The notes below the pieces were generated by a model, which saw only the letters and a list, made by a program, of their open reading frames with translations, ran no database searches and was not told where the DNA came from. From Clostridiales bacterium Firm_09 (GTDB lineage Bacteria; Bacillota; Clostridia; Christensenellales; DTU072), in contig LVAO01000004.1 of assembly GCA_001604065.1 (NCBI GenBank), positions 1-64,000 on the forward strand: 64,000 nt of DNA, read 5' to 3'. Shown here piece by piece: positions 1-64,000 of this stretch. The position numbers and the translations under genes were made by a program. The first letter of the stretch is position 1, and every line of letters starts with the position of its first letter.

Positions 1-23
1 CACAATAGGAAGGCCTTTTTTTG

Positions 24-54
24 CGCAACCGTCGCCGTCTGCGGCGACCTTGCG
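24..54 (-). other. Two-part stem-loop at the left edge
   Basis: CGCAA (24-28) pairs with TTGCG (50-54), and GTCGCC (31-36) pairs with GGCGAC (43-48), giving an 11-bp stem with one internal mismatch position on each side. It lies directly downstream of a minus-strand promoter-like sequence (68-96), so it would form the first hairpin of a transcript leaving the window to the left. A T-run at 16-22 lies on the wrong side to make it a plus-strand terminator, and the gene it precedes is not visible. Confidence 0.45.
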
Positions 55-67
55 ACTTATGTCATTT

Positions 68-96
68 ATTATACACGCGCAAAGACAAATCGACAA
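68..96 (-). promoter_or_regulatory. Promoter-like sequence reading out of the window to the left
   Basis: On the minus strand a -10 TATAAT (68-73) is preceded after 17 bases by TTGTCG (91-96). The -10 is perfect and the -35 matches the sigma-A consensus at four of six positions. It points away from the penicillin-binding protein gene, so the two genes would be divergent. Confidence 0.45.
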
Positions 97-142
97 GCAA
101 TAGCAAAGAATAGGTTTATTTTATCCTTCCATACTAGTTCTG

Positions 143-2377
143 ATGAAAAAGAAAAAAGCCGTAAAAACCATTTTATTTTTCGTCTCTGTCCTGCTGATAA
201 GTGCTTTTCTCAGCGGCATTGCCGCATTCCTGTTCATGACACGCGGAGTAAGACTGGATGCAAAAGCATTTGAAGACCCTGTTGCGAATCTTATCATGCT
301 TGACGCAAACGGTACGGAGATAGAATATGCATCTTCATTGAAGGTATTTTCTGAGTCCGAAGACATCAGCGACAACATCAAAAAAGCGTTTGTAACGGTG
401 GAGGACAAACGCTTTTATAAGCATCACGGGCTGGACTATATACGCATTGCCGGAGCGGCAGTGCATGATATCAAGGCCGGAGCCATCAAAGAAGGCGGCT
501 CAACCATCACGCAGCAGCTTGCGAAGAATGCCATCCTCACCAATGATAAGACATTGGAAAGAAAACTGAAGGAAGCAAAACTGGCTTATCAGATAGAAAA
601 AAAATACGACAAAGAAGAAATACTGACGATATATCTCAATACTATTTATTTCGGCAACGGCATATACGGAATCACCGCTGCCGCCGACAGGATATTCAAT
701 AAGACACCCGCAGAGATCACATTGCCCGAGGCCGCCATGCTTACAGGCATCGTAAGAAATCCGGGCAGGTATTCTCCCCTGATATCAAAAGAAAAAGCAG
801 AAGAAAGGATGAAGCATGTCCTCGCTGTCATGAAAAAGGAAGGCGTTATTGCGGAACAAGAATATAATGAAGCGCTGCAATACCATTTTACCATGCCGCC
901 TGTGGAGAAGGCCGATAACAGCTATCCGAACGCGGCAATCGATGAGGCGGCTAGGCTGCTGGGTATCGGTGAGAAAGAGCTTTTGTCCAAGAATTATACC
1001 ATCATTACCTATCTTGACAGAAATATGCAAAAGCTGGCGGAAAAAGCAATAAAAAGCGAAGAACTGGCTCCGGAAAAAGGTTGCGAAAGACTGATTCTTA
1101 TTGCGGATAATCGGACGGGCGGCATCACCGCATACAGCTCAAATTTCAGTTTTTCTCCGTTTGCGCTTTACCGCTCTCCCGGATCTGCCATAAAGCCGAT
1201 ATTCGTCTATGCGCCGGCATTGGACGCGGGATATATCACTCCCGCAACCCCGGTTCTGGATGAAAAAACCGATTTTGACGGTTATGCCCCGGACAATTAC
1301 GGCGACAACTATGCGGGTTGGACAACAATACGTCAGGCGGTAAAAGCCTCCAGCAATGTCGTCAGCGTCAAATTGGCCCGCGAAATGGGTATTGATTATC
1401 TGAAGTACCGCGCTAAGGATTTTGGATTGACGCTGGCAGCCGAGGACGGTCTGAGCGCGGCGCTCGGAGGTCTGACGGAGGGTGTGACGCCTGTCGAGCT
1501 TACCACGGCCTATATGACGCTTGCGCGCGGAGGCGATGCAAAGTCTGCGGGTTTTGTGCATGAAATCCAAAAAGACGGCAAAATCGTATACACCCGCGAA
1601 ACCGATGGCAAGCGCGCAATTTCACAAGAAGCTTCTTATCTGATGACCGATATGCTGATAGACACCGCAAAATACGGTACCGCACGCAAACTTGCGACGC
1701 TTCCATTCGAAGTCGCCGCAAAAACCGGCACGGTGGGCGTAAAGAATACGGATTACAACAGCGACGCATGGAACATGTCCTATACTTCGGCAAATACCGT
1801 CTGCGTATGGTACGGGAGTGTCTCGAATACGCAGGCAACGCTTTTGCCAAGCGCGATTACAGGCGGATCCTATCCCACGTTATGCGCAAAATACATTTAT
1901 GAAAACCTGTCAAAGCCTGATCCATTTGACGTTCCCGACGGTATCATCGCCGTTGATGTGGACACCTATGCAACCAATATTGAACATAAGCTGCTGATTG
2001 CAGGAGAAACAACTCCCATAAAGTACAGATGTTCCGAGCTCTTCAATGAACGGGTCGGGTTGCCGGAAATTTCTACTGTTTTCGACCGCGCGATCCCTTC
2101 CGACTTGCATGCAGAGATAAACGAGAATAATCAGGTGGATATTTCTTTCTCCCTTTGTCCGGGCTTCCGGTATGTATTGAAAAAACAAACGGGAGAAGGA
2201 GACCTGATACTTGCAGAATACTGCGACAATGAGAAAGGATTCTTTACGGACGCCTTTCCCTCCTTCGGACTGAATATCTATTATATTTCTGTATACGATC
2301 CCGAGGGTGAAATGCTGGGAGAAAGCAGCAAGGTATCCGCTCTCAATTTCACTCTGCCGGAAATGCCGCCGATCTGA
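143..2377 (+). CDS. Class A penicillin-binding protein (transglycosylase/transpeptidase)
   Basis: Bifunctional peptidoglycan synthase of the PBP1a/PbpF type, which polymerises lipid II into glycan and cross-links the peptides outside the membrane. A short cytoplasmic basic tail (KKKK) and one membrane segment (about 7-33) anchor it. The GT51 domain follows, with the first catalytic Glu at residue 87 (VEDKRFY), the GGSTITQQLAKN motif at 118-129 and an EEILTIYLN motif near 158. The transpeptidase domain has the serine motif S348-A-I-K351, the SxN motif S403-S-N405 and KTGT at 527-530, so both activities look intact. At 744 residues it is of usual length. No clear ribosome binding site precedes this ATG. 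Its 3' end overlaps the convergent thiI by 29 bases, with no terminator between them. Confidence 0.93.
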   Translation: MKKKKAVKTILFFVSVLLISAFLSGIAAFLFMTRGVRLDAKAFEDPVANLIMLDANGTEIEYASSLKVFSESEDISDNIKKAFVTVEDKRFYKHHGLDYIRIAGAAVHDIKAGAIKEGGSTITQQLAKNAILTNDKTLERKLKEAKLAYQIEKKYDKEEILTIYLNTIYFGNGIYGITAAADRIFNKTPAEITLPEAAMLTGIVRNPGRYSPLISKEKAEERMKHVLAVMKKEGVIAEQEYNEALQYHFTMPPVEKADNSYPNAAIDEAARLLGIGEKELLSKNYTIITYLDRNMQKLAEKAIKSEELAPEKGCERLILIADNRTGGITAYSSNFSFSPFALYRSPGSAIKPIFVYAPALDAGYITPATPVLDEKTDFDGYAPDNYGDNYAGWTTIRQAVKASSNVVSVKLAREMGIDYLKYRAKDFGLTLAAEDGLSAALGGLTEGVTPVELTTAYMTLARGGDAKSAGFVHEIQKDGKIVYTRETDGKRAISQEASYLMTDMLIDTAKYGTARKLATLPFEVAAKTGTVGVKNTDYNSDAWNMSYTSANTVCVWYGSVSNTQATLLPSAITGGSYPTLCAKYIYENLSKPDPFDVPDGIIAVDVDTYATNIEHKLLIAGETTPIKYRCSELFNERVGLPEISTVFDRAIPSDLHAEINENNQVDISFSLCPGFRYVLKKQTGEGDLILAEYCDNEKGFFTDAFPSFGLNIYYISVYDPEGEMLGESSKVSALNFTLPEMPPI

Positions 2378-3524
2378 CTTCGGCGCCTGCGATTGCCTCG
2401 GCAATCAGCGCTTCGATATCCAGTTTGCTTTCATAACGCTCAACTTCAGATAATTTGGGGTGAATAACCGGATTTTTGGGCAAAAACACCGTACAGCAGT
2501 CTTCATACGGACGGATGCTGATGTCAAAAGTACCGATTTTTTTTGCTATCTCAATGATTTCTTCTTTATCATTGCCAATGAGGGGACGGAATACGGGCAT
2601 TTTAACTACCGAATTCGTTGCATTGATGCTCTCCATTGTCTGACTTGCGACCTGACCGAGACTTTCGCCGGTGATGAGCGCACCGCATTTTTTATCTTGC
2701 GCGAGACGCTCCGCAATACGCATCATGAAGCGGCGCATGATGGTAATCATAAACTCCTGCGGGCAGTGTTCATGAATCGCATACTGGATTTTTGTAAAAG
2801 GAACCACTGTCAATTCGATAAAAGGCACGTAAGGGCGCAGCATCTCTGTCAGATCCACAACCTTTCGGAGCGCGAGTTCGCTTGTATAAGGGAAGCTGTG
2901 AAAATGTACGCAGCAGACGGTAACACCGCGTCTTCCCATTTTATAAGCCGCAACAGGGCTGTCGATACCGCCCGACAAAAGCAGCATGGCGCGGCCGGAG
3001 CAACCCGACGGCAATCCCTGGGCGCCCGGAATCACCTCATAAAAAACATACGACCAACCATCCTCTCGGATGTCCACACAAAGCTCAAAATCATACCGGA
3101 ACAGATCCACTTTGCGTGCAGGCACGCGCTCAAGCATGTCTCCTCCGATTTCTGCGGCAATTTCCATTGATTTTTTTGGGATTTTCTTGTCTGCGCGGCG
3201 CACAGTCACACGGAAGGTTCCTTGTTCGGGCGCCATCATGGAGGCGATTTCTCCGATTTTTTTCAGATCCGTCCTGATTTTTACCGCCGGGCTGAGACTG
3301 TGAATTCCAAAGACTTTGGTCAGTCTTGAGAGAATCAGATTTTTGTCCGCCGGGTCAAAGTCCTCAACAAAAAAACGGCTTTGCGATTTGACAAACTTGA
3401 AGCGTATGCCGAACAAGGCCGCTTTGATGTTTTTGATAAGAAGAGACTCGAAATAATAACGATTATTCCCCTTAAGAAACAATTCGCCGTAGCGTATCAA
3501 AATGGTGTTCGGCTCAGCTGCCAT
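2349..3524 (-). CDS. thiI: tRNA 4-thiouridine synthase ThiI
   Basis: Adenylates and thiolates U8 of tRNA and can also supply sulfur for thiazole synthesis; it takes persulfide sulfur from a cysteine desulfurase. The N-terminal ferredoxin-like and THUMP regions are followed by the PP-loop ATPase signature SGGIDSP (about residue 184) and a conserved C-terminal ...YEDCCTVF segment. There is no rhodanese domain, so this is the short form usual in Firmicutes. An ATG six codons upstream is in frame, but only the ATG at 3524 has a Shine-Dalgarno (AGGAG, ten bases away). That site lies inside the end of iscS, which thiI overlaps by 11 bases. Adjacency to iscS fits a sulfur relay pair. Confidence 0.95.
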   Translation of the reverse strand: MAAEPNTILIRYGELFLKGNNRYYFESLLIKNIKAALFGIRFKFVKSQSRFFVEDFDPADKNLILSRLTKVFGIHSLSPAVKIRTDLKKIGEIASMMAPEQGTFRVTVRRADKKIPKKSMEIAAEIGGDMLERVPARKVDLFRYDFELCVDIREDGWSYVFYEVIPGAQGLPSGCSGRAMLLLSGGIDSPVAAYKMGRRGVTVCCVHFHSFPYTSELALRKVVDLTEMLRPYVPFIELTVVPFTKIQYAIHEHCPQEFMITIMRRFMMRIAERLAQDKKCGALITGESLGQVASQTMESINATNSVVKMPVFRPLIGNDKEEIIEIAKKIGTFDISIRPYEDCCTVFLPKNPVIHPKLSEVERYESKLDIEALIAEAIAGAEVRSAAFPAE

Positions 3525-4644
3525 ATCTTGATAACTCCTCATATATTTTTTTGTATGCTGCGCAAAACGCCAGGGCTTCTTCCTGCGTGTTGTATCTTCC
3601 GAAACTCAGACGCACGATTCCGTCGACATATTTACCCTTGAGACCCAGGACTTCTGCGATACGGCGGCTTGCCTTGGCCGAAGAACACGCGCTGCCGGTG
3701 CCGACCAGAATACCTTCGCGATTTAACGCATGAAGCGTGACTTCACCGCGGAGCTTATCCGATGCAAAAGTCAGAATGTAATCGGAAGACGGTTCTCCCG
3801 TAAGGAAACGAATGCCCTCCGCTTCGGACAGGAATCTTTTTATAATCTGTTTTATTGCAGACATGTTTGTTGATAAAGGTATCCTGTTTGCAGTATAATA
3901 GGATACCATATCGGAAAAGGCGATAATCGCGCCCACATTCTCCGTAGAGGAGCGCAATCCCTCCTCCTGACCGCCGCCATAGACGATCGGATTCAGATGG
4001 ACACCTTTTCTGACATACAGAGCGCCGCAGCCCTTGGGTGCGTTAAGCTTATGTGCGCTTAAAGAATATAAGTCTACGCCGGAATCGGTAAGGTTTACCG
4101 GAATTTTGCCGAGCGCCTGAACGCCGTCGCTGTGAAAGATTGCAGAAGGATTGGCCGCCTTGGTGAGCGCGCAGAGCTTTCTGATGTCATTGATTGCTCC
4201 GGTTTCGTTGTTGACATGAATGATTGACACAAAAGACACGGTTTCATCCAGCAGCATGCGGAAGGCGTCCTCGTCCACCCTGCCGCAGCCATCCACCGGA
4301 CAAAGGCAGACTTCAAAACCACGGCGTTTAAGCTCCATTGCGCTGTTATAGATTGCAGCATGCTCCGCTGCGGATACAATCACCTTGGATTTGTTGGGCT
4401 TTCGTGTTCCGAAAACCGCCAGATTGTCGCTTTCGGTTCCGCCTGAAGTAAAAATTATTTTTCCTTCTCCGCCACCGGCCGCCTTCAGAATACGGTTGCG
4501 TGCCGCATCCAGCTCGATTTTTACCTCTACCGCCTCATGATAAACCGAACTGGGATTAAAGTACTGCCTGTCCGCATAGCGGATGAGAGTATCAATGGTT
4601 TCTTGGCTGCATCTTGTTGTTGCGGCATTGTCAAAGTAAATCAT
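3514..4644 (-). CDS. iscS: Cysteine desulfurase (IscS/NifS family)
   Basis: PLP enzyme converting cysteine to alanine and delivering persulfide sulfur, here most likely to ThiI, whose gene overlaps its end. Visible residues are His95 (AEHAA), the NNETG motif at 145-149, the PLP lysine in SAHK (K199), the GGGQE stretch at 223-227 and the catalytic loop GSACSS with Cys320. The length of 376 residues is standard. A ribosome binding site AAGGA precedes the ATG, and only two bases separate it from the mutS2 stop. No iscU or iscR is adjacent, which supports a dedicated tRNA-thiolation role over general Fe-S assembly; this last point is inference. Confidence 0.94.
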   Translation of the reverse strand: MIYFDNAATTRCSQETIDTLIRYADRQYFNPSSVYHEAVEVKIELDAARNRILKAAGGGEGKIIFTSGGTESDNLAVFGTRKPNKSKVIVSAAEHAAIYNSAMELKRRGFEVCLCPVDGCGRVDEDAFRMLLDETVSFVSIIHVNNETGAINDIRKLCALTKAANPSAIFHSDGVQALGKIPVNLTDSGVDLYSLSAHKLNAPKGCGALYVRKGVHLNPIVYGGGQEEGLRSSTENVGAIIAFSDMVSYYTANRIPLSTNMSAIKQIIKRFLSEAEGIRFLTGEPSSDYILTFASDKLRGEVTLHALNREGILVGTGSACSSAKASRRIAEVLGLKGKYVDGIVRLSFGRYNTQEEALAFCAAYKKIYEELSRYGS

Positions 4645-4646
4645 AA

Positions 4647-7025
4647 TTATCCTTTTTTGCTGCGGAGCGTCACAATCGTCGCGCCTCTGCCTCCTTCGTC
4701 ATATCTTCCGTCACGGATGCTTTCGACTCCCGGATGGCTGCGGAGCCGATTCTGTACGGTTTCGCGCAGCTTGCCTGTTCCGTAGCCGTGAATAATGCGG
4801 ACTTCGCTCAGACCGGACATCATCGCTTTGTCCATATAGGCATCGAGATTGGCGCCCGCCTCCATTGCTGTCTGACCGATCAGATTGATTTCGGGCGAAA
4901 AACTCTCGTTGCGCAACGCTCCCGCGGCACGTGGGATGGATGGAATGCCGACAGGCGCCGGTCCGGCATTCTTTCTGGATTTCAATTTAAGAAGATCATC
5001 CAGGCAGAAGTTGCTGCTCAGCTTCCCAAGGCGGACAGAAGCAGTATTTTTAAGACGGTTGATGCTCTGTACGTCGCCCTCCACCTTGAGCGGTCTGACC
5101 AGGACACGGTCGCCTTCGTTGATTTCTCCGTTTTCCTCTTCGCCGAACCCGAGGAATTCATTGTCTTCTTCAACAACGTATTTCGTCATCGATTTGCGGA
5201 GTCTGCGGGCTTCAAAAAGATTCTTTTCGCTGGGGTCCTCCAGAAGCTTTTTGATGGCATCAACAATTTCGTTGACCTCCTCCATTGCCTCTTCCACCAT
5301 CCTTCTGGTCTCTTTTTTTACGTTCGCGTTCAATTTTTCCCGCTGTACAAAAAGCCTGTCGCGCTCCGCCTGCACATTTTTGAGGGCTTCTTCGGCTTCT
5401 TTCCGGACGAGTGCGGTGCGTTCTTCGTTTTCTGCCGCCCTGCGGCGGGCAAGCTCCATAGACCCCAGCAGGTTTTCGAACTGCATTTTGCCCTCCGATA
5501 TCCTGCCGCGGGCATTATCAATGATCTCTTTTTTAAGACCCAGCTTTTCTGCAATCACAATTGCGTTGGAGGCGCCCGGGGTGCCGATCATCAGCCGAAA
5601 GGTGGGGCTGTACGTCACAGGATCAAAGTCCATGCTGGCATTTTCGATGCGGTCGGTCACCACGGCATATTCCTTGAGTTCATTATAATGGGTAGTGACG
5701 ACGGCTTTGGCACCGCTCATTCTTATAAATTCTGCAATGCTGACGGCAAGCGCCGCACCTTCGGCTGGGTCCGTACCCGCACCCAGCTCATCCAGAAGAA
5801 TCAAGGATTTATTGCTCATCCTGTTGACAATGTCAATGATGTTCGCAATATGGGAAGAAAAGGTAGAAAGATTCTGTTCGATGCTTTGCTCGTCGCCGAT
5901 ATCGCAAAAAACATTGTCGAACATGGATAATTCCGCTTCCTGCGCCGGTACAAACAGCCCGGACAACGCCATTGCTTCAAAAAGCCCGATCAGCTTGAGC
6001 GTCACCGTCTTGCCGCCCGTATTAGGTCCGGTAATAAAAAGCAGATCAAAATTCTTGCCCAGACAGACATCGGTCGGAACCACCCGATCCGCAGGGATAA
6101 GAGGATGCCTGCCCTTGACGATATTGATGATGCCTTTGTCATTGATGAAAGGCATTTTTGCCTTGATCGCATTGGCATAAACCGCTTTGGCAAAAATGAC
6201 ATCCAATCTGGTCATAGATGCAAAACTGTCCGCAAGAAGACTGCCGACATCGGATATACGCAATGTAAAATTCTTAAGAATACGTTCAATCTCGTGTTCT
6301 TCTTCCAGAAGACAGGTTTTGAGGTCGTTATTGAGTTCGACGATCGCCATCGGTTCTACATAATAGGTCTGTCCGGACGCACTCTGGTCGTGTACAAGTC
6401 CGGGTACCGAAGAACGGTATTCTGCTTTGATGGGAATGACGTAGCGGTCGCCGCGTACGGTAATGATGTTGTCCTGAAGATATTTTGAAAAGGCCTGATC
6501 GGTGATATAGCTGTTCAGCTTGCTTTTGATATCCTCGCCCGTCTTGCGTATTTTCTGACGTATGGCGCGAAGCTCCGGTGAGGCATTGTCGCTCATTTCG
6601 CTCTCAGAAAGAATCGAACGGTCGATGTCCTCTTCCAGCGTTTTGTTGATGTATATCCCTCCGGCAATCGCACGGATGCGATGGATATCGTTGTCCGGCA
6701 CCTTGTCGATGGCGGACTGCGCCGTTCTGCCGGCTTTAAGCAGTTTATAAATCTTAAGAATTTCACCCATTGAAAGCACGGAGAGAACCGAAGCTTTTTC
6801 CAGCTCTGCACCGATATCATCAAAGGCAAAACCGATATTGACCGAATGTTGAAAGAGGATTCTGTCCGCCTCGCCGACCTCCGCAAGCCGTTCTTTCACC
6901 TCGGAAATGTTTTCTGCAGGCGTCAACGCGCGTATCGCTTGCCGCGCCGGAGCGGAAGAAGCGTATCCGGCTGCAGTCTGCAGAATTTTTGCATATTCGA
7001 GTGTTTTGAGCGTTTTTGCATCCAT
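4647..7025 (-). CDS. mutS2: MutS2 endonuclease/ATPase
   Basis: MutS2 lacks the mismatch-recognition domain of MutS. In Bacillus it acts on branched DNA and rescues collided ribosomes. The ABC-type ATPase has Walker A GPNTGGKT (about residue 332) and Walker B LILLDELGAGTDP. A long charged coiled coil follows (about 510-620), and the C-terminal Smr nuclease domain carries HGYGTG. I start it at the ATG at 7025, which overlaps the pheT stop as TAATG. This gives 792 residues, the normal family length; an upstream in-frame extension of 33 residues is probably not translated. It is the third gene of the pheST-mutS2-iscS-thiI operon. Confidence 0.95.
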   Translation of the reverse strand: MDAKTLKTLEYAKILQTAAGYASSAPARQAIRALTPAENISEVKERLAEVGEADRILFQHSVNIGFAFDDIGAELEKASVLSVLSMGEILKIYKLLKAGRTAQSAIDKVPDNDIHRIRAIAGGIYINKTLEEDIDRSILSESEMSDNASPELRAIRQKIRKTGEDIKSKLNSYITDQAFSKYLQDNIITVRGDRYVIPIKAEYRSSVPGLVHDQSASGQTYYVEPMAIVELNNDLKTCLLEEEHEIERILKNFTLRISDVGSLLADSFASMTRLDVIFAKAVYANAIKAKMPFINDKGIINIVKGRHPLIPADRVVPTDVCLGKNFDLLFITGPNTGGKTVTLKLIGLFEAMALSGLFVPAQEAELSMFDNVFCDIGDEQSIEQNLSTFSSHIANIIDIVNRMSNKSLILLDELGAGTDPAEGAALAVSIAEFIRMSGAKAVVTTHYNELKEYAVVTDRIENASMDFDPVTYSPTFRLMIGTPGASNAIVIAEKLGLKKEIIDNARGRISEGKMQFENLLGSMELARRRAAENEERTALVRKEAEEALKNVQAERDRLFVQREKLNANVKKETRRMVEEAMEEVNEIVDAIKKLLEDPSEKNLFEARRLRKSMTKYVVEEDNEFLGFGEEENGEINEGDRVLVRPLKVEGDVQSINRLKNTASVRLGKLSSNFCLDDLLKLKSRKNAGPAPVGIPSIPRAAGALRNESFSPEINLIGQTAMEAGANLDAYMDKAMMSGLSEVRIIHGYGTGKLRETVQNRLRSHPGVESIRDGRYDEGGRGATIVTLRSKKG

Positions 7026-9406
7026 TATCTCAGTCTGGCCCCGATAGTCGACAAGGCGTCCAGAATGCCGCTGACAACGGCATTGACATCCTCGTCTTTC
7101 AAGGTTCTTTCTTTGCTCTGGCAAATAAGCTTGATCGCAACGCTTTTTTTGCCTTCTTCCACCTGATCGCCCGTATAGACATCAAACACATACGAATCGA
7201 TCAGAAGTTCCCCTCCGCTGGCGCGGACAGTCTTAAGAAGCTCTGCCGCTTCTGTTCTTTTGTCGCAGAGAACCGCAATATCCCTTTCCACCGCGGGATA
7301 TCTGGAATTGACTTTGAAAGGAAGCCCGGATCTGGCGTGGTCAAGAAGATATTCTTCGTCCAATTCGGCAATATACAAACGTTTGTCCACGTCGTAATTT
7401 GCAGCGACCAGATCGTCGACCTCGCCCATATACCCTATCACAGAGCCCTCCGGAGCAACTATGATTGCGCTGCGTCCGGGATGAAGGTAGGGTTTGCTTC
7501 CGCGAATAAAATCCGCATCGATGTGAAGCACGGCAAGAAGGTCCTCAAGAATGGATTTGAAGCCGTAAAAGTCGTCATTGAGTGCGCCCAGGCAAAGGGT
7601 ATTCTTTTCTATCGGAAGTTCCGTGAGCGGCAATGCTTTGGGAAGATAGGTTTTTGCCACCTCAAAAAGTCTCACAGCCTTGTTCCCTCTTTGGAAATTG
7701 GTTGCCAGCGTCTTTATCATGCTGTGCGCAAGCGTGGTGCGCATGATGCTGAAATCTTCTCCCAACGGATTGTTAATCTTGACCGCTTCACGAAGCGGAT
7801 CCTCCGAGGGAAGACGCAAGAGGTCAAATATTCTGGGACTGACAAAAGAATATGTGACAATTTCGGACATACCCTTGGCTAGCAGGATATTCTTGATTTT
7901 GTCCGCAAATTCCTGACGCTTGGTCTTGCCGCCCGCGGCAGTCTTGCCTTCCATCAGCTCCGGCCTGATGTGCGAATACCCGTAGATGCGTATCACTTCC
8001 TCCGCGATATCGTTTATGCCTGCCATATCTTCCCTGTACGGAGGAATTTCGGCAACAAGCATTTCTTTTTCTTTATTGACTTTGAAGGTAAGGGATTTGA
8101 GAATTCCAAGGATGTTCTGTTCGGGCACATTGATGCCAAGTATTCTCTCTATATCTTTAACCGAGAATACTATGCGCTTCGTCTCCGGCCGGACGGGAAA
8201 GCTGTCGAGTGTTCCGCCGACAATTTCACCCCAGCCGTACTCTGAGATGAGTGCAAGCGCGCGGCGAAGCCCGGCATCCTGCGACCAGAAGTCAACACCC
8301 TTCTCAAAACGTGCGGAAGAATCCGAACGCAGGTTCAGACTTCTTGACGTTTTTCGGACATTATCACGGGCAAACCTTGCAGACTCAAAGACAACGGCAG
8401 TGGTGTCAGGCAGGATGGAATAATTCTTCCCGCCCATAATGCCGGCTATCGCCATGGGTTCTTTTCCGTTTGCGATAACCAGATTGTCCCTGCCGAGCGT
8501 ATAGGTTTTGTCATCGAGACAGACAATTTTTTCTTCTTCCTCCGCACGGCGTACGGTGATTTTCGAGTCGGCAATCATTTTCAGGTCAAATGCATGCATG
8601 GGCTGGCCGATCTCATAGAGCACATAATTTGTGATGTCCACTATGTTATTGATCGGACGAAGGCCCACCGCGCGGAGCCTGTTCTGAATAAGTTCCGGCG
8701 AAGGGCAAAGCCGTACATTTTTTACGACTTTTGCCATATAACGCGGACAGAGATCGGGCGCAAGGTTGCTGAGCGCAACATAGGATGCAATGTCTTCTTT
8801 ATTCTCTTTATAATCAAAATTGAGCGGTTTCAGGGGCGCGCCGGTTGCCGCAGCCACTTCGCGCGCGATGCCGTAGATGCTGTTCGCATCAATCCGGTTG
8901 GCGGTAATGCCCACGTCCAGCACGATTTCATCTTTGCCTAGAAGCTTGTTGACATCCTCACCCACCGGTGTGTCCGGCAAAAAGACAAGCACACCTTCTT
9001 TGTCTGCGCCGGGATATTCTGTAATGCCAAGCTCCTCCATTCCGCAGAGCATGCCCGCGGAAGCCACTCCCCGAAGCTCGCCTTTTTTGATTCGGACGCC
9101 GGTCGCCAGCATGGCGCCATCCAGAGCTACGGGAACGATGTCGCCCTCTTTGACCGTCGTTGAATTGGTGACCACCTGCAGGACGCCCTGCGCCTTGCCG
9201 GTATCCAGCGTTGCAACCTTCAGCCTGTCCGCCGAAGGGTGTTTTGCAAGGGCGACGACCCTGGCGCTGACAACATTTTTTACGTTTGCCGCAAGATCGA
9301 TGATTTGTTCTATTTCAAATCCGCAGGAAACCAGCTTTTCTGCAAGCTCCGCGGGAGTCAGGTCAAATGACACATATTCTTTCAGCCATTTTATCGGTAT
9401 CAGCAT
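7025..9406 (-). CDS. pheT: Phenylalanyl-tRNA synthetase beta subunit
   Basis: Forms the alpha2-beta2 PheRS with PheS and charges tRNA-Phe. The N-terminal tRNA-binding OB fold (about 40-150, with HPSADRLKVATLD) is followed by the B3/B4 editing region (about 205-370), B5, the catalytic-like core and a C-terminal ferredoxin-like anticodon-binding domain (about 700-793). The length of 793 residues is typical. It starts 11 bases after the pheS stop, and its own stop overlaps the mutS2 start by one base, indicating translational coupling. Confidence 0.97.
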   Translation of the reverse strand: MLIPIKWLKEYVSFDLTPAELAEKLVSCGFEIEQIIDLAANVKNVVSARVVALAKHPSADRLKVATLDTGKAQGVLQVVTNSTTVKEGDIVPVALDGAMLATGVRIKKGELRGVASAGMLCGMEELGITEYPGADKEGVLVFLPDTPVGEDVNKLLGKDEIVLDVGITANRIDANSIYGIAREVAAATGAPLKPLNFDYKENKEDIASYVALSNLAPDLCPRYMAKVVKNVRLCPSPELIQNRLRAVGLRPINNIVDITNYVLYEIGQPMHAFDLKMIADSKITVRRAEEEEKIVCLDDKTYTLGRDNLVIANGKEPMAIAGIMGGKNYSILPDTTAVVFESARFARDNVRKTSRSLNLRSDSSARFEKGVDFWSQDAGLRRALALISEYGWGEIVGGTLDSFPVRPETKRIVFSVKDIERILGINVPEQNILGILKSLTFKVNKEKEMLVAEIPPYREDMAGINDIAEEVIRIYGYSHIRPELMEGKTAAGGKTKRQEFADKIKNILLAKGMSEIVTYSFVSPRIFDLLRLPSEDPLREAVKINNPLGEDFSIMRTTLAHSMIKTLATNFQRGNKAVRLFEVAKTYLPKALPLTELPIEKNTLCLGALNDDFYGFKSILEDLLAVLHIDADFIRGSKPYLHPGRSAIIVAPEGSVIGYMGEVDDLVAANYDVDKRLYIAELDEEYLLDHARSGLPFKVNSRYPAVERDIAVLCDKRTEAAELLKTVRASGGELLIDSYVFDVYTGDQVEEGKKSVAIKLICQSKERTLKDEDVNAVVSGILDALSTIGARLR

Positions 9407-9417
9407 AAATATTCTCC

Positions 9418-10440
9418 TTATCTGAACTGTCTGAGGATGCGGATGTCATTATCAAACAACAGCCGCATGTCGGGTATGCCGTATCGGATCATGGTAGCCC
9501 GCTCGACACCCATGCCGAATGCAAAGCCGGAGTATTTTTTGCTGTCGATTCCGGAACATTCCAATACGGCGGGATTGACGACACCCGCGCCCAAAAGCTC
9601 AATCCAGCCTGTGCCCTTGCATAATCTGCAACCCTTGCCGCCGCACATCGCGCAGCTCAGATCCACTTCTACGCTGGGTTCGGTAAAAGGGAAAAATGAG
9701 GGGCGAAGGCGGATTTTGGTCTCTTGCGAAAAGAATTTTTTTGCAAACTCTAAAAGAATCCCCGTCAGGTCGCTCAACGTCACATGTTCGTCAATGACAA
9801 GCCCCTCCACCTGCTGGAACATGGGACTGTGTGTCGCGTCGTCATCCGGACGGTAGACTTTACCGGGACAAATGATGCGGATAGGAGGTTTCTGGGTCTC
9901 CATCACATGCACCTGCACGGCAGAGGTCTGCGTGCGGAGCAGGATTTTATCATTGATATAAAATGTGTCCGCGCTGTCGCGCGAAGGATGATCGGCCGGA
10001 ATATTGAGCGCGGTGAAGTTGTAGTATTCATAATCGATTTCGGGACCGTCCTTGATTTCGAAACCCATGCCGGTAAAAATATTGATGATATCATTCTTGA
10101 CAACAGACAGCGGATGCAGAGCGCCATACTCCGTATATGGCTTAGAAAGCGTGACATCCAATGTTTCTTTGGCAATCCGGAGCTCTCTTTCTTTTTTTGC
10201 CAGGTTTTCTTCTGCCATTGCAAATGCCGCTTCCAGTTCTGCGCGGATATCGTTAAGAAGCTTGCCTGCCGCGGGTTTTTCGGCCGGAGGCACATTCTTT
10301 AGCTCTCTCAAAAGCAGCGTCAGCGCGCCGCTTTTGCCGAGAAAGCGCACTTTGGCTTCGCCGAGCTTTTGTGAGTTTGCCGCTTCCGAAATCGCGGCGG
10401 CACACTCCCGTCTGATAGATGAAATCTCTTTTTCCAACAT
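9418..10440 (-). CDS. pheS: Phenylalanyl-tRNA synthetase alpha subunit
   Basis: Catalytic subunit of PheRS. A helical coiled-coil N-terminus (about 1-90) binds tRNA. The class II catalytic domain shows motif 2 around MFQQVEGL and motif 3 around GMGVERATMIRYG. A Cys-rich insert (CAMCGGKGCRLCKGTGW) is present, as in many bacterial PheS proteins. The ATG at 10440 follows the ribosome binding site GGGAGAAAG. It is the first gene of its operon, with a strong promoter about 35 bases upstream of the start. Confidence 0.97.
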   Translation of the reverse strand: MLEKEISSIRRECAAAISEAANSQKLGEAKVRFLGKSGALTLLLRELKNVPPAEKPAAGKLLNDIRAELEAAFAMAEENLAKKERELRIAKETLDVTLSKPYTEYGALHPLSVVKNDIINIFTGMGFEIKDGPEIDYEYYNFTALNIPADHPSRDSADTFYINDKILLRTQTSAVQVHVMETQKPPIRIICPGKVYRPDDDATHSPMFQQVEGLVIDEHVTLSDLTGILLEFAKKFFSQETKIRLRPSFFPFTEPSVEVDLSCAMCGGKGCRLCKGTGWIELLGAGVVNPAVLECSGIDSKKYSGFAFGMGVERATMIRYGIPDMRLLFDNDIRILRQFR

Positions 10441-10473
10441 GATCTTTCTCCCGATGTGAGATGAATTGCATCA

Positions 10474-10502
10474 ATTATATCACTCAGGGAAACAATTGGC
10501 AA
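10474..10502 (-). promoter_or_regulatory. Sigma-A promoter of the pheST-mutS2-iscS-thiI operon
   Basis: The -35 TTGCCA (10497-10502), a 17-base spacer and a perfect -10 TATAAT (10474-10479). The predicted start near 10467 leaves a leader of only about 27 bases before the pheS ATG. That is far too short for the T-box that often controls pheST in Firmicutes. Confidence 0.8.
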
Positions 10503-10565
10503 ATCAATACCAATAGTATGGCAGATTGAAGCCGATCAAAAACCAGAATAAAGCGGATTGGGGCG

Positions 10566-11249
10566 TCAGTTGTTGAGCGAAAGAATATCAAAGATGCTGT
10601 TGCTCAAATCATCCGTCTGCATGCCGCCGATATAAGTATCCGGCACGCGTCCGACGATGATATCTTCGGCTATAATGATATCCGTCATAATGATGCAGTC
10701 TTTCGCCTTCAGAGGAATGACAAGATTGACCTTAGCCGCAACACGGAGAAGCAGTCTGTGAATGGTCTGATTGATGCCTTTGTTATAATAAAACGAATCC
10801 CATTGGGTAACGGCGTTTCCGATCGGCATGATATTTATTTTTAAGACCGGGCCTCTATCGGCAAGAACCGAACTGCCCAAAAAAGCGCCGACATGCAGGT
10901 CAATCTGCATATCTTTCAGATCATTGAGCGCGTCCTGTATCTCTATCTGGGCAAACGCCATCAGCTGATTGATGCTTGCGGTATTGGCTTTTATCAGAAC
11001 AACTTCGCCATCGTTATTTTTTTCATAAGTATAAAAATCTTCATAAAAAGACCGAAGCTCCAGAATGCGCTTGATGGCCTGATTGATGATATTATTGACA
11101 TAATTTTCGGCCTGAACTTCAGAAATTTCTACTATAAGTGGATAAGAAATGCGGTTGAAATAAGTATAAATACCGGCCAGCACGGCCAGAACCAATATGA
11201 CAGTCAAAATTTTTTTGCATTTTTTTTTGTCAATAACCGATATCAGCAT
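10566..11249 (-). CDS. yunB: Sporulation protein YunB
   Basis: YunB is needed for full sporulation in Bacillus and is made in the mother cell; its biochemical role is unknown. The protein has one N-terminal membrane segment (about 13-30) and the family hallmarks: an early EVQAENYVNNIINQAI stretch, NTASINQL, GRGP-like DRGPVLKI, GINQTIHRLLL, and the C-terminal AEDIIVGRVPDTY. At 227 residues it is of normal length. The only ATG near the start has no visible Shine-Dalgarno, so the start is less certain. It lies 35 bases downstream of the endonuclease IV-like gene at the end of the nusA/infB cluster. Its presence implies a spore-forming lineage. Confidence 0.85.
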   Translation of the reverse strand: MLISVIDKKKCKKILTVILVLAVLAGIYTYFNRISYPLIVEISEVQAENYVNNIINQAIKRILELRSFYEDFYTYEKNNDGEVVLIKANTASINQLMAFAQIEIQDALNDLKDMQIDLHVGAFLGSSVLADRGPVLKINIMPIGNAVTQWDSFYYNKGINQTIHRLLLRVAAKVNLVIPLKAKDCIIMTDIIIAEDIIVGRVPDTYIGGMQTDDLSNSIFDILSLNN

Positions 11250-11284
11250 ACATATAATATATGCTCGTTTTGCACGGAATGAAA

Positions 11285-12160
11285 CTAAACCAGGACAGAA
11301 TCTTTTTTTGCAAGCTCTTCTTGAAAGATTTGTTTCATTTCAATGGCATCCTCTGCCTGCGTCCCGTCCGATTCGCTTATAATATAGGGCGAAAAACCGT
11401 AGCCTGCAAGAACTTCGGCAAGCGGACGGAATTCCGGGCCGTACTTGGTATCCTCGAATGTAAGATGATACAGTTCGCCTTTTGCGCCATAGGATATCTT
11501 GCTGAAGTGGATGTGCATTCGGTCAACTTTTTCATAAGGCAGATTATCAAGCATCTTGCAAATTATAGTATTATAATTTGCAGCACTTTTTAGAATACCT
11601 TGTTCTCTCGCATTGATATGTCCGAAATCGATGCAGGGAAAAAACATCTCTGACAATCCGCATAACTCTATCACCTCATCCACAGTGCCTATCTGCCCCA
11701 GTTTGCCCATGGTTTCGATGCAAATCTTGATTCTTCCCGCGTATTCGGAGTCATTCAAAGCATGCGCCAGCTCGGTGAAATTCTTTTTTGTATAGGCAAA
11801 GGCTTCTTCGCGGGAGAGTTTGCCCTGGCTTGCCGGATGAACAACGACTCTGTTGCCTCCGAACTGTACGACTTTGCGTATGCTCTGATGAATATAACCG
11901 ATGGATTTGCCGATATTGTCTTCTTCGGTATTTGCAAAATTGATATAATACGGAGCATGCGCAGTCAATTCGATTCCTGCTTCGGCAAATTTTTTTCCGA
12001 TGGCAAGTGCGGTTTCTGAAGGCAGCGTTACGCCACGGCCGAAGGAATATTCAAAAACATCAATCCCGCGTTGTTTGCACCATAGGGCTGCTTCTTGCGT
12101 ATTGGTGTGACCTTCTGCATAAAAACTGCTGCTGTTGCCCGCCACGCCGAATTTAATCAC
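11285..12160 (-). CDS. Endonuclease IV-like TIM-barrel protein (AP endonuclease 2 superfamily)
   Basis: A metal-binding TIM barrel of the Nfo/xylose-isomerase-like fold. The ligand pattern of endonuclease IV is recognisable in order: HAPYYIN, VVVHPAS, CIETMGK, CIDFGHINA, MHIHFSK and ISESDG. It may therefore cleave abasic sites, but the sequence between motifs is divergent from classical Nfo, so another hydrolase or isomerase activity cannot be excluded. I choose the GTG at 12160, which has a strong ribosome binding site (GAGGAGG, about seven bases away). It overlaps the ribF stop by eight bases and gives 291 residues. An ATG-initiated extension upstream lies inside ribF and is unlikely. Confidence 0.8.
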   Translation of the reverse strand: MIKFGVAGNSSSFYAEGHTNTQEAALWCKQRGIDVFEYSFGRGVTLPSETALAIGKKFAEAGIELTAHAPYYINFANTEEDNIGKSIGYIHQSIRKVVQFGGNRVVVHPASQGKLSREEAFAYTKKNFTELAHALNDSEYAGRIKICIETMGKLGQIGTVDEVIELCGLSEMFFPCIDFGHINAREQGILKSAANYNTIICKMLDNLPYEKVDRMHIHFSKISYGAKGELYHLTFEDTKYGPEFRPLAEVLAGYGFSPYIISESDGTQAEDAIEMKQIFQEELAKKDSVLV

Positions 12161-13025
12161 GCAATACCTCCTCAATGTCTTTTTCGATCTGGCGCCTGAG
12201 CGCCGCGGCGTTCGCAAAACGGACGATTTCTCGTATTTTTTTAGAAAAAATGACGGTAATTTCTTTGCCATACAGATTGCCGCTGTAATCCAGAATCAAA
12301 GTTTCGATTGTGGGCTTGTCCATGTCAAAGGTGGGCTGTCCTCCCACATTCGTCAGCGAACGGTACCGCACGCCTTCTGCTTCGGTCACGGTCTGATAGA
12401 CGCCATAAGCGGGAAGCAGTTTCTCACGCATAATGTCCAGATTGGCAGTCGGAATGCCGAATTTACTGCCGTCGCCCCTGCCATGCACCACAGCGCCTGC
12501 GCAAAAATACTCCTTTCCCAATAAGCGGTTCGCTTCGGGAATATTGCCCTCCGAAAGCAGTCTGCGGATGGCGCGGCTGGAAACCTTGTTGCCGTCCTCT
12601 GTCATAAATGTCTTTGCAGTATGTAAAGAGATGCCGGATTCTTCACAGAAACGCTTCAGATCCGTGCAATTGCAAGAAGCGCCGCATCCGAATGTATAAT
12701 CCTCTCCGCATACAATGTCCGTGACATCGCCCGCACCGACAAGTTCTCGAAAAAAATCTATGCCGCTTTGTGCAAAACGTTCCTGAGTCGACTCAAAGAC
12801 TCTGATGCATGGGACACCCAATTCCGCCAGAAGCATGCGCCTTTCTTTAAGGGTATAGATTTCTTTTATTTCATTTTTTTTCAATTGGTCAAAAAAGGCG
12901 TCATCAAATGTTGAAACGCATAATTGTGCTCCCGTCTTGTTTGCGATTTCCTGAGCCTCCGCAATCAAGGCGCGGTGGCCGATATGAATGCTGTCAAAAA
13001 AACCTAAAGCGAGAACCTTTTTCAT
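12153..13025 (-). CDS. ribF: Bifunctional riboflavin kinase/FAD synthetase
   Basis: Phosphorylates riboflavin to FMN and adenylates it to FAD. The N-terminal nucleotidyltransferase shows GFFDSIHIGHRALI (residues 8-21), and the C-terminal flavokinase shows GRGDGSKFGIPTANL. The length of 290 residues is close to the family norm. It begins one base before the end of truB, a frequent pairing in Firmicutes. The flavin made here would also feed ApbE-type flavinylation encoded elsewhere in the window; that link is inference. Confidence 0.95.
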   Translation of the reverse strand: MKKVLALGFFDSIHIGHRALIAEAQEIANKTGAQLCVSTFDDAFFDQLKKNEIKEIYTLKERRMLLAELGVPCIRVFESTQERFAQSGIDFFRELVGAGDVTDIVCGEDYTFGCGASCNCTDLKRFCEESGISLHTAKTFMTEDGNKVSSRAIRRLLSEGNIPEANRLLGKEYFCAGAVVHGRGDGSKFGIPTANLDIMREKLLPAYGVYQTVTEAEGVRYRSLTNVGGQPTFDMDKPTIETLILDYSGNLYGKEITVIFSKKIREIVRFANAAALRRQIEKDIEEVLRD

Positions 13026-13026
13026 A

Positions 13027-13899
13027 TTATATCAACCTTGTCCTGACGTTCAGTACGCCATTATCATTAAAAGCTATGCCGATCAGTTTGTCTTCTATAT
13101 ACAGAGCGAATGGATTGTCCGGCATTCCCTCCGCGCATACTTTTATGCCGTTCAGAATCTTTGCAGATAGCTTCGGAGGTGCGTTGAACCGCGGAAACAT
13201 TCTGCAGGCTTCTTCCAACGTGACCAGTTTGTCCGAAATTCCTTCTTCTTCCAATTGCATCAAGGTATAAGCATGGTCCAGGGTAAACATGCCGCTTTGT
13301 TCTCTGCGGATGTAACGCATATATCCGTACGTACCGACGGCCGCAGCCATGTCGCGCACTATACTGCGTATGTACGTGCCCCCTCCGCATGTGATGCGAA
13401 AAGAAAATACGCCCTTTCCGATTTCTTCAAGTAAATCTATCGAATGAATTTCTACCTTTTCCGGCTTGAGCAAAACATTTTCGCCTTTGCGCGCCAGTTT
13501 ATACGCACGTTCTCCGCCAATGACTTTGGCACTGAATGCGGGTGGAATCTGATCCACCTTGCCTGTCAGAGACGGCAGGACAGCGAGAATGCTGTTTTTG
13601 TCGGGAACAACGCCGCATGCATGAATCACCTTGCCGGATGCGTCCAACGTATCCGTTTCACTACCGAAGACAAACTCCGTATAATATACTTTTGTTTTAT
13701 CCGAAAAATACTCAAAAAGGCGCGTGGCTCGGCCCAATGCGACAGGCAATACACCTTCTCCATCGGGATCCAATGTACCCATATGTCCGATTTTAGAAAA
13801 TTCCTCACCGGAAGCGCGCAGAAGATGTCTGAGTCTTGCCACTGCTTGAAAGGAGGTCATTCCTCCCGTTTTGTTCAGATTGATGAATCCGTTGAGCAT
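13027..13899 (-). CDS. truB: tRNA pseudouridine-55 synthase
   Basis: Isomerises U55 in the T loop of tRNA. The catalytic motif is HMGTLDPDGEGVLP with the nucleophilic Asp in LDP, preceded by the N-terminal NLNKTGGMTSFQAV. GGTYIRSIVRDMA and a PUA-like C-terminus are also present. At 290 residues it is of usual length. Its ATG lies inside the end of nrnA (25-base overlap). Confidence 0.95.
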   Translation of the reverse strand: MLNGFINLNKTGGMTSFQAVARLRHLLRASGEEFSKIGHMGTLDPDGEGVLPVALGRATRLFEYFSDKTKVYYTEFVFGSETDTLDASGKVIHACGVVPDKNSILAVLPSLTGKVDQIPPAFSAKVIGGERAYKLARKGENVLLKPEKVEIHSIDLLEEIGKGVFSFRITCGGGTYIRSIVRDMAAAVGTYGYMRYIRREQSGMFTLDHAYTLMQLEEEGISDKLVTLEEACRMFPRFNAPPKLSAKILNGIKVCAEGMPDNPFALYIEDKLIGIAFNDNGVLNVRTRLI

Positions 13900-14876
13900 G
13901 CCGCGCCCCCGCCGGCTTTCAATGCCGTTTCGCAGGTTTCCAGAAGCTTTTTTATACCCTCCTGATAATCACCGAAGATTCTGCATCCGCTTGCATTGAA
14001 ATGTCCCCCGCCTCCGAAGACGCCCGCAATCGCACCGGCGTCTATGCCGTCCTTGGTGCGGATGCCTACTTTGTATACGCCGGGCTCCGCCTGAGAAACA
14101 GATACAGCAATCTTGACCTCAACAATGTCAATCACTTTATTGATAATGCCTTCGGTATCCTCCAAAGATGTTCCTGTCGCGGCAAAATCCTCCTCCGAAA
14201 AGGTAATGATGCCGACACGGTTATCGAAATAAAATTGGGTTTTGGACAAAACAAGATTGGTCAGACGGAAAACGGATAATTTTACATCCTTAGTCAATTT
14301 GCGGTTGAGGGTATAGATATCGACGCCGTATTCCGCAAGCTCCGAAGCGATGCGCATGGTTTCCGACGTAGTAGACTGGTAGGTCATTGCGCCCGAATCC
14401 GTGATAAGTCCGGCATACAGAAGTGTGGCGACATTATAATCGATATATTTTTTGTCGAATTCCTTGAAAAGTTTATAAAGAATCTGTGTTGTCGAAGCGG
14501 CCTTAGGCTCCAGTATCATTGTTTCGACAAAAGGTGTATTGTTGAGATGATGGTCAATGCAAATCCGGTCGTCGCTTTTCAGAAATTTCTTATAAGACTG
14601 CGGACCCAGTCGTGAGGGAGCCGCACAATCAACGGCGATGGCAAGATCATACGACTTGAGTGAATCGCGGTTGATGACCTCCGTATAAGGCAAAAAACGC
14701 AGATTGTCCTTGAACTTGTTTCCTTCTTCTACAAAACAGTGGACAATCTTGCCCGCATTGGTAAGAAAGGCATAAACGGCAAGCGAAGAAGAAACACAAT
14801 CGCCGTCGGGATTGATATGCATGAATACCGAAACAGTATGCGCTGCATGAATTTTTTTGATTGCGGTCTCGTACAT
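13875..14876 (-). CDS. nrnA: DHH/DHHA1 phosphoesterase, NrnA-type nanoRNase/pAp phosphatase
   Basis: Degrades very short RNAs and dephosphorylates pAp, or a related dinucleotide. The DHH domain shows HINPDGDC near residue 20, a VDCAAPSRLG stretch and the signature DHH in CIDHHLNN. The DHHA1 domain has the GGGGHFNASG motif. I choose the ATG at 14876, which has an AAAGGA ribosome binding site and gives 333 residues. The 39-residue extension upstream overlaps rbfA and lacks any such site. Placement between rbfA and truB is classical in Firmicutes. Confidence 0.9.
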   Translation of the reverse strand: MYETAIKKIHAAHTVSVFMHINPDGDCVSSSLAVYAFLTNAGKIVHCFVEEGNKFKDNLRFLPYTEVINRDSLKSYDLAIAVDCAAPSRLGPQSYKKFLKSDDRICIDHHLNNTPFVETMILEPKAASTTQILYKLFKEFDKKYIDYNVATLLYAGLITDSGAMTYQSTTSETMRIASELAEYGVDIYTLNRKLTKDVKLSVFRLTNLVLSKTQFYFDNRVGIITFSEEDFAATGTSLEDTEGIINKVIDIVEVKIAVSVSQAEPGVYKVGIRTKDGIDAGAIAGVFGGGGHFNASGCRIFGDYQEGIKKLLETCETALKAGGGAACSTDSSI

Positions 14877-14895
14877 GGTTTCCTTTATAAACAGA

Positions 14896-15279
14896 TTATT
14901 TATTTTCGTCAACGGGAGCCGTTGTTTCTTCGGGCGGAAGATGGAGATCTTTGAGAATCTTATCGATTTTGTATCCGTATTCAAAGCTGTCATCCAGTTC
15001 GAACATCAGTTCCGGCACCGTGCGGATACGCAGTCTGGCCGAAAGTGAGCTTCTCAAAAATCCCGCGCAGGAGCGAAGCGTCTTGAGTACGGTTGTTTTG
15101 TCCGGATCCATAATGCTGACAAACACCTTTGCGTATCGGAGATCCTGCGTTGTCTTCACTTTGGTGACGCCGATCATCGCACCTTCAAGGCGCGGGTCCT
15201 TGACGCCATAATTCAGAAGCATTGACAGCTCCTTCTGAATTTCGGCATCCACCCTTTCTGTTTTGATGTTTTTCGTCAT
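14896..15279 (-). CDS. rbfA: Ribosome-binding factor A
   Basis: Small KH-like protein that binds immature 30S subunits during cold adaptation and 16S processing. Family signatures include ERVDAEIQKELSMLL near the start, KDPRL, and YAKVFVSIM, with a RIRTVPELMFELDDS segment. It is 127 residues long and lies 20 bases after infB, its usual neighbour. Confidence 0.94.
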   Translation of the reverse strand: MTKNIKTERVDAEIQKELSMLLNYGVKDPRLEGAMIGVTKVKTTQDLRYAKVFVSIMDPDKTTVLKTLRSCAGFLRSSLSARLRIRTVPELMFELDDSFEYGYKIDKILKDLHLPPEETTAPVDENK

Positions 15280-15299
15280 CTTACTTCCTCATACAGAAT

Positions 15300-18053
15300 T
15301 CATTGTTCTTTGATCGTACTGAAGGATTCGATGATATCGCCTTCCTTCAAATCGTTGAAATTGTCCAAACCGATACCGCACTCAAAGCCGGAAGTCACCT
15401 CTTTTACGTCATCCTTCAGACGTTTTAAGGAAGAAATCATGGTATCACAGACAACCGTATTGTCACGAAGCACTCTGGCGTTTGCATTGCGGACGATTTT
15501 TCCGTCTTTGACCATACATCCGCCGATGGTGCCGACACCGCTGATTTTATAAATGACGCGGACTTCAGCCCTGCCGATATACTGCTCGCGGAACTTGGGA
15601 GCAAGCATGCCTTTTATGGCATTTGTGACATCGTCGATCGCATCATAGATAATCCGGTAAAGCCGGATGTCCACATTATTCTGTTCGGCGAGCAATTTTG
15701 CATTGCTGTCCGGACGCACATTGAACCCGATGATGATTGATTTGGTCATGTCCGCAAGCAGCACGTCAGATTCATTGATGGCGCCCGCAACGGCATGAAC
15801 AACATTGACCTTGACCTCTTCGTTGGAAAGCTTGAGCAGGGATTCTTTGATGGCCTCGACAGAACCCTGCACATCGGCTTTAATTATAAGGTTCAGGGTT
15901 TTCAGCTTGCCTTCCGCAATGATTTTTGACATATCCTCCAAAGATATCTTGCCCATGCCGTCCTTTTGCACTTTTAGCTTGGCTTGCCGCTCGTCCGCAA
16001 TCTGCTTCAGGAATTTTTCGTCGCTGACAACCATCAACTGATCGCCAGCATCCGGCACTTCCTGCAAACCGAGAACAGAAACCGCCATAGACGGCCCGGC
16101 TTTTGCAACGTTCCGGCCCTTGTCATCCTGCATCGCGCGAATTTTGCCGGTTACGGAGCCTGCGACAACAAGGTCCGATATCTTTAATGTGCCGTTCTGC
16201 ACAAGAACCGTGGCAACAGGGCCTTTGCCTTTATCCAATCTGGCTTCGATTATGGTACCCTTGGCCGAGCGGTTGGGATTGGCCTTCAGTTCAAGAATTT
16301 CGGCAGATACCAGAATGGTATCCAGAAGGTCCGGTATGCCTTGACCGGTTTTTGCAGAAACTTTGACTACGGGGATGTTGCCACCCCAATCCTCCGGAAC
16401 CAATCCCTGTTCTGTCAGTTGGGTCAATACTCTGTCCGGATCAGCCCCCGCTTTGTCAATCTTATTGACTGCAACGATGATGCCCACTTTGGCAGCCTTT
16501 GCATGGTTGATTGCCTCAATCGTCTGGGGCATAATACCGTCATCTGCGGCAACGACAATAACAACGATATCGGTTACATTGGCACCTCTTGCCCTCATCG
16601 CAGTAAAGGCTTCGTGGCCCGGAGTATCCAGGAAGGTGATGGGCGAACCGTTAATCACAACGGTATACGCGCCGATATGCTGTGTAATCCCGCCGGCTTC
16701 TCCGGCGGCGACATTTGCCTTGCGGATATAGTCCAGAATTGATGTCTTGCCGTGGTCAACGTGACCCATAATGGTGACAATGGGCGGACGCGGCTTCAGT
16801 TCTTTATCATCATCAACGGACTCCTGAACATGCTGCGCAATCAGTTTTTCTTCTGATGTTTCGGTACGTTGCAGTTCGAGCGTGACGCCCAGTTCTCCGG
16901 AGACAAGGTCTGCCGTATCATAATCGATGGTATCATTGATTGTTTTTATTATGCCCAGAAGGAAAAGTTTTTTGATGATTTCGACACCAGTTTTGCCAAT
17001 CTTTTCACTGAGCTCCTTGATTGTGATATGATCCGAAGTCAAAACAGCGTGGTCAATCACTGTAGCGGTCTGAGGTACAAACTGCTGCTGCTTCTTTTTA
17101 TCGCTGACCTTGCGGGTGCGGATAATTCGGGTATTTTCGTTGCCATACTCATCAAAGGTCATGTATTCTTCAGGCTGCTCAAACCCTTTTTTAATCAACT
17201 TCTTTTTGCTGAGACCTTTCTTGTCCATATCGGAATTGGCAGCGACAGCCGAAGAATGAGTCTTATCCTGACCTTTTTTCTTTGCCCATTCTTTTGCGGT
17301 TATGTCGGGAAGAACAGGAGGCAGGACTGCGGGTCGTTGCCCGAATGCCGGACGGGACGGATATCCTGCACCGGTTCCGGGACGGGCGGCTGTATTGCCG
17401 GATGTGCTTCCGGCTTTCGAACCGGATAAAGGACGCGCAGCGGAGGAAGCAGATGCATTATTCTTTTTTTGTCTGTTTTCTTCTACGGGCGGCACATAAA
17501 TGCGTATAACGGGTTTTTCTATCACCGGTTTTTTGGCCTTGGCAAAGAGAGGCGCATGAATCTGCTGACGGATTTTGTCTTCGATCTGAGAAGAAGACGT
17601 TGGTTCCGGGACAGATTCTGCGGGTTTCTCTTCTGTTTTTTGTTGTGCGGCGGTTGGAACGGGATTCTCTGTCCGCGCCACCGTTTCGGCAGGCTTTTCT
17701 TCCGGCGCAGGCAAGGATACCGATGCTTCGGGCATCTGCACAGGGGCTTCTACTTTTTTCTGAGGTTTGAGAATCAAGGGCTCTTCCAATGCTTTTTTAA
17801 TGAGTTCCTCATTTTCTTTCAACTGGCGTTCTTTCTCCTGCTGAAGGCGAATACGTTCGTTTTCCCTCTCTTCCCGTTCCCGTTTTTCTTGATAAAGAAC
17901 CTCTTTTTTCGCCGAAAGACGTTTTAGAACGTCTTCAATACGTTTCCGCTGCGCCGAGATCGCATTCTGAATCTGCGGAATATGCTCCGTTGCAAAACTC
18001 CCGATGGTTTTGATGCTGCCGAGAGAGTTGTCTGATCTTTTGGGTTCACTCAT
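15300..18053 (-). CDS. infB: Translation initiation factor IF-2
   Basis: GTPase that brings initiator tRNA to the 30S subunit. A long, low-complexity N-terminus (about 1-290) is rich in Lys, Glu, Pro and Ala and includes a coiled-coil stretch around 50-90. The IF2-N subdomain follows. The G domain shows GHVDHGKTS (G1), DTPGHEAF (G3) and NKIDK (G4), followed by domains II-IV with [10 protein letters not shown]. The 917-residue length fits Clostridia. The ATG overlaps the ylxQ stop as ATGA. Confidence 0.97.
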
Positions 18054-18376
18054 GAATTGCTATTCTCCTTCATGCTGTCTGTTGTCAGATTAATGATTGC
18101 TTTTGCAAGGTTCGGCTCGCTTATCCCGATGGCCTTGCAGGACGGCTTGGAAATATGCTTGCCAAGCTCGGCTATTTCTATCAGCGGTATCCGCAGTGCA
18201 AGACATCTTGCATCCAGTTTCTTCCGCGCATTGGGACTCAGCGCAGGGTCCGCGAGGACAAGTCTTATTCTGCGGACGAAGATTCCATCCGTGCCGATGA
18301 CTGCTTTGCCCGCCCGGATGGCAAGTCCCGTATACGCAGCAATTTTATTGATTGCTTCTTGCGGCAAGCCGCTCAT
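18050..18376 (-). CDS. ylxQ: YlxQ, L7Ae/L30e-type RNA-binding protein
   Basis: A 108-residue member of the L7Ae/L30e/Gadd45 family encoded between nusA and infB in Firmicutes. Visible features are the N-terminal AYTGLAIRAGKAVIGTDG motif (about 14-31) and RLVLADPALSPNARKKL (about 38-54). Family members bind kink-turn RNA. Since an OLE RNA is encoded 9 kb away and that RNA class uses an L7Ae-like partner, this protein is a possible but unproven partner. Its start overlaps ylxR by 32 bases and has a GAGGAAG ribosome binding site. Confidence 0.85.
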   Translation of the reverse strand: MSGLPQEAINKIAAYTGLAIRAGKAVIGTDGIFVRRIRLVLADPALSPNARKKLDARCLALRIPLIEIAELGKHISKPSCKAIGISEPNLAKAIINLTTDSMKENSNS

Positions 18377-18608
18377 AGACTTCCTCTTTCACGTTTGTTT
18401 TGAAACTGCGGTTTGCACCTTTTTTTTTGATGAAAGACCTGATGCAATCTCCCTCTTTGCAAACGTAGCAGCCTCTCCCCTGCGCTTTACCGGATTCGTC
18501 CACCTCGATGTTTCCGTCCGCATATTTTACAATGCGCAGAAGCTCCGCCTTCGGAAGCCTTTTATGGCATACCGTGCAACTTCTGAGAGGAATCCAGCCT
18601 TTGCTCAT
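18345..18608 (-). CDS. ylxR: YlxR family RNase P modulator
   Basis: Small basic DUF448 protein always found beside nusA; in Bacillus it influences RNase P and sugar-responsive gene expression. The family signature is seen as RSCTVCHKRLPKAELLRIV near the N-terminus and GKAQGRGCYVCKEGDC in the middle. I start it at the ATG at 18608, five bases after the nusA stop, giving 87 residues. A longer reading overlapping nusA has no support. Confidence 0.9.
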   Translation of the reverse strand: MSKGWIPLRSCTVCHKRLPKAELLRIVKYADGNIEVDESGKAQGRGCYVCKEGDCIRSFIKKKGANRSFKTNVKEEVYERLAARSNQ

Positions 18609-18612
18609 ATTC

Positions 18613-19731
18613 TTATTGTTCTCCCGACTCTTTGAGCGCGCGTGCGGTTTCGGCCTGACCGTCAGCACCGTCGCTGTTTTCAAGCTCACTCATCACTTCG
18701 CTGTAGGGCTTGACATCAATGCGGTAATTGGTCAGCCTTGCGGCCAGCCTTGCATTCTGTCCGTTCTTTCCGATGGCAAGCGACAGCTTGTCATCCGGAA
18801 CGACTACTTTGGCATGCTTTTCTGCTTCGTTCAGCTGCACCATGAGAACCTTCGCGGGGCTTAAGGCTCTGGCAATATATTCTGACGGATCATTGCTGTA
18901 TTGAATGATATCAACTTTTTCTCCATTCAGTTCTGCGACAATCGCATTGACACGGACCCCTTTTGCGCCGATGCATGCACCGATGGCATCCAGATTGGGA
19001 TCTTCGCTGTATACAGCCATTTTTGTGCGGTAACCGGCTTCGCGGACAATATTTTTGACTTTCACAAGATTGGAGCGCAGCTCGGGCACTTCGATGTCAA
19101 ACAGCTTCCGCACAAATCCCGCGCAGCTTCTGCTGACGACAACTTGTGAACCCTTGACGTTATTGCGGACTTTTTTCACATACACCTTGATCTTATCGTT
19201 GACCTTCAGCTTTTCTCCAAAAACCTGATCGGACAAGGACATCACGCCTTCAATCTGGCTGCCGATTATTTCTACATAGATATTGTTCGGCTCAACCCTG
19301 CGGACGATTGCCTGCATCAGCTCTCCTTCTTTATCGGTCATTTCGCTCTGAGCCTGTTCCCTCCTGGCTTCGTTGATACGCTGCATGATGACTTGTTTTG
19401 CGGTCTGGGCAGCGATGCGCGAAAGCGACTTCGGAGTAACATCTTCTCCTATCAGTTCGCCGATTTGGGCATCCGGTTTGATTTCCCTGGCTTCTTCCAA
19501 AGAAAGCTCGTTATCCTCCTGCGGTTCGCCTTCGACAACCTTATGATAGGCATAAAATTTGATGGTCGCTTTTTCTGGATTCAATTTGACAGCAATGGAA
19601 CGGCTTTCTCCGGTTTCCTTTTTGAAAGCAGTGGCAAGTCCCGCTTCTAGCGAGCTCAGAAGCATCTCTTTGTCGAGCTTCATTTCTTTTTCCATCTGAT
19701 CGAGAGCCAGGAAAAATTCTTTGTTTATCAT
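18613..19731 (-). CDS. nusA: Transcription termination/antitermination factor NusA
   Basis: Binds RNA polymerase and nascent RNA to modulate pausing and termination. An N-terminal polymerase-binding domain (about 1-125) is followed by an S1 domain (about 135-200) and two KH domains (GACIGAKGVRVNAIV and LAIGKNGQNARLAA). At 372 residues it lacks the acidic repeats of enterobacterial NusA, as expected for Firmicutes. GGAGG lies 11 bases upstream of the ATG. In Bacillus, NusA represses its own operon by stimulating termination in the leader, and a suitable hairpin is present upstream of rimP here. Confidence 0.96.
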   Translation of the reverse strand: MINKEFFLALDQMEKEMKLDKEMLLSSLEAGLATAFKKETGESRSIAVKLNPEKATIKFYAYHKVVEGEPQEDNELSLEEAREIKPDAQIGELIGEDVTPKSLSRIAAQTAKQVIMQRINEARREQAQSEMTDKEGELMQAIVRRVEPNNIYVEIIGSQIEGVMSLSDQVFGEKLKVNDKIKVYVKKVRNNVKGSQVVVSRSCAGFVRKLFDIEVPELRSNLVKVKNIVREAGYRTKMAVYSEDPNLDAIGACIGAKGVRVNAIVAELNGEKVDIIQYSNDPSEYIARALSPAKVLMVQLNEAEKHAKVVVPDDKLSLAIGKNGQNARLAARLTNYRIDVKPYSEVMSELENSDGADGQAETARALKESGEQ

Positions 19732-19815
19732 TTTTTGGGGATCCTCCGATTGAATATTTGTTTGGTCCGGCAGCCGTTTTGTGAGAAGACTGCAACGATT
19801 GCCATTGTTTATGAA

Positions 19816-20283
19816 TTATTTCAGCTTTCCGAAATCAATATAAGGGAAAAGCTTTGCCCCTTCTCGGACGAAGGTCTGTTTTGCCGTCTTGACAAGAAGA
19901 GTAAAGGTATCGCGGTCATAGCCGATCAACGTTCCGACAATCTTCTTCTTTTTGCCTTCTGAAGAATTTGTCTCGACGCAGGTATTCATCGCTCTTCGGA
20001 AGTCATCGTTCGTAATGATCGGCCTGTCTAGCCCGGGAGAAGAAACGTTTAACGAATATGCCGCGCCGTTTGTAATATCTTCGGCTTCCAGCGGAGCGTC
20101 AAGCGCCTCGCTGACTCTGACACAATCATCCAGGGTAATACCGCCTTGTTTATAGATATAGATCGTGATCGTATCGGCTTTGTTGACATATTTGCACTCT
20201 ATATCCACCACTTCGTAACCGAGCGACTCTACAATCGGCGTCAGAAGTTCTGATGCGCGCTCTTTGACTCTGTTGTAATCCAT
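19816..20283 (-). CDS. rimP: Ribosome maturation factor RimP
   Basis: Needed for 30S assembly. The protein shows ESLGYEVVDIECKY near residue 20, LDDCVRVSEALDAPLE, and the Sm-like C-terminal part with KKKKIVGTLIGYDRDTFTLLV. I start it at the ATG at 20283, which has a strong ribosome binding site GGAGGG, giving 155 residues. Upstream in-frame ATGs fall in the leader hairpin. It is the first gene of the nusA/infB operon. Confidence 0.94.
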   Translation of the reverse strand: MDYNRVKERASELLTPIVESLGYEVVDIECKYVNKADTITIYIYKQGGITLDDCVRVSEALDAPLEAEDITNGAAYSLNVSSPGLDRPIITNDDFRRAMNTCVETNSSEGKKKKIVGTLIGYDRDTFTLLVKTAKQTFVREGAKLFPYIDFGKLK

Positions 20284-20292
20284 CAACCCTCC

Positions 20293-20329
20293 AAAAACAA
20301 GTTGAGAGCGGCGGGCTGCCACTCTCAAC
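20293..20329 (-). terminator. Attenuator-like intrinsic terminator in the rimP leader
   Basis: On the minus strand GTTGAGAG (20322-20329) pairs perfectly with CTCTCAAC (20301-20308). Inner GGC/GCC pairs extend the stem, and TTGTTTTT (20293-20300) follows. The U-tract ends only two bases before the GGAGGG ribosome binding site of rimP. A terminator between the promoter and the first gene indicates attenuation; NusA-dependent autoregulation of the Bacillus nusA operon is the established parallel. Confidence 0.7.
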
Positions 20330-20353
20330 ATCGAAGACGTATTCAGTAACAAT

Positions 20354-20382
20354 ATATTAGCATAACAGGAATACTTATGCAA
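20354..20382 (-). promoter_or_regulatory. Promoter of the rimP-nusA-infB operon
   Basis: The -35 TTGCAT (20377-20382), 17 bases, and -10 TAATAT (20354-20359) with an extended TGC just before it. Transcription would start near 20347, giving a leader of about 64 bases that contains the hairpin at 20301-20329. Confidence 0.65.
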
Positions 20383-20405
20383 GCATTCTGAAAGAAATAG
20401 TTTTC

Positions 20406-20424
20406 AAAAAAGGCAAAAATTTGC
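20406..20424 (-). terminator. Weak terminator downstream of rluD
   Basis: GCAAA-TT-TTTGC (20413-20424) is followed on the minus strand by a short run of Ts (20406-20411). The stem has only five pairs, so termination is likely partial. It lies between the rluD stop and the rimP promoter. Confidence 0.35.
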
Positions 20425-20456
20425 GAGAAACAGGAAGCAGTGTCTAGAATTATTTA

Positions 20457-21371
20457 CTATTTTATTTTCCCACGCAGAAATTCAAGAGCTTTTCGGAAGA
20501 TTTCGGGAGGCTCCGCCTCAAAAACAAGACGATCGCCCGTAGAAGGATGCGTCAGCTCCAGCCGCACGGCATGAAGCAATTGCCCATGAGAATCGAATTT
20601 ATCGCAGCCTCCGTACAACGTGTCTCCCGTAACAGGATGATGGATGTAGGCGGCATGAACACGAATCTGGTGTGTCCGTCCGGTAAACAGCTCAAATTCT
20701 GCCAAGGTATGGCTTCCGAACCGCTCCAGAACTTTATATGCCGTTTTTGCATGGCGACCGCCTTCCATTACCGCCATTTTTTTGCGATCTTTGGGCGAAC
20801 GGTCGATGGGCTGCTCAACGATGCCGCAATCCTCTTTGATGTTGCCGTCAAGAATTGCCCAATAATAACGTTTTGCGCTTTTTTCTGCAATCTGCTTTGC
20901 AAGACTGTTATGCGCGGCATCGTTTTTTGCAATCACAATCAAACCCGAAGTGTCTTTATCCAACCTGTGCACGATTCCGGGGCGAATCACTCCGTTAATG
21001 GAAGAAAGATCTTTTATATGATACAGCGCTGCATTGACAAGCGTGCCGTTCGGAGAACCGGGCGCCGGGTGGGTTACCATGCCGCGCGCTTTATTGATGA
21101 CGGCAATATCGTTGTCCTGATAGAGGATATCGATGAGAAGATTTTCGGGCCGTGCTTCCAGCACCTGTGGCTCACCCGAATCAATTTGCACGCTTTCGCC
21201 GCCTTTCAAAAAGAAACCTGCTTTGGTAACCGTCGCACCGTCAACCATGACGGCACCTTCTTGGATGAGATTCCTGATTCGCGAACGTGTTAAATCTTCG
21301 ATTTCACTTGACAAAAAAACATCCAGGCGCAAGGCTGCGTCTTCTGGTGACGCTTGAAGAAAATACTTCAT
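20457..21371 (-). CDS. rluD: RluA/RluD-family 23S rRNA pseudouridine synthase
   Basis: An N-terminal S4 RNA-binding domain (about 14-75) precedes the catalytic domain with the motif HRLDKDTSGL, whose Asp is the nucleophile, and the later GRTHQIRVH motif. At 304 residues it fits the YlyB/RluD group, which lies next to lspA in many Firmicutes; the exact rRNA target is not determinable from sequence. The ATG overlaps the lspA stop by four bases (ATGA). Confidence 0.9.
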   Translation of the reverse strand: MKYFLQASPEDAALRLDVFLSSEIEDLTRSRIRNLIQEGAVMVDGATVTKAGFFLKGGESVQIDSGEPQVLEARPENLLIDILYQDNDIAVINKARGMVTHPAPGSPNGTLVNAALYHIKDLSSINGVIRPGIVHRLDKDTSGLIVIAKNDAAHNSLAKQIAEKSAKRYYWAILDGNIKEDCGIVEQPIDRSPKDRKKMAVMEGGRHAKTAYKVLERFGSHTLAEFELFTGRTHQIRVHAAYIHHPVTGDTLYGGCDKFDSHGQLLHAVRLELTHPSTGDRLVFEAEPPEIFRKALEFLRGKIK

Positions 21372-21973
21372 TTTATGCGGGTTTCCGAAGGTTTTTTCTC
21401 CTCCGGCCTATAATAGAATATTACGTAAATAAGTATCAGGACAACTCCCACCGTCAGCCCGGAATCCGCCACGTTAAAAACGGCAAAATTGATCAGTTCA
21501 AAATAAATGAAATCCCGTACATACCCCAAAGTAAACCGGTCTATAAGATTCCCGATGCCTCCGGCAATAAGAATCACCAGTCCCACGCGAAGCCATCCGT
21601 TACGGTTTTTGAGCGAAAAAATCATAAAAACCGCCACAAAAAACAGCGTAACAACCGAAACGACAGACAATATGTCGGTATGTCCTTGAAAAATCCCGAA
21701 AGAAGCCCCCGTATTCTGTACCGGTGTCAGACGCAGCACTTCCTTTATAATGATGATATCTTTGCCGGATGCCACCATTCCGCCGTATACATAACGCTTG
21801 GTGAGCAGATCCGCAGCGAGAAACAACAAAATAAAAGCAACTTCGATGCCAAGGTAGCCGAATGCCTTTTGAAGCGACAATCCTTCAAATTGCCTTTTGA
21901 CAAAAACCCCGCAATCGGATATTATTTTGGATACAGCCTTACGTTTCATAAAAACAGTATACAATATTGCCAT
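21368..21973 (-). CDS. lspA: Lipoprotein signal peptidase (signal peptidase II)
   Basis: Membrane aspartyl protease that removes lipoprotein signal peptides. Four membrane segments lie at about 42-60, 98-118, 126-146 and 167-187. The catalytic aspartates are in GNLIDR and FNVADS, and the NTGASFG motif is present. At 201 residues it has a longer N-terminus than usual. The start is uncertain: the ATG at 21973 has only a weak ACGG upstream, and a second ATG at 21949 has none. Its substrates would include the large lipoproteins and ApbE encoded in this window. Confidence 0.93.
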   Translation of the reverse strand: MAILYTVFMKRKAVSKIISDCGVFVKRQFEGLSLQKAFGYLGIEVAFILLFLAADLLTKRYVYGGMVASGKDIIIIKEVLRLTPVQNTGASFGIFQGHTDILSVVSVVTLFFVAVFMIFSLKNRNGWLRVGLVILIAGGIGNLIDRFTLGYVRDFIYFELINFAVFNVADSGLTVGVVLILIYVIFYYRPEEKKPSETRIK

Positions 21974-21991
21974 CCGTCAAATCAAGGCATT

Positions 21992-23020
21992 TTAATTAGG
22001 AAGCATCCAATCCACATAAATCCCGTAACCTCTCGTCGGATCATTGATAAAAACATGGGTTACGGCACCAATCAGTCTTCCGTTCTGGACAATCGGAGAT
22101 CCGCTCATACCCTGGCATATTCCGCCGGTTTTTTCCAGCAGAACAGGATCGGTCACATGGATCACCATGCTTTTATCTTCGGCGATATTCTGATGAACCG
22201 CTTTGACAATCTCTATTTCGAATTTCTGAGGCTCCGTACCGTCGATTGTCGTATAAATGTATGCGGCACCCTGCCGGACAGTGTCCCGGCTTCCCAGCGC
22301 GATAAGCGGACGTTTATCGAATAAAGCATCCTCGGATATGCCGAAAACACCGGAAAATATATTTTTTTCCAGCGTACCGCATATGGGATCCATGCGTCTG
22401 AAAGTACCCCGGAGTTCTCCGGCCTTGCCCGCCTCTCCTTTTACAATGCCCACAATGCGCGCGTCATATAAATAACCTTTATTATAATAGGACTTCCCTT
22501 TGGAAAACTCATCGAATATCGGATGCCCCAATCCTCCGAAACGTTTGTTGTCCGCACGCACATAGGTGAGAGTACCGATACCCGCTATTTCATTTTTTAC
22601 AATAATCCCCAACTTTTTCTTGTTTTCCAGTATATCAACCAACGGTCTGACCATTACTTCCGATTCGACGCCATCCCGCCTTATTACCAGTCTGACATTA
22701 TCCTCTTTACAAGAGTTGACGATTCTTCCCACATCCTCTGTCGAATCCACCTGATATCCGTTTATGCTTATCAACAAATCTCCCGGCTGAATAAGCTCCG
22801 TACCTTCGGCTTTCTTTGTGCCTTCGCGGGTAATAATCAGCCTTGTTTCCGTAATAATAAGGTGATCGCTTGCGGCGACCAAACCGATAGGCGTACCGCC
22901 GAGATATACTGAATCCAGATTGCCGTATGCTTCCGCAAACCCGACACTCTGCAAGACAGGCAAAAAAAACAGAACACTTGCCAAAAGCAGCAGCAACAGA
23001 ACCTTATACGTTTTTCGCAT
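21992..23020 (-). CDS. spoIVB: SpoIVB serine peptidase
   Basis: S55-family PDZ protease made in the forespore that triggers pro-sigma-K processing in the mother cell. A signal anchor (about 5-28) is followed by a PDZ domain (about 75-140) and the peptidase region with GGLGHPIFD (His) and CQGMSGSPIV (Ser). At 342 residues it is shorter than the Bacillus protein. The start has the ribosome binding site AAGGCGG. A sigma-G-like promoter and a hairpin overlapping the ribosome binding site lie upstream. The usual downstream gene spo0A is missing; lspA follows instead. Confidence 0.93.
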   Translation of the reverse strand: MRKTYKVLLLLLLASVLFFLPVLQSVGFAEAYGNLDSVYLGGTPIGLVAASDHLIITETRLIITREGTKKAEGTELIQPGDLLISINGYQVDSTEDVGRIVNSCKEDNVRLVIRRDGVESEVMVRPLVDILENKKKLGIIVKNEIAGIGTLTYVRADNKRFGGLGHPIFDEFSKGKSYYNKGYLYDARIVGIVKGEAGKAGELRGTFRRMDPICGTLEKNIFSGVFGISEDALFDKRPLIALGSRDTVRQGAAYIYTTIDGTEPQKFEIEIVKAVHQNIAEDKSMVIHVTDPVLLEKTGGICQGMSGSPIVQNGRLIGAVTHVFINDPTRGYGIYVDWMLPN

Positions 23021-23032
23021 GAAACAACACCG

Positions 23033-23058
23033 CCTTTCAACAATTAGTTTTTGAAAGG
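23033..23058 (-). promoter_or_regulatory. Hairpin overlapping the spoIVB ribosome binding site
   Basis: CCTTTCAA and TTGAAAGG form a perfect eight-base inverted repeat around a ten-base loop. The downstream arm contains the first part of the GAAAGGCGG ribosome binding site, so folding of the mRNA could reduce initiation at spoIVB. No T-run follows, so it is not a terminator. Confidence 0.45.
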
Positions 23059-23078
23059 AATGTATATTTATCGAAGAT

Positions 23079-23108
23079 TTGAATGACAGCTTTTGGAATA
23101 TAGTATTC
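23079..23108 (-). promoter_or_regulatory. Sigma-G-like promoter of spoIVB
   Basis: The -35 GAATA (23104-23108), 18 bases, and -10 CATTCAA (23079-23085) fit the sigma-G pattern gHATR-N17/18-CATNNTA well. In Bacillus spoIVB is transcribed by forespore sigma factors F and G, so the match agrees with the gene it precedes. Confidence 0.55.
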
Positions 23109-23131
23109 TAAATTAAGGTATTTTTGTAATA

Positions 23132-24844
23132 CTATGAAAGTTTTTGCGATTTCTTATATGCATCGGCCCATTTTTTCATTTCTTTTGCGTTTTCTAAGCC
23201 GCTTTCACTCTTTTCGATTGAGCCTGCAAGCCGCATGATCTCTTTCAGTGAGGCCTCTTCGTCCAACGCTTCGACAGAAGTCAGAGTCTTGCCGCCAATC
23301 ACGTTTTTTTCAATCAGATAATGGGTATCGGCCATGGACGCCAATTGCGGGAGATGCGTCACCGCCAAAACCTGCCGCGTTTTTGCAATGTTATATAGCT
23401 TGCATGCCACCACTTTTGCAATTCTGCCGCTGATACCGCTGTCGATTTCGTCAAAAACCAGCGTATCAATATCCTCCAGTTCTGCTGTAATATTCTTTAA
23501 ACCGAGCATAAATCGGCTCATTTCACCGCCGGATGCGATTTTTGAAAGAGGTCTGAGCGGTTCGCCTTTATTGGGGCTGATCATAAAGCGTACGGCATCC
23601 GCTCCGTTCTCATGCAAATGCGAAGAGAATGTTTCATCTTCTGCGGGATAATCAAAGTCAACGGCAAAGGTGCTTTCTGCCATACCGAGGTCCGTCAGAT
23701 TTTTTATGATTGCGGCCGAAAATGCCGCGGCATCTTCGGATCTTACGGCATGAAGTTCTTTTGCCAGCTTTACGGCAATGCTTTTTTGAATTTCTATTTT
23801 TTCCTTAAGCATCCCGATACGTTCTGCGGCACTCCGAAGAACGGCAAGTTCTGAAGAAGCTTTTTCTGCGTACGTCTCGATTTCTTCGACGGTCGATCCG
23901 AAGCGGCGTTTCAGTTTTCGTATTTCTTCGATGCGTTTTTCGATTGTTTCCATTTTTGAAGGATCAAAAGCGCTGTTTTCCAGCTCTCTTTTTAATGTAT
24001 CCGAAATATCGGCGAGTTCTATTTTTGCGCTTTCGAGCCTGCCGGACAAATCTGCATAACTATCGTCATAGGAAGCTATTGCGTTCAGTTCTTTTATGGC
24101 CGAATGAAGAGAAGGATTTGCTCCAAAACCGCCGTTATCGCCGTCCAGCAATGCGACAGCCGCGCTCAGACCATTCAGAACTTTTTGTGAGTTATAAAAC
24201 TTTGCCCGTTCTTTGATAAGTGATTCTTCTTCGCCTTCCCGAAGATTCGCCTTTTTGATTTCGTCAAGCTGGAATTCCAGAATATCTATTTTCCTGTCGC
24301 GTTCTGCCGCATCCGGAAAGGCGGAAAGCTCCCGTTCGGCCTCCTTCAATTCGGCAAAGCTTTGACGGTATTTTTCTTTCAGAATGGATGTTCTGTGGGA
24401 AAAATTGTCCAATATTCTGATATGGTTCGATTCGTTAAGAAGCGCCTGATTTTCATGCTGAGAGTGGATATCGACCAGCAGCGACATCATATTCTTCAAA
24501 AAAGAAAGATTGACCAGAACACCGTTGACACGGCAGTCTCCCCTGCCGTTCTCGTTCATGGTTCGGCGGACAATGATTGTATCTTCTTCTTGGATACCGT
24601 TCTCAAGAAGCAGCTGTGAAAGTCCGGGATTATGGACAGAAAATACAGCTTGCACGCTTGCCGTCGATTCGCCATGACGGATCAGCCCTCTGTCCGCGCG
24701 GTCGCCAAGGACAAAGTTGAGACTGTCGATGATTATCGATTTGCCCGCACCCGTTTCTCCCGACAGGATATTGAGTCCGGGACCAAATTCCAGACTCAAT
24801 TCACTGATAAGAGCGATATTTTTAATATGAAGGGAAAGCAGCAT
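23132..24844 (-). CDS. recN: DNA repair protein RecN
   Basis: SMC-like ATPase acting early in double-strand break repair. The Walker A LSGETGAGKS lies at about 28-37. Two coiled-coil arms (about 150-230 and 290-380) flank the hinge region. The C-terminal half has the signature around LRPLSKIASGGEMSR and Walker B TLVFDEIDSGISG. At 570 residues it is of normal size. It starts one base after the argR stop. Confidence 0.96.
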   Translation of the reverse strand: MLLSLHIKNIALISELSLEFGPGLNILSGETGAGKSIIIDSLNFVLGDRADRGLIRHGESTASVQAVFSVHNPGLSQLLLENGIQEEDTIIVRRTMNENGRGDCRVNGVLVNLSFLKNMMSLLVDIHSQHENQALLNESNHIRILDNFSHRTSILKEKYRQSFAELKEAERELSAFPDAAERDRKIDILEFQLDEIKKANLREGEEESLIKERAKFYNSQKVLNGLSAAVALLDGDNGGFGANPSLHSAIKELNAIASYDDSYADLSGRLESAKIELADISDTLKRELENSAFDPSKMETIEKRIEEIRKLKRRFGSTVEEIETYAEKASSELAVLRSAAERIGMLKEKIEIQKSIAVKLAKELHAVRSEDAAAFSAAIIKNLTDLGMAESTFAVDFDYPAEDETFSSHLHENGADAVRFMISPNKGEPLRPLSKIASGGEMSRFMLGLKNITAELEDIDTLVFDEIDSGISGRIAKVVACKLYNIAKTRQVLAVTHLPQLASMADTHYLIEKNVIGGKTLTSVEALDEEASLKEIMRLAGSIEKSESGLENAKEMKKWADAYKKSQKLS

Positions 24845-24845
24845 A

Positions 24846-25289
24846 TCAGTCCATCAGCGCCTTGAATTGTGCAATGATTTCGGGCACTTTTTTTTCATCT
24901 CTGCAAATAACCAAAAACGTATCATCCCCTGCGATTGTACCGACGATATCGGGAATTGCTATCTCATCCACAAGCGCGCTTGCGGCATTTGCTCCGCCCG
25001 ATATTGTTTTAATCACTATAAAATTATTGACATAATCGATATTGACTACAGACTGGTGAAAGATGGTTTTCAGTTTCATCAGCTTGGGATACAGCGGCTT
25101 GATATAATGGGCTCTGGCCTTGCCTCCGGTTTCTTTGACCAACCCCAATTCTTTGATATCACGTGATATCGTAGCTTGCGTCACCTTGAAGCCGCAAAGA
25201 TTGAGCGCTTCCATAAGTTCATGCTGTGTTTCGATATCCCGGGAAGCGATAATTTCCAAAAGCTTTGTTTGTCTGAGTTCCCTGGTCAT
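24846..25289 (-). CDS. argR: Arginine repressor ArgR/AhrC
   Basis: Hexameric arginine-dependent regulator. The winged helix occupies about 1-70 with the recognition segment QATISRDIKELG. The C-terminal oligomerisation and arginine-binding domain has GTIAGDDTFLVI. Of two nearby in-frame ATGs, the second (25289) is seven bases from GGAGG while the first is one base away, so I start at 25289 (147 residues). No arginine genes are adjacent; the position before recN is the standard Firmicutes arrangement. Confidence 0.93.
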   Translation of the reverse strand: MTRELRQTKLLEIIASRDIETQHELMEALNLCGFKVTQATISRDIKELGLVKETGGKARAHYIKPLYPKLMKLKTIFHQSVVNIDYVNNFIVIKTISGGANAASALVDEIAIPDIVGTIAGDDTFLVICRDEKKVPEIIAQFKALMD

Positions 25290-25305
25290 ATGCATACCTC
25301 CATAA

Positions 25306-26142
25306 TCAGTTCAGCGAATTCATTTTCGCCAGCAGTTTTGTATAATAATCGTATCTCTTGAAACGAATGAATTCGGCAGTCAAATCCGAGCGGCGCACAC
25401 GTATGACGCCTCCCTCCGGCACCGGACAAACATCTTCACCGTCTATATTGAGATTGGCATAATCTTCGGTACCGATGAGTTCTAAGGATACCTCACTCTC
25501 ATCCGAAACGATATAGGAACGATTGTTCAGGCCATGAGCGCAAATGGGACTGATGACCATTGCTTTTACTTCCGGTGCGACGACCGGACCGCCTGCGGAT
25601 AAAGAATAAGCGGTAGAACCGGTCGGCGTGCTGACAATCAGACCGTCCGCTTTATAATGATTGAGGATGCTGCCGTTGACGCTGACCCGGAACTTCAGCA
25701 GTTTGGTATGCGGCCCTCTTGCGAGGACGGCTTCGTTGAGTGCATGATAGGTATCTCCTCTGTAGCAGATTTCAAGCAGCGCGCGAGGTTCTGTTTTGTA
25801 TTCGCCTTTTTCAAGCTGTCCTATGGCAGAAAGAAGTTCCTGGATATTGTCAAATTCGGACAGAAACCCGAGATTGCCGAGGTTTACTGCCAAAATGCGT
25901 GCGCCTTTGCGGGCGCAGGTTTCTGCGATATGCAAAACGGTTCCGTCACCGCCGAAAACCGCAATGATTTCGGCTTTGGAAGCCATCTCTTCCTTTGTAC
26001 AGAGAGGCGCGTCGATTCCACAGGCCTGCATCTTTTTGGATATTAAAACCTGATGCCCTCTCTTTTTCAATGCATCGGCAAAAGTTTTTGCCGCGGCTCC
26101 GCCGATGTCACGTTCTAAATTGGAATAAATACCGATTTTCAT
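25306..26142 (-). CDS. nadK: NAD kinase
   Basis: Makes NADP from NAD. The signatures are GGDGTVLH (about 66-73), NLGNLGFLSEFD (about 85-96) and the glycine-rich STPTGSTAYSLSAGGP. The length of 278 residues is typical. The ATG has AAAGG upstream and lies about 20 bases downstream of a near-consensus promoter, so this gene begins a nadK-argR-recN transcript. Confidence 0.95.
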   Translation of the reverse strand: MKIGIYSNLERDIGGAAAKTFADALKKRGHQVLISKKMQACGIDAPLCTKEEMASKAEIIAVFGGDGTVLHIAETCARKGARILAVNLGNLGFLSEFDNIQELLSAIGQLEKGEYKTEPRALLEICYRGDTYHALNEAVLARGPHTKLLKFRVSVNGSILNHYKADGLIVSTPTGSTAYSLSAGGPVVAPEVKAMVISPICAHGLNNRSYIVSDESEVSLELIGTEDYANLNIDGEDVCPVPEGGVIRVRRSDLTAEFIRFKRYDYYTKLLAKMNSLN

Positions 26143-26162
26143 AAGTTACCTTTCAAGGCTAT

Positions 26163-26191
26163 ATTATACAGCATAATTCATGGCAATTCAA
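26163..26191 (-). promoter_or_regulatory. Promoter of nadK-argR-recN
   Basis: The -35 TTGAAT (26186-26191), 17 bases, and a perfect -10 TATAAT (26163-26168). It lies in the 159-base gap between tlyA and nadK. The rest of that gap holds only a long-looped inverted repeat near 26274-26312, with no convincing terminator. Confidence 0.75.
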
Positions 26192-26301
26192 TAAGACAAA
26201 TGTATATTATCGTCGACATGCGCATAAAACAATGCCCGGATCCCGACGAAAATGCTGTCCTCTTTTCGGATTGCAAAACAAATGGACCGAACCACCGAAA
26301 A

Positions 26302-27036
26302 CTATTGCAGCGCCATGCAATGGATAAAATATTCCTGATTCTTTTCCGCAAAGGGGTGCGGCGCTTTGATTGTGCCCGATACGGACAATCCCAGGTCTGT
26401 GCAGAACGTCTGGATCTCCTTTACGATGCGTTCCCCTGACGATTTATTCAGAAGTATCCCCTCCTTATTCAGAGCGGCTTTCCCGACTTCAAATTGTGGT
26501 TTGATAAGCGCAACGATGGAAGTCAGCGGTTTGACAAACTGCATTACGGCAGGTAAAATCAATTTGAGCGAAATAAACGACACATCGATCACAATCAGGT
26601 CTGCCTTTATCCCGATGTCCTCAAACGGGAGATAGCGCGCGTTCCGTTTATCCCGTATGACGACACGGGGATCGCATTGAAGATGCGGGGGAAGGGCGCA
26701 CGCACCCACATCAACCGCAAATACTTTCGCAATGCCTCTGCGAAGCAGAACATCCGTGAAACCGCCGTTGCTTGCACCGATATCGATGGCTGTTTTGCCT
26801 TCGCACGAAATATGAAATTGCTCCAATGCGTCATTGAGCTTGATGCCTCCCAAAGAAGCAAAATCGTCGCCTGCCGCGATTTCCACCTTCGTGCCGGGCA
26901 TGACAAGCTGAGATACTCTGGCCGCCGGTTTGCCGTCCAGAGTTACTTTGCCCAGCTTGACAAGGTTTGCCGCATGGGTTCTGGAGCGGGCATATCCATT
27001 CTGAAATAAAAACAAATCCAGCCGGACACCGCTCAT
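26302..27036 (-). CDS. tlyA: TlyA-family rRNA 2'-O-methyltransferase
   Basis: An S4 RNA-binding domain (about 1-65) is fused to an FtsJ-like methyltransferase (about 70-240). The SAM-binding region reads AIDIGASNGGFTDVLL, and KADLIVIDVSFISL follows. TlyA proteins 2'-O-methylate 16S and/or 23S rRNA; older annotations call them hemolysins. At 244 residues it is slightly short. The ATG overlaps the oapA stop by four bases, so translation is probably coupled. Confidence 0.92.
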   Translation of the reverse strand: MSGVRLDLFLFQNGYARSRTHAANLVKLGKVTLDGKPAARVSQLVMPGTKVEIAAGDDFASLGGIKLNDALEQFHISCEGKTAIDIGASNGGFTDVLLRRGIAKVFAVDVGACALPPHLQCDPRVVIRDKRNARYLPFEDIGIKADLIVIDVSFISLKLILPAVMQFVKPLTSIVALIKPQFEVGKAALNKEGILLNKSSGERIVKEIQTFCTDLGLSVSGTIKAPHPFAEKNQEYFIHCMALQ

Positions 27037-27671
27037 TTTTTTTCAAAAACAGAGAGCATTCTCCCTGTCAGCAGAATAATATCTTTGGAATGACGTATCG
27101 CGATATTCTTGAAGATGGCTTTGCCGCCTACGGTTACCGCACAGACAATGCTCGAAAACAATATCGAAATCCAAAAACTGAGCCGGTCGGCCGAAGTCAG
27201 TGTAATTTTGATAACGATAGCGAGGGTGCAGGATCCGCTGACTATGCCGCAGATATCCCCTAAGACATCGCAACAGATGCTGCTTACCTTGCCGGAATTT
27301 TTGACGAGCCTGATTGCCATACGGCTGCCTTTTATTTTCTTTGCCGCCATGGACAAAAGCGGGGCAAGTTCGCAGGAGGTTGCCGCAACACCGATGGCAT
27401 CAAAGATGACGCTAAGAACAATCAGCAGAAGCAGAAGCATGAAAGCCACCGAAATATGGGCTGTTGATGTCGTGATTTCGGATAAAAATGAGAAAAAAGC
27501 GGACAAAACAAAAGTGATTATCGTGATATTGATAATCCATATAGTCAGCTTATTCTGTCTGGTGTCGGATTTTTCGCGCCAGACATTGCCGGAAACCTCT
27601 GCAGAATTCATTTTCCCGCGTCCGTCCGCTTTGATACTCAAAGGTGTTTCCGCGTCTTTTTTGATCTTCAC
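27033..27671 (-). CDS. oapA: OLE RNA-associated membrane protein OapA
   Basis: A 212-residue membrane protein with about four membrane segments (42-63, 72-94, 139-158, 167-185) and a basic N-terminus. Residues 135-139 (DVLGD) form the DxxxD motif characteristic of OapA, the protein that ties OLE RNA to the membrane. The region FDAIGVAATS...LAPLLSMAA also recalls the DUF21/CNNM transmembrane domain, but no CBS domains follow. It is encoded immediately downstream of the OLE-like RNA and upstream of tlyA, the established oapA position. It starts at a GTG with GAGG five bases upstream. Identity rests on position, topology and motif; no alignment was run. Confidence 0.8.
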   Translation of the reverse strand: MKIKKDAETPLSIKADGRGKMNSAEVSGNVWREKSDTRQNKLTIWIINITIITFVLSAFFSFLSEITTSTAHISVAFMLLLLLIVLSVIFDAIGVAATSCELAPLLSMAAKKIKGSRMAIRLVKNSGKVSSICCDVLGDICGIVSGSCTLAIVIKITLTSADRLSFWISILFSSIVCAVTVGGKAIFKNIAIRHSKDIILLTGRMLSVFEKK

Positions 27672-27699
27672 AACAACCTCAGAATCGTGGTTATAATCT

Positions 27700-28324
27700 C
27701 TTTTTCTGCTGTCTGCGGTTTCCCGCGTTGCCTATTCTGAAAAACAGAATAAAAAAATGGTGGTAAAGATTGAGTAAACCTTGCGCCATCAGGTTCGGTA
27801 GGATTTCCCAACGTTGTACTTGCCGTCGCCGAACAAGCAGTTTCCTTTTGAACAACGTCAAGCCGGATTGCTCCATAGCTTAACCGAATCGCCACTTAGT
27901 GCACACTATAATCCTCAATCTTTGCAGTCTAGAAATTTTCTTTCTCGGAACGGATACAACCTATCCTCTTTTGCAACCGGGGTTTCAAGGGCAAGGGGCG
28001 AAGCATCTGCGCAGATGCATCAGCCTGATTCACCTATTCACACCAGCCACTCAAGGCAAGCTACTCTGCACACAGCTATTGTTTACCGCATTGCAGGTTT
28101 TATCCCAATCAGTAGGCCTTTCGGCCAACCGGAGAGGGTCTCCACGGTAAATGGGTCGATTCCTTCATGCCGTTGAAGGCCGCCCATATACCTTAACTCC
28201 CAGCATCAGCCCCGATTTGGGCAATCAAAGCCAACACAAGAAACTTCATCGATATGCTCTACGACGGTATTTTATCTCCGTCCTCGATTGCATCGTATCC
28301 GACTAGAATACTGTACCACCAATG
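27700..28324 (-). ncRNA. ole: OLE RNA (ornate, large, extremophilic RNA), approximate ends
   Basis: This stretch between ispA and oapA is gene-free but rich in pairing. The stems in window coordinates are 27765-27774 with 27914-27923 (ten perfect pairs), 27793-27798 with 27829-27834, 27811-27817 with 27852-27858 (crossing the previous stem, a possible pseudoknot), 28003-28010 with 28011-28018, 28082-28088 with 28145-28151, 28115-28118 with 28123-28126 (GAAA tetraloop), 28162-28167 with 28174-28179, and 28263-28267 with 28278-28282. It has its own promoter. OLE RNAs are about 600 nt, lie upstream of oapA in the nusB-folD-xse-ispA neighbourhood, and form a membrane ribonucleoprotein linked to stress tolerance. 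The 5' end near 28324 follows from the promoter; the 3' end is a guess. Confidence 0.82.
27733..27751 (-). other. Hairpin near the 3' end of the OLE RNA
   Basis: TATTCTG (27745-27751 on the minus strand) and CAGAATA form seven perfect pairs around a loop of five Us. The preceding RNA contains a run of six Us, but no U-run follows, so this does not look like a standard terminator and transcription may continue into oapA. Confidence 0.5.
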
Positions 28325-28330
28325 GCCAAC

Positions 28331-28359
28331 ATTATAGCATGTTTCAGGCATTTTCGCAA
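28331..28359 (-). promoter_or_regulatory. Promoter of the OLE RNA
   Basis: The -35 TTGCGA (28354-28359), 17 bases, and a perfect -10 TATAAT (28331-28336) with TGC directly before it (extended -10). It begins about 40 bases after the ispA stop, so the RNA can be made independently of the upstream operon. Confidence 0.78.
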
Positions 28360-28396
28360 GTATTTGCAAAATAAGTTGTCTTTTGGATATATTTCA

Positions 28397-29242
28397 CTAA
28401 ATCAGTCTATGCGAAAGCGTTTCCGTATATTCCCGCAGGTTCTCCAATCTGCCGGCCGAAGCTGTTGATAATTTATCAAAAATCGATTGGCAAATGCGAT
28501 TTTGCTTTGCAATTTCTTCAAGAGTATCTTCTTCTCCGTACAGCGAAGGAAAGGTTGTCTTGCCCTTATCTCCACCTGCGCGGAAATCAAGCAGATCGTC
28601 GACCAATTGAAAAACGAATCCGATGGCAAGCCCCAACCGCTCTATATCATGGAGATAGGGAGAGTTGGCCGCTATATACGGAACTGTGACAGCCGCCTGA
28701 ATCAGTGCTCCTGTTTTTAAGGTATCGATATGAATAAGTTCTTTTTTATCCGGGTTCCGGATAGTAAACTCCGCCGACTGCCCGCCCACCATACCGCGTA
28801 CACCGGCAGCTCTGGAAATTGCGTAAGCCGCGGGCACCAATGCCGAATCTTTTATACAGGCCTCCAACAGAATCTCATGTCCGAGATTGAGGAGCGCGTC
28901 GCCTGCAAGCATCGCTATCGCTTCGCCGTATACCTTATGGACGGTCGGTCGTCCCCTGCGCAGATCATCATTGTCCATGCATGGCAGATCATCATGGATG
29001 AGAGAATAATTATGGATGCATTCCAGCGCGCAGGCAAGCGGCAATATACGTTTGCGCGGGATATCTGCGGCATCTGCCGCAAACAACATCAACACGGGCC
29101 TCACACGCTTTCCGCCTCCGTTCACCGCATATTTCATTGCATCAAGCAAAACAGGATCGGTATTGCCTTCCAACGCCTGAAAATAAACCGGAAGCGCTTC
29201 TTCAATTTCCTGCAAAGCCAGACTAACGGAGTTTTTCATCAT
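28397..29242 (-). CDS. ispA: Polyprenyl (farnesyl/geranylgeranyl) diphosphate synthase
   Basis: Trans-prenyltransferase condensing IPP with allylic diphosphates. The first aspartate-rich motif is in LIHDDLPCMDNDDLRRG, with the typical DDxxxxD spacing. The second is in QLVDDLLDF. GGGKRVRPVLMLF is the N-terminal signature. At about 281 residues it fits the FPP synthase group beside xseB. Two consecutive ATGs (29242, 29239) can serve as start; both lie inside the end of xseB. Confidence 0.93.
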   Translation of the reverse strand: MMKNSVSLALQEIEEALPVYFQALEGNTDPVLLDAMKYAVNGGGKRVRPVLMLFAADAADIPRKRILPLACALECIHNYSLIHDDLPCMDNDDLRRGRPTVHKVYGEAIAMLAGDALLNLGHEILLEACIKDSALVPAAYAISRAAGVRGMVGGQSAEFTIRNPDKKELIHIDTLKTGALIQAAVTVPYIAANSPYLHDIERLGLAIGFVFQLVDDLLDFRAGGDKGKTTFPSLYGEEDTLEEIAKQNRICQSIFDKLSTASAGRLENLREYTETLSHRLI

Positions 29243-29441
29243 CCAATTCCAGTTCAAGACGCTCTGCCGCATCTTTCAGAAGCTCCAGCCTGCCTTTACC
29301 CTCTTTAATGCCCGCAAGACAGATTCTCGCGGATTCTATAGCTTCGTTAAAAAGGGCCAGACTGTCGTCAATGGACAGCGTTTCGTTTTCCAACCTGGCT
29401 ACAAGCGCGTCCAATTTTTCGATTTCTTTTTCAATATTCAT
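29223..29441 (-). CDS. xseB: Exodeoxyribonuclease VII small subunit
   Basis: Small helical subunit that assembles on XseA. The 72-residue protein reads IEKLDALVARLENETLSIDD near its start, followed by ALFNEAIESARIC, the family pattern. The ATG at 29441 has a consensus AAGGAG five bases away. It overlaps the xseA stop by four bases and ispA by about 20. Confidence 0.93.
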   Translation of the reverse strand: MNIEKEIEKLDALVARLENETLSIDDSLALFNEAIESARICLAGIKEGKGRLELLKDAAERLELELDDEKLR

Positions 29442-30637
29442 AGTGTCTCCTTGTATTCGGTAGATAATACCTCCGCATCCAGCGTACCGTCTGCTCCATA
29501 CAGGCGAAAGATGTCGCCGCACACCAGATCTCCTATCCTGCGGACGTCTTTACCATCCTTCATCGCGCGAAAATAGCCTTTTTGTAAAAGTGCTGCCGGA
29601 TTCAGTGCGGACAACTTCGCCAAAAGCGACTCTGTCCTGCGTTCTGCAAGCGTCATACGGGCATCGGCAAGACGCATTGCTTTTTGTGTCCGCAAAGCGA
29701 TTTTTTGCGCATAAGCATTGAGTCTCGACGAACAGATATGCCGCACATCTCTTGTACGGCTCTTCACTTTCTGATACAGCGCGTCGGTACGCAAGGACAC
29801 CATTGCGCCCGCACGGATGGTTTTTTCTACAATCTGTTCTGCAAGTTCTTTCGCATTGAACGAGAGCATTTCTGCTGCGGCGGTGGGGGTCATAGCGCGG
29901 GCATCCGCGGCAAAATCGCATAAAGAATAATCCGTTTCGTGTCCCACGGCACACACAGTCACCGTACGCATATTGCCGACAGCGCGTACTGTCTTTTCAT
30001 CATTGAACGGCATAAGGTCTTCAGAAGAACCTCCGCCTCTTGCAAGAATAATTGCGTCAAATCCTTGCGTGTCGGCAAGCCTCAAACCTTCACAAATGGC
30101 GTCCACTGCGCCCTCTCCCTGTACCGGAACATTGATGCAGGTCAAATCGGTAATTTTGTTGTTTTTGCGGAAGGTCCGCACGATATCGTAGATGACCGCT
30201 CCCGACAAGCTGGTGACTATACCGACTTTTAGAGGAAATCTTGGCAGCGGACGCTTTCTTGCGGCATCAAAAAGACCTTCTCCGGCAAGACGCTGACGCA
30301 GCTTTTCCAGTTCCGCAAACAATTTTCCTTTTCCGAAGGGTTCGATTCTGTTTACCACAAAGCTGAGCTTGCCGCCTTTTTGGTAATACTCCGGTGAACC
30401 GAACAACAGAACCTGTTCGCCTTCGGCCGGCAGATAGCTGCTCTTTTTGAAATGAAAAAAGCACGCAGCAATCTGCGCGCCTTCATCCTTGACGGTAAAA
30501 TACAGATGGTTGCCCGCAATTGAAAGCCCGGACACTTCACCCATTACCGGGATGTTTTGAAGAAGTTCTTCTGCGGCAATGGTACGGTAGAGGTAGTAAT
30601 TCAGTTCGGATACGGTAATATAATTTTTAGTTTCCAT
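29438..30637 (-). CDS. xseA: Exodeoxyribonuclease VII large subunit
   Basis: Catalytic subunit that degrades single-stranded DNA from both ends. An N-terminal OB fold (about 5-100) is followed by the nuclease domain with KVGIVTSLSGAVIYDI, ARGGGSSEDL and a VGHETDYSLCDFAADARAMTPT segment. A long coiled coil follows (about 270-345). I start at METKNY (30637), giving 399 residues, which overlaps the folD stop by 11 bases. The longer reading runs into folD. Confidence 0.95.
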   Translation of the reverse strand: METKNYITVSELNYYLYRTIAAEELLQNIPVMGEVSGLSIAGNHLYFTVKDEGAQIAACFFHFKKSSYLPAEGEQVLLFGSPEYYQKGGKLSFVVNRIEPFGKGKLFAELEKLRQRLAGEGLFDAARKRPLPRFPLKVGIVTSLSGAVIYDIVRTFRKNNKITDLTCINVPVQGEGAVDAICEGLRLADTQGFDAIILARGGGSSEDLMPFNDEKTVRAVGNMRTVTVCAVGHETDYSLCDFAADARAMTPTAAAEMLSFNAKELAEQIVEKTIRAGAMVSLRTDALYQKVKSRTRDVRHICSSRLNAYAQKIALRTQKAMRLADARMTLAERRTESLLAKLSALNPAALLQKGYFRAMKDGKDVRRIGDLVCGDIFRLYGADGTLDAEVLSTEYKETL

Positions 30638-31475
30638 GTTGTTTGAGATATGCCGTAAGCGTATTGGCCATAAGCATCGCAATCGTCATGGGTCCTACCC
30701 CTCCCGGTACGGGTGTTATATACGAACATTTGGGCGCTACATGCTCAAAATCGACATCGCCGCATAGGCCCGTTTCATTTCTGTTGATACCCACATCGAT
30801 GACGACGGCACCTTCTTTGACCATATCCGCCGTAATCATTCTGGCTTTTCCGACCGCAACGACAAGAATATCTGCTCTGCGAGTAAAGTCTGCGATGTCC
30901 GCAGTACGGCTGTGGCATATGGTAACCGTCGCATTTCTTGACAGGAGAAGCTGTGCGATCGGTTTGCCCACAACGTTGGAACGGCCGACGACAACTGCAT
31001 TTTTTCCTTCCAGCGGGATATTATATTGGTCAAGCAATGCGAGGACGCCTTTCGGAGTGCAGGCTACAAGCTCCGGTCTCCCGAGATTCAATAAACCAAT
31101 CTGATAAGCCGAATAGCCGTCAACATCCTTGGCAACATCTATGCATTTCAGAATGGCATTTTCGTCATAACCGGCAGGCAGCGGCAACTGCACAAGGATG
31201 CCGTTGACATGTGGGTCATGGTTTAATTTTTCTATCAGCGAGATAATTTCTTGCTGCGGCGTGCCGTCAGGGTATCGGTACATCAGGGAAGCTATGCCGG
31301 CTTCTCGGCAGGCTTTCTCTTTGTTGGAGGTATAAATCATGCTTGCGGGATCCTCTCCGACAAGAATGACGGCAAGTCCTGCAGGGTCGCCGTATTTCTG
31401 AATTGCTTCGGCAAACCGGAGGGCAAGACCGGCGCGAATCTCCGCTGCGGTTTTTTTGCCGTCAATCAGCTGCAT
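30627..31475 (-). CDS. folD: Methylenetetrahydrofolate dehydrogenase/cyclohydrolase
   Basis: Interconverts methylene-, methenyl- and formyl-THF. Visible motifs are YTSNKEKACREAGI with the catalytic Lys, GILVQLPLP, VVVGRSNVVGKP for NADP binding, and PVPGGVGPMTIAML near the C-terminus. At 282 residues it is standard. It overlaps the end of nusB by 14 bases. Its one-carbon product links to the thyA/folA pair elsewhere in the window. Confidence 0.96.
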   Translation of the reverse strand: MQLIDGKKTAAEIRAGLALRFAEAIQKYGDPAGLAVILVGEDPASMIYTSNKEKACREAGIASLMYRYPDGTPQQEIISLIEKLNHDPHVNGILVQLPLPAGYDENAILKCIDVAKDVDGYSAYQIGLLNLGRPELVACTPKGVLALLDQYNIPLEGKNAVVVGRSNVVGKPIAQLLLSRNATVTICHSRTADIADFTRRADILVVAVGKARMITADMVKEGAVVIDVGINRNETGLCGDVDFEHVAPKCSYITPVPGGVGPMTIAMLMANTLTAYLKQHGN

Positions 31476-31887
31476 TTTTGCCCCTCCCTTCCAGCTCTTT
31501 ATTCACAGAGGATAAGATTCCGTTGACATACTGATGGCTTTTTTCGGTGGAATACGTCTTGACCAGCTCCACCGCTTCGCTTATCGAAACAGAATGCGGG
31601 ATATCTTTCATGTATTTCATTTCATAAATCGCAAGAAGAAGCGCTGCCAAATCAAGCTTGAAAATCCGGTGAAGGGCAAATTTATCCGAATATCGTTCTA
31701 TGATTGCCACAAGTTCCGGATATTTGTCTATCACTCCTCGATATACATTTTGGATATATTCATAATCCGATTCCGAAATATCGGCGCTCATAATCATTTC
31801 CAACGATTTAGGGTTTTCTTCGCCTAAAAAAAGATATTCATATATTAATTTATAGACGGCATCTCTTGCTTTTTTTCTGCTTAACAT
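31462..31887 (-). CDS. nusB: Transcription antitermination factor NusB
   Basis: All-helical RNA-binding protein of the rRNA antitermination complex. It begins MLSRKKARDAVYKLIYEYLF and later shows HRIFKLDLAALLLAIYEMKY and an SISEAVELVKTYSTEKSHQYVNGIL segment, as expected. The protein has 141 residues. It lies 17 bases downstream of the asp23-family gene. Confidence 0.93.
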   Translation of the reverse strand: MLSRKKARDAVYKLIYEYLFLGEENPKSLEMIMSADISESDYEYIQNVYRGVIDKYPELVAIIERYSDKFALHRIFKLDLAALLLAIYEMKYMKDIPHSVSISEAVELVKTYSTEKSHQYVNGILSSVNKELEGRGKNAAD

Positions 31888-31904
31888 AATGTATGCCTCG
31901 TTTT

Positions 31905-32240
31905 TCAGATAAAATTGATATTGGACACATGAACATTGATTTTCTTGACTTCAAAACGCGTGCTTCCTTCTACATCCCGCTTGATGCATTCCTGCAGTGT
32001 ACAGACAACCTCCGGCACGCTGTAGCCGTAATCAACATTAATGTAAATATCAATAATGACCGTTTCTTCATCAATATAAACATGAACATTGCGATCCTTG
32101 AGCGCGGATAATCCGAAACGGTATTTTACCAGACCGAATTCCTGCGTAACTCCTTCTGTCTTTTTTATTGCATTATTGGCAATCGATGCAATAATGCTGC
32201 TGTATCGCGCCACAGCCTGCGGTTTGATGAGTTCTGACAT
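31905..32240 (-). CDS. Asp23/Gls24 family protein (YqhY-type)
   Basis: A 111-residue Asp23/Gls24 protein. It has the N-terminal SIIASIANNAIKKTEGV segment, and a beta-rich C-terminal half with VHVYIDEETVIIDIYINVDYG and a final VKKINVHVSNI. In Bacillus yqhY lies at this place before nusB and its loss perturbs lipid synthesis control; the biochemical role is unclear. A good ribosome binding site (AGGAG, five bases) precedes the ATG. It is the first gene behind the promoter at 32382-32410 and its structured leader. Confidence 0.88.
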   Translation of the reverse strand: MSELIKPQAVARYSSIIASIANNAIKKTEGVTQEFGLVKYRFGLSALKDRNVHVYIDEETVIIDIYINVDYGYSVPEVVCTLQECIKRDVEGSTRFEVKKINVHVSNINFI

Positions 32241-32376
32241 AATATCTCCTGAACGATTCTTGCAAGCTGCAGTTCATCAACAGCCCGGCGACTGCCGATA
32301 CAAGGTTTTGTGCACCTTTCCGTGGAGAAAGCTCGTTGACGGCATCGTATTGCTGAAAAACTGCAGAAATATTACT
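32241..32376 (-). promoter_or_regulatory. Structured 5' leader of the asp23-nusB-folD-xse-ispA operon
   Basis: About 135 bases separate the predicted transcription start from the asp23-family ATG. Bases 32351-32366 pair with 32267-32282 over 16 positions with a single mismatch. Inside this, GATGCCG (32339-32345 region) can pair with CGGCA-TC around 32293-32301 with one bulged G. A CTTTC/GAAAG hairpin competes with an AAGGT/ACCTT hairpin for the same AAGG. The CTCC next to CTTTC is complementary to the ribosome binding site. Closed stem, alternative hairpins and a possible anti-Shine-Dalgarno together resemble a cis-regulatory RNA. I recognise no known riboswitch class. Confidence 0.5.
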
Positions 32377-32381
32377 TAATA

Positions 32382-32410
32382 ATAATATCTATTTCATAAG
32401 AAAAAGTCAA
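32382..32410 (-). promoter_or_regulatory. Promoter of the asp23-nusB operon
   Basis: The -35 TTGACT (32405-32410), 17 bases, and -10 TATTAT (32382-32387); each hexamer differs from consensus at one position. The predicted start is near 32375. The promoter sits 60 bases downstream of the PurL-like stop codon. Confidence 0.78.
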
Positions 32411-32469
32411 TACGATTCAATCAATCCCTTATCCTCGACAGCTCGCCAGGACAGCTTTTATGTTTCTTA

Positions 32470-35172
32470 TTATCTGAAATACCGGATGCCGTTTCCGAAC
32501 AACTGCAAATCATAATTTTCTCCGGCATTCAGCACGTCTGCCACTTTGTAGTTATGTCCTGCCGCTCCGAAGATTCTGCCGTCCGGCGAACACAGGGACT
32601 CTATCGCAGCGGTATTGCCTGACGGATTATACGGAGCGGACAATGCCGGCCCACCTTCAGGATCAATATATTGTGAACAAATCTGTTCTCCCCGGATTAA
32701 AGAAGCAAGTGCATTTTCTTCGACCGTCAGCCGGATGCCATTGCCCTGTGACAAGGCCGCAAAAACCGCACCCTCCCGGCAGGATGACAGCCAAGGAGAA
32801 CGCACTGAGGTTAATTTTGCACGGGCTATCCTCCCGAGCGGATGTTCATCCGTATTTCTGGTCAGAAGAAAGGATTGAGAGGTATTTTCCATATATCTTC
32901 CATAAGGCAAAAAACCCAGCTCAATCAGGCTGTAAAAAGCTTCTCCAAAAGCGAGAATCAAACCTTCCCTGCGATACAACAGTTCATGGATTGCATCCAT
33001 AACGACCGGTCGGGAGCAGAATTCTGTGATAATCTTTTTCATATCGGAATTCTTGTTGTACGCAGAAGAAAAAACAAGGATATCCGATTTTTCGATTCGT
33101 TTGCGTATTTCAATAAAAAAGTCACGCTCTCCCGGATTCAGAATATGGGCATCCACCGTTCCGCCGCATCCGATAAAGCTTCTTTCGATCCATCCCGCAG
33201 TTTGATCGAATACGGGAAGATAGACCACAGGAGAATATTTTTTTTGCCCGCTGTACAAATGCCCCGGCTTTCCATCGCCGGTCTGAATGATTGGCGCTTT
33301 CGGATTGAGGCAAGCCTGCCTGTCGTTCCGCTTGTGCATCTCGGATAACTTTACTTCTACTTCAGCCCCTTTGATCATTCCGCTTGCATCCGTAATGCCA
33401 AGATATTCCGATTCGATGCCGGACAATTCATTTATATCTTCTACACTTGCAATAAGGTCACCGTAACTGGGCTGTAGGATACCTGTATCTGCATTTGCAA
33501 GAGAAAACCCACAATTCTCCCCCAGACAGGATTTAATGATTTCGGACAATGCGCTTTGCTCTGCAGCGGATGCAGCCGTGATATTTCCGTTTTCGATATT
33601 GATGCTGACGGTTGTCAGGAGTTTCTTAAGATACTTAAAATCCGGCATTCCGTAAACATCTCTTTTCAAGGGAAGACGAAAAATCTTTTTTCCGGGTCGA
33701 TAGAGATTGGTAATAAGCTTATCCGTCTGCGCCACGCCGCCGGCAATAATATTCTTGATATTGTTGCCGGGCTCATTGGGGTCATTTGCAAACACGCCGC
33801 AAAACAAAGCGTTTCTGGCGTACATCACGCCAAGCCGATATAAAAATTCTTTGCCTTTATCTTTACCCGAATCCACATAGGGAAGATTGCAGTCTATACG
33901 GATGTGATTGGGCGCGACACCCGCCGCCACCAGCTTGCCCACGGCGGTCACAACCGAATAGACGCCTTCCAGAAACGGACTTTGAATAATGCCTTCAAAG
34001 CTTTGCGCCGACGTTAAAAAGGCCTTCTTGTCCTGTCGGACCGTACCGAATACCTGAGAAGGTGTCAATCTGTATTTCCCGCCATAAGGGATATAAACCA
34101 ATTTGCCGACATTGCTCAGATCCGTATCCTTTTCTTCCATGCGGGCTTCCGTATAGGCGGATACAATTGACCGTTTGGAAAGGCGTTTTGGCCCATGATA
34201 CGTGTCGATACCCAGAATATCGTGCATCATGGCATAATCAAACATTGTATATCCCAATAAAAAGGGAATCGGAAGATCCAGTACCCTCAGTCCTTCACAT
34301 TCGATTATGATATCCTTGCCGTTTGTTGTTTTTCCGATTTCAATATAGGAGTAACCGTATTTGTCCAGCACAGGACTCAGCCTTTTCAGACCTCCGCTGA
34401 TAAGTGCCGCCACAACTGCGGCGCGATCACCGACAAGCAGAGCGTCAAAAATTTCTTCTTTGGGATCAGAAAGTTTGCAGCCTGTGCCGATATCCGTCAA
34501 TGCCTTAAGTATCCCCCTTTCGCATATGGAGCATGCTGCAAAAGAATTCAGTTCATTGATCATAGAAAACGGAGCAATCTCCGGTGTCGGGATATCTGTG
34601 CGGGGTTTAAGAAATACCAGTTTTTTAAGAGCCTTCTTCGGTTTGTGTTTTTCTATATGATATCCCAGCGGTATGTTGTAAATACGGGAGAGAGAATTAA
34701 AAGGATTGACAACAAAAGAAGGTTGTGGTTCTTCCTCGTATGTTTTTTTTCGATCCGACTCACGCATAAGATAACAGCGGGCATAAACTGTGCGGACATC
34801 TTCAAGACATACGGGCCTATCGCTCCTTATTTCTTCCCGGAGCTGGTGATAGAGATTCAATGCAGCATGTGTATGAGGATTCCCGGAGATAAGCCCGAGT
34901 CTGCCGATACGCTCGGTTTCTCCCGCGCAGTCCAGTTTCCAAAAACCATCCAGTATCCGCAGTTCGAACAGCAATGGCTCACGATTCTCCTGCAAGAAAA
35001 ATTCTTTGACTTTTCTTCTCTTCTGAACTTCTGGAAAAATTGCGTGCAGATTGCAATAGGCATCCAGCTTTTGCTTGCTGAAACGCAAAAAACCCCGGAC
35101 TTCACGCAAGTCCGGCAGCTTTTTTTGCGACGTTTTGCCTCTGTTGTCTTTTTGTGAAAAAATCAGATTCAC
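32470..35172 (-). CDS. Degenerate PurL (FGAM synthase) homologue, probable pseudoenzyme
   Basis: The 900 residues follow the order of single-chain FGAM synthase, which is usually about 1220-1300 residues. Homology is visible in KLVYIPYGGKYRLTPSQ, YSVVTAVGKLVAAG, the SPWLSS region, QYIDPEGG and the C-terminal SPDGRIFGAAGH...NGIRYF. The catalytic features are gone. The usual LDTYWSDHCRH motif reads LDGFWKLDCAG (residues 74-84), the GGKDSMSG loop reads CGVFANDP, and the glutaminase nucleophile GICNGFQ reads AFGEAFYS (about 743). The Glu after the catalytic His is replaced (GHNYK, about 867). The gene starts with GTG directly after the stop of the upstream lipoprotein gene, with GGAG eight bases away. 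The reading frame is intact, so it is probably expressed; the function is unknown. Confidence 0.8.
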   Translation of the reverse strand: MNLIFSQKDNRGKTSQKKLPDLREVRGFLRFSKQKLDAYCNLHAIFPEVQKRRKVKEFFLQENREPLLFELRILDGFWKLDCAGETERIGRLGLISGNPHTHAALNLYHQLREEIRSDRPVCLEDVRTVYARCYLMRESDRKKTYEEEPQPSFVVNPFNSLSRIYNIPLGYHIEKHKPKKALKKLVFLKPRTDIPTPEIAPFSMINELNSFAACSICERGILKALTDIGTGCKLSDPKEEIFDALLVGDRAAVVAALISGGLKRLSPVLDKYGYSYIEIGKTTNGKDIIIECEGLRVLDLPIPFLLGYTMFDYAMMHDILGIDTYHGPKRLSKRSIVSAYTEARMEEKDTDLSNVGKLVYIPYGGKYRLTPSQVFGTVRQDKKAFLTSAQSFEGIIQSPFLEGVYSVVTAVGKLVAAGVAPNHIRIDCNLPYVDSGKDKGKEFLYRLGVMYARNALFCGVFANDPNEPGNNIKNIIAGGVAQTDKLITNLYRPGKKIFRLPLKRDVYGMPDFKYLKKLLTTVSINIENGNITAASAAEQSALSEIIKSCLGENCGFSLANADTGILQPSYGDLIASVEDINELSGIESEYLGITDASGMIKGAEVEVKLSEMHKRNDRQACLNPKAPIIQTGDGKPGHLYSGQKKYSPVVYLPVFDQTAGWIERSFIGCGGTVDAHILNPGERDFFIEIRKRIEKSDILVFSSAYNKNSDMKKIITEFCSRPVVMDAIHELLYRREGLILAFGEAFYSLIELGFLPYGRYMENTSQSFLLTRNTDEHPLGRIARAKLTSVRSPWLSSCREGAVFAALSQGNGIRLTVEENALASLIRGEQICSQYIDPEGGPALSAPYNPSGNTAAIESLCSPDGRIFGAAGHNYKVADVLNAGENYDLQLFGNGIRYFR

Positions 35173-38100
35173 TTACCATGCTCCGGCCATGATTGCGGAT
35201 ACATCCAGGAGAATTTCTGATGTCTGCGGATGAACATAACGATTGAGATAAGCATTGCGAAGAAGCGGCGCAACATAAAGCACAGAACCAGAACTTATGC
35301 CGCTGAAGGCATTCAGCTCGATTTCTACAATCGTTTCCGCACGGATTTCTATGGATTTCAGATTCGCGCAGGCATTGAAAGCAAGGCTGCCTATCCTTTT
35401 TATTGCGCTGTCAAAACCAAATGTTATCGTTTCAAGCTGCAATGCGACAGCCTCCTGAGCAAACGCTTTGTCGGCGACCGTGCTGACGGAACTATCGATC
35501 ACAATAGACGTGACGCCGGACTGGTCAATATATCGGACAAGCACGTTGGCCAGAATAACTTGACCGGTACGGCCCGAAAGCCAACTTGTGCCATAGAAGG
35601 CATCTGCCCCGCAATGCTCAATATCATAAACAGCATCGGGATCCAACTCCAACGTTGAAAGTTTTGGCGATTCGTAAAATGCGCGTGACCCGATGTCTTT
35701 GAGCGAAGACGGCAGTTCTACAGAAACCAGATTGTCACATTCCCAAAATGCGCCTTTACCGATGGAAAGAATATTGGAGGCATCTTCAAAGACAACGCTT
35801 GCAAGACTGCCGCAAAGCGCAAACGCTTCTTGATTGATGCGTATTACCGAAGCCGGTATTGTCATCATGACGATACCGCCGTTTGCGGGACAACGGATGA
35901 GCGCAGCCATATCTTTTGTATAAAGCACTCCGCCTGAGACCGTAAAATAATCTGAAATGTTGTTGCGGATGATAAAGGATGTGATGCCGGTCAGTGAAGT
36001 GAAAGCGCCTTCTTCTATTGTCATCAGGCCGCTGCGGAGTTCTACTTCTCTTATATGGGAAACGCCGGCTGCGTTAAGTGCGTCGGCATAAACCGTCGTT
36101 ACGGGCAGTCCGTCATGCATGAGCGGTATGCGAAGCGTATCCTCACCTCCCACAGGATAAACATATCCCGAAACCGCATAGGCGTTTTGTCCCTCTATCA
36201 ATGTGTATTGGAGACCTTCGGAACCCGTTTCGTTGTCTATCCATTTGGCATAAAAAGTCAGATCGGAAGTCACCGTCAATACAGTGCCGATCAGGATTTT
36301 CGAACCTGCGCGATAGTCCTGACTTGTATACCAGCCGTCAAAACGTAAATCGAGTTCTTCTCCCGGAGCCTCCGGTACAAGCAGCACCAAAGGATTGACG
36401 GGAGAAGAAGTCAAGCTGTTTATATAAGCATTGGGATCAAAAGCCGTACCGTAATCGACGGTAAGAGGCAAACTGCTGCCGTACGTAATCTCATAAAAAG
36501 ATTTATGTTCGACTCCGTATTCGTAACTGACATTTTTATAGCGAATGATATGTTCGTTCGTGGTGACTGCCGCATAAAGAACGACATACGTCACATTATT
36601 TGCGATGACATAATTCTTCAGCTCCGTATAAAAATCCTTAGAAAAATCCCAGAGCGTTTTTGTATAATCATACCATTTGGTTGTGCCGTTATTGTATTGT
36701 GTCTGCCTGTATTTTTTGAAATCATATGCAGGTCTGGACGCCTGCGCGCCGGAAGAAACAGATTGGATCCAAATGGCATAGGCAGTAGAACGTTCATGAT
36801 TGACTTCGGGCGATATCGGGTCGATGACAGACTGCACATAGGGAAGATTGTAGCCGCTGTCCTCATTGATGGTATAAATAAGGTTTTGAGTATCGACAGT
36901 ATAATCAATCGTAAGATTATAATTGTCCGAACCGGCCAATGTATAATACGCGGGCATACAATAATAAACCGTGATATTCTTGGGCGTTGCTTTGAAATAC
37001 AGCGTGACGGACTGGGTGATGCGCGTATTGAAATCAAAAATCTTATCATTGTCGCGCGCTGCATTGGTATGCCATGTGCAGGTATAAACAAGCGGATTGT
37101 AAATCGCAGAAGAAATAACAATGGGAAGGACTTTTTCTCCGTATACGACGGTACGTATTATTGTGTCACCGTAACCGATGAAGTTGACCTGAAAGGATTT
37201 TGCAGTGTAGAATACAAAATACTCCTTGTTTTCGGTAACCGCAAGAGAAAAATTGGGATCCATGGCGACATCCGCCTGATACACCTTCCATATGGCATTA
37301 TACTTTAGGCTTTCGTTGACTTCTGTTGTGGAAGGATCATCCGGATAAAGAGGCGCTGCAGGCACCGTCGCAAGACGAGTATTATATTGCACCTCGATAA
37401 TTTGCTTATATTCTGAAGGAACCGCGGCGGCATTGCCATACTGATTGTACTGCTCTCTGGTGATGCTATAAAAAGTCAAGCTCATCATTTTGGCAGTGTA
37501 TTGAATATAGAACTTTTTCTGTGTCTTTATACCGGTAATGTTGGCGTACGGAAGCTCATCCTCCGTAGCAAAATCCATCCATTTCGCCGTATAAGCCGCC
37601 TCGGGATGCTGTGCATCATAAAAAACGGGGGGGATGTCGTCTCTTTGGAACGTGCCGTTGTACAGCACATCAAAACTTCTGTACACCGTCAGCTTGTCAG
37701 CCCGATAAAAAACCACGTTGACTTTATATTCTGTAAATTCGGCGTATACCGTTGTTCTTTCTGTAACGTTGGTATAGCTTCCGGAGCCGGATACCGTCCA
37801 GCCGGTGAACACATAGCGCACAGAGTTGAAGTCATAGGTGGAGCCGATAACATATTTTGTTGGCAGCACAGCAGATTTTCCGTATTCTATGATCTGTATG
37901 TTTTCGTATGCGCCGGTGATTGCGTTGATGAAACTTACCTCAAACGTGCGTTCGTCGCTCCATTGCGCATAAAAAGTGGTTACGACCGAAGAAAGAATAT
38001 AAGGATAATTTTGTGTGACGCTGAGTTTTGTGCCGGAACCGTTGGGATCCGTATACCAACCTTTGAACCGGAATCCGTCAAGCTTTGGAACAGGCAGTGA

Positions 38101-38589
38101 AATCAGTTTGTTGCCGACGAGAATCGATTCGTCGGCTTCCATAATGTTGGAGGCCACATCGTCAAAATACCCTCTCGCCGATGTGCCGTTTGCGCCCAAC
38201 AATTCATTGCAGTCAAAATAAACCTTATACACAACATCGTCTTGTCGGGCAGCGTTGACAATCACCTGAACGGGAAGTTTTTTATCTCTATAATTGATAA
38301 ATACGGTTTTTGCACCCTGAACTCTCAATTTGTTGATGTCCGCCGCAGAAAGCATGGTCTGGTCTGCATAAACTGTTTCCAATATATTGCCGGCATCGTC
38401 CACCACGGTAAATACGATTTTTGATAAATCGGGGTCCTTTCCCTCTTCAAAAACAAGATCGCTTGCAGAGGATACAAGTACAAGTCTGTCGCCGGATTGA
38501 TCTTCTGAAGTGCAGCCCGAAAGAAATGCGGCAAGCACCGCAACCAGAAGGATGGCAACCGGCAATAGCAATTTATACGTTCTTGTCAT
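35173..38589 (-). CDS. Large surface lipoprotein with InlB-type and BspA-type leucine-rich repeats
   Basis: The signal peptide ends in the lipobox LSGC (Cys26), so the protein is lipid-anchored outside the membrane. Residues about 110-830 contain several Listeria-Bacteroides (InlB B-type) repeats, for example FRFKGWYTDPNGSGTKL and LRFDGWYTSQDY, each ending in an FYAQW-like strand. From about 830 to 1120 there are BspA-type leucine-rich repeats such as LMTIEEGAF, ILSIGKGAFWECDNLVSVELP and IGSRAFYESPKLSTLELD. Such proteins usually mediate adhesion or binding in gut bacteria; the ligand cannot be inferred. A near-consensus promoter precedes it, and it is translationally coupled to the PurL-like gene. 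Confidence 0.88.
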   Translation of the reverse strand: MTRTYKLLLPVAILLVAVLAAFLSGCTSEDQSGDRLVLVSSASDLVFEEGKDPDLSKIVFTVVDDAGNILETVYADQTMLSAADINKLRVQGAKTVFINYRDKKLPVQVIVNAARQDDVVYKVYFDCNELLGANGTSARGYFDDVASNIMEADESILVGNKLISLPVPKLDGFRFKGWYTDPNGSGTKLSVTQNYPYILSSVVTTFYAQWSDERTFEVSFINAITGAYENIQIIEYGKSAVLPTKYVIGSTYDFNSVRYVFTGWTVSGSGSYTNVTERTTVYAEFTEYKVNVVFYRADKLTVYRSFDVLYNGTFQRDDIPPVFYDAQHPEAAYTAKWMDFATEDELPYANITGIKTQKKFYIQYTAKMMSLTFYSITREQYNQYGNAAAVPSEYKQIIEVQYNTRLATVPAAPLYPDDPSTTEVNESLKYNAIWKVYQADVAMDPNFSLAVTENKEYFVFYTAKSFQVNFIGYGDTIIRTVVYGEKVLPIVISSAIYNPLVYTCTWHTNAARDNDKIFDFNTRITQSVTLYFKATPKNITVYYCMPAYYTLAGSDNYNLTIDYTVDTQNLIYTINEDSGYNLPYVQSVIDPISPEVNHERSTAYAIWIQSVSSGAQASRPAYDFKKYRQTQYNNGTTKWYDYTKTLWDFSKDFYTELKNYVIANNVTYVVLYAAVTTNEHIIRYKNVSYEYGVEHKSFYEITYGSSLPLTVDYGTAFDPNAYINSLTSSPVNPLVLLVPEAPGEELDLRFDGWYTSQDYRAGSKILIGTVLTVTSDLTFYAKWIDNETGSEGLQYTLIEGQNAYAVSGYVYPVGGEDTLRIPLMHDGLPVTTVYADALNAAGVSHIREVELRSGLMTIEEGAFTSLTGITSFIIRNNISDYFTVSGGVLYTKDMAALIRCPANGGIVMMTIPASVIRINQEAFALCGSLASVVFEDASNILSIGKGAFWECDNLVSVELPSSLKDIGSRAFYESPKLSTLELDPDAVYDIEHCGADAFYGTSWLSGRTGQVILANVLVRYIDQSGVTSIVIDSSVSTVADKAFAQEAVALQLETITFGFDSAIKRIGSLAFNACANLKSIEIRAETIVEIELNAFSGISSGSVLYVAPLLRNAYLNRYVHPQTSEILLDVSAIMAGAW

Positions 38590-38622
38590 AATGGCACCTG
38601 CTTTACAAAAATCTACACATCC

Positions 38623-38651
38623 AATATATCACTACAGACCATAAAAGTCAA
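38623..38651 (-). promoter_or_regulatory. Strong promoter of the lipoprotein/PurL-like pair
   Basis: The -35 TTGACT (38646-38651), 17 bases, and -10 TATATT (38623-38628), in a very AT-rich upstream region (38652-38700). The predicted start is near 38616, giving a leader of about 27 bases to the ATG at 38589. Confidence 0.8.
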
Positions 38652-38726
38652 TATACAATATAAATGCGCGCATAAATATAATATATTATCAAGATTGCCA
38701 TAGGCCAGGTATGCGGAATAAAAACG

Positions 38727-38756
38727 AAAAAATAAGGCGTCCGCCGGGACGCCTTA
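38727..38756 (-). terminator. Intrinsic terminator of rpsO-pnp
   Basis: On the minus strand TAAGGCGTC and GACGCCTTA (38748-38756 and 38733-38741) form nine perfect pairs around CCGGCG, followed by six Ts (38727-38732). It separates pnp from the lipoprotein operon. Confidence 0.9.
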
Positions 38757-38793
38757 CATCACATGGAATTCATTTCGGATCCATGAATCTTCA

Positions 38794-40878
38794 TTAATAT
38801 TTCTTGACCAACTTGAAGTCCACTCTTCCTTTCTCATCGATCTTGATGCACTTGACGCGCACCCTGTCGCCGATATTGACCACATCTTCCACCTTCTCGA
38901 CTCTCTTATTGGAAAGTTTGCTGATGTGAATCATGCCGTCCCTGCCGGGAGCATATTCGACAAAAGCGCCGAAAGCGAGGATGCGCGCAACGGTGCCGTC
39001 AAATTCATCATCAATTGCGGGTTCGAACACTATGGCATTGATGATTGACATTGCTCTCTCCGCTGCGGCACTGTCGGTTGCGGCAATGAACACCTTGCCG
39101 TCGTCGCTGATATCAATCTTGACACCGGTTTCTTCGATGATTTTGTTGATTACTTTGCCTCCGCTGCCGATGACATCGCGAATCTTATCCGGATCAATTA
39201 CAAAGGAAGTAATTTTGGGGGCATAAGGACTCATATTTTTGCGGGGAGCCGGCAGAACCTCAAGCATTTTTTCAAGAATCTGAAGTCTTCCTTGTCTTGC
39301 CTGTTCGAGCGCGGTGCGGAGAATCGTTTCATTGATGCCCTTTATCTTGATGTCCATCTGGATTGCCGTAATACCGTTTTTGGTACCCGCAACTTTAAAA
39401 TCCATATCGCCAAAGAAATCTTCGAGTCCTTGGATATCGGACATGATATGCAGCTTGTTGTTGACATCGTCCTTGATGAGGCCCATTGCAATGCCTGCCA
39501 CGGGAGCCTTGATCGGAACGCCGGCATCCATCAGCGCAAGGGTAGAACCGCAAACGCTTGCCTGAGAGGTAGAACCGTTGCTTGAGATAACCTCGGACAC
39601 CGTCCGGATGGCATACGGGAACTCTTCTTCTGAAGGAAGCACGGGCTCCAATGCTCTCTCGGCAAGCGCACCGTGTCCAATTTCTCTTCTCCCGGGTGTC
39701 TTGAGCGATTTGGCTTCGCCCGTGCTATAAGGAGGCATATTGTAATGGTGCATATATCTCTTGAAAACATCGTCATCGATGCCTTCAAGTTTCTGCACTT
39801 CGGAAATCGTTCCGAGCGTAGCGGTAGTCAGAACCTGTGTTTGCCCTCTCGTAAACACGGCGCTGCCGTGCACTCTCGGCAGAATGCCGACTTCGCACCA
39901 GATGGGGCGGATTTCTGTAAGCGTTCTGCCATCGGGACGGACACCCTTATCGGCAATCATAGCACGGACGCATTCTTTCTTCATTGCATACAACACGTCC
40001 GCGATGTCTCTGGCATTATCGGGATAGATATCAGCAAAGTGAGCAAAAATATCGGCTTCGATCTCTTCTTCTCTCTTCTCACGCTCTTGCCTGTCAAAAG
40101 TATCAAACATATAATTAACTTTGTCTTTTGCATATTCTTTGACAGCCGCTTCGATTTCTTCCGGTGCGTGATGGAATTCGATTTCTTTTTTGGGTTTGCC
40201 GACCTTTGCTTGAATTTCTTCAATAAAGGCAACAATCTTCTTTATTTCTTCGTGGCCAAAGAGAATGGCGTCCAGCATTTCTGCTTCGCTGATTTCGTTC
40301 GCACCGGCCTCAACCATCATGATTGCGTCCTTCGTTCCGCTTAAAAAAAGGTTGAGACGCGATCTGTCTCTTTGCTCGTTGTCGGGATTGATGACATATT
40401 TGCCGTCCACATAGCCAACAACAACCGATCCTGTCGGTCCGTTGAAAGGAATATCCGATATGGAAAGCGCAACCGAACTGCCAATCATACCGAAAACTTC
40501 GGGCGGGATATTGGTATCTACGGACAGAGCTGTCGCAACAACGGCGACATCGTTGTACAATCCTTTGGGAAATAAGGGACGTATGGGTCTGTCAATCAAT
40601 CTAGATACGAGGATTGCCTTATCGCTCGGACGACCTTCCCTCTTTTTGAATCCGCCGGGAATTTTGCCGACGGCATACATTTTTTCTTCAAAATCCACGC
40701 CAAGAGGAAAGAAATCCATACCCTCTCTTGGTTTTTTTGACATGGTGACGTTGGTCATGACGACGGTATCGCCGCATCTGATAAAGCATTCGCCGTTACT
40801 TTGAGAGCAGTAGCCGCCGATTTCCACACTGACTTCGCGGCCCCCTATTGTAGTCTTGAAAATTGTGCTTTCTTTCAT
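38794..40878 (-). CDS. pnp: Polyribonucleotide nucleotidyltransferase (PNPase)
   Basis: Trimeric 3'-5' phosphorolytic exoribonuclease. Two RNase PH-like domains (about 1-210 and 310-545) flank a helical linker, followed by KH (VIGSGGKVINKIIEETG) and S1 (GTVARILAFGAFVEYAPGRDGMIHISKL) domains. I start at the ATG at 40878, which has a textbook AGGAGGT ribosome binding site and gives 694 residues. A longer reading into the leader is not credible. It follows rpsO as in most bacteria. Confidence 0.96.
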   Translation of the reverse strand: MKESTIFKTTIGGREVSVEIGGYCSQSNGECFIRCGDTVVMTNVTMSKKPREGMDFFPLGVDFEEKMYAVGKIPGGFKKREGRPSDKAILVSRLIDRPIRPLFPKGLYNDVAVVATALSVDTNIPPEVFGMIGSSVALSISDIPFNGPTGSVVVGYVDGKYVINPDNEQRDRSRLNLFLSGTKDAIMMVEAGANEISEAEMLDAILFGHEEIKKIVAFIEEIQAKVGKPKKEIEFHHAPEEIEAAVKEYAKDKVNYMFDTFDRQEREKREEEIEADIFAHFADIYPDNARDIADVLYAMKKECVRAMIADKGVRPDGRTLTEIRPIWCEVGILPRVHGSAVFTRGQTQVLTTATLGTISEVQKLEGIDDDVFKRYMHHYNMPPYSTGEAKSLKTPGRREIGHGALAERALEPVLPSEEEFPYAIRTVSEVISSNGSTSQASVCGSTLALMDAGVPIKAPVAGIAMGLIKDDVNNKLHIMSDIQGLEDFFGDMDFKVAGTKNGITAIQMDIKIKGINETILRTALEQARQGRLQILEKMLEVLPAPRKNMSPYAPKITSFVIDPDKIRDVIGSGGKVINKIIEETGVKIDISDDGKVFIAATDSAAAERAMSIINAIVFEPAIDDEFDGTVARILAFGAFVEYAPGRDGMIHISKLSNKRVEKVEDVVNIGDRVRVKCIKIDEKGRVDFKLVKKY

Positions 40879-41022
40879 GTTACCTCCTGTTTCCGTCCTT
40901 GGAAACGACATATATATTTTTTGTTTTGAAACCGAAAAAGAAAGAAATATGTATACGCAAAAAAATGCTGCCGGCGCCGTTGCTCTTCGCGGGGATCCGC
41001 TGTTGTTTTTTACCAACCGCTT

Positions 41023-41028
41023 ATTATA
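41023..41028 (-). promoter_or_regulatory. Possible -10 element upstream of pnp
   Basis: A perfect TATAAT lies in the 228-base gap between rpsO and pnp, but no acceptable -35 is seen at the right distance. The rest of the gap holds the rpsO hairpin (41066-41096) and GC-rich short inverted repeats near 40985-41000. An independent pnp promoter is possible only. Confidence 0.3.
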
Positions 41029-41065
41029 TAAAAGGTTCGTAAAAAATAACCCGGTTCCCCGTTGA

Positions 41066-41096
41066 AAGGGCTGCTCCCAGAACGGGAACAGCCCTT
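41066..41096 (-). terminator. Strong hairpin between rpsO and pnp
   Basis: AAGGGCTG and CAGCCCTT form eight perfect pairs, extended by a CCC/GGG inner stem, starting ten bases after the rpsO stop. Only three Ts follow directly, with a longer T-run 20 bases further on. It may be a partial terminator or the RNase III-type processing site known between rpsO and pnp in other bacteria. Confidence 0.6.
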
Positions 41097-41106
41097 GACG
41101 AAGGCC

Positions 41107-41370
41107 TTATTTTCTGATATTGAGCACCGAAATAATCGATCTGTAACGCTCGATGTCCAGGTCTCTGAGATAATTAAGAAGACTTCTTCTCTTGCCGACC
41201 ATTTTAAGGAGGCCTCTGCGTCCGTCATGGTCCTTGGGGTGCACGTTAAGGTGCTCGGTAAGCTCGTCGATGCGGGTAGTCAGCAAAGCAATCTGAACTT
41301 CGGGAGAGCCCGTGTCGCCCTCTTTGCGGGCATACTTGTTGATGACTTCTGTTTTTTTGACTTTGTCCAT
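41107..41370 (-). CDS. rpsO: 30S ribosomal protein S15
   Basis: Primary 16S rRNA-binding protein of the 30S platform. The 87-residue sequence shows [33 protein letters not shown] and a C-terminal [12 protein letters not shown] segment. AGGAG lies ten bases upstream of the ATG. Confidence 0.97.
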
Positions 41371-41454
41371 ATTTTACAACTCCTGTATGAGCTGATACGC
41401 CGTATACCCAGTAAAAATAATTCATCCTGACCGAGTATAAGGTATCGCTTTATA

Positions 41455-41483
41455 AATATAACAGATATGGTTTTTAATGTAAA
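41455..41483 (-). promoter_or_regulatory. Promoter of rpsO
   Basis: The -35 TTTACA (41478-41483), 17 bases, and -10 TATATT (41455-41460). The start near 41448 gives a leader of about 78 bases. In it ATACC and GGTAT can pair, and a competing ATAC/GTAT hairpin overlaps, which could serve S15 autoregulation; that is speculative. Confidence 0.72.
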
Positions 41484-41487
41484 GCGA

Positions 41488-42882
41488 TTACACCCCTTTT
41501 TTTGCCAGATAATCGTCCAGACCTTTGGCATTCGGCAGGCGTTCGATGCGGTTTTCGTCTTTATGGACATATTTGCTCATTGCGCCTGCGCCGGCAGACA
41601 AAACAGTCGTCGTCTCCTCCATATAGTCGATATTATACAGGCACTGCTTGCCCGGCAAACAATACCCCACATTTTCCAGATTGTCGGCCATGTTTTTCTG
41701 ACGGTACATATAGTATGGGAGATATCCTGCCGATTTAAGCTCCGCACGCGCAAAATCGACACATTTTTTTACAATTCCTTGCACGTTCTTCTCCATTCCG
41801 TCGTTTCGGAATACGGCGCCACGCTTGATAGAAAGCGTATGGATTGTGATATTCTCCGGACGCAGCGACAGCGTCTTCTTCAAACTGTCGGAAAAATCTT
41901 CAAAATCTTCACCGGGAAGTCCTGCAATCAGATCCATATTGATGTCAAAACCAAACTCCCTTGAGAGCGAAAATGCGAGATAAACCTGCTCCGGCGTATG
42001 CGCTCTTCCCAGTTCGCAAAGTGTCCGGGCCTTGAAAGTCTGAGGGTTGATGGAGATTCTTGTCACCCCCATGGAGGCCAGCATTTCCAGCTTTTCGCGG
42101 GAAAAGCTGTCCGGCCGCCCCGCTTCAACGGTAAATTCCACACCCGGCCGCGCCTGTGCCACTGGCTCCAGAATGGACTTCAATTCATCCGCTTCCAATG
42201 AAGTCGGAGTCCCGCCTCCGACATAGACAGCCCGCACGAAAAGATTTTCTTCCTTGATTTTTTTAAGGATTGCCGACAATTCTTCCCGCACGGCGGCGAT
42301 ATAGGCAGGTATTTTTTTGCGGACCTGCGAAAGCTCGGAGCTGATGAACGAACAATACCTGCATCGGGTGGCGCAAAAAGGAATATTCACAAAAATATCC
42401 GCGCTGTGCGGGTCCGTATCATAGTACCCCGACTGATTTGCGACGACTTCGGCAATGAGACGGGCTCTGTCGGGACTGACAAAAAAAGTATCCCGCAACA
42501 CTTCTTCCGGGTTCCCGTTATTTTGCATCAATTCATAATACAGCTTTGTAGGGCGTACTCCCGTAAGACTTCCGTAAGGAAGTTCCACCCCCGTAATCTC
42601 TTTGCACCAGTCATGCAATGCATTCTTGCAGAAACGTTTTGTAAGCTTTTTATAGAGCAGCCCTTCTTCATAAGCAATCGCAAGCTTTTCTTCCCGGACA
42701 ATCTTTTTTCCGACGCTGATGCCGACAAGAAAGCAATCCCTTTCCTGCCGCACGGTGAGATTCAATTCTTCGTCGGCTTCGGGCGATAAAACAATATAAG
42801 GAGCGTATGCCCGCACAATTTCGGGCACATCGTTAAGATAATCGGGGAGATCCGCGCTCCAACGGAATCGCTTACTGTTCAT
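41488..42882 (-). CDS. hemZ: HemZ-type coproporphyrinogen dehydrogenase, radical SAM
   Basis: A radical SAM enzyme of the HemN/HemZ group. The 4Fe-4S cluster site is CATRCRYC (about residue 170), with VYVGGGTPTSLEADEL and DLIAGLPGEDFEDF typical of the family. An N-terminal domain of about 155 residues is characteristic of HemZ as opposed to HemN/HemW. Radical SAM proteins of this group include haem chaperones, so oxidative decarboxylation of coproporphyrinogen is likely but not certain. No other haem genes are seen. AAGGAT lies upstream of the ATG. Confidence 0.85.
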   Translation of the reverse strand: MNSKRFRWSADLPDYLNDVPEIVRAYAPYIVLSPEADEELNLTVRQERDCFLVGISVGKKIVREEKLAIAYEEGLLYKKLTKRFCKNALHDWCKEITGVELPYGSLTGVRPTKLYYELMQNNGNPEEVLRDTFFVSPDRARLIAEVVANQSGYYDTDPHSADIFVNIPFCATRCRYCSFISSELSQVRKKIPAYIAAVREELSAILKKIKEENLFVRAVYVGGGTPTSLEADELKSILEPVAQARPGVEFTVEAGRPDSFSREKLEMLASMGVTRISINPQTFKARTLCELGRAHTPEQVYLAFSLSREFGFDINMDLIAGLPGEDFEDFSDSLKKTLSLRPENITIHTLSIKRGAVFRNDGMEKNVQGIVKKCVDFARAELKSAGYLPYYMYRQKNMADNLENVGYCLPGKQCLYNIDYMEETTTVLSAGAGAMSKYVHKDENRIERLPNAKGLDDYLAKKGV

Positions 42883-42961
42883 TCTTATCCTTCATTTTAT
42901 CAACGTATCACAGATATCCTCAAGATGCCATGCGCGTTCCGCAAAAAAAACAGCGCTTATC

Positions 42962-43582
42962 CTAAAAAAACAAACCCGGAACATTATAAATTTTTTCTTT
43001 TTCCAGCGTCGTCTCTTCTCCGTGTCCGGGACAGAGAATATAATCCGACGGCAAAGCAAACAGACGACGTATTGAGGCACGCAGCATTTCTGAATTTCCG
43101 CCTTCCAGGTCGGTCCTTCCGTACCCGCCTCCGGCAAAGAGCGTATCGCCGCAGAACATGCAATTTTCTGCAATGTAGCAGCAACTGCCCGGGGAGTGGC
43201 CCGGCGTATGAATGACCCGGAACGTTATTCCGGCTTCGAAAACAGTCATGCCGTCTTCAACCAGAACGTCTGCTTTGCAGGGCGCGCAAGCGGCACCGAA
43301 TACATCGCTCAGATTTCCTTTTCCGGCAAGCATCCCTGCATCCGCAGTATGTATATATATTTTCGCCCCTTCATCCTGCCATGCCGCGGCATTGCCGATG
43401 TGGTCAAAATGTCCGTGCGTCAACAAAGCTGCGACAACTTTGAGGCCCTGCGATTCCGCAAAGGTTTTTATTTTGTCTTTACCGCGCGCAGGATCAATCA
43501 ATACCGCCTCATGGGCATGTTCAAGATAGACAAGGTAGCTGTCCGTCCGGAGCGGGCCGACAACAAAATTCTTTACGATCAT
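42962..43582 (-). CDS. Metallo-beta-lactamase-fold hydrolase (glyoxalase II-like)
   Basis: A 206-residue zinc hydrolase with the HxHxDH motif in THGHFDHIG (about 56-64), the second His in TPGHSPGS, the bridging Asp in CGDTLF and a final CPGHGEET. This is the small YqgX/GloB-like group, usually a hydroxyacylglutathione or general thioester hydrolase; the substrate is unknown. The ATG overlaps the icd stop by four bases. Confidence 0.88.
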
Positions 43583-44775
43583 CCGGCAAGCCTCGCCGCA
43601 ATCGCCTCAAGAAAATCCGTTGTACAGACACCCTTGGCGGCAACACCGGGCATATCAAAAAGCCCGACCAGATCTTTGGTCATGATGCCGCTTTCGATGG
43701 TTGCGATGGTCGCTGCCTCCAGTCTGTCCGCAAATGCGGACAAATCCGCAAGGCTGTCCAGCTCCGCCCGTTTTTTTAATGCACCGCTCCAAGCAAAAAT
43801 GGTTGCAACAGGATTTGTCGAAGTCTGCTCGCCCGCCATATATCTGTAAAAATGCCTCGTTACGGTTCCGTGCGCCGCTTCATACTCATACTTGCCGTCG
43901 GGAGAGACCAGTACAGAAGTCATCATTGCAAGCGAACCGAACGCCGTCGCCAGCATATCGCTCATCACATCGCCGTCATAGTTCTTGCACGCCCACACAA
44001 AGCCTCCCTCGCTGCGTATGACCCGCGCAACCGCATCGTCTATCAATGTATAAAAATACTGAATTCCCGCTTCTTCAAATCGGACACGGAATTCGCTCTC
44101 GTACAGCAGCGCGAAAATATCCTTAAAACGGTGATCATAGATTTTGCTGATGGTATCCTTGGCAGAAAACCACAGATCCTGCTTTGTGCCGAGCGCATAG
44201 TTGAAGCAGCTTCTCGCAAAACTGATTATGCTTTTATCCGTATTATGGATAGCTTGTACGATGCCTCCGCCGGACAACTCTTTAACGAGTTTTCTTTCGC
44301 CGTCAGGCAAAACCAATTCTATCCTGCCGCCTTCCGGGACATAAGCTTCGACACCCGCATAGACATCGCCGTAGGCATGACGGGCAATCGTAATGGGCTT
44401 TTTCCAATTTGAAACGACCGGGCGAACACCGTTCACCAAAACAGGCGCACGGAAGACGGTACCGTCCAATATCGTGCGTATCGTACCGTTGGGAGACTTC
44501 CACATTTCCTTCAGCTTATATTCTTCCATACGCTGGGCATTGGGAGTAATGGTCGCGCATTTGACGCCGACGCCCAGACGCTTGATGGCTTCGGCGGCTT
44601 TGACGGTCACGGCATCCGAAGTCTTATCCCGTTCCGGCAGACCTAAATCATAATATTCTGTTTTCAAATCAATAAAGGGCTCAAGCAGCAGACGCTTAAT
44701 GTCTGCCCAGATGATGCGTGTCATTTCGTCGCCGTCCAATTCGACAAGCGGCGTTTTCATAGAAATTTTTGTCAT
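43579..44775 (-). CDS. icd: NADP-dependent isocitrate dehydrogenase, eukaryotic-like type
   Basis: Oxidatively decarboxylates isocitrate to 2-oxoglutarate. It belongs to the homodimeric group related to mitochondrial and cytosolic enzymes: [13 protein letters not shown] near the start, [16 protein letters not shown], the [14 protein letters not shown] metal-binding segment and AAHGTVTRH. At 398 residues it fits. No citrate synthase or aconitase is adjacent, so its role, probably glutamate precursor and NADPH supply, is inferred. GGACGG lies upstream. Confidence 0.93.
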
Positions 44776-44823
44776 GTTGATCCGTCCTTTTGGTTGATGA
44801 TTGTGTCTGTTGTATGCTGTCCC

Positions 44824-45327
44824 TTATCCATCAATAGGTTTGGGATTAAGGTTTTCATATATGGTAAATGTCAGCGGATATCCGTTGGAAATTGTCCTGC
44901 CCACCTCTTCGACAAGCTTCCAATTATCCATTTTATCCAGATTTTCAAAAAATACTTCGGCACCGCCGTCGGCATCCACTTTGGTGACATAGGCTTTTTT
45001 GCAGTACGGCAGCATGGTTCTGTAAAACATCGCGCCGCCGACGATAAAAATGTCGTCGGAGCTGTAGTTTTGCAGTTCTTTCAGAAGTTCCGGCAGCGTC
45101 ATCAGCACCTTGCAATCCTCACGTGTAAAGACATCGCTCAGCACGATGTTGGTTCTTCCGGGCAGCGGCTTGCTGCCGGGAAAAGAAAGAAGCGTATTGC
45201 CGCCCATAACGATCACTTTGCCAAGCGTAATCCTCTTGAAGTATTGAAGATCTTCCGGCAAATGGAACAGCAGACCGTTTTTTTTGCCGATGCCCCAAAG
45301 CTTATCCACTGCGACGATTGCCTGCAT
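44824..45327 (-). CDS. folA: Dihydrofolate reductase
   Basis: Regenerates tetrahydrofolate from the dihydrofolate produced by ThyA. It shows IVAVDKLWGIGKKNGLLFHLPEDLQYFK with the active-site acidic residue in LPEDL, then VIVMGGNTLLS and IFIVGGAMFY. It has 167 residues. Its ATG overlaps the thyA stop as TGATG, so the pair is translationally coupled. Confidence 0.95.
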   Translation of the reverse strand: MQAIVAVDKLWGIGKKNGLLFHLPEDLQYFKRITLGKVIVMGGNTLLSFPGSKPLPGRTNIVLSDVFTREDCKVLMTLPELLKELQNYSSDDIFIVGGAMFYRTMLPYCKKAYVTKVDADGGAEVFFENLDKMDNWKLVEEVGRTISNGYPLTFTIYENLNPKPIDG

Positions 45328-46157
45328 CAGACCGCCACCTCCAGTTTTTTATACAAGGTATGGTATTGATAATTTTCCAAATCGAAATCTTCCACTTTGA
45401 AATCATAGAAGTTCTTGATGTCGGGATTCATCACAAATTTCGGGGCCGGGAAAGGCTCTTTTGCAAGCATTTCGCGAGCAATCGGGATATGCCTGTCATA
45501 CACATGCGCGTCCGCGATGACATGCACCAATTCTCCGGCTTTTAAGCCCGATACCTGCGCGAACATATGGAGTAGTACGGCATACTGCACAACATTCCAG
45601 TTGTTGGCGACAACCATGTCCTGTGAACGCTGGTTCAGAATACCGTTCAGCGTATCTCCCGAAGTAGAAAAAGTCATCGAATAGGCACAGGGATACAGCG
45701 CCATTTCGTGAAGATCCGCATGATTATAGATATTTGTAAGAATGCGGCGGGACTGAGGGTTATTCTTAAGGTCAAACAACACTCTGTCCACCTGGTCGAA
45801 TTCGCCTTCTTTATATTGATGCTTGACACCCAGCTGATATCCGTACGCCTTGCCGATTGTACCTTCTTTATCTGCCCATGCATCCCAGATGTGCGAGCGC
45901 AGATCGGCTACGCGGTTGGACTTTTTTTGCCAGATCCAGAGTATTTCGTCAATTGCATTCCTGAAGCCCGTCTTGCGGAGCGTCATCGCAGGAAACTCTT
46001 TGGTAAGGTCATAGCGATTGACAATGCAGAATTTTTTTATGGTATGGGCAGGCGTGCCATCCTCCCAGCGCGGACGGACGGCAAGCTCTTCGTCGGAGAA
46101 GCCGCTGTTCAGTATGCTGCTGATATTTTCTTTGAAAATGCAATCTGCTATACTCAT
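45327..46157 (-). CDS. thyA: Thymidylate synthase
   Basis: Methylates dUMP with methylene-THF. The nucleophile is in ALYPCAYSM (about Cys157), followed by QRSQDMVVANNWN for dUMP binding and AHVYDRHIP. I start at the ATG at 46157, which has AGGAGG five bases upstream, giving 276 residues; one codon further up is a TTG. It lies 16 bases after the transglutaminase-like lipoprotein gene. Confidence 0.95.
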   Translation of the reverse strand: MSIADCIFKENISSILNSGFSDEELAVRPRWEDGTPAHTIKKFCIVNRYDLTKEFPAMTLRKTGFRNAIDEILWIWQKKSNRVADLRSHIWDAWADKEGTIGKAYGYQLGVKHQYKEGEFDQVDRVLFDLKNNPQSRRILTNIYNHADLHEMALYPCAYSMTFSTSGDTLNGILNQRSQDMVVANNWNVVQYAVLLHMFAQVSGLKAGELVHVIADAHVYDRHIPIAREMLAKEPFPAPKFVMNPDIKNFYDFKVEDFDLENYQYHTLYKKLEVAV

Positions 46158-46173
46158 CAAAACCTCCTCAATT

Positions 46174-49100
46174 TTACAGCGTGCTGATATCGATTAAATA
46201 AACGCCTTCGCCGCAGGACACATACGGCAGATTTTTATGCTTGGCGCTGTAAATAAACGCCCCGATGTCTTCGCTGTTGCAGACAACTTCTGCATAGACC
46301 CTGCCGAGATTCTTATAATAATCCAAAACAGCCGCCATTTCTGTTGTGGTGTCTGCTATAAGGTCATATCCGCCGCCGATTGATACGGAAGAATAATAAT
46401 TGTATACGCCTGCCGCAAGGTCCGCCACACCCGGCGTAGTCCAGTTGATGTATTCCGTACGGGGCTGTGACGCATAAGAAAATGCAGCTGCATCCGATAT
46501 CAGCAGCCATTGATGTCTCATCGCATAATATGTTGCCGTACCTGCGGTAAATCTCATGCGCGCCCAGGTTGCATCAACCACAAACCATTCGCCGTCAATT
46601 TTCACCTTGTTCCATGCGTGATTCTCGCCTGCCCACCCGGTTACTTCTTTGCATTCGATTCCCTCAATCATGCACATGAGCTTGAAGGCGCTTGCATATC
46701 CGTCACATACCGCAACCCTATTGCCGGCATTCCAGAAGACACCGTACAATGAGAAGCAGTCAAGACTCTTAATGATGCCCTCGACGGATTCGACAAGCTC
46801 GTTTTTGCTTGTAGCGCTGTCTTTTGCCGCAAGCAGCGCCGCTTCGAAATCTGCATTCCAGCCGTTTGCGTTCACCGCGGATAGGATTGCCGTCTTTGCC
46901 GAAGCCAACGACGGTGCGGCCGCGATGTCGTTCTGAAGCGCCATGATGTCCAAGGCGGCATTGTCATACGTAACATGGATAGCCAGCCATTCGTATATTA
47001 TAGCCACTTTCTGGTAATCGGTCAAATCATTATCAATGTAGAGTCCACAGATTTGGCGCGCCGCAAGATAAATATCTTCTGCGTCAGAACCGCCGTCGGG
47101 GAACGACGGCCTGACCCCATAGGGAAGGTTATCCAGTTCGTACACGCTGTCAATCAGTTCTGTACGGGACAGGCTGTCAATGGCAAAAGAAGTTTCGGGC
47201 ACCGCAAGCGGCATCAATGCGCTGCCGTCCGCCAGCGAATGCGCAGTCTGTCCTGTCGCGTACCTCTGATTCTGGTCACACCTCAATGTGAATTGGATTG
47301 TGGCAATCTGACCTGTCTGCGAATGAAAGTATCCATAATTATAAATAAAGCTCAGAGATCCGGCCGCATCGGTCAATGCCTCGTTGTCGAATGGAAATTG
47401 TTCACTGATATAAAATTTTTTTTGCACATAACCAAAGGGCTTGTCCGGATTGTCCTTAATCAGGTTGTCCTCATCCAGAGAAAGCTGGGCAAGATATGCA
47501 AATGCGGCATTCAGTTCGCTCTGATCGGCAATGTAGTAATCATAACGATAGCCGTTATAAGTAAAGGCATCCGATAAATAAGACAATGCCGGAGTCAGAA
47601 TGGGCAGCATAAAACTTCCTGTTTTGCCTGTTTCGTCGCATTTTACCTCCAAGGTATGCGTCACACTTTTTGCAAGGGCAGGGATTGAATCGCCGCTCAT
47701 GCAAGGCAGATACGGACCTCCGTCAATGCGATAAGAAAATGTCGTCGGCTTATCATAATCGCAATCAAACAGAATGGTGTATTCTCCCGGGTCAGAATCC
47801 AGATCCAATTTTACATGATACGGCGCGGCCTCGCTGTCGAAAACAGTCCCTTCTATGATTTCGGAAGCGCCGTCTTCATAAACAATCAGATAAGGGTATG
47901 TTCCGCCTTTTTTTGCGGTCAGATAGGATTCTTCTAGGACAATTATGCTTTCGGCAGCACGTATGCTGTAATCGTCCTCCGTAATGCCGCTCCCATGCAT
48001 CATGACAGCCGTCCGTGAAGAATTGTAATAAATGCTAAGGTCCCCGCCGGTGTTTTTATCATAGACAAAGCTGTTCGAAAATCCGAGAACCAGCGGAAAG
48101 CTTGCCATAATATATCTCCCCGTCGATTCAAACGTATAGGTCCCCGCAGGAATCCTGGCGAGATCCTCTGCGGACAGAGTAAGTGTTTTTTTGTCCGGAC
48201 TGTATGTCGCATCCACCGCAACGCTCACCGGGATTCCGCCGGCATCCAATATACGGAACGATACAACGTCAAACAAAAAGGAAACTTCGAAATCTTCGGA
48301 TGAAGAAAGATTGAAAAACTGCTCTTCATAGATTCCGTTGTTGAAGATCGCTCTGTTTCCGCACGTCCAGTTGCCGTCCCATCCCGACGGGATGTCATCG
48401 GCCGTACGCATAGAATACAGAACAATATCCGCCGATGCAGGAAACGCATTCGGACCGATATTCACAACCGAAAAGGGAATCACCGCTTCTTCAAGGCCGG
48501 TGCAGGATGCAAACGCGCCGCTTCCTATCGTCAAGACGGAGTTCTGTATAACTAAGGATTCGATGATATGCTCATTATGGCTTCCTGTAAAAGCAACAGA
48601 ACTCACGGGCCTGCCGTTATAGTACATCGCCAGGATGACTTCGGATTCGGAGCCATCATAGCCCGTTGCCCTGTAGGTATCCGCATAATCGCCGGCGGAG
48701 ATGTACTCATAAAGAACGCCCGGCGTGCCTTCCAATGCCCATGACGGTTCCAGATAAGTGTCCCCCGCGGTTGTATACAGCGCGCGGGGGATATACTGTA
48801 TTCCGCCTTGCCTCTTCCAATATGCGAGCAGTCCGCCGGCGCTGACATCGATGCTTGAAAGCTCAAGCGCATAGGGCTGGTTATAAAGCACTTCAAAATA
48901 GTAGCCGCTGGACTCGTCCGACAGGATCTCTGCGGTTGCCGAAACGGGAACATATCCGGCATCGATTGGAATACCAAGATAAATTCTGTATTTGTTGGGC
49001 AGGAAACGCGCAAAAAACTGCAGATCTGACGCGCCGATTTGCGCCGGAACGGCACCGTCCGCTGCATCGCGCCATCCTGTAAAAGTATATCCCGTTCTGG

Positions 49101-49515
49101 CAGGATCGGATGCGGGCAAGGGAATGCTGCTGCCTTCTGTCAATTCAAAAACCGCAAACAGCTCTCCGCCTTCTTCTGTATAATAGGAAGCCGTAACTCT
49201 TTTCAGCCAGCGCGCATAAAGCTTTACATTGCTGTTTACACCGGCCAGCGACTGCACCGTAAACGGACGCTGCCATATATCCTTGTCATAATACCAGTCA
49301 TCAAACACATAGCCGGATTTTGAAGGTTCCGGAGGCAGCGTGATTGTATTTGTTCCCGGAGTTACATTGATTGTATGAATCGCGTCGCCGTCCACATAGA
49401 AGGTGATGGAATAGCTTGAAGAACCGGAACCAAGAAAATCGCAGGAAGTCAATCCAATCATGACAAACACGAACACAGCGGTTATCAGAAACATCCATAA
49501 TCCTTTCTTTTTCAT
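46174..49515 (-). CDS. Large lipoprotein with InlB-type repeats, leucine-rich repeat and transglutaminase-like domain
   Basis: The ATG at 49515 (ribosome binding site GGAG) gives a signal peptide ending in lipobox LTSC (Cys25). Two InlB B-type repeats follow (GYVFDDWYYDKD and GYTFTGWRDAAD, each closing in an FARF/YARW strand), then a BspA-like repeat (LTIGSGAFASCTGLEEAVIP). A long middle part has no family I recognise. The C-terminal region (about 830-1040) is a transglutaminase/protease-like domain with the triad visible as Cys in CDGYASAF, His in ENHAWNKV and Asp in VVDATW. It is probably a surface protein that cleaves or cross-links peptides, but substrates are unknown. It is the first gene before thyA. 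Confidence 0.87.
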   Translation of the reverse strand: MKKKGLWMFLITAVFVFVMIGLTSCDFLGSGSSSYSITFYVDGDAIHTINVTPGTNTITLPPEPSKSGYVFDDWYYDKDIWQRPFTVQSLAGVNSNVKLYARWLKRVTASYYTEEGGELFAVFELTEGSSIPLPASDPARTGYTFTGWRDAADGAVPAQIGASDLQFFARFLPNKYRIYLGIPIDAGYVPVSATAEILSDESSGYYFEVLYNQPYALELSSIDVSAGGLLAYWKRQGGIQYIPRALYTTAGDTYLEPSWALEGTPGVLYEYISAGDYADTYRATGYDGSESEVILAMYYNGRPVSSVAFTGSHNEHIIESLVIQNSVLTIGSGAFASCTGLEEAVIPFSVVNIGPNAFPASADIVLYSMRTADDIPSGWDGNWTCGNRAIFNNGIYEEQFFNLSSSEDFEVSFLFDVVSFRILDAGGIPVSVAVDATYSPDKKTLTLSAEDLARIPAGTYTFESTGRYIMASFPLVLGFSNSFVYDKNTGGDLSIYYNSSRTAVMMHGSGITEDDYSIRAAESIIVLEESYLTAKKGGTYPYLIVYEDGASEIIEGTVFDSEAAPYHVKLDLDSDPGEYTILFDCDYDKPTTFSYRIDGGPYLPCMSGDSIPALAKSVTHTLEVKCDETGKTGSFMLPILTPALSYLSDAFTYNGYRYDYYIADQSELNAAFAYLAQLSLDEDNLIKDNPDKPFGYVQKKFYISEQFPFDNEALTDAAGSLSFIYNYGYFHSQTGQIATIQFTLRCDQNQRYATGQTAHSLADGSALMPLAVPETSFAIDSLSRTELIDSVYELDNLPYGVRPSFPDGGSDAEDIYLAARQICGLYIDNDLTDYQKVAIIYEWLAIHVTYDNAALDIMALQNDIAAAPSLASAKTAILSAVNANGWNADFEAALLAAKDSATSKNELVESVEGIIKSLDCFSLYGVFWNAGNRVAVCDGYASAFKLMCMIEGIECKEVTGWAGENHAWNKVKIDGEWFVVDATWARMRFTAGTATYYAMRHQWLLISDAAAFSYASQPRTEYINWTTPGVADLAAGVYNYYSSVSIGGGYDLIADTTTEMAAVLDYYKNLGRVYAEVVCNSEDIGAFIYSAKHKNLPYVSCGEGVYLIDISTL

Positions 49516-49544
49516 CTTTCTCTCCGTCCTTGTTGTTTGGTTTA

Positions 49545-49573
49545 AGTTTACCATAATTCCCTATGCATGACAA
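49545..49573 (-). promoter_or_regulatory. Promoter of the transglutaminase-like lipoprotein operon
   Basis: The -35 TTGTCA (49568-49573), 17 bases, and -10 TAAACT (49545-49550) preceded by TGG, an extended -10. Transcription would start near 49538 and could run through thyA, folA, icd and hemZ, as no terminator is seen between them. Confidence 0.6.
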
Positions 49574-49640
49574 GAACAAATAATTGTCTGCCGGTATGCA
49601 AGCGGAAAAATACGCCCAAACTTTGATTGCATAGAATCCG

Positions 49641-49669
49641 TTTACAGAGCGGAAGGGTTGTGTTATAAT
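49641..49669 (+). promoter_or_regulatory. Promoter of the helicase-nuclease operon
   Basis: The -35 TTTACA (49641-49646), 17 bases, and a perfect -10 TATAAT (49664-49669). The predicted start is near 49676, directly at the first in-frame ATG (49675). This favours initiation at the TTG at 49696. Confidence 0.8.
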
Positions 49670-49695
49670 TCAGGATGTATTCATTGGAGGGGCCT

Positions 49696-52600
49696 TTGAA
49701 TCCGATATACAAAAAATACAAAGAACGTTTTATACAGATAAGCGGCAGAAACCGCAGTCTTTTCCTGCGCGATATTGTCAAAAAATACAGTTATGACATC
49801 GGAGCAGTGATGGAAACCCGTTCGGATACCGACGAATTTCTGGATTTCCTATGGCACGGCAGACGTTCTTTCACGCTGATGGACATGAAGATTGCCTCAA
49901 GAATGGCAAAAAACTGCGCTCCGGCAGAAGCAAATACCGTTGCGGCCGCCGTTGCGCCGGCAGAAACAGCCGGTAATGACGAAACGATAGAAATAAAAAC
50001 AAAAAAAGCGCGCAAGCCCGAAGCAGACAACATCTGCGAGACCCTGGCCTTGCAGCTCGGAAGTCTGCGCTATCTCAAGCGCGAAGAGGACGAACTGGAA
50101 AAAGAAACCGGCCGTGCCGAACTCTACATCGGTTATCCGTTTGTACTGGGCAGTCTTAATCCCGACACTCCCGTCTGCGCGCCTCTCATGTTGTTTCCTG
50201 CCATGCTGGAAATCGGAGCGGACGAAGCCGAAATCAGGCTGGTTCCCAACCAGCCGGTCATGCTCAACAAGGCATTCATTCTTGCCTATTCCAAAGAGAA
50301 GAATCTTGCGGTAGACAAACTGATTCAAGAATTCGATCCTCTTGCGGAGGACGCCTTTTCTACCGTCTGGGACGTTGCCGAATACCTGCAGAAAAACGGC
50401 TTCAGGCTGAACATCCAGAAAAGAAAGACTCTGATGCATTTTGAGCAGCCTCTCAGCTTCCCGTCAGAAATATTCGAAGTAAAAAATATGGCGGTCCTGG
50501 GGCGGTTTCCGCTTGCCAATTCGATTTACAACGATTATCTGGCTTTGGAGAAGGACAATCTTTCCACTCCGTCCATTCAGGCCCTTCTTTCCGGCAGACC
50601 GCAGGAAAATCCCGCACCGCTCAAGAAACTCTTTTTACGAACCAGAAAAACACCGCAAAACGACAGTTTTTATGAGATAAATGATCTGGATTTCGCGCAG
50701 GAAGGCGCGCTGGCCCAGATAGCAAAAAAAGATAATATCGTCATTTACGGGCCTCCCGGCACGGGCAAATCCCAAACGATTGTCAATATCATCAGCGACG
50801 CGCTTTGCAAAAACAAACGCGTGCTCGTTGTAAGCCAGAAACGCGCTGCGCTGGATGTCGTTTTCAACCGTCTCGGCCGATTGAACGATAAAGCAATGCT
50901 GATACCGGATCCGGAAAAGGAGAAACTTGCCTTTTTCGAGCGCCTGCGCACAATGCATGTAAAAAGCGCTTCCACGGATTATGACGAAACCAGCCGCCGT
51001 CACAAAAATGTCGAAATCGATATCAACCGCGAAATTGCCGTACTCCAGTCCATCAGCGACGCTTTGTTTACAGAAAGACCTTTCGGACTGACATTGCAGG
51101 AAATGTATGCGGCAAGCTACAATATCGGCCGCGAAAGCGATGACTACAAGCTGTATGAAAAAATGAAGCGCACCGGCATTCTGCGGCGGCGTTATCCCGA
51201 ACTGAAAGAAGATATCCGGCTCATCAAGGACAAGCAGCTTGATATTCTGTATCTGCGCCATCTGAATCTCGTCAAAGAAAACGAGATGATCGTTCACATC
51301 CTTCCCGACATAGATCTTCATAAGCTAAAACAGGCAAAGGTCTTCCTTGCCGATCTTCTCAAAAAAGAGCTTGTGCCGTTCAACACTGCGCGTTATCCTT
51401 ACAGCCGTTATCTGACCACCTTTTATCTTGAACAAGCCGTTGCCGATCGTGCTTCAATCAGACGTGTCGCCGACATTGTCACCAGGATGGAGCACCCCAC
51501 GCTTTCCGCCCTTCTGCAAGCATCGGCGTTCCCCCTCCTTTGGCCTCTGTATCCGTTTTTACGCATCCGATACGAAAACTATCGTGAAAATGTCAAAATC
51601 GACCTCCATATCGGCAAAGAAGCCCTGGAGAACTACGAGTCCGATTATAAGCTTCTTTCTTCCGTCCTGGACCAGAAGGGTTATGCGCTGGCAATCGGAG
51701 GACTGATCAACGGCAATGCCAATTTTCTCCGCAAGCTGCTTGACGCTTTGGACAACTATGTCGCAGTGCGCGATCTGAATACAGAAATTCTCAGCCTTTC
51801 TCCGCAGATACGGGAGCTGCTGGATTTTGCCTACGCAAATTCCGACGGAACCGCCGAAGGCTTCCGCATTGTGCTTGAAAAAATCATGCCGATACGAATT
51901 TATCACGAAATCGTTACCGATGACGGTACTGCGGACAAATTGCTTGCAAAGACCGTTGTTTTTGACGACCTCAGAAATCGCATCTCCGCATTGCAGGCCG
52001 ACAAGCGCGAGCTGTCCAGAAGCCTCGCCATGGACAGCTTTTCACGCGAATATGCAGAGTATTTCCGGACCTCTCCCGATGCCAAGGATTATCTTTACGA
52101 AATCCAGAAACAGCGCGGACTGAAGCCCATCCGCGTCATGTTTGAGCTTTTTGACAATTACCTCATGCGCCTCTTCCCCTGCTGGCTGCTCAGTCCGGAG
52201 GTTGTCAGCACCATACTGCCGCTCAAAACCGGTCTTTTTGATCTGGTTGTCTTTGACGAGGCAAGCCAGATATTCATCGAGTCCGCCATTCCCGCCATTT
52301 ACCGTGCCCAAAAAGTTGTGGTCGCCGGCGACAACAAGCAGCTCCGCCCCACTGCAGGCTTTGTCAGGCGCTATTTTGGGGACGACAGCCTTGCCAATAA
52401 CGGCATGGACCTGTCCACACAGGCGGCTCTTGAAGTCGAGAGCCTTCTGGATCTTGCGGCGGCGAGATATTATCCGGTGTATCTCTCCTATCATTACCGG
52501 AGCAATTATGTGGAGCTGATTGACTTCAGCAATGCCGCTTTTTATGAGAACAGGCTGCAGATTGCACCCAACATTTCAAAGAATTTTGAAAAAGCCCCCA

Positions 52601-53550
52601 TTGAGCGCATCAAGGTGCGCGGAATATGGCAGAACCGGCACAATCACGAAGAGGCCGTAACCGTCATCAAACTGCTGCGCACCATTTTTCGCGAACGCAC
52701 GGAGGGTGAAAGCATTGGCATTGTCACCTTCAACGTCGAGCAAAAAGAATATATCGAAGACCTTCTGGACGAAGAATGCGCGCACAACAAAACCTTCGCA
52801 AGGCAGCTTGAAAACGAAAAGAACCGCATCGTAAACGGCGAAAACATCGGTTTGTTTGTAAAAAATCTGGAGAACGTTCAGGGCGAGGAGCGCGACATCA
52901 TCATTTTCAGCATCGGCTATGCCAAAAATGAAAATGACCGCATCGTCGCCCAGTACGGTTCCCTTTCGGTGGAAGGCGGCGAAAACCGTCTGAATGTCGC
53001 CATCACCCGTGCAAAGAAGAAAATTTATGTGATTACCAGCATCGAGCCGGAAGAGCTGGACAAAGCCGAAACCACCAAAAACAACGGCCCCAAACTTCTT
53101 CGCAAATATCTCCAGTATGCACGCGCAGTTTCAGAAAACAACACCGCAGAAATAAGACAATTATTGCTCTCCATGCATTCCAGAAACTGCGAGATCGATC
53201 CTGTCGGCGCCTACGAACAGCAGATCAAAGCGGCGCTGGAAAAAGCAGGCTATGAAGTCGATATCAATCTGGGCAATACGGATTACAAGCTTTCATTAGG
53301 CATTTATGACAAAGAGCTCGGCCGATATGTTTTGGGCATAGAGTGCGATTATCAGGCGTTTCATAACAGCGAAAGCGTATTGGAGCGCGACGTGTACCGC
53401 TTCAAATTCTTCGAAATACGCGGCTGGAAGATTGTTCGCGTCTGGTCCAGAGACTGGTGGCTTTCGCCCGCAAAGGTGCTTGCCGATCTCATTGCAACCA
53501 TCGAAAAACAAAAAAAGGTCCTGCGCACAAAAATGCAGAAGGACGCCTGA
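49696..53550 (+). CDS. DUF4011-type SF1 helicase fused to a Vsr-like/MTES_1575 nuclease
   Basis: A DNA helicase-nuclease of 1284 residues. The N-terminus (RFIQISGRNRSLFL) resembles the DUF4011 domain. Walker A GPPGTGKSQT (about 352), Walker B VVFDEASQ (about 852), GDNKQLRPT, the YRSNY motif and the QGEERD...NVAITRAKKK motifs V-VI mark an Upf1-like SF1 helicase. The last 110 residues carry the REase_MTES_1575 pattern GIECDYQAFHNS, then RDVYRFKFFEIRGWKIVRVWSRDWW, with acidic nuclease residues kept. The TTG at 49696 has GGAGGGG three bases upstream, while the ATG at 49675 sits on the predicted transcription start. Related DUF4011-helicase-Vsr proteins are listed as candidate antiphage systems (Hhe), but are larger; a repair role is equally possible. 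Confidence 0.85.
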   Translation: MNPIYKKYKERFIQISGRNRSLFLRDIVKKYSYDIGAVMETRSDTDEFLDFLWHGRRSFTLMDMKIASRMAKNCAPAEANTVAAAVAPAETAGNDETIEIKTKKARKPEADNICETLALQLGSLRYLKREEDELEKETGRAELYIGYPFVLGSLNPDTPVCAPLMLFPAMLEIGADEAEIRLVPNQPVMLNKAFILAYSKEKNLAVDKLIQEFDPLAEDAFSTVWDVAEYLQKNGFRLNIQKRKTLMHFEQPLSFPSEIFEVKNMAVLGRFPLANSIYNDYLALEKDNLSTPSIQALLSGRPQENPAPLKKLFLRTRKTPQNDSFYEINDLDFAQEGALAQIAKKDNIVIYGPPGTGKSQTIVNIISDALCKNKRVLVVSQKRAALDVVFNRLGRLNDKAMLIPDPEKEKLAFFERLRTMHVKSASTDYDETSRRHKNVEIDINREIAVLQSISDALFTERPFGLTLQEMYAASYNIGRESDDYKLYEKMKRTGILRRRYPELKEDIRLIKDKQLDILYLRHLNLVKENEMIVHILPDIDLHKLKQAKVFLADLLKKELVPFNTARYPYSRYLTTFYLEQAVADRASIRRVADIVTRMEHPTLSALLQASAFPLLWPLYPFLRIRYENYRENVKIDLHIGKEALENYESDYKLLSSVLDQKGYALAIGGLINGNANFLRKLLDALDNYVAVRDLNTEILSLSPQIRELLDFAYANSDGTAEGFRIVLEKIMPIRIYHEIVTDDGTADKLLAKTVVFDDLRNRISALQADKRELSRSLAMDSFSREYAEYFRTSPDAKDYLYEIQKQRGLKPIRVMFELFDNYLMRLFPCWLLSPEVVSTILPLKTGLFDLVVFDEASQIFIESAIPAIYRAQKVVVAGDNKQLRPTAGFVRRYFGDDSLANNGMDLSTQAALEVESLLDLAAARYYPVYLSYHYRSNYVELIDFSNAAFYENRLQIAPNISKNFEKAPIERIKVRGIWQNRHNHEEAVTVIKLLRTIFRERTEGESIGIVTFNVEQKEYIEDLLDEECAHNKTFARQLENEKNRIVNGENIGLFVKNLENVQGEERDIIIFSIGYAKNENDRIVAQYGSLSVEGGENRLNVAITRAKKKIYVITSIEPEELDKAETTKNNGPKLLRKYLQYARAVSENNTAEIRQLLLSMHSRNCEIDPVGAYEQQIKAALEKAGYEVDINLGNTDYKLSLGIYDKELGRYVLGIECDYQAFHNSESVLERDVYRFKFFEIRGWKIVRVWSRDWWLSPAKVLADLIATIEKQKKVLRTKMQKDA

Positions 53551-53583
53551 ATTATAAATAAAAAATTAAAAAGGAGAAAAACT

Positions 53584-54471
53584 ATGACCGTATTTTTCTG
53601 CGATACCGACAGTGAGCTCTGGTACGACAAAGCCGACGAGCTCGGACTCAAAAACATCATTCTGATGCCATACACAATCTGCGGAAAGGAATATTTTTAT
53701 GATTTCGGACGCAATTATGACTCCAAAGAATTTTTCCGTCTGATGCGGGAAGGAAACATCGCCATCACTTCCGCCTTGAATCCCGAGGACTACAAGAAAT
53801 ATTTTGAGCCTTATTATCAAAAAGGGGAAGATATTTTTTATGTCAGCTTTTCTTCCGAAATGAGCGGCACTTTCAAATATATGGATATGGCAGTCAAAGA
53901 ATTGTCCGCAAAATATCCCGGCGTCAAATTCACACGCTATGATACCAAGGGCATCAGCATGGGTGCCGGACTGTCTGTCATTGCCGCGGCAAAGATGTTC
54001 AATGCCGGCAAATCCGTAGAAGAAATCTGCGCCTACCTTGATCATCTGATTTATAAAGTCAATACTTTTGTCATTGTCGATGACCTTCAGTATCTCAAAC
54101 GCGGCGGACGTCTGTCCGCAATGTCGGCGCTCATCGGCGGCATCCTGAATATCAAACCCATTATCAAACTGACAAAAAAAGGCACGCTTATTCCCGCCGA
54201 CAAGGTACCCGGCAGGAACAAGGCGATTGCAAAAGTGACCGATCAGGTTCTTGCCGAAGCCGATATGCTTGACGAATACCCGATCGTCGTCCTTCATGCC
54301 GACTGTCCGAGCGATGCAGAACGCATCAAAGAAAAACTTAAGGCTGGTCTGCCGCAGGCAGAAATCTGGCTGCAGGATATCGGACCGGTCATCGGCGCGC
54401 ATTGCGGCCCCGGCACCATCGGCATCTGCTTCGTCGGGAAGGAGCGTCCGGATGCCCCCGCTGCGTCATAA
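53584..54471 (+). CDS. DegV family fatty-acid-binding protein
   Basis: FakB-like protein that holds a fatty acid for phosphorylation by a FakA kinase. The family motifs are FYVSFSSEMSGTF (about 85-97), VDDLQYLKRGGRLS (about 160-173) and the C-terminal IGPVIGAHCGPGTIGI. It has 295 residues, with AAGGAG nine bases before the ATG. No fakA gene is nearby. It lies 33 bases downstream of the helicase gene. Confidence 0.92.
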   Translation: MTVFFCDTDSELWYDKADELGLKNIILMPYTICGKEYFYDFGRNYDSKEFFRLMREGNIAITSALNPEDYKKYFEPYYQKGEDIFYVSFSSEMSGTFKYMDMAVKELSAKYPGVKFTRYDTKGISMGAGLSVIAAAKMFNAGKSVEEICAYLDHLIYKVNTFVIVDDLQYLKRGGRLSAMSALIGGILNIKPIIKLTKKGTLIPADKVPGRNKAIAKVTDQVLAEADMLDEYPIVVLHADCPSDAERIKEKLKAGLPQAEIWLQDIGPVIGAHCGPGTIGICFVGKERPDAPAAS

Positions 54472-55450
54472 GGTTAATAAAAGCGTACCGTTCATTCTCC
54501 TCTTATGCCTATGGACGGCGGTTGCGCTGTCCGGATGTGCCGCGCGTACAGAAAACGTTTTTTTCAATACAGACTGCTGCATCGAAATAAACAGCTCGGG
54601 TGCGGCAAAAAAAGCCAAAGAAATCGAGAAGCTTCTGGAGCGTCTGGAGAGCCTTCTTTCCACCAGTGTCGCAGACAGCGATGTCGCCAAAGTCAATGCG
54701 GCTCCTGCGGGCGTGCCCGTCCATGTCGGAGAAGATTTTGCTTTGCTTTATACAAGAAGCCTTGCATTGCATCAGGCGCATCCTTCCTTCAATCCGTTCA
54801 TCTTCCCGCTTGTTGAATTATGGAAATTTTCTCCGGATACCTTTACCATGCATCCGGAGTCCATACCGGAGGAGGACGCCGTCGCAAGTTTATTGCCTTT
54901 GTGCAAGGCCGAAAATTTCTCCTTTGATGAACGGACGAATACCATCACAAAACGGAATGGCGGCGCAAAACTTGATTTCGGCGCGATTGCAAAAGGATAT
55001 GCCGCCGACCTTGCAGCGCAGACCGCAGAAAAAAATTATGTCGTCAACATCGGCGGCACACTCAAAACCGACAGAAGAATTTCTGTTGCCGTCACCTCTC
55101 CGCGCGGCTCGGGATACGCGGCATCTTTTATTCTCGACAACGGTGCGACTGCCACCAGCGGCGACTACGAGCGGTATTATATTTATAATGGCACAAGGTA
55201 TTCTCATATTCTGGATACAAGCGGCTATCCTGCCGGACTTCATGCCGACAATCCGATTATCAGCGTTACCGTTGTCGGCGCCGAAGCCTGGCTGTGCGAT
55301 GCATTGTCCACCCTTTTGTTCCTTGAAGGCGCGGCGCTTCGCGACGAAACAGAGAGCCTCGGCTATTCTGCCCTCATCCTTACCGAAGATACCTATTGCG
55401 TCATAGGAGACGTCCATTTTGACATCCTTGAACCGAGACAAGCGATCTGA
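54452..55450 (+). CDS. apbE: FMN:protein transferase ApbE (lipoprotein)
   Basis: Covalently attaches FMN to Thr/Ser of extracytoplasmic flavoproteins such as Rnf or Nqr subunits, using FAD. The signal peptide ends in lipobox ALSGC. The catalytic domain shows GAKLDFGAIAKGYAAD, VVNIGGTLK, TSGDYERYY and HILDTSGYP. I start at the ATG at 54452 (AAGGAG, about seven bases), giving 332 residues and overlapping degV by 20 bases. ApbE, a NusG-II-domain protein and a Gx-transporter protein in a row are a common clostridial cluster. Confidence 0.93.
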   Translation: MPPLRHKVNKSVPFILLLCLWTAVALSGCAARTENVFFNTDCCIEINSSGAAKKAKEIEKLLERLESLLSTSVADSDVAKVNAAPAGVPVHVGEDFALLYTRSLALHQAHPSFNPFIFPLVELWKFSPDTFTMHPESIPEEDAVASLLPLCKAENFSFDERTNTITKRNGGAKLDFGAIAKGYAADLAAQTAEKNYVVNIGGTLKTDRRISVAVTSPRGSGYAASFILDNGATATSGDYERYYIYNGTRYSHILDTSGYPAGLHADNPIISVTVVGAEAWLCDALSTLLFLEGAALRDETESLGYSALILTEDTYCVIGDVHFDILEPRQAI

Positions 55451-55850
55451 CGGCAAAAGTCTTCTGCCGCATTACAAACACTCCGGACCTTTTTCGCGGC
55501 TGGACATTGTTTTGCTTGTCCTTCTTCTGCTTGCCGCATCGGGTGCGGCGGCGTATGTTTATGCCGACCGTCCGGCAGGAGAGCGGGCAGAAATTTATAT
55601 TGAGGGCGAGCTTGTCGGCTCCTACCCTCTGGACGAAGAAAGAACGATTGCGTACGACTGCGGTATAACCGTACATATTCTTTCCGGCGCGGTCGCCGTT
55701 GCAGAAAGCGATTGTCCCGACCAGCTTTGCGTGCATATGGGATATATTTCAAAAGCGGGCGAACGCATCATCTGCGCGCCCAATAAATTTGTTGTCGTGA
55801 TACGCGGCAAAACAGAATATGACGCGGTAACCGGGAGGTCCCAGACATGA
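55419..55850 (+). CDS. NusG-II-domain membrane protein
   Basis: A single membrane segment (about 27-49) is followed by an extracytoplasmic NusG_II domain. The typical pattern is AEIYIEGELVGSYPL, then ESDCPDQLCVHMGYISKAGERIICAPNKFVVVI. It starts at a TTG with GGAG nine bases upstream and overlaps apbE by 32 bases. Proteins of this type accompany ApbE in flavinylation clusters and are likely redox or flavin-related; the function is not established. Confidence 0.85.
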   Translation: MTSLNRDKRSDGKSLLPHYKHSGPFSRLDIVLLVLLLLAASGAAAYVYADRPAGERAEIYIEGELVGSYPLDEERTIAYDCGITVHILSGAVAVAESDCPDQLCVHMGYISKAGERIICAPNKFVVVIRGKTEYDAVTGRSQT

Positions 55851-56365
55851 AAAATCAAAAACCGGTTTTCAATGTCAAAAAACTGGCCAGCACCGGAATT
55901 ACCTTGTCCGCCGCGCTCATCATCGGCATCGTAGAAAGCCTCCTGCCCCCTGTCATTCCGGTACTTCCCTTTTTGCGCATCGGATTCTCCAACATTGTCC
56001 TTCTGTTCGCGCTCATCGTGTTTGGGCCTCGTGAAGCATTTCTTATCGCCGCGCTCAAATCCGTATTGGTTCCGCTTTTTGTTGGCAATCCCGTCATGAT
56101 CGCATACTCTCTTCCTTCCGCGATTCTGTCTCTCGGCGTATCCGCTTCGCTTGCCTGCACAAAAAAACTTGGGCTGCCGCTCATCAGTACGATAAGTTCC
56201 CTCGTCCATAATCTGTCCCAGCTCTGCGTTGCGGCGTTGATGACCGGGACGGCGATTGTATTCGGCTATGCCCCCTATCTTATTTTTACCGGCACCCTCG
56301 CGGGACTTGCCGTTGGTCTGACAACCTATTTTGTCATCCGTGCTCTCCCGGATAATCTTGTATAA
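55847..56365 (+). CDS. Gx transporter family / HepS component I-like membrane protein
   Basis: A 172-residue integral membrane protein with about five hydrophobic segments, Gly-rich in the Gx pattern. It matches the family once annotated as heptaprenyl diphosphate synthase component I (GITLSAALIIGIVESLLP, LRIGFSNIVLLFAL, LVHNLSQLCVAALM). These are ECF-transporter S-component-like proteins encoded beside ApbE. The ATG overlaps the preceding stop (ATGA). No terminator is evident in the 54 bases before the convergent dinB. Confidence 0.85.
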   Translation: MKNQKPVFNVKKLASTGITLSAALIIGIVESLLPPVIPVLPFLRIGFSNIVLLFALIVFGPREAFLIAALKSVLVPLFVGNPVMIAYSLPSAILSLGVSASLACTKKLGLPLISTISSLVHNLSQLCVAALMTGTAIVFGYAPYLIFTGTLAGLAVGLTTYFVIRALPDNLV

Positions 56366-56419
56366 AATGCCCTATGCCGGAATGCTTCATGGCAGGTGCG
56401 ACAAAGGAATATCGATTCT

Positions 56420-57691
56420 TCATTCCTGATTCAGATTTTTCATATTCTTGTTGAAAGGCAGAAATTCATCCTCCGCCTCCCTGTCGTCGCAGGTGAAAAT
56501 GGTATCGATATTGATGCCGCGGCGAAGAACACCGAAGCCGTATTTCTTGCGAAGAATATCCACATGCCCTTCCAGCCGGGCATTTTTGCCGGGATCTTCG
56601 TCAAACAGGCTGGTCTGCACATAGCTTCCCGCGGGCTTCAGCCCAAAAGACGATACGGTAATCGTGCGGAGCGGCGGCTCGCAGGCAAAATCATAATTGG
56701 CTTTAAGCAGTTCCAGAGCGGCGGTCGCGATGATATAAGCGGAGTCCGTGGGAATCGGGAGCCGGCATTGCCGCGAAAAGCTGTCCAGGTGAACGCTGCG
56801 CATATTGACGGAAACACCTTCTGCAACCATATTTGCCTGACGCAGACGGAATCCGATCATTTCGCAAAGTGCAAAAATGACGCTTGCGGCATCATCGAGA
56901 TTGGTGACATCGGCGGGTGTCGTCGTACCGTTGCCGATGCTTTTGGGGATATGCCGTTCTGTATAGCATTTTACAGGTTCGGTATCCTCTCCACGCGCGG
57001 ACTCGCGAAGCTTAAGTCCCACCTTGCCGAACTTCCTTTCCATCAGCTCCGGTGACGCCATCGCAAGATCGCCTATGGTATGGATATTGAGCCGCGCAAG
57101 TTTTTCTGCCGTACTGTGCCCGACATAAATCATCTCTTCCGCAGGCAGCGGCCATACAACATATTTATAATTTTCACGGCTGATGACAGTGACGGCATCC
57201 GGTTTTTTGAGATCGCTGCCGAGCTTGGCGAATACTTTATTAAAAGACACGCCGACAGAGATCGTCAGGCCGGTTTCCGTTTTGACTTTCTCTTTGATTT
57301 CGTAAGCAGCCTGCTCTCCGCTTCCCCAAAGTTTTTTGCAACCGGTCAAATCAATCCAGCACTCGTCCAGACCAAAGCTCTCCACGTCCGGAGAAAAAGA
57401 GATATAAATATCGTGCAGAATTTCGCTGTATCGGACATATTCCGAAAACGTAGGCGGCACAAGAATCAGTCCGGGGCACTTCTGCTGCGCCTGCCAGACA
57501 GCATCGCCGGTTCTGATGCCTGCCTGTTTGGCAAGCATGCTTTTTGCAAGCACAATGCCGTGCCGTTTTTCGGGATTTCCGCAGACGGCGATAGCCTTGC
57601 CTTTCAGCGCGGGATTGAGTACGGCCTCTACCGAGGCATAAAAATTGTTGGCGTCGCAATGAAGAATGATTCTGTCCTTACTCTCCGCCAT
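56420..57691 (-). CDS. dinB: DNA polymerase IV (Y-family)
   Basis: Error-prone translesion polymerase. Catalytic acids lie in HCDANNFYASVE (about 11-22) and SFGLDECWIDLT. The thumb has helix-hairpin-helix-like NIHTIGDLA, and the little-finger domain is complete. At 423 residues it is slightly longer than Escherichia DinB. A canonical beta-clamp-binding QxxLF-like motif near the end is seen as QTSLF. It overlaps the end of coaE by 14 bases. Confidence 0.94.
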   Translation of the reverse strand: MAESKDRIILHCDANNFYASVEAVLNPALKGKAIAVCGNPEKRHGIVLAKSMLAKQAGIRTGDAVWQAQQKCPGLILVPPTFSEYVRYSEILHDIYISFSPDVESFGLDECWIDLTGCKKLWGSGEQAAYEIKEKVKTETGLTISVGVSFNKVFAKLGSDLKKPDAVTVISRENYKYVVWPLPAEEMIYVGHSTAEKLARLNIHTIGDLAMASPELMERKFGKVGLKLRESARGEDTEPVKCYTERHIPKSIGNGTTTPADVTNLDDAASVIFALCEMIGFRLRQANMVAEGVSVNMRSVHLDSFSRQCRLPIPTDSAYIIATAALELLKANYDFACEPPLRTITVSSFGLKPAGSYVQTSLFDEDPGKNARLEGHVDILRKKYGFGVLRRGINIDTIFTCDDREAEDEFLPFNKNMKNLNQE

Positions 57692-58265
57692 GGGACAGCC
57701 CCTCGGCCAGCATATCGACCTGGCAATATAAATCGCTCAATGAACCGTTATTTATTATGACGGCATCCGCGCGCTTCTCCGCTTCCTCTTCGCCGCGCTG
57801 CGCGTCAAGCATTTTTTCTGCCAATGCTCTGTCCACGCCGTCCCGGGCGCATATGCGCGCAAGACGTAGTTCCCGCGGCGCAACGACAGCCCATATGCGG
57901 TCAAACCGCAAAGCGTCTCCCAGCTTGTTCTCCATAAGAAGAGGGATCTCGACAAACACCGTCCCGCCTGCCTCCCGCACAGAACGTCCGATGCGCGCGC
58001 CGATCTCCGGATGCGCCAACGCATTCAATCTTTCTCTGCTCCGTGCGTCCGTAAAAATCCGCTTTTTCAGTTCATCTTTATTCAATATGCCATCCTTATC
58101 AAAACAATCCGGGAAGGCATTTTGGAGCTTTTTAAGATATTCTGAATCGCGAAGAAGTCCGCGGTTGACCGCATCCGCGTCAATCACGGTATAACCCAAC
58201 ATATTGAGTCTTTTGGAAACAGCGGACTTGCCGCTGCCGATTCCTCCGCACACTGCAATGATCAT
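57678..58265 (-). CDS. coaE: Dephospho-CoA kinase
   Basis: Last step of CoA synthesis. The P-loop GGIGSGKSAVS lies at residues 7-17, followed by VIDADAVNRGLL and HPEIGARI. I start at the ATG at 58265, which overlaps the polA stop as ATGA, giving 195 residues; a longer reading into polA is unlikely. The polA-coaE pairing is common in Firmicutes. Confidence 0.95.
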   Translation of the reverse strand: MIIAVCGGIGSGKSAVSKRLNMLGYTVIDADAVNRGLLRDSEYLKKLQNAFPDCFDKDGILNKDELKKRIFTDARSRERLNALAHPEIGARIGRSVREAGGTVFVEIPLLMENKLGDALRFDRIWAVVAPRELRLARICARDGVDRALAEKMLDAQRGEEEAEKRADAVIINNGSLSDLYCQVDMLAEGLSHGGE

Positions 58266-60862
58266 TCTACGGAATACCAATCCTTGCCGCTTTTCGCCTC
58301 CGCTATCAGCGGAACCTGAAGCCTGACCGCGTTCTGCATACATTCGACCAACAGTTTTTTGACTTCGGGAACCTCTTGTTCCGGCGCATCAAGAACTAAT
58401 TCATCATGCACCTGCAGGATAAGCTTCGCCTTATAACCGCCTTCCGCAAGCGCCTTGTGCACGTTCAGCATGGCGATTTTGATGATATCGGATGCCGAAC
58501 CCTGCAAGGGCATATTCATCGCGGCGCGTTCGCCGAAGCTTCTGATATTGCGGTTGGGCGACTTCAGTTCCGGGAAGAAGCGCAGCCGTCCTGCAAGCGT
58601 GCGGATGTAGCCCTTTTCTTTGGCGAACGCAACGTTTGTATCCATATATTTTTTGACATCGGGATAGGTCAGAAAATATTTTGTGATAAACTGGCGCGCT
58701 TCATAATTCGAAATTCCGGTATTTCTTGCCAAACCGAATCCGCTTATGCCATATATGATGCCGAAATTGACCGCTTTTGCGTCTCGTCTCTGCACCCTGG
58801 TGACTTCATTGAGGGGAATATCAAAGATTCTGGATGCAGTCAAGGTATGGATGTCGATGTTCTCGTTGTACGCTTTGAGAAGCTCCGGATCCCCTGAAAA
58901 ATGCGCGAGAAGCCGGAGTTCGATTTGTGAATAATCCGCGCTTACCAGCAGGTTGCCGGGCGACGGAACAAACATTCTGCGTATATTCCGCCCCTCTTCG
59001 TTCCGGATGGGAATATTCTGGAGATTGGGTTCGTTGGAAGAAAGCCTCCCTGTTGCCGTCAGACATTGGCGGAAGACCGTATGCACCCTGCCGCTCTTGG
59101 GGTCGCGGACGGCGCGCATGCCGTTGATGTAGGTGGACATCAGCTTGGAAAACATGCGGTACTTCAGTATCTCTTCCACTATGGGATGTTCCAGCTCTTC
59201 AAGAACGCCGGCTGCGACAGAATAGCCTGTCTTCCCCTTGGTCATTCCTGCCGGTCTGAGCCCCAGTTTATCAAAAAGAATAACCGAAAGCTGCTGCGGT
59301 GAATTGATGTTGAAAACCTCTCCCGCCATGGCAAAGATTTTTTTCTGAAGCAGATTCAGCTCTTCCGTGTATCGGTCGCTCAGCTCGCGGAGAACGGTTT
59401 CGTCGATCATGAAACCGGCATTCTCCATATCAAACAGCACGCTGACAAGCGGAAGCTCGATTTTTGCGTACAAATCCGTCAATGACCATTCCTTTAATTT
59501 TTCATCCGCCGTTTCATTCAGACGGAACGCAGCCGCGGTGCATACCTCGCTGCCGCCGAAGCCGGAAGCAAGTTCCGTCAGGCTCGCCGGCACGCGATTG
59601 ACATCAATAAGGTAATATTTGATAAGCAGATCCTCATAGGGAGGCCGGATTTCTATGCCGTATGCGGCAAACCTGTGCATCAAGGCCTTGACATCAAATA
59701 CGATTTTCTGCGCATCGCTCTCCATGACAGATCTGAAACAGCATACAGCTTCATCAGAATTGATCCCCGGATCCAACAGACTCTGGGCGGGTTCAATAAA
59801 ATATTCTGTTCCTTCGTTCAATGCAAAGCGGATGTCCGAACCGATTTCAAGAGAAATCTTATCTATTTTATTGCCCAGTATTGCTTTCAGCTCATCCATG
59901 CTGTTGATTTTCACACGGTTTGCCGCAAAAGGCTTGCCGTTGCAAGCAACGGGCGATGCATCTTCCGGCAAAGCTTGTCCGGAGAGGATCTGCGCCTTGG
60001 GTGCGGCATCTTTGCCCGATTTACGGAAGCGTTCTGCAAGAGAACGGAACTCATAGCGCGCCAGAAGCGCAAAAAAATCCTCGTTGTATTCGTTGCCGAA
60101 AGCCAGCTCTTCCAACCCGCAATCAAGCGGCACATTGGTATTGATGGTCGCAAGCCGTCCGGAAAGATAAACCAACTCTTTGTTTTGGAGAAGCTTATCC
60201 TTGAGCCGGCCCTTGATTTCTTCGATATGAGCATAGAGATTGTCCACGGACCCGAACTGTTCGAGAAGCGCAAGCGCGGTTTTTTCTCCGACACCGGGAC
60301 AGCCCGGTATGTTGTCCGAACTGTCGCCCGCCAGTGATTTGTATTCAATAATCTTTTGCGGAGTCAGATTCTCTTCCGCCAAAGATTCAAGATTGTATAC
60401 TTTGATATCGGTCACGCCGCGTCTGGTGTGAAATACAACCGTATTATGGTCAACCAGCTGCAGAACGTCCCTGTCGCCGCTCACGATTATTGTATCGCAA
60501 TCAAAACGCTTGCCGAACGTGCCGATGATATCATCCGCCTCATAGCCTTCTTTTTCAAGAATCCTGATGTTCATTGCTTTCAGGATTGTTTTCAGAATGC
60601 CGACCTGCGACGCAAGTTCTTCCGGCATCGGCTTGCGCGTCGCTTTGTACCCGTCATACATGCCGTGACGGAAAGTGGGCGCCCTAAGGTCAAATGCCGC
60701 GCCGATATGAGTGGGTCTGTGCTCGCTTATCAGTCTGGCCAGCATGGACAAATAACCGTATACGGCATTGGTATATTGCCCGTCCCGCGTTGTCATCGGC
60801 GGGATGGCGTAGAATGCCCGGTTGATCAGGCTGTTGCTGTCCAGAAGAATGATTTTTGTCAT
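58262..60862 (-). CDS. polA: DNA polymerase I
   Basis: Replaces RNA primers and fills repair gaps. The 5' nuclease domain (about 1-290) has DSNSLINRAFYA and GDRDVLQLVD. The polymerase domain (about 480-866) has SADYSQIELRLLAH, RRDAKAVNFGIIYG and LQVHDELVLD. The middle exonuclease-like domain lacks the acidic proofreading residues: the DxE motif position reads LEIGSD. It is therefore probably inactive in 3'-5' exonuclease, as in several Firmicutes. At 866 residues it has normal length. The ATG overlaps the PTS gene stop by four bases. Confidence 0.96.
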   Translation of the reverse strand: MTKIILLDSNSLINRAFYAIPPMTTRDGQYTNAVYGYLSMLARLISEHRPTHIGAAFDLRAPTFRHGMYDGYKATRKPMPEELASQVGILKTILKAMNIRILEKEGYEADDIIGTFGKRFDCDTIIVSGDRDVLQLVDHNTVVFHTRRGVTDIKVYNLESLAEENLTPQKIIEYKSLAGDSSDNIPGCPGVGEKTALALLEQFGSVDNLYAHIEEIKGRLKDKLLQNKELVYLSGRLATINTNVPLDCGLEELAFGNEYNEDFFALLARYEFRSLAERFRKSGKDAAPKAQILSGQALPEDASPVACNGKPFAANRVKINSMDELKAILGNKIDKISLEIGSDIRFALNEGTEYFIEPAQSLLDPGINSDEAVCCFRSVMESDAQKIVFDVKALMHRFAAYGIEIRPPYEDLLIKYYLIDVNRVPASLTELASGFGGSEVCTAAAFRLNETADEKLKEWSLTDLYAKIELPLVSVLFDMENAGFMIDETVLRELSDRYTEELNLLQKKIFAMAGEVFNINSPQQLSVILFDKLGLRPAGMTKGKTGYSVAAGVLEELEHPIVEEILKYRMFSKLMSTYINGMRAVRDPKSGRVHTVFRQCLTATGRLSSNEPNLQNIPIRNEEGRNIRRMFVPSPGNLLVSADYSQIELRLLAHFSGDPELLKAYNENIDIHTLTASRIFDIPLNEVTRVQRRDAKAVNFGIIYGISGFGLARNTGISNYEARQFITKYFLTYPDVKKYMDTNVAFAKEKGYIRTLAGRLRFFPELKSPNRNIRSFGERAAMNMPLQGSASDIIKIAMLNVHKALAEGGYKAKLILQVHDELVLDAPEQEVPEVKKLLVECMQNAVRLQVPLIAEAKSGKDWYSVE

Positions 60863-62061
60863 GATTTGGTCTTCTTTGCTTTTAATTCAAGTTTCATGTC
60901 TCCGGGTCGGATCCATCCGATTTTGCGCAACAGTTCGGATAAGGCAAGTGAAATGATTGCAGGAATGACAAACATAAGCAGGAAAATGGCGAGCGCAAGC
61001 ATCCACCAGCTTAAATCCGTTGTCGCTTCTATTGCGCCGAACACACCTACCAGACCGGAGGTTCCCATACCGCCTCCGCTGGCATTGCATTTCAGCTTGA
61101 AAACTACCGTCGCGAGAGGACCCACCACCGCAGAGGCGACCGTCGGAGGAATCAATATCGCAGGGTTTCTCATGATATTTGGGATTTGCAGCATGCTGGT
61201 ACCCAAACCTTGCGCAATAAGACCCGCAACGCCGTTTTCCCTGTAACTGGATACGGCAAAACCGACCATCTGCGCCGCGCAGCCGACTACGGATGCGCCG
61301 CCCGCCAGAAGAAGCATCGGATTATCCTGGTTGGCAAGGGCAATCGATACCCAGATGGCCGCACTGGACGTCGGCATTGTCAGTATCAGGCCCATCACGA
61401 CGGCAATGACGATGCCCATCACAAAAGGGTTCCACTGCATGGAAGAGGCAATGCCATCCGAAAGCAGAACAATCGCTTTATTTACATACGGTGTAACAAA
61501 ATAAATCAGCAGACCGGACAGCAGCATTGCGGTCAGCGGAATCACAACAATATCCAATCCCGTTCTGCCGGAAATGAGCGTGCAGATTTCGCATACGACA
61601 AGCGCTGCGACATAAGCGCTTACGGGATTGCCGATGGCTGCAAGATTAATCTCGGCAAACATGTTGCCTTTTGCGCCGATGAAGCCTGCCGCCATGCAGC
61701 TGAAGATGGTCAGTTTGTCCGCTTTGAGCATATAAGCGATGCCTGCACCGATGCCTGCACCCATCAGGACCTGGGCAACCTTGCCCACCATAATGATAAA
61801 TTTTCCGATCGGAGCAGCTTCACCGACCAGCTTACCAATCTGCACAAGGATGGTGCCCGCAATCAGCGTAGCAAACAATCCCAGCGCCATGCCCGTAAAG
61901 GCGTCGATAAACCAACGCTTGGCCAGCCTTGCAACGATATTGGATTTTTTTGGCGAGTTCTGCGGCTCTGCCGGCATCAAGCCCTTCTCTTCGGAATTCT
62001 GCATGTTCTTTTTTACGTACTGTTTGTACAAAGCCTTTTCTCTTACTGACTGTCCGTTCAC
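60859..62061 (-). CDS. Orphan PTS-type IIC membrane protein
   Basis: A 400-residue polytopic protein with about ten hydrophobic segments, matching the PTS_EIIC_2 family: FIDAFTGMALGLFATLIAGT, MGAGIGAGIAYML and GMGTSGLVGVFGA. No IIA or IIB domain is fused or adjacent, so phosphotransfer partners would have to be encoded elsewhere or transport may be PTS-independent. It starts at a GTG with AGGAG seven bases upstream. Confidence 0.8.
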   Translation of the reverse strand: MNGQSVREKALYKQYVKKNMQNSEEKGLMPAEPQNSPKKSNIVARLAKRWFIDAFTGMALGLFATLIAGTILVQIGKLVGEAAPIGKFIIMVGKVAQVLMGAGIGAGIAYMLKADKLTIFSCMAAGFIGAKGNMFAEINLAAIGNPVSAYVAALVVCEICTLISGRTGLDIVVIPLTAMLLSGLLIYFVTPYVNKAIVLLSDGIASSMQWNPFVMGIVIAVVMGLILTMPTSSAAIWVSIALANQDNPMLLLAGGASVVGCAAQMVGFAVSSYRENGVAGLIAQGLGTSMLQIPNIMRNPAILIPPTVASAVVGPLATVVFKLKCNASGGGMGTSGLVGVFGAIEATTDLSWWMLALAIFLLMFVIPAIISLALSELLRKIGWIRPGDMKLELKAKKTKS

Positions 62062-62079
62062 GCTGAGTCTCCTTTTATG

Positions 62080-63222
62080 TTATGTATGGATATTATTGAT
62101 TGCCTGAAACAGATTTTTCTGTGTCAGATTCTTTTTGTCCTTGATTGCTTCTCCGTCCGTATTGGCCGCCTGAAGGCACAGCGCTTTGAAGAAATCCGAA
62201 AACTTGTACAGGCGGAACCGCTCTACGCCGTAAATTTCGGCATAAGGCTCAAGCCATTTTAAGAATACATCGGCAAGATTCGTATCCGCATTTCCGACTG
62301 CTTTCGCAAGCGCAAGAAGAATTTCGCGCTTGGTTCCGTTGATGCCGAGGATTGCCGACAGCGCCGAAAATACCGTATAATCCTGTTTCTCAAGCGCCGC
62401 AAGCACTTCACGGTCATCCGCCGGATACAGATAGTACCGCATCCCGTCAAGCCTCTCCAACCGGCGCAGGCAGTCATAATAGCCCAGGCGCATATTGTAT
62501 TGAATATGGTCCGTGGAGAAATCCAGCGTCTTGCCGAGCGGTTCCGAAGGGTTGATATACGTGATTTTCACACTCTGGTCGATCACCTTGCGGTGCGGCA
62601 TAGAACTCATGGTGCGCAGCGCTATTATATTGTCAAAACCCTTGCGGATCAAAGGGTTGATGGGCAGATTGTCATAGATTCCGCCGTCCATATATTTTTT
62701 ACCGTTGATAGGTTCTCTACGGAAAGCGGGAAAATAGGCGCTTGCTATCACATAATCTTTGACGGTTCCAGGCGGCATATCTTCTTTGAAGATTTCGATC
62801 GGCGTCCAGCCATCGCTGATGTCGACGGTCACAATACCGAACTCACACGGCGAAGCGCGCAGCTTGTCCTCATTGATGTATTGGTTCAACAGACTGACAA
62901 ACTTATCCGTGGACAGGCCTTTTTCGGATACGACACGTTTCAATTCGCTCCAGATATATTTCAGCGCGCTGACATCGGTCTTTTTTTCGCGGAACCTTGC
63001 CAGATAATATTCGTCCAATCCGAGCGCAGCCGAAGGCGACATGTTGTTCCATAACTGATACAGGAGAGGAAAGTCCCCCTGCGCGACCATCACGCCGTTA
63101 ACCGCCCCGATCGAAGTGCCCATGACGCCTTCAAAGCAGTATCCTTTTTCGAACAGCGCCTTGAGCGCGCCCACATGAAATGCGCCCTTTGCGCCTCCGC
63201 CTTCTAAAACAAGTCCTTGCAT
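62080..63222 (-). CDS. Patatin-like phospholipase
   Basis: Serine lipid acyl hydrolase with a Ser-Asp dyad. The oxyanion loop GGGAKGAFHVGAL (8-20), the nucleophile in GTSIG (Ser37) and the catalytic Asp in MDGGIYDNLP (about 172) are intact. A C-terminal part of about 150 residues has no recognised domain. Bacterial patatins of this size are often cytoplasmic and of unknown substrate. It lies between the IIC gene (18-base gap) and the beta-galactosidase (one base). Confidence 0.9.
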   Translation of the reverse strand: MQGLVLEGGGAKGAFHVGALKALFEKGYCFEGVMGTSIGAVNGVMVAQGDFPLLYQLWNNMSPSAALGLDEYYLARFREKKTDVSALKYIWSELKRVVSEKGLSTDKFVSLLNQYINEDKLRASPCEFGIVTVDISDGWTPIEIFKEDMPPGTVKDYVIASAYFPAFRREPINGKKYMDGGIYDNLPINPLIRKGFDNIIALRTMSSMPHRKVIDQSVKITYINPSEPLGKTLDFSTDHIQYNMRLGYYDCLRRLERLDGMRYYLYPADDREVLAALEKQDYTVFSALSAILGINGTKREILLALAKAVGNADTNLADVFLKWLEPYAEIYGVERFRLYKFSDFFKALCLQAANTDGEAIKDKKNLTQKNLFQAINNIHT

Positions 63223-63223
63223 G

Positions 63224-64000
63224 CTATTTTATGACCATCCGGAATTTGAGCGTATGCGCGCGGCGGGGCAGTATTTTGTATTGTTGCTTTGTCATCGCGA
63301 TTGCCGGGATATCGCCTCCTACGCCGCGCTGTTTTCCGTCGATGTTGACGGTAAGATAATCCAGATTTTTGAGTTCATGCAGATGCCTGGCGTTATCCAG
63401 CATTTCCAGCGAATACGGATGAACACTTGCCTCAAAGGGCTTCTCCAATGCAAGAATTTCTATCGATCCGCCCACGTTGAGCATCCTCATTTCGGTATGG
63501 TTGCCGTTCTCCTGCGGATACAGATAATCATGGAGAAAGTCCTCCGCGACACCCTCATATTTTTTAAGAACGGCTGCGGTCGCCCTGTCGCAGTAATTTT
63601 CAAAAGGACCTTTGCCATAGAAGCTCATGCCGTCGATGCCTTCGCGCAGCGCAAAGGTAAAACCATAGCGGACCAATTCTTTCTTGGGTGTGACGGTCAT
63701 TTCGACATCGAACTGTCCGTCCCCGTAGAATTTGTAAAGCGTTCTCAGCTCGCTGACATGCGGCATCTTCCAGGCTATCGCCACATTGACCGTATCGCGA
63801 TCCTTGAAAGCGTTAAAATGCACGGGCTTAAGAGAAAGCATTGCTTTTTTATACCGGTCTACACCCATATACCATTTTGCGAGGCGAAGCTTTACCTGCG
63901 GCATTCTGTCATTATCGATTGTCGCGCGGTGGAAACAGAGACGGAGCGGTTCTTTGAGTTTCTCTTCTCCTTTTTTGTCCAGACTGATAATCTCTCCCGT
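63224..64000 (-). CDS. GH2 beta-galactosidase, C-terminal part (runs off the window)
   Basis: The frame stays open to base 64000, so the 5' end is outside. The visible 258 residues match the C-terminal Bgal_small domain of LacZ-type enzymes: HRATIDNDRM near the edge, MSFYGKGPFENYCDR, YLYPQENGNHTEMR and VHPYSLEMLDNARH. This domain helps form the active site. An internal ATG at 63904 is not the real start. The gene probably leads the patatin-IIC-polA-coaE-dinB series. Confidence 0.9.
   Translation of the reverse strand, partial: TGEIISLDKKGEEKLKEPLRLCFHRATIDNDRMPQVKLRLAKWYMGVDRYKKAMLSLKPVHFNAFKDRDTVNVAIAWKMPHVSELRTLYKFYGDGQFDVEMTVTPKKELVRYGFTFALREGIDGMSFYGKGPFENYCDRATAAVLKKYEGVAEDFLHDYLYPQENGNHTEMRMLNVGGSIEILALEKPFEASVHPYSLEMLDNARHLHELKNLDYLTVNIDGKQRGVGGDIPAIAMTKQQYKILPRRAHTLKFRMVIK

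Follow-up and report, generated by a model that had tools for sequence, protein, structure and literature searches.

An ordinary OLE–OapA locus in an uncultured clostridial bacterium, and relatives that keep OapA after losing OLE RNA

After almost 20 years, what OLE RNA does biochemically is still an open question. OLE is described as an abundant membrane transcript complexed with the proteins OapA, OapB and OapC, with OapA binding it at a ratio of at least two proteins to one RNA, and its strict tie to OapA has hampered the separation of the parts by comparative genomics. A gene-free region beside a small membrane protein gene of Clostridiales bacterium Firm_09 raises the question of whether the two are OLE and OapA, and whether relatives of this host can tell their roles apart. 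The window analyzed here comprises 64,000 nucleotides of the genome; the OLE–oapA locus described below lies on its minus strand.

The initial annotation had placed OLE with its partner OapA at 27033–28359, and the Rfam covariance model RF01071 bears out the RNA: it matches 27744–28335 end to end (model positions 1–616) with 418.3 bits and an E-value of 1.7e-120, against a curated cut-off of 50 bits. The match covers 592 nt of noncoding sequence adjoining oapA in the ispA/xseA operon and takes in the unconserved outer tails of the model; the RNA proper probably starts near 28324, inside that span. It is the only copy in the host genome as searched in full, and the sub-threshold Rfam matches to SNORD94, sau-6072 and the S15 leader were rejected as chance. 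The region is gene-free as described, with no credible gene between the end of ispA at 28397 and the start of oapA at 27671. The fold includes a terminal pairing (27758–28321) of UGGUGGUACAG with CUUUACCACCA, 91% complementary over 11 nt, and the ten-pair stem across about 140 bases that had been noticed before (27765–27923), whose arms at 27765–27774 and 27914–27923 lie 139 nt apart and are 100% complementary. Since chance would produce about 0.2 such 10-mers in 606 nt (our own estimate), stems alone are little proof, and the decisive evidence for OLE is the family covariance model. A crossing seven-pair helix had also been proposed. Perfect 7-mers do exist, of which one (27951–27957 with 28295–28301) is nested; the one that crosses the ten-pair stem (27906–27912 with 28331–28337) is probably a chance pairing because it uses the −10 box, which lies upstream of the expected RNA start.

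The promoter to which this box belongs, likewise part of the initial annotation, consists of the −35 element TTGCGA (28354–28359), a 17-nt spacer and the extended −10 element TGCTATAAT (TGC-TATAAT, 28331–28339), giving 10 of 12 matches plus the extended −10 over 28359–28331 and an expected start at about 28324. A promoter scan alone performs near chance (two found vs 1.2 expected). A promoter at a similar position recurs in relatives. Of 110 distinct OLE loci of Clostridia and Bacilli, 84 carry TGnTAnnnT ahead of the conserved 5′ end of the RNA, so that a dedicated OLE promoter is a recurrent feature. For Halalkalibacterium halodurans, a single polycistronic transcript of the OLE cluster has been described (PMC12265935).

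The adjoining oapA gene (27033–27671) encodes 212 amino acids from a GTG start, the VKI start being common to two genomes of the same genus. Its only Pfam family is CNNM, also known as DUF21, above the cut-off at 30.6 bits and with neither a CBS nor a CorC domain; CNNM is the signature common to OapA and MpfA (PMC11332333). The DxxxD motif (D135–D139, 27255–27269), reported to be absent from CNNM domains (PMC11332333), reads DVLGD here. Both of its aspartates are invariant in 54 homologous proteins, as are D91, K184 and K188. The AlphaFold2 model has a mean pLDDT of 87, and the top six PDB matches in a structure search with it were CNNM proteins of the CorB/CorC type, with probabilities of 0.97–1.00, 19–22% identity and no E-value below 0.02. 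In Halalkalibacter wakoensis (Bacillaceae), where OLE scores 521.8 bits and the order is ispA-OLE-oapA-dxs-tlyA, OapA is 39% identical to that of the window. The full model match, the DxxxD motif, the CNNM fold and the synteny with H. wakoensis make membership firm. The protein was thus named correctly from the outset, on its neighborhood, invariant DxxxD, CNNM-type fold and homology to OapA proteins encoded directly after OLE in Bacilli, and that the RNA is OLE and the protein OapA is virtually certain.

The neighborhood was also read correctly. The genes nusB (31462–31887), folD (30627–31475), xseA (29438–30682, with homologues in the same order in relatives), xseB (29223–29522) and ispA (a polyprenyl synthase, 28397–29272) precede OLE and oapA in the known OLE arrangement; tlyA (S4 plus FtsJ rRNA methyltransferase, 26302–27036) follows, its start overlapping the oapA stop, and the run continues with nadK-argR-recN-spoIVB (nadK, argR, recN, folD, xseA and xseB were named by reading the sequences). 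The SpoIVB peptidase of this run, at 21992–23020, fits the connection that has been reported between OLE and sporulation genes. The host genome (G000) comprises 1.44 Mb and is 79% complete. Its nearest named OapA is that of Candidatus Stercoripulliclostridium merdigallinarum (59%), followed by yak, buffalo and horse gut genomes, digesters and 'Christensenella sp.' bins, with rumen genomes as well; these genomes we take to belong to the GTDB order Christensenellales. A non-extremophilic host, as had been suggested, is therefore plausible for this uncultured lineage of Clostridia with gut, rumen and digester relatives. The novelty attached to it did not stand: because OLE in gut bacteria has already been published (PMC11332333), the habitat adds nothing new. 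The host presumably uses the OLE complex as Halalkalibacterium does, and the locus is an ordinary, well-formed one, a new member in an order where OLE is common (136 of 297 genomes).

Comparison with known systems places both components within their families. The RNA shares with the H. halodurans type its full-length model match, its ends, its operon position before oapA and the upstream promoter element, and differs in that some variable hairpins are shortened and the small hairpin after CUAGACUG is missing. Its P6 (28141–28195) is formed by GGUAUAUGGG and CCCAUUUACC, and the latter, the 3′ strand, lacks the CCUCCU anti-Shine-Dalgarno match that has been described in H. halodurans and linked to bS21 binding (PMC12054373). 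The protein has the DxxxD motif, CNNM-like membrane core, basic cytosolic loop and position directly downstream of OLE of known OapA; unlike Halalkalibacter OapA, to which it is about 39% identical, it has a GTG start and is directly followed by tlyA instead of dxs. With the CNNM Mg2+ transporters MpfA, CorB and CorC it shares the membrane core fold at 19–22% identity, but it has no CBS pair or CorC domain and carries DxxxD.

According to a 2024 survey, neither OLE nor OapA might ever be present without the other (PMC11332333). At the window locus they co-occur, and OLE was found in 31 of 39 near relatives. Among the 297 genomes drawn from the order, most of them draft metagenome assemblies, a 20-sequence profile detected OapA in 175, and 41 of these 175 lack OLE. 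Two further genomes (G060 and G094) have OLE and no detectable OapA. After two OapA-only genomes with contig-end cases (G267 and G083) were dropped, 39 remained, 25 of them in f1 (G016 and G187), f6 (21 genomes, OLE in none) and f8 (G029 and G056), and 14 in f26. A whole-genome search of these 39 returned no OLE even at an E-value of 10, the best match reaching 11.7 bits; half-length OLE fragments still score at least 170 bits. The locus was followed in 21 of the 25 (leaving out G055, G202, G269 and G294), where the order is xseA-xseB-ispA-oapA-(dxs)-tlyA: oapA keeps its operon slot between ispA and tlyA or dxs, and the RNA is cleanly gone (L033 2000–2590, L135, L034, L136–L143, L149–L151, L035, L142, L198–L203). 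The first usable oapA start lies 31–117 nt past the ispA stop in 15 OLE-less loci, compared with at least 623 nt in OLE loci. These OapA proteins of f1, f6 and f8 share with that of the window the operon slot, DxxxD and membrane helices; their genomes differ in having no OLE, no L7Ae and, in every case, MpfA. Pairs of orphan OapA show dN/dS values of 0.04–0.23 and are hence under purifying selection. The OapA-only relatives contradict this published view that the two may always go together, and no report of OLE loss with OapA kept was found in the literature searched.

The losses are recurrent. In a tree of nine neighboring genes, G187 forms a group with G010 and G221, both of which carry OLE (100/100 for the three), while G016 falls outside it; a topology that unites G016 with G187 is rejected (AU p 0.0018), so that OLE was lost at least twice within one genus of f1. 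With at least one more loss in f6 and f8, which may represent one or two events, OLE has been lost at least three times overall.

Other arrangements were met in the same survey. Some f26 genomes carry a pair of oapA genes (L145 and L146, both of G069), of which one adjoins OLE; others have a single OLE-less copy (L144, G124). In G124, and likewise for the second copy in G069, the OLE-less gene is flanked by proS and an infC-like gene, both named by reading the sequences. In f14 (L206 of G079, L207 of G035), oapA precedes dxs with OLE on a different contig, and the pair looks unlinked. An OapA of an uncultured Bacilli genome (L104, 2881–3504) stands in another neighborhood with no OLE within 3 kb; OLE may lie elsewhere. 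Long OLE RNAs occur at L037 1557–2292 (G009, 736 nt, the extra length lying inside internal hairpins), G049:C13:9146–9976 (831 nt) and G179:C151:20250–21038 (789 nt). Half-length matches that suggested split OLE RNAs (G186, G053, G276 and G041; L048–L052) are assembly breaks, the contigs ending inside OLE. Likewise, G021 was rejected as a genome lacking both OLE and OapA: a clear tlyA is absent as well, and the assembly has probably just failed to capture the locus.

Two further proteins were counted in the same genomes. An MpfA-type CNNM protein is present in 25 of 25 OapA-only genomes of f1, f6 and f8, 30 of 136 OLE genomes and 111 of the 120 that have neither OLE nor OapA, and an OapC-type L7Ae protein in 0 of 25, 102 of 136 and 54 of 120, respectively (raw genome counts, related species included). 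MpfA and OLE have been reported as anticorrelated (PMC11332333); given the 25 of 25 versus 30 of 136, this holds within the order and, with f26 set aside, is tied to the RNA rather than to OapA. The exception, f26, has genomes of about 1 Mb with an OLE-less OapA and no MpfA. MpfA is absent from the 79%-complete host genome and from G002 of the same genus. An L7Ae/OapC (YbxF) gene, whose product binds a k-turn of OLE (PMC9723947), was not found in the 79%-complete host genome; two genomes of the same genus have one each. As to OapB, a KOW protein, the one significant KOW match of the host adjoins ribosomal protein genes and reads as rplX; OapB may escape the KOW model for lack of sensitivity.

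Within OapA, the trace of RNA loss is concentrated in residues 102–116 (LAPLLSMAAKKIKGS, 27324–27368), which in the AlphaFold2 model form a short helix (102–110) and a turn leading from TM2 to TM3. Judging from the basic N-terminus and loop, we infer that this segment faces the cytosol. It is conserved where OLE is present and eroded in older OLE-less OapA: in window numbering, P104 is kept in 52 of 54 OapA with OLE and 2 of 16 without, M108 in 50 of 54 and 1 of 16, and G115 in 48 of 54 and 2 of 16. The ratio of loop identity to identity in the rest of the protein is 0.80–1.38 in 51 proteins with OLE, as against 0.12–0.37 in f6, 0.65 in f8 and 0.49–0.61 in the f26 paralogues; in the two recent f1 losses it is 0.83–0.84, the loop being nearly intact with little erosion. 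Outside the loop, OLE-less OapA resemble OLE-type OapA no less than many of the latter resemble one another. A single family, f6, supplies the strongest erosion. Since the species are related, the Fisher and Mann-Whitney values, which ignore kinship, overstate significance. Binding of OLE had earlier been suspected for a conserved cationic cytoplasmic cluster of OapA (PMC12265935), and the natural OLE losses point to loop 102–116 as a candidate RNA dock.

The loop might instead contact another lost component (OapC, OapB or a ribosomal protein), or have simply drifted in f6, and so not be the RNA dock. In favor of this, L7Ae/OapC was lost along with OLE, one family supplies most of the eroded sequences, and some eroded loops partly keep their positive charge. 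However, partial erosion is also seen in f8 and the f26 paralogue, which are separate lineages, OapC binds a k-turn of OLE and not OapA (PMC9723947), and the cationic cluster was the earlier suspect (PMC12265935); we consider this reading unlikely, though a serious competitor to the loop as RNA dock. Far less probable is that the OapA-only loci are assembly artefacts, or that OLE moved elsewhere and diverged beyond the model. Most genomes are indeed draft metagenome assemblies and OLE lies at contig ends in several, yet in 21 loci, drawn from many assemblies, ispA and oapA are on the same contig a short distance apart, the contig-end cases G267 and G083 were set aside, and the relaxed search gave at most 11.7 bits where half-length fragments give at least 170. 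Finally, the 212-residue protein passes the Pfam CNNM cut-off and lacks CBS and CorC domains, as would a fragment of an ordinary CNNM transporter with OLE as a chance neighbor; that idea has next to no probability left, since it is already contradicted by the synteny, the protein adjoining OLE across Clostridia and Bacilli, and by the invariant DxxxD, reported absent from CNNM domains (PMC11332333).

With OapA as the membrane anchor of OLE, the following course of events can be envisaged. A dedicated extended −10 promoter, and perhaps read-through from ispA as well, would drive transcription of OLE, which would then fold and dock on the cytosolic TM2–TM3 loop of an OapA dimer. OapA may be a stripped-down CNNM-type membrane core for ion transport or ion sensing, on which OLE would stand in for the cytosolic regulatory domains (CBS/CorC) of MpfA, so that Mg2+ and stress state would be coupled to the cell. 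In genomes with a full MpfA, OLE and its L7Ae partner OapC could be dropped; OapA would then keep an RNA-independent membrane function and lose the RNA-docking loop over time. As a mechanism, comprising docking on OapA, replacement of CBS/CorC and dispensability with MpfA, this is tentative and somewhat more doubtful than an even call; the f26 genomes, which have an OLE-less OapA paralogue without MpfA, speak against the replacement by MpfA. Evenly balanced is the broader proposition that OapA works in the membrane independently of the RNA, with OLE as an optional regulatory module seated in its TM2–TM3 loop, which lineages owning MpfA as an equivalent made of protein only repeatedly discarded; MpfA would therefore anticorrelate with the RNA and not with OapA. 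The explanation as a whole, OLE with its anchor OapA plus the mechanism and weighted to the identity, is likely.

The pairing of OLE and OapA was already known, and the unexpected result is the loss of OLE with OapA kept. The value of the locus lies in its comparison set, in which the RNA was repeatedly lost and the membrane partner retained. Relatives that lost only the RNA from the same operon, twice in one genus, provide a natural test that separates the roles of OLE and OapA. They keep OapA without the RNA and single out a 15-residue loop as a candidate RNA dock, and MpfA accompanies the absence of OLE even where OapA stays. Each of these three points can be tested in the laboratory in the model H. 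halodurans.
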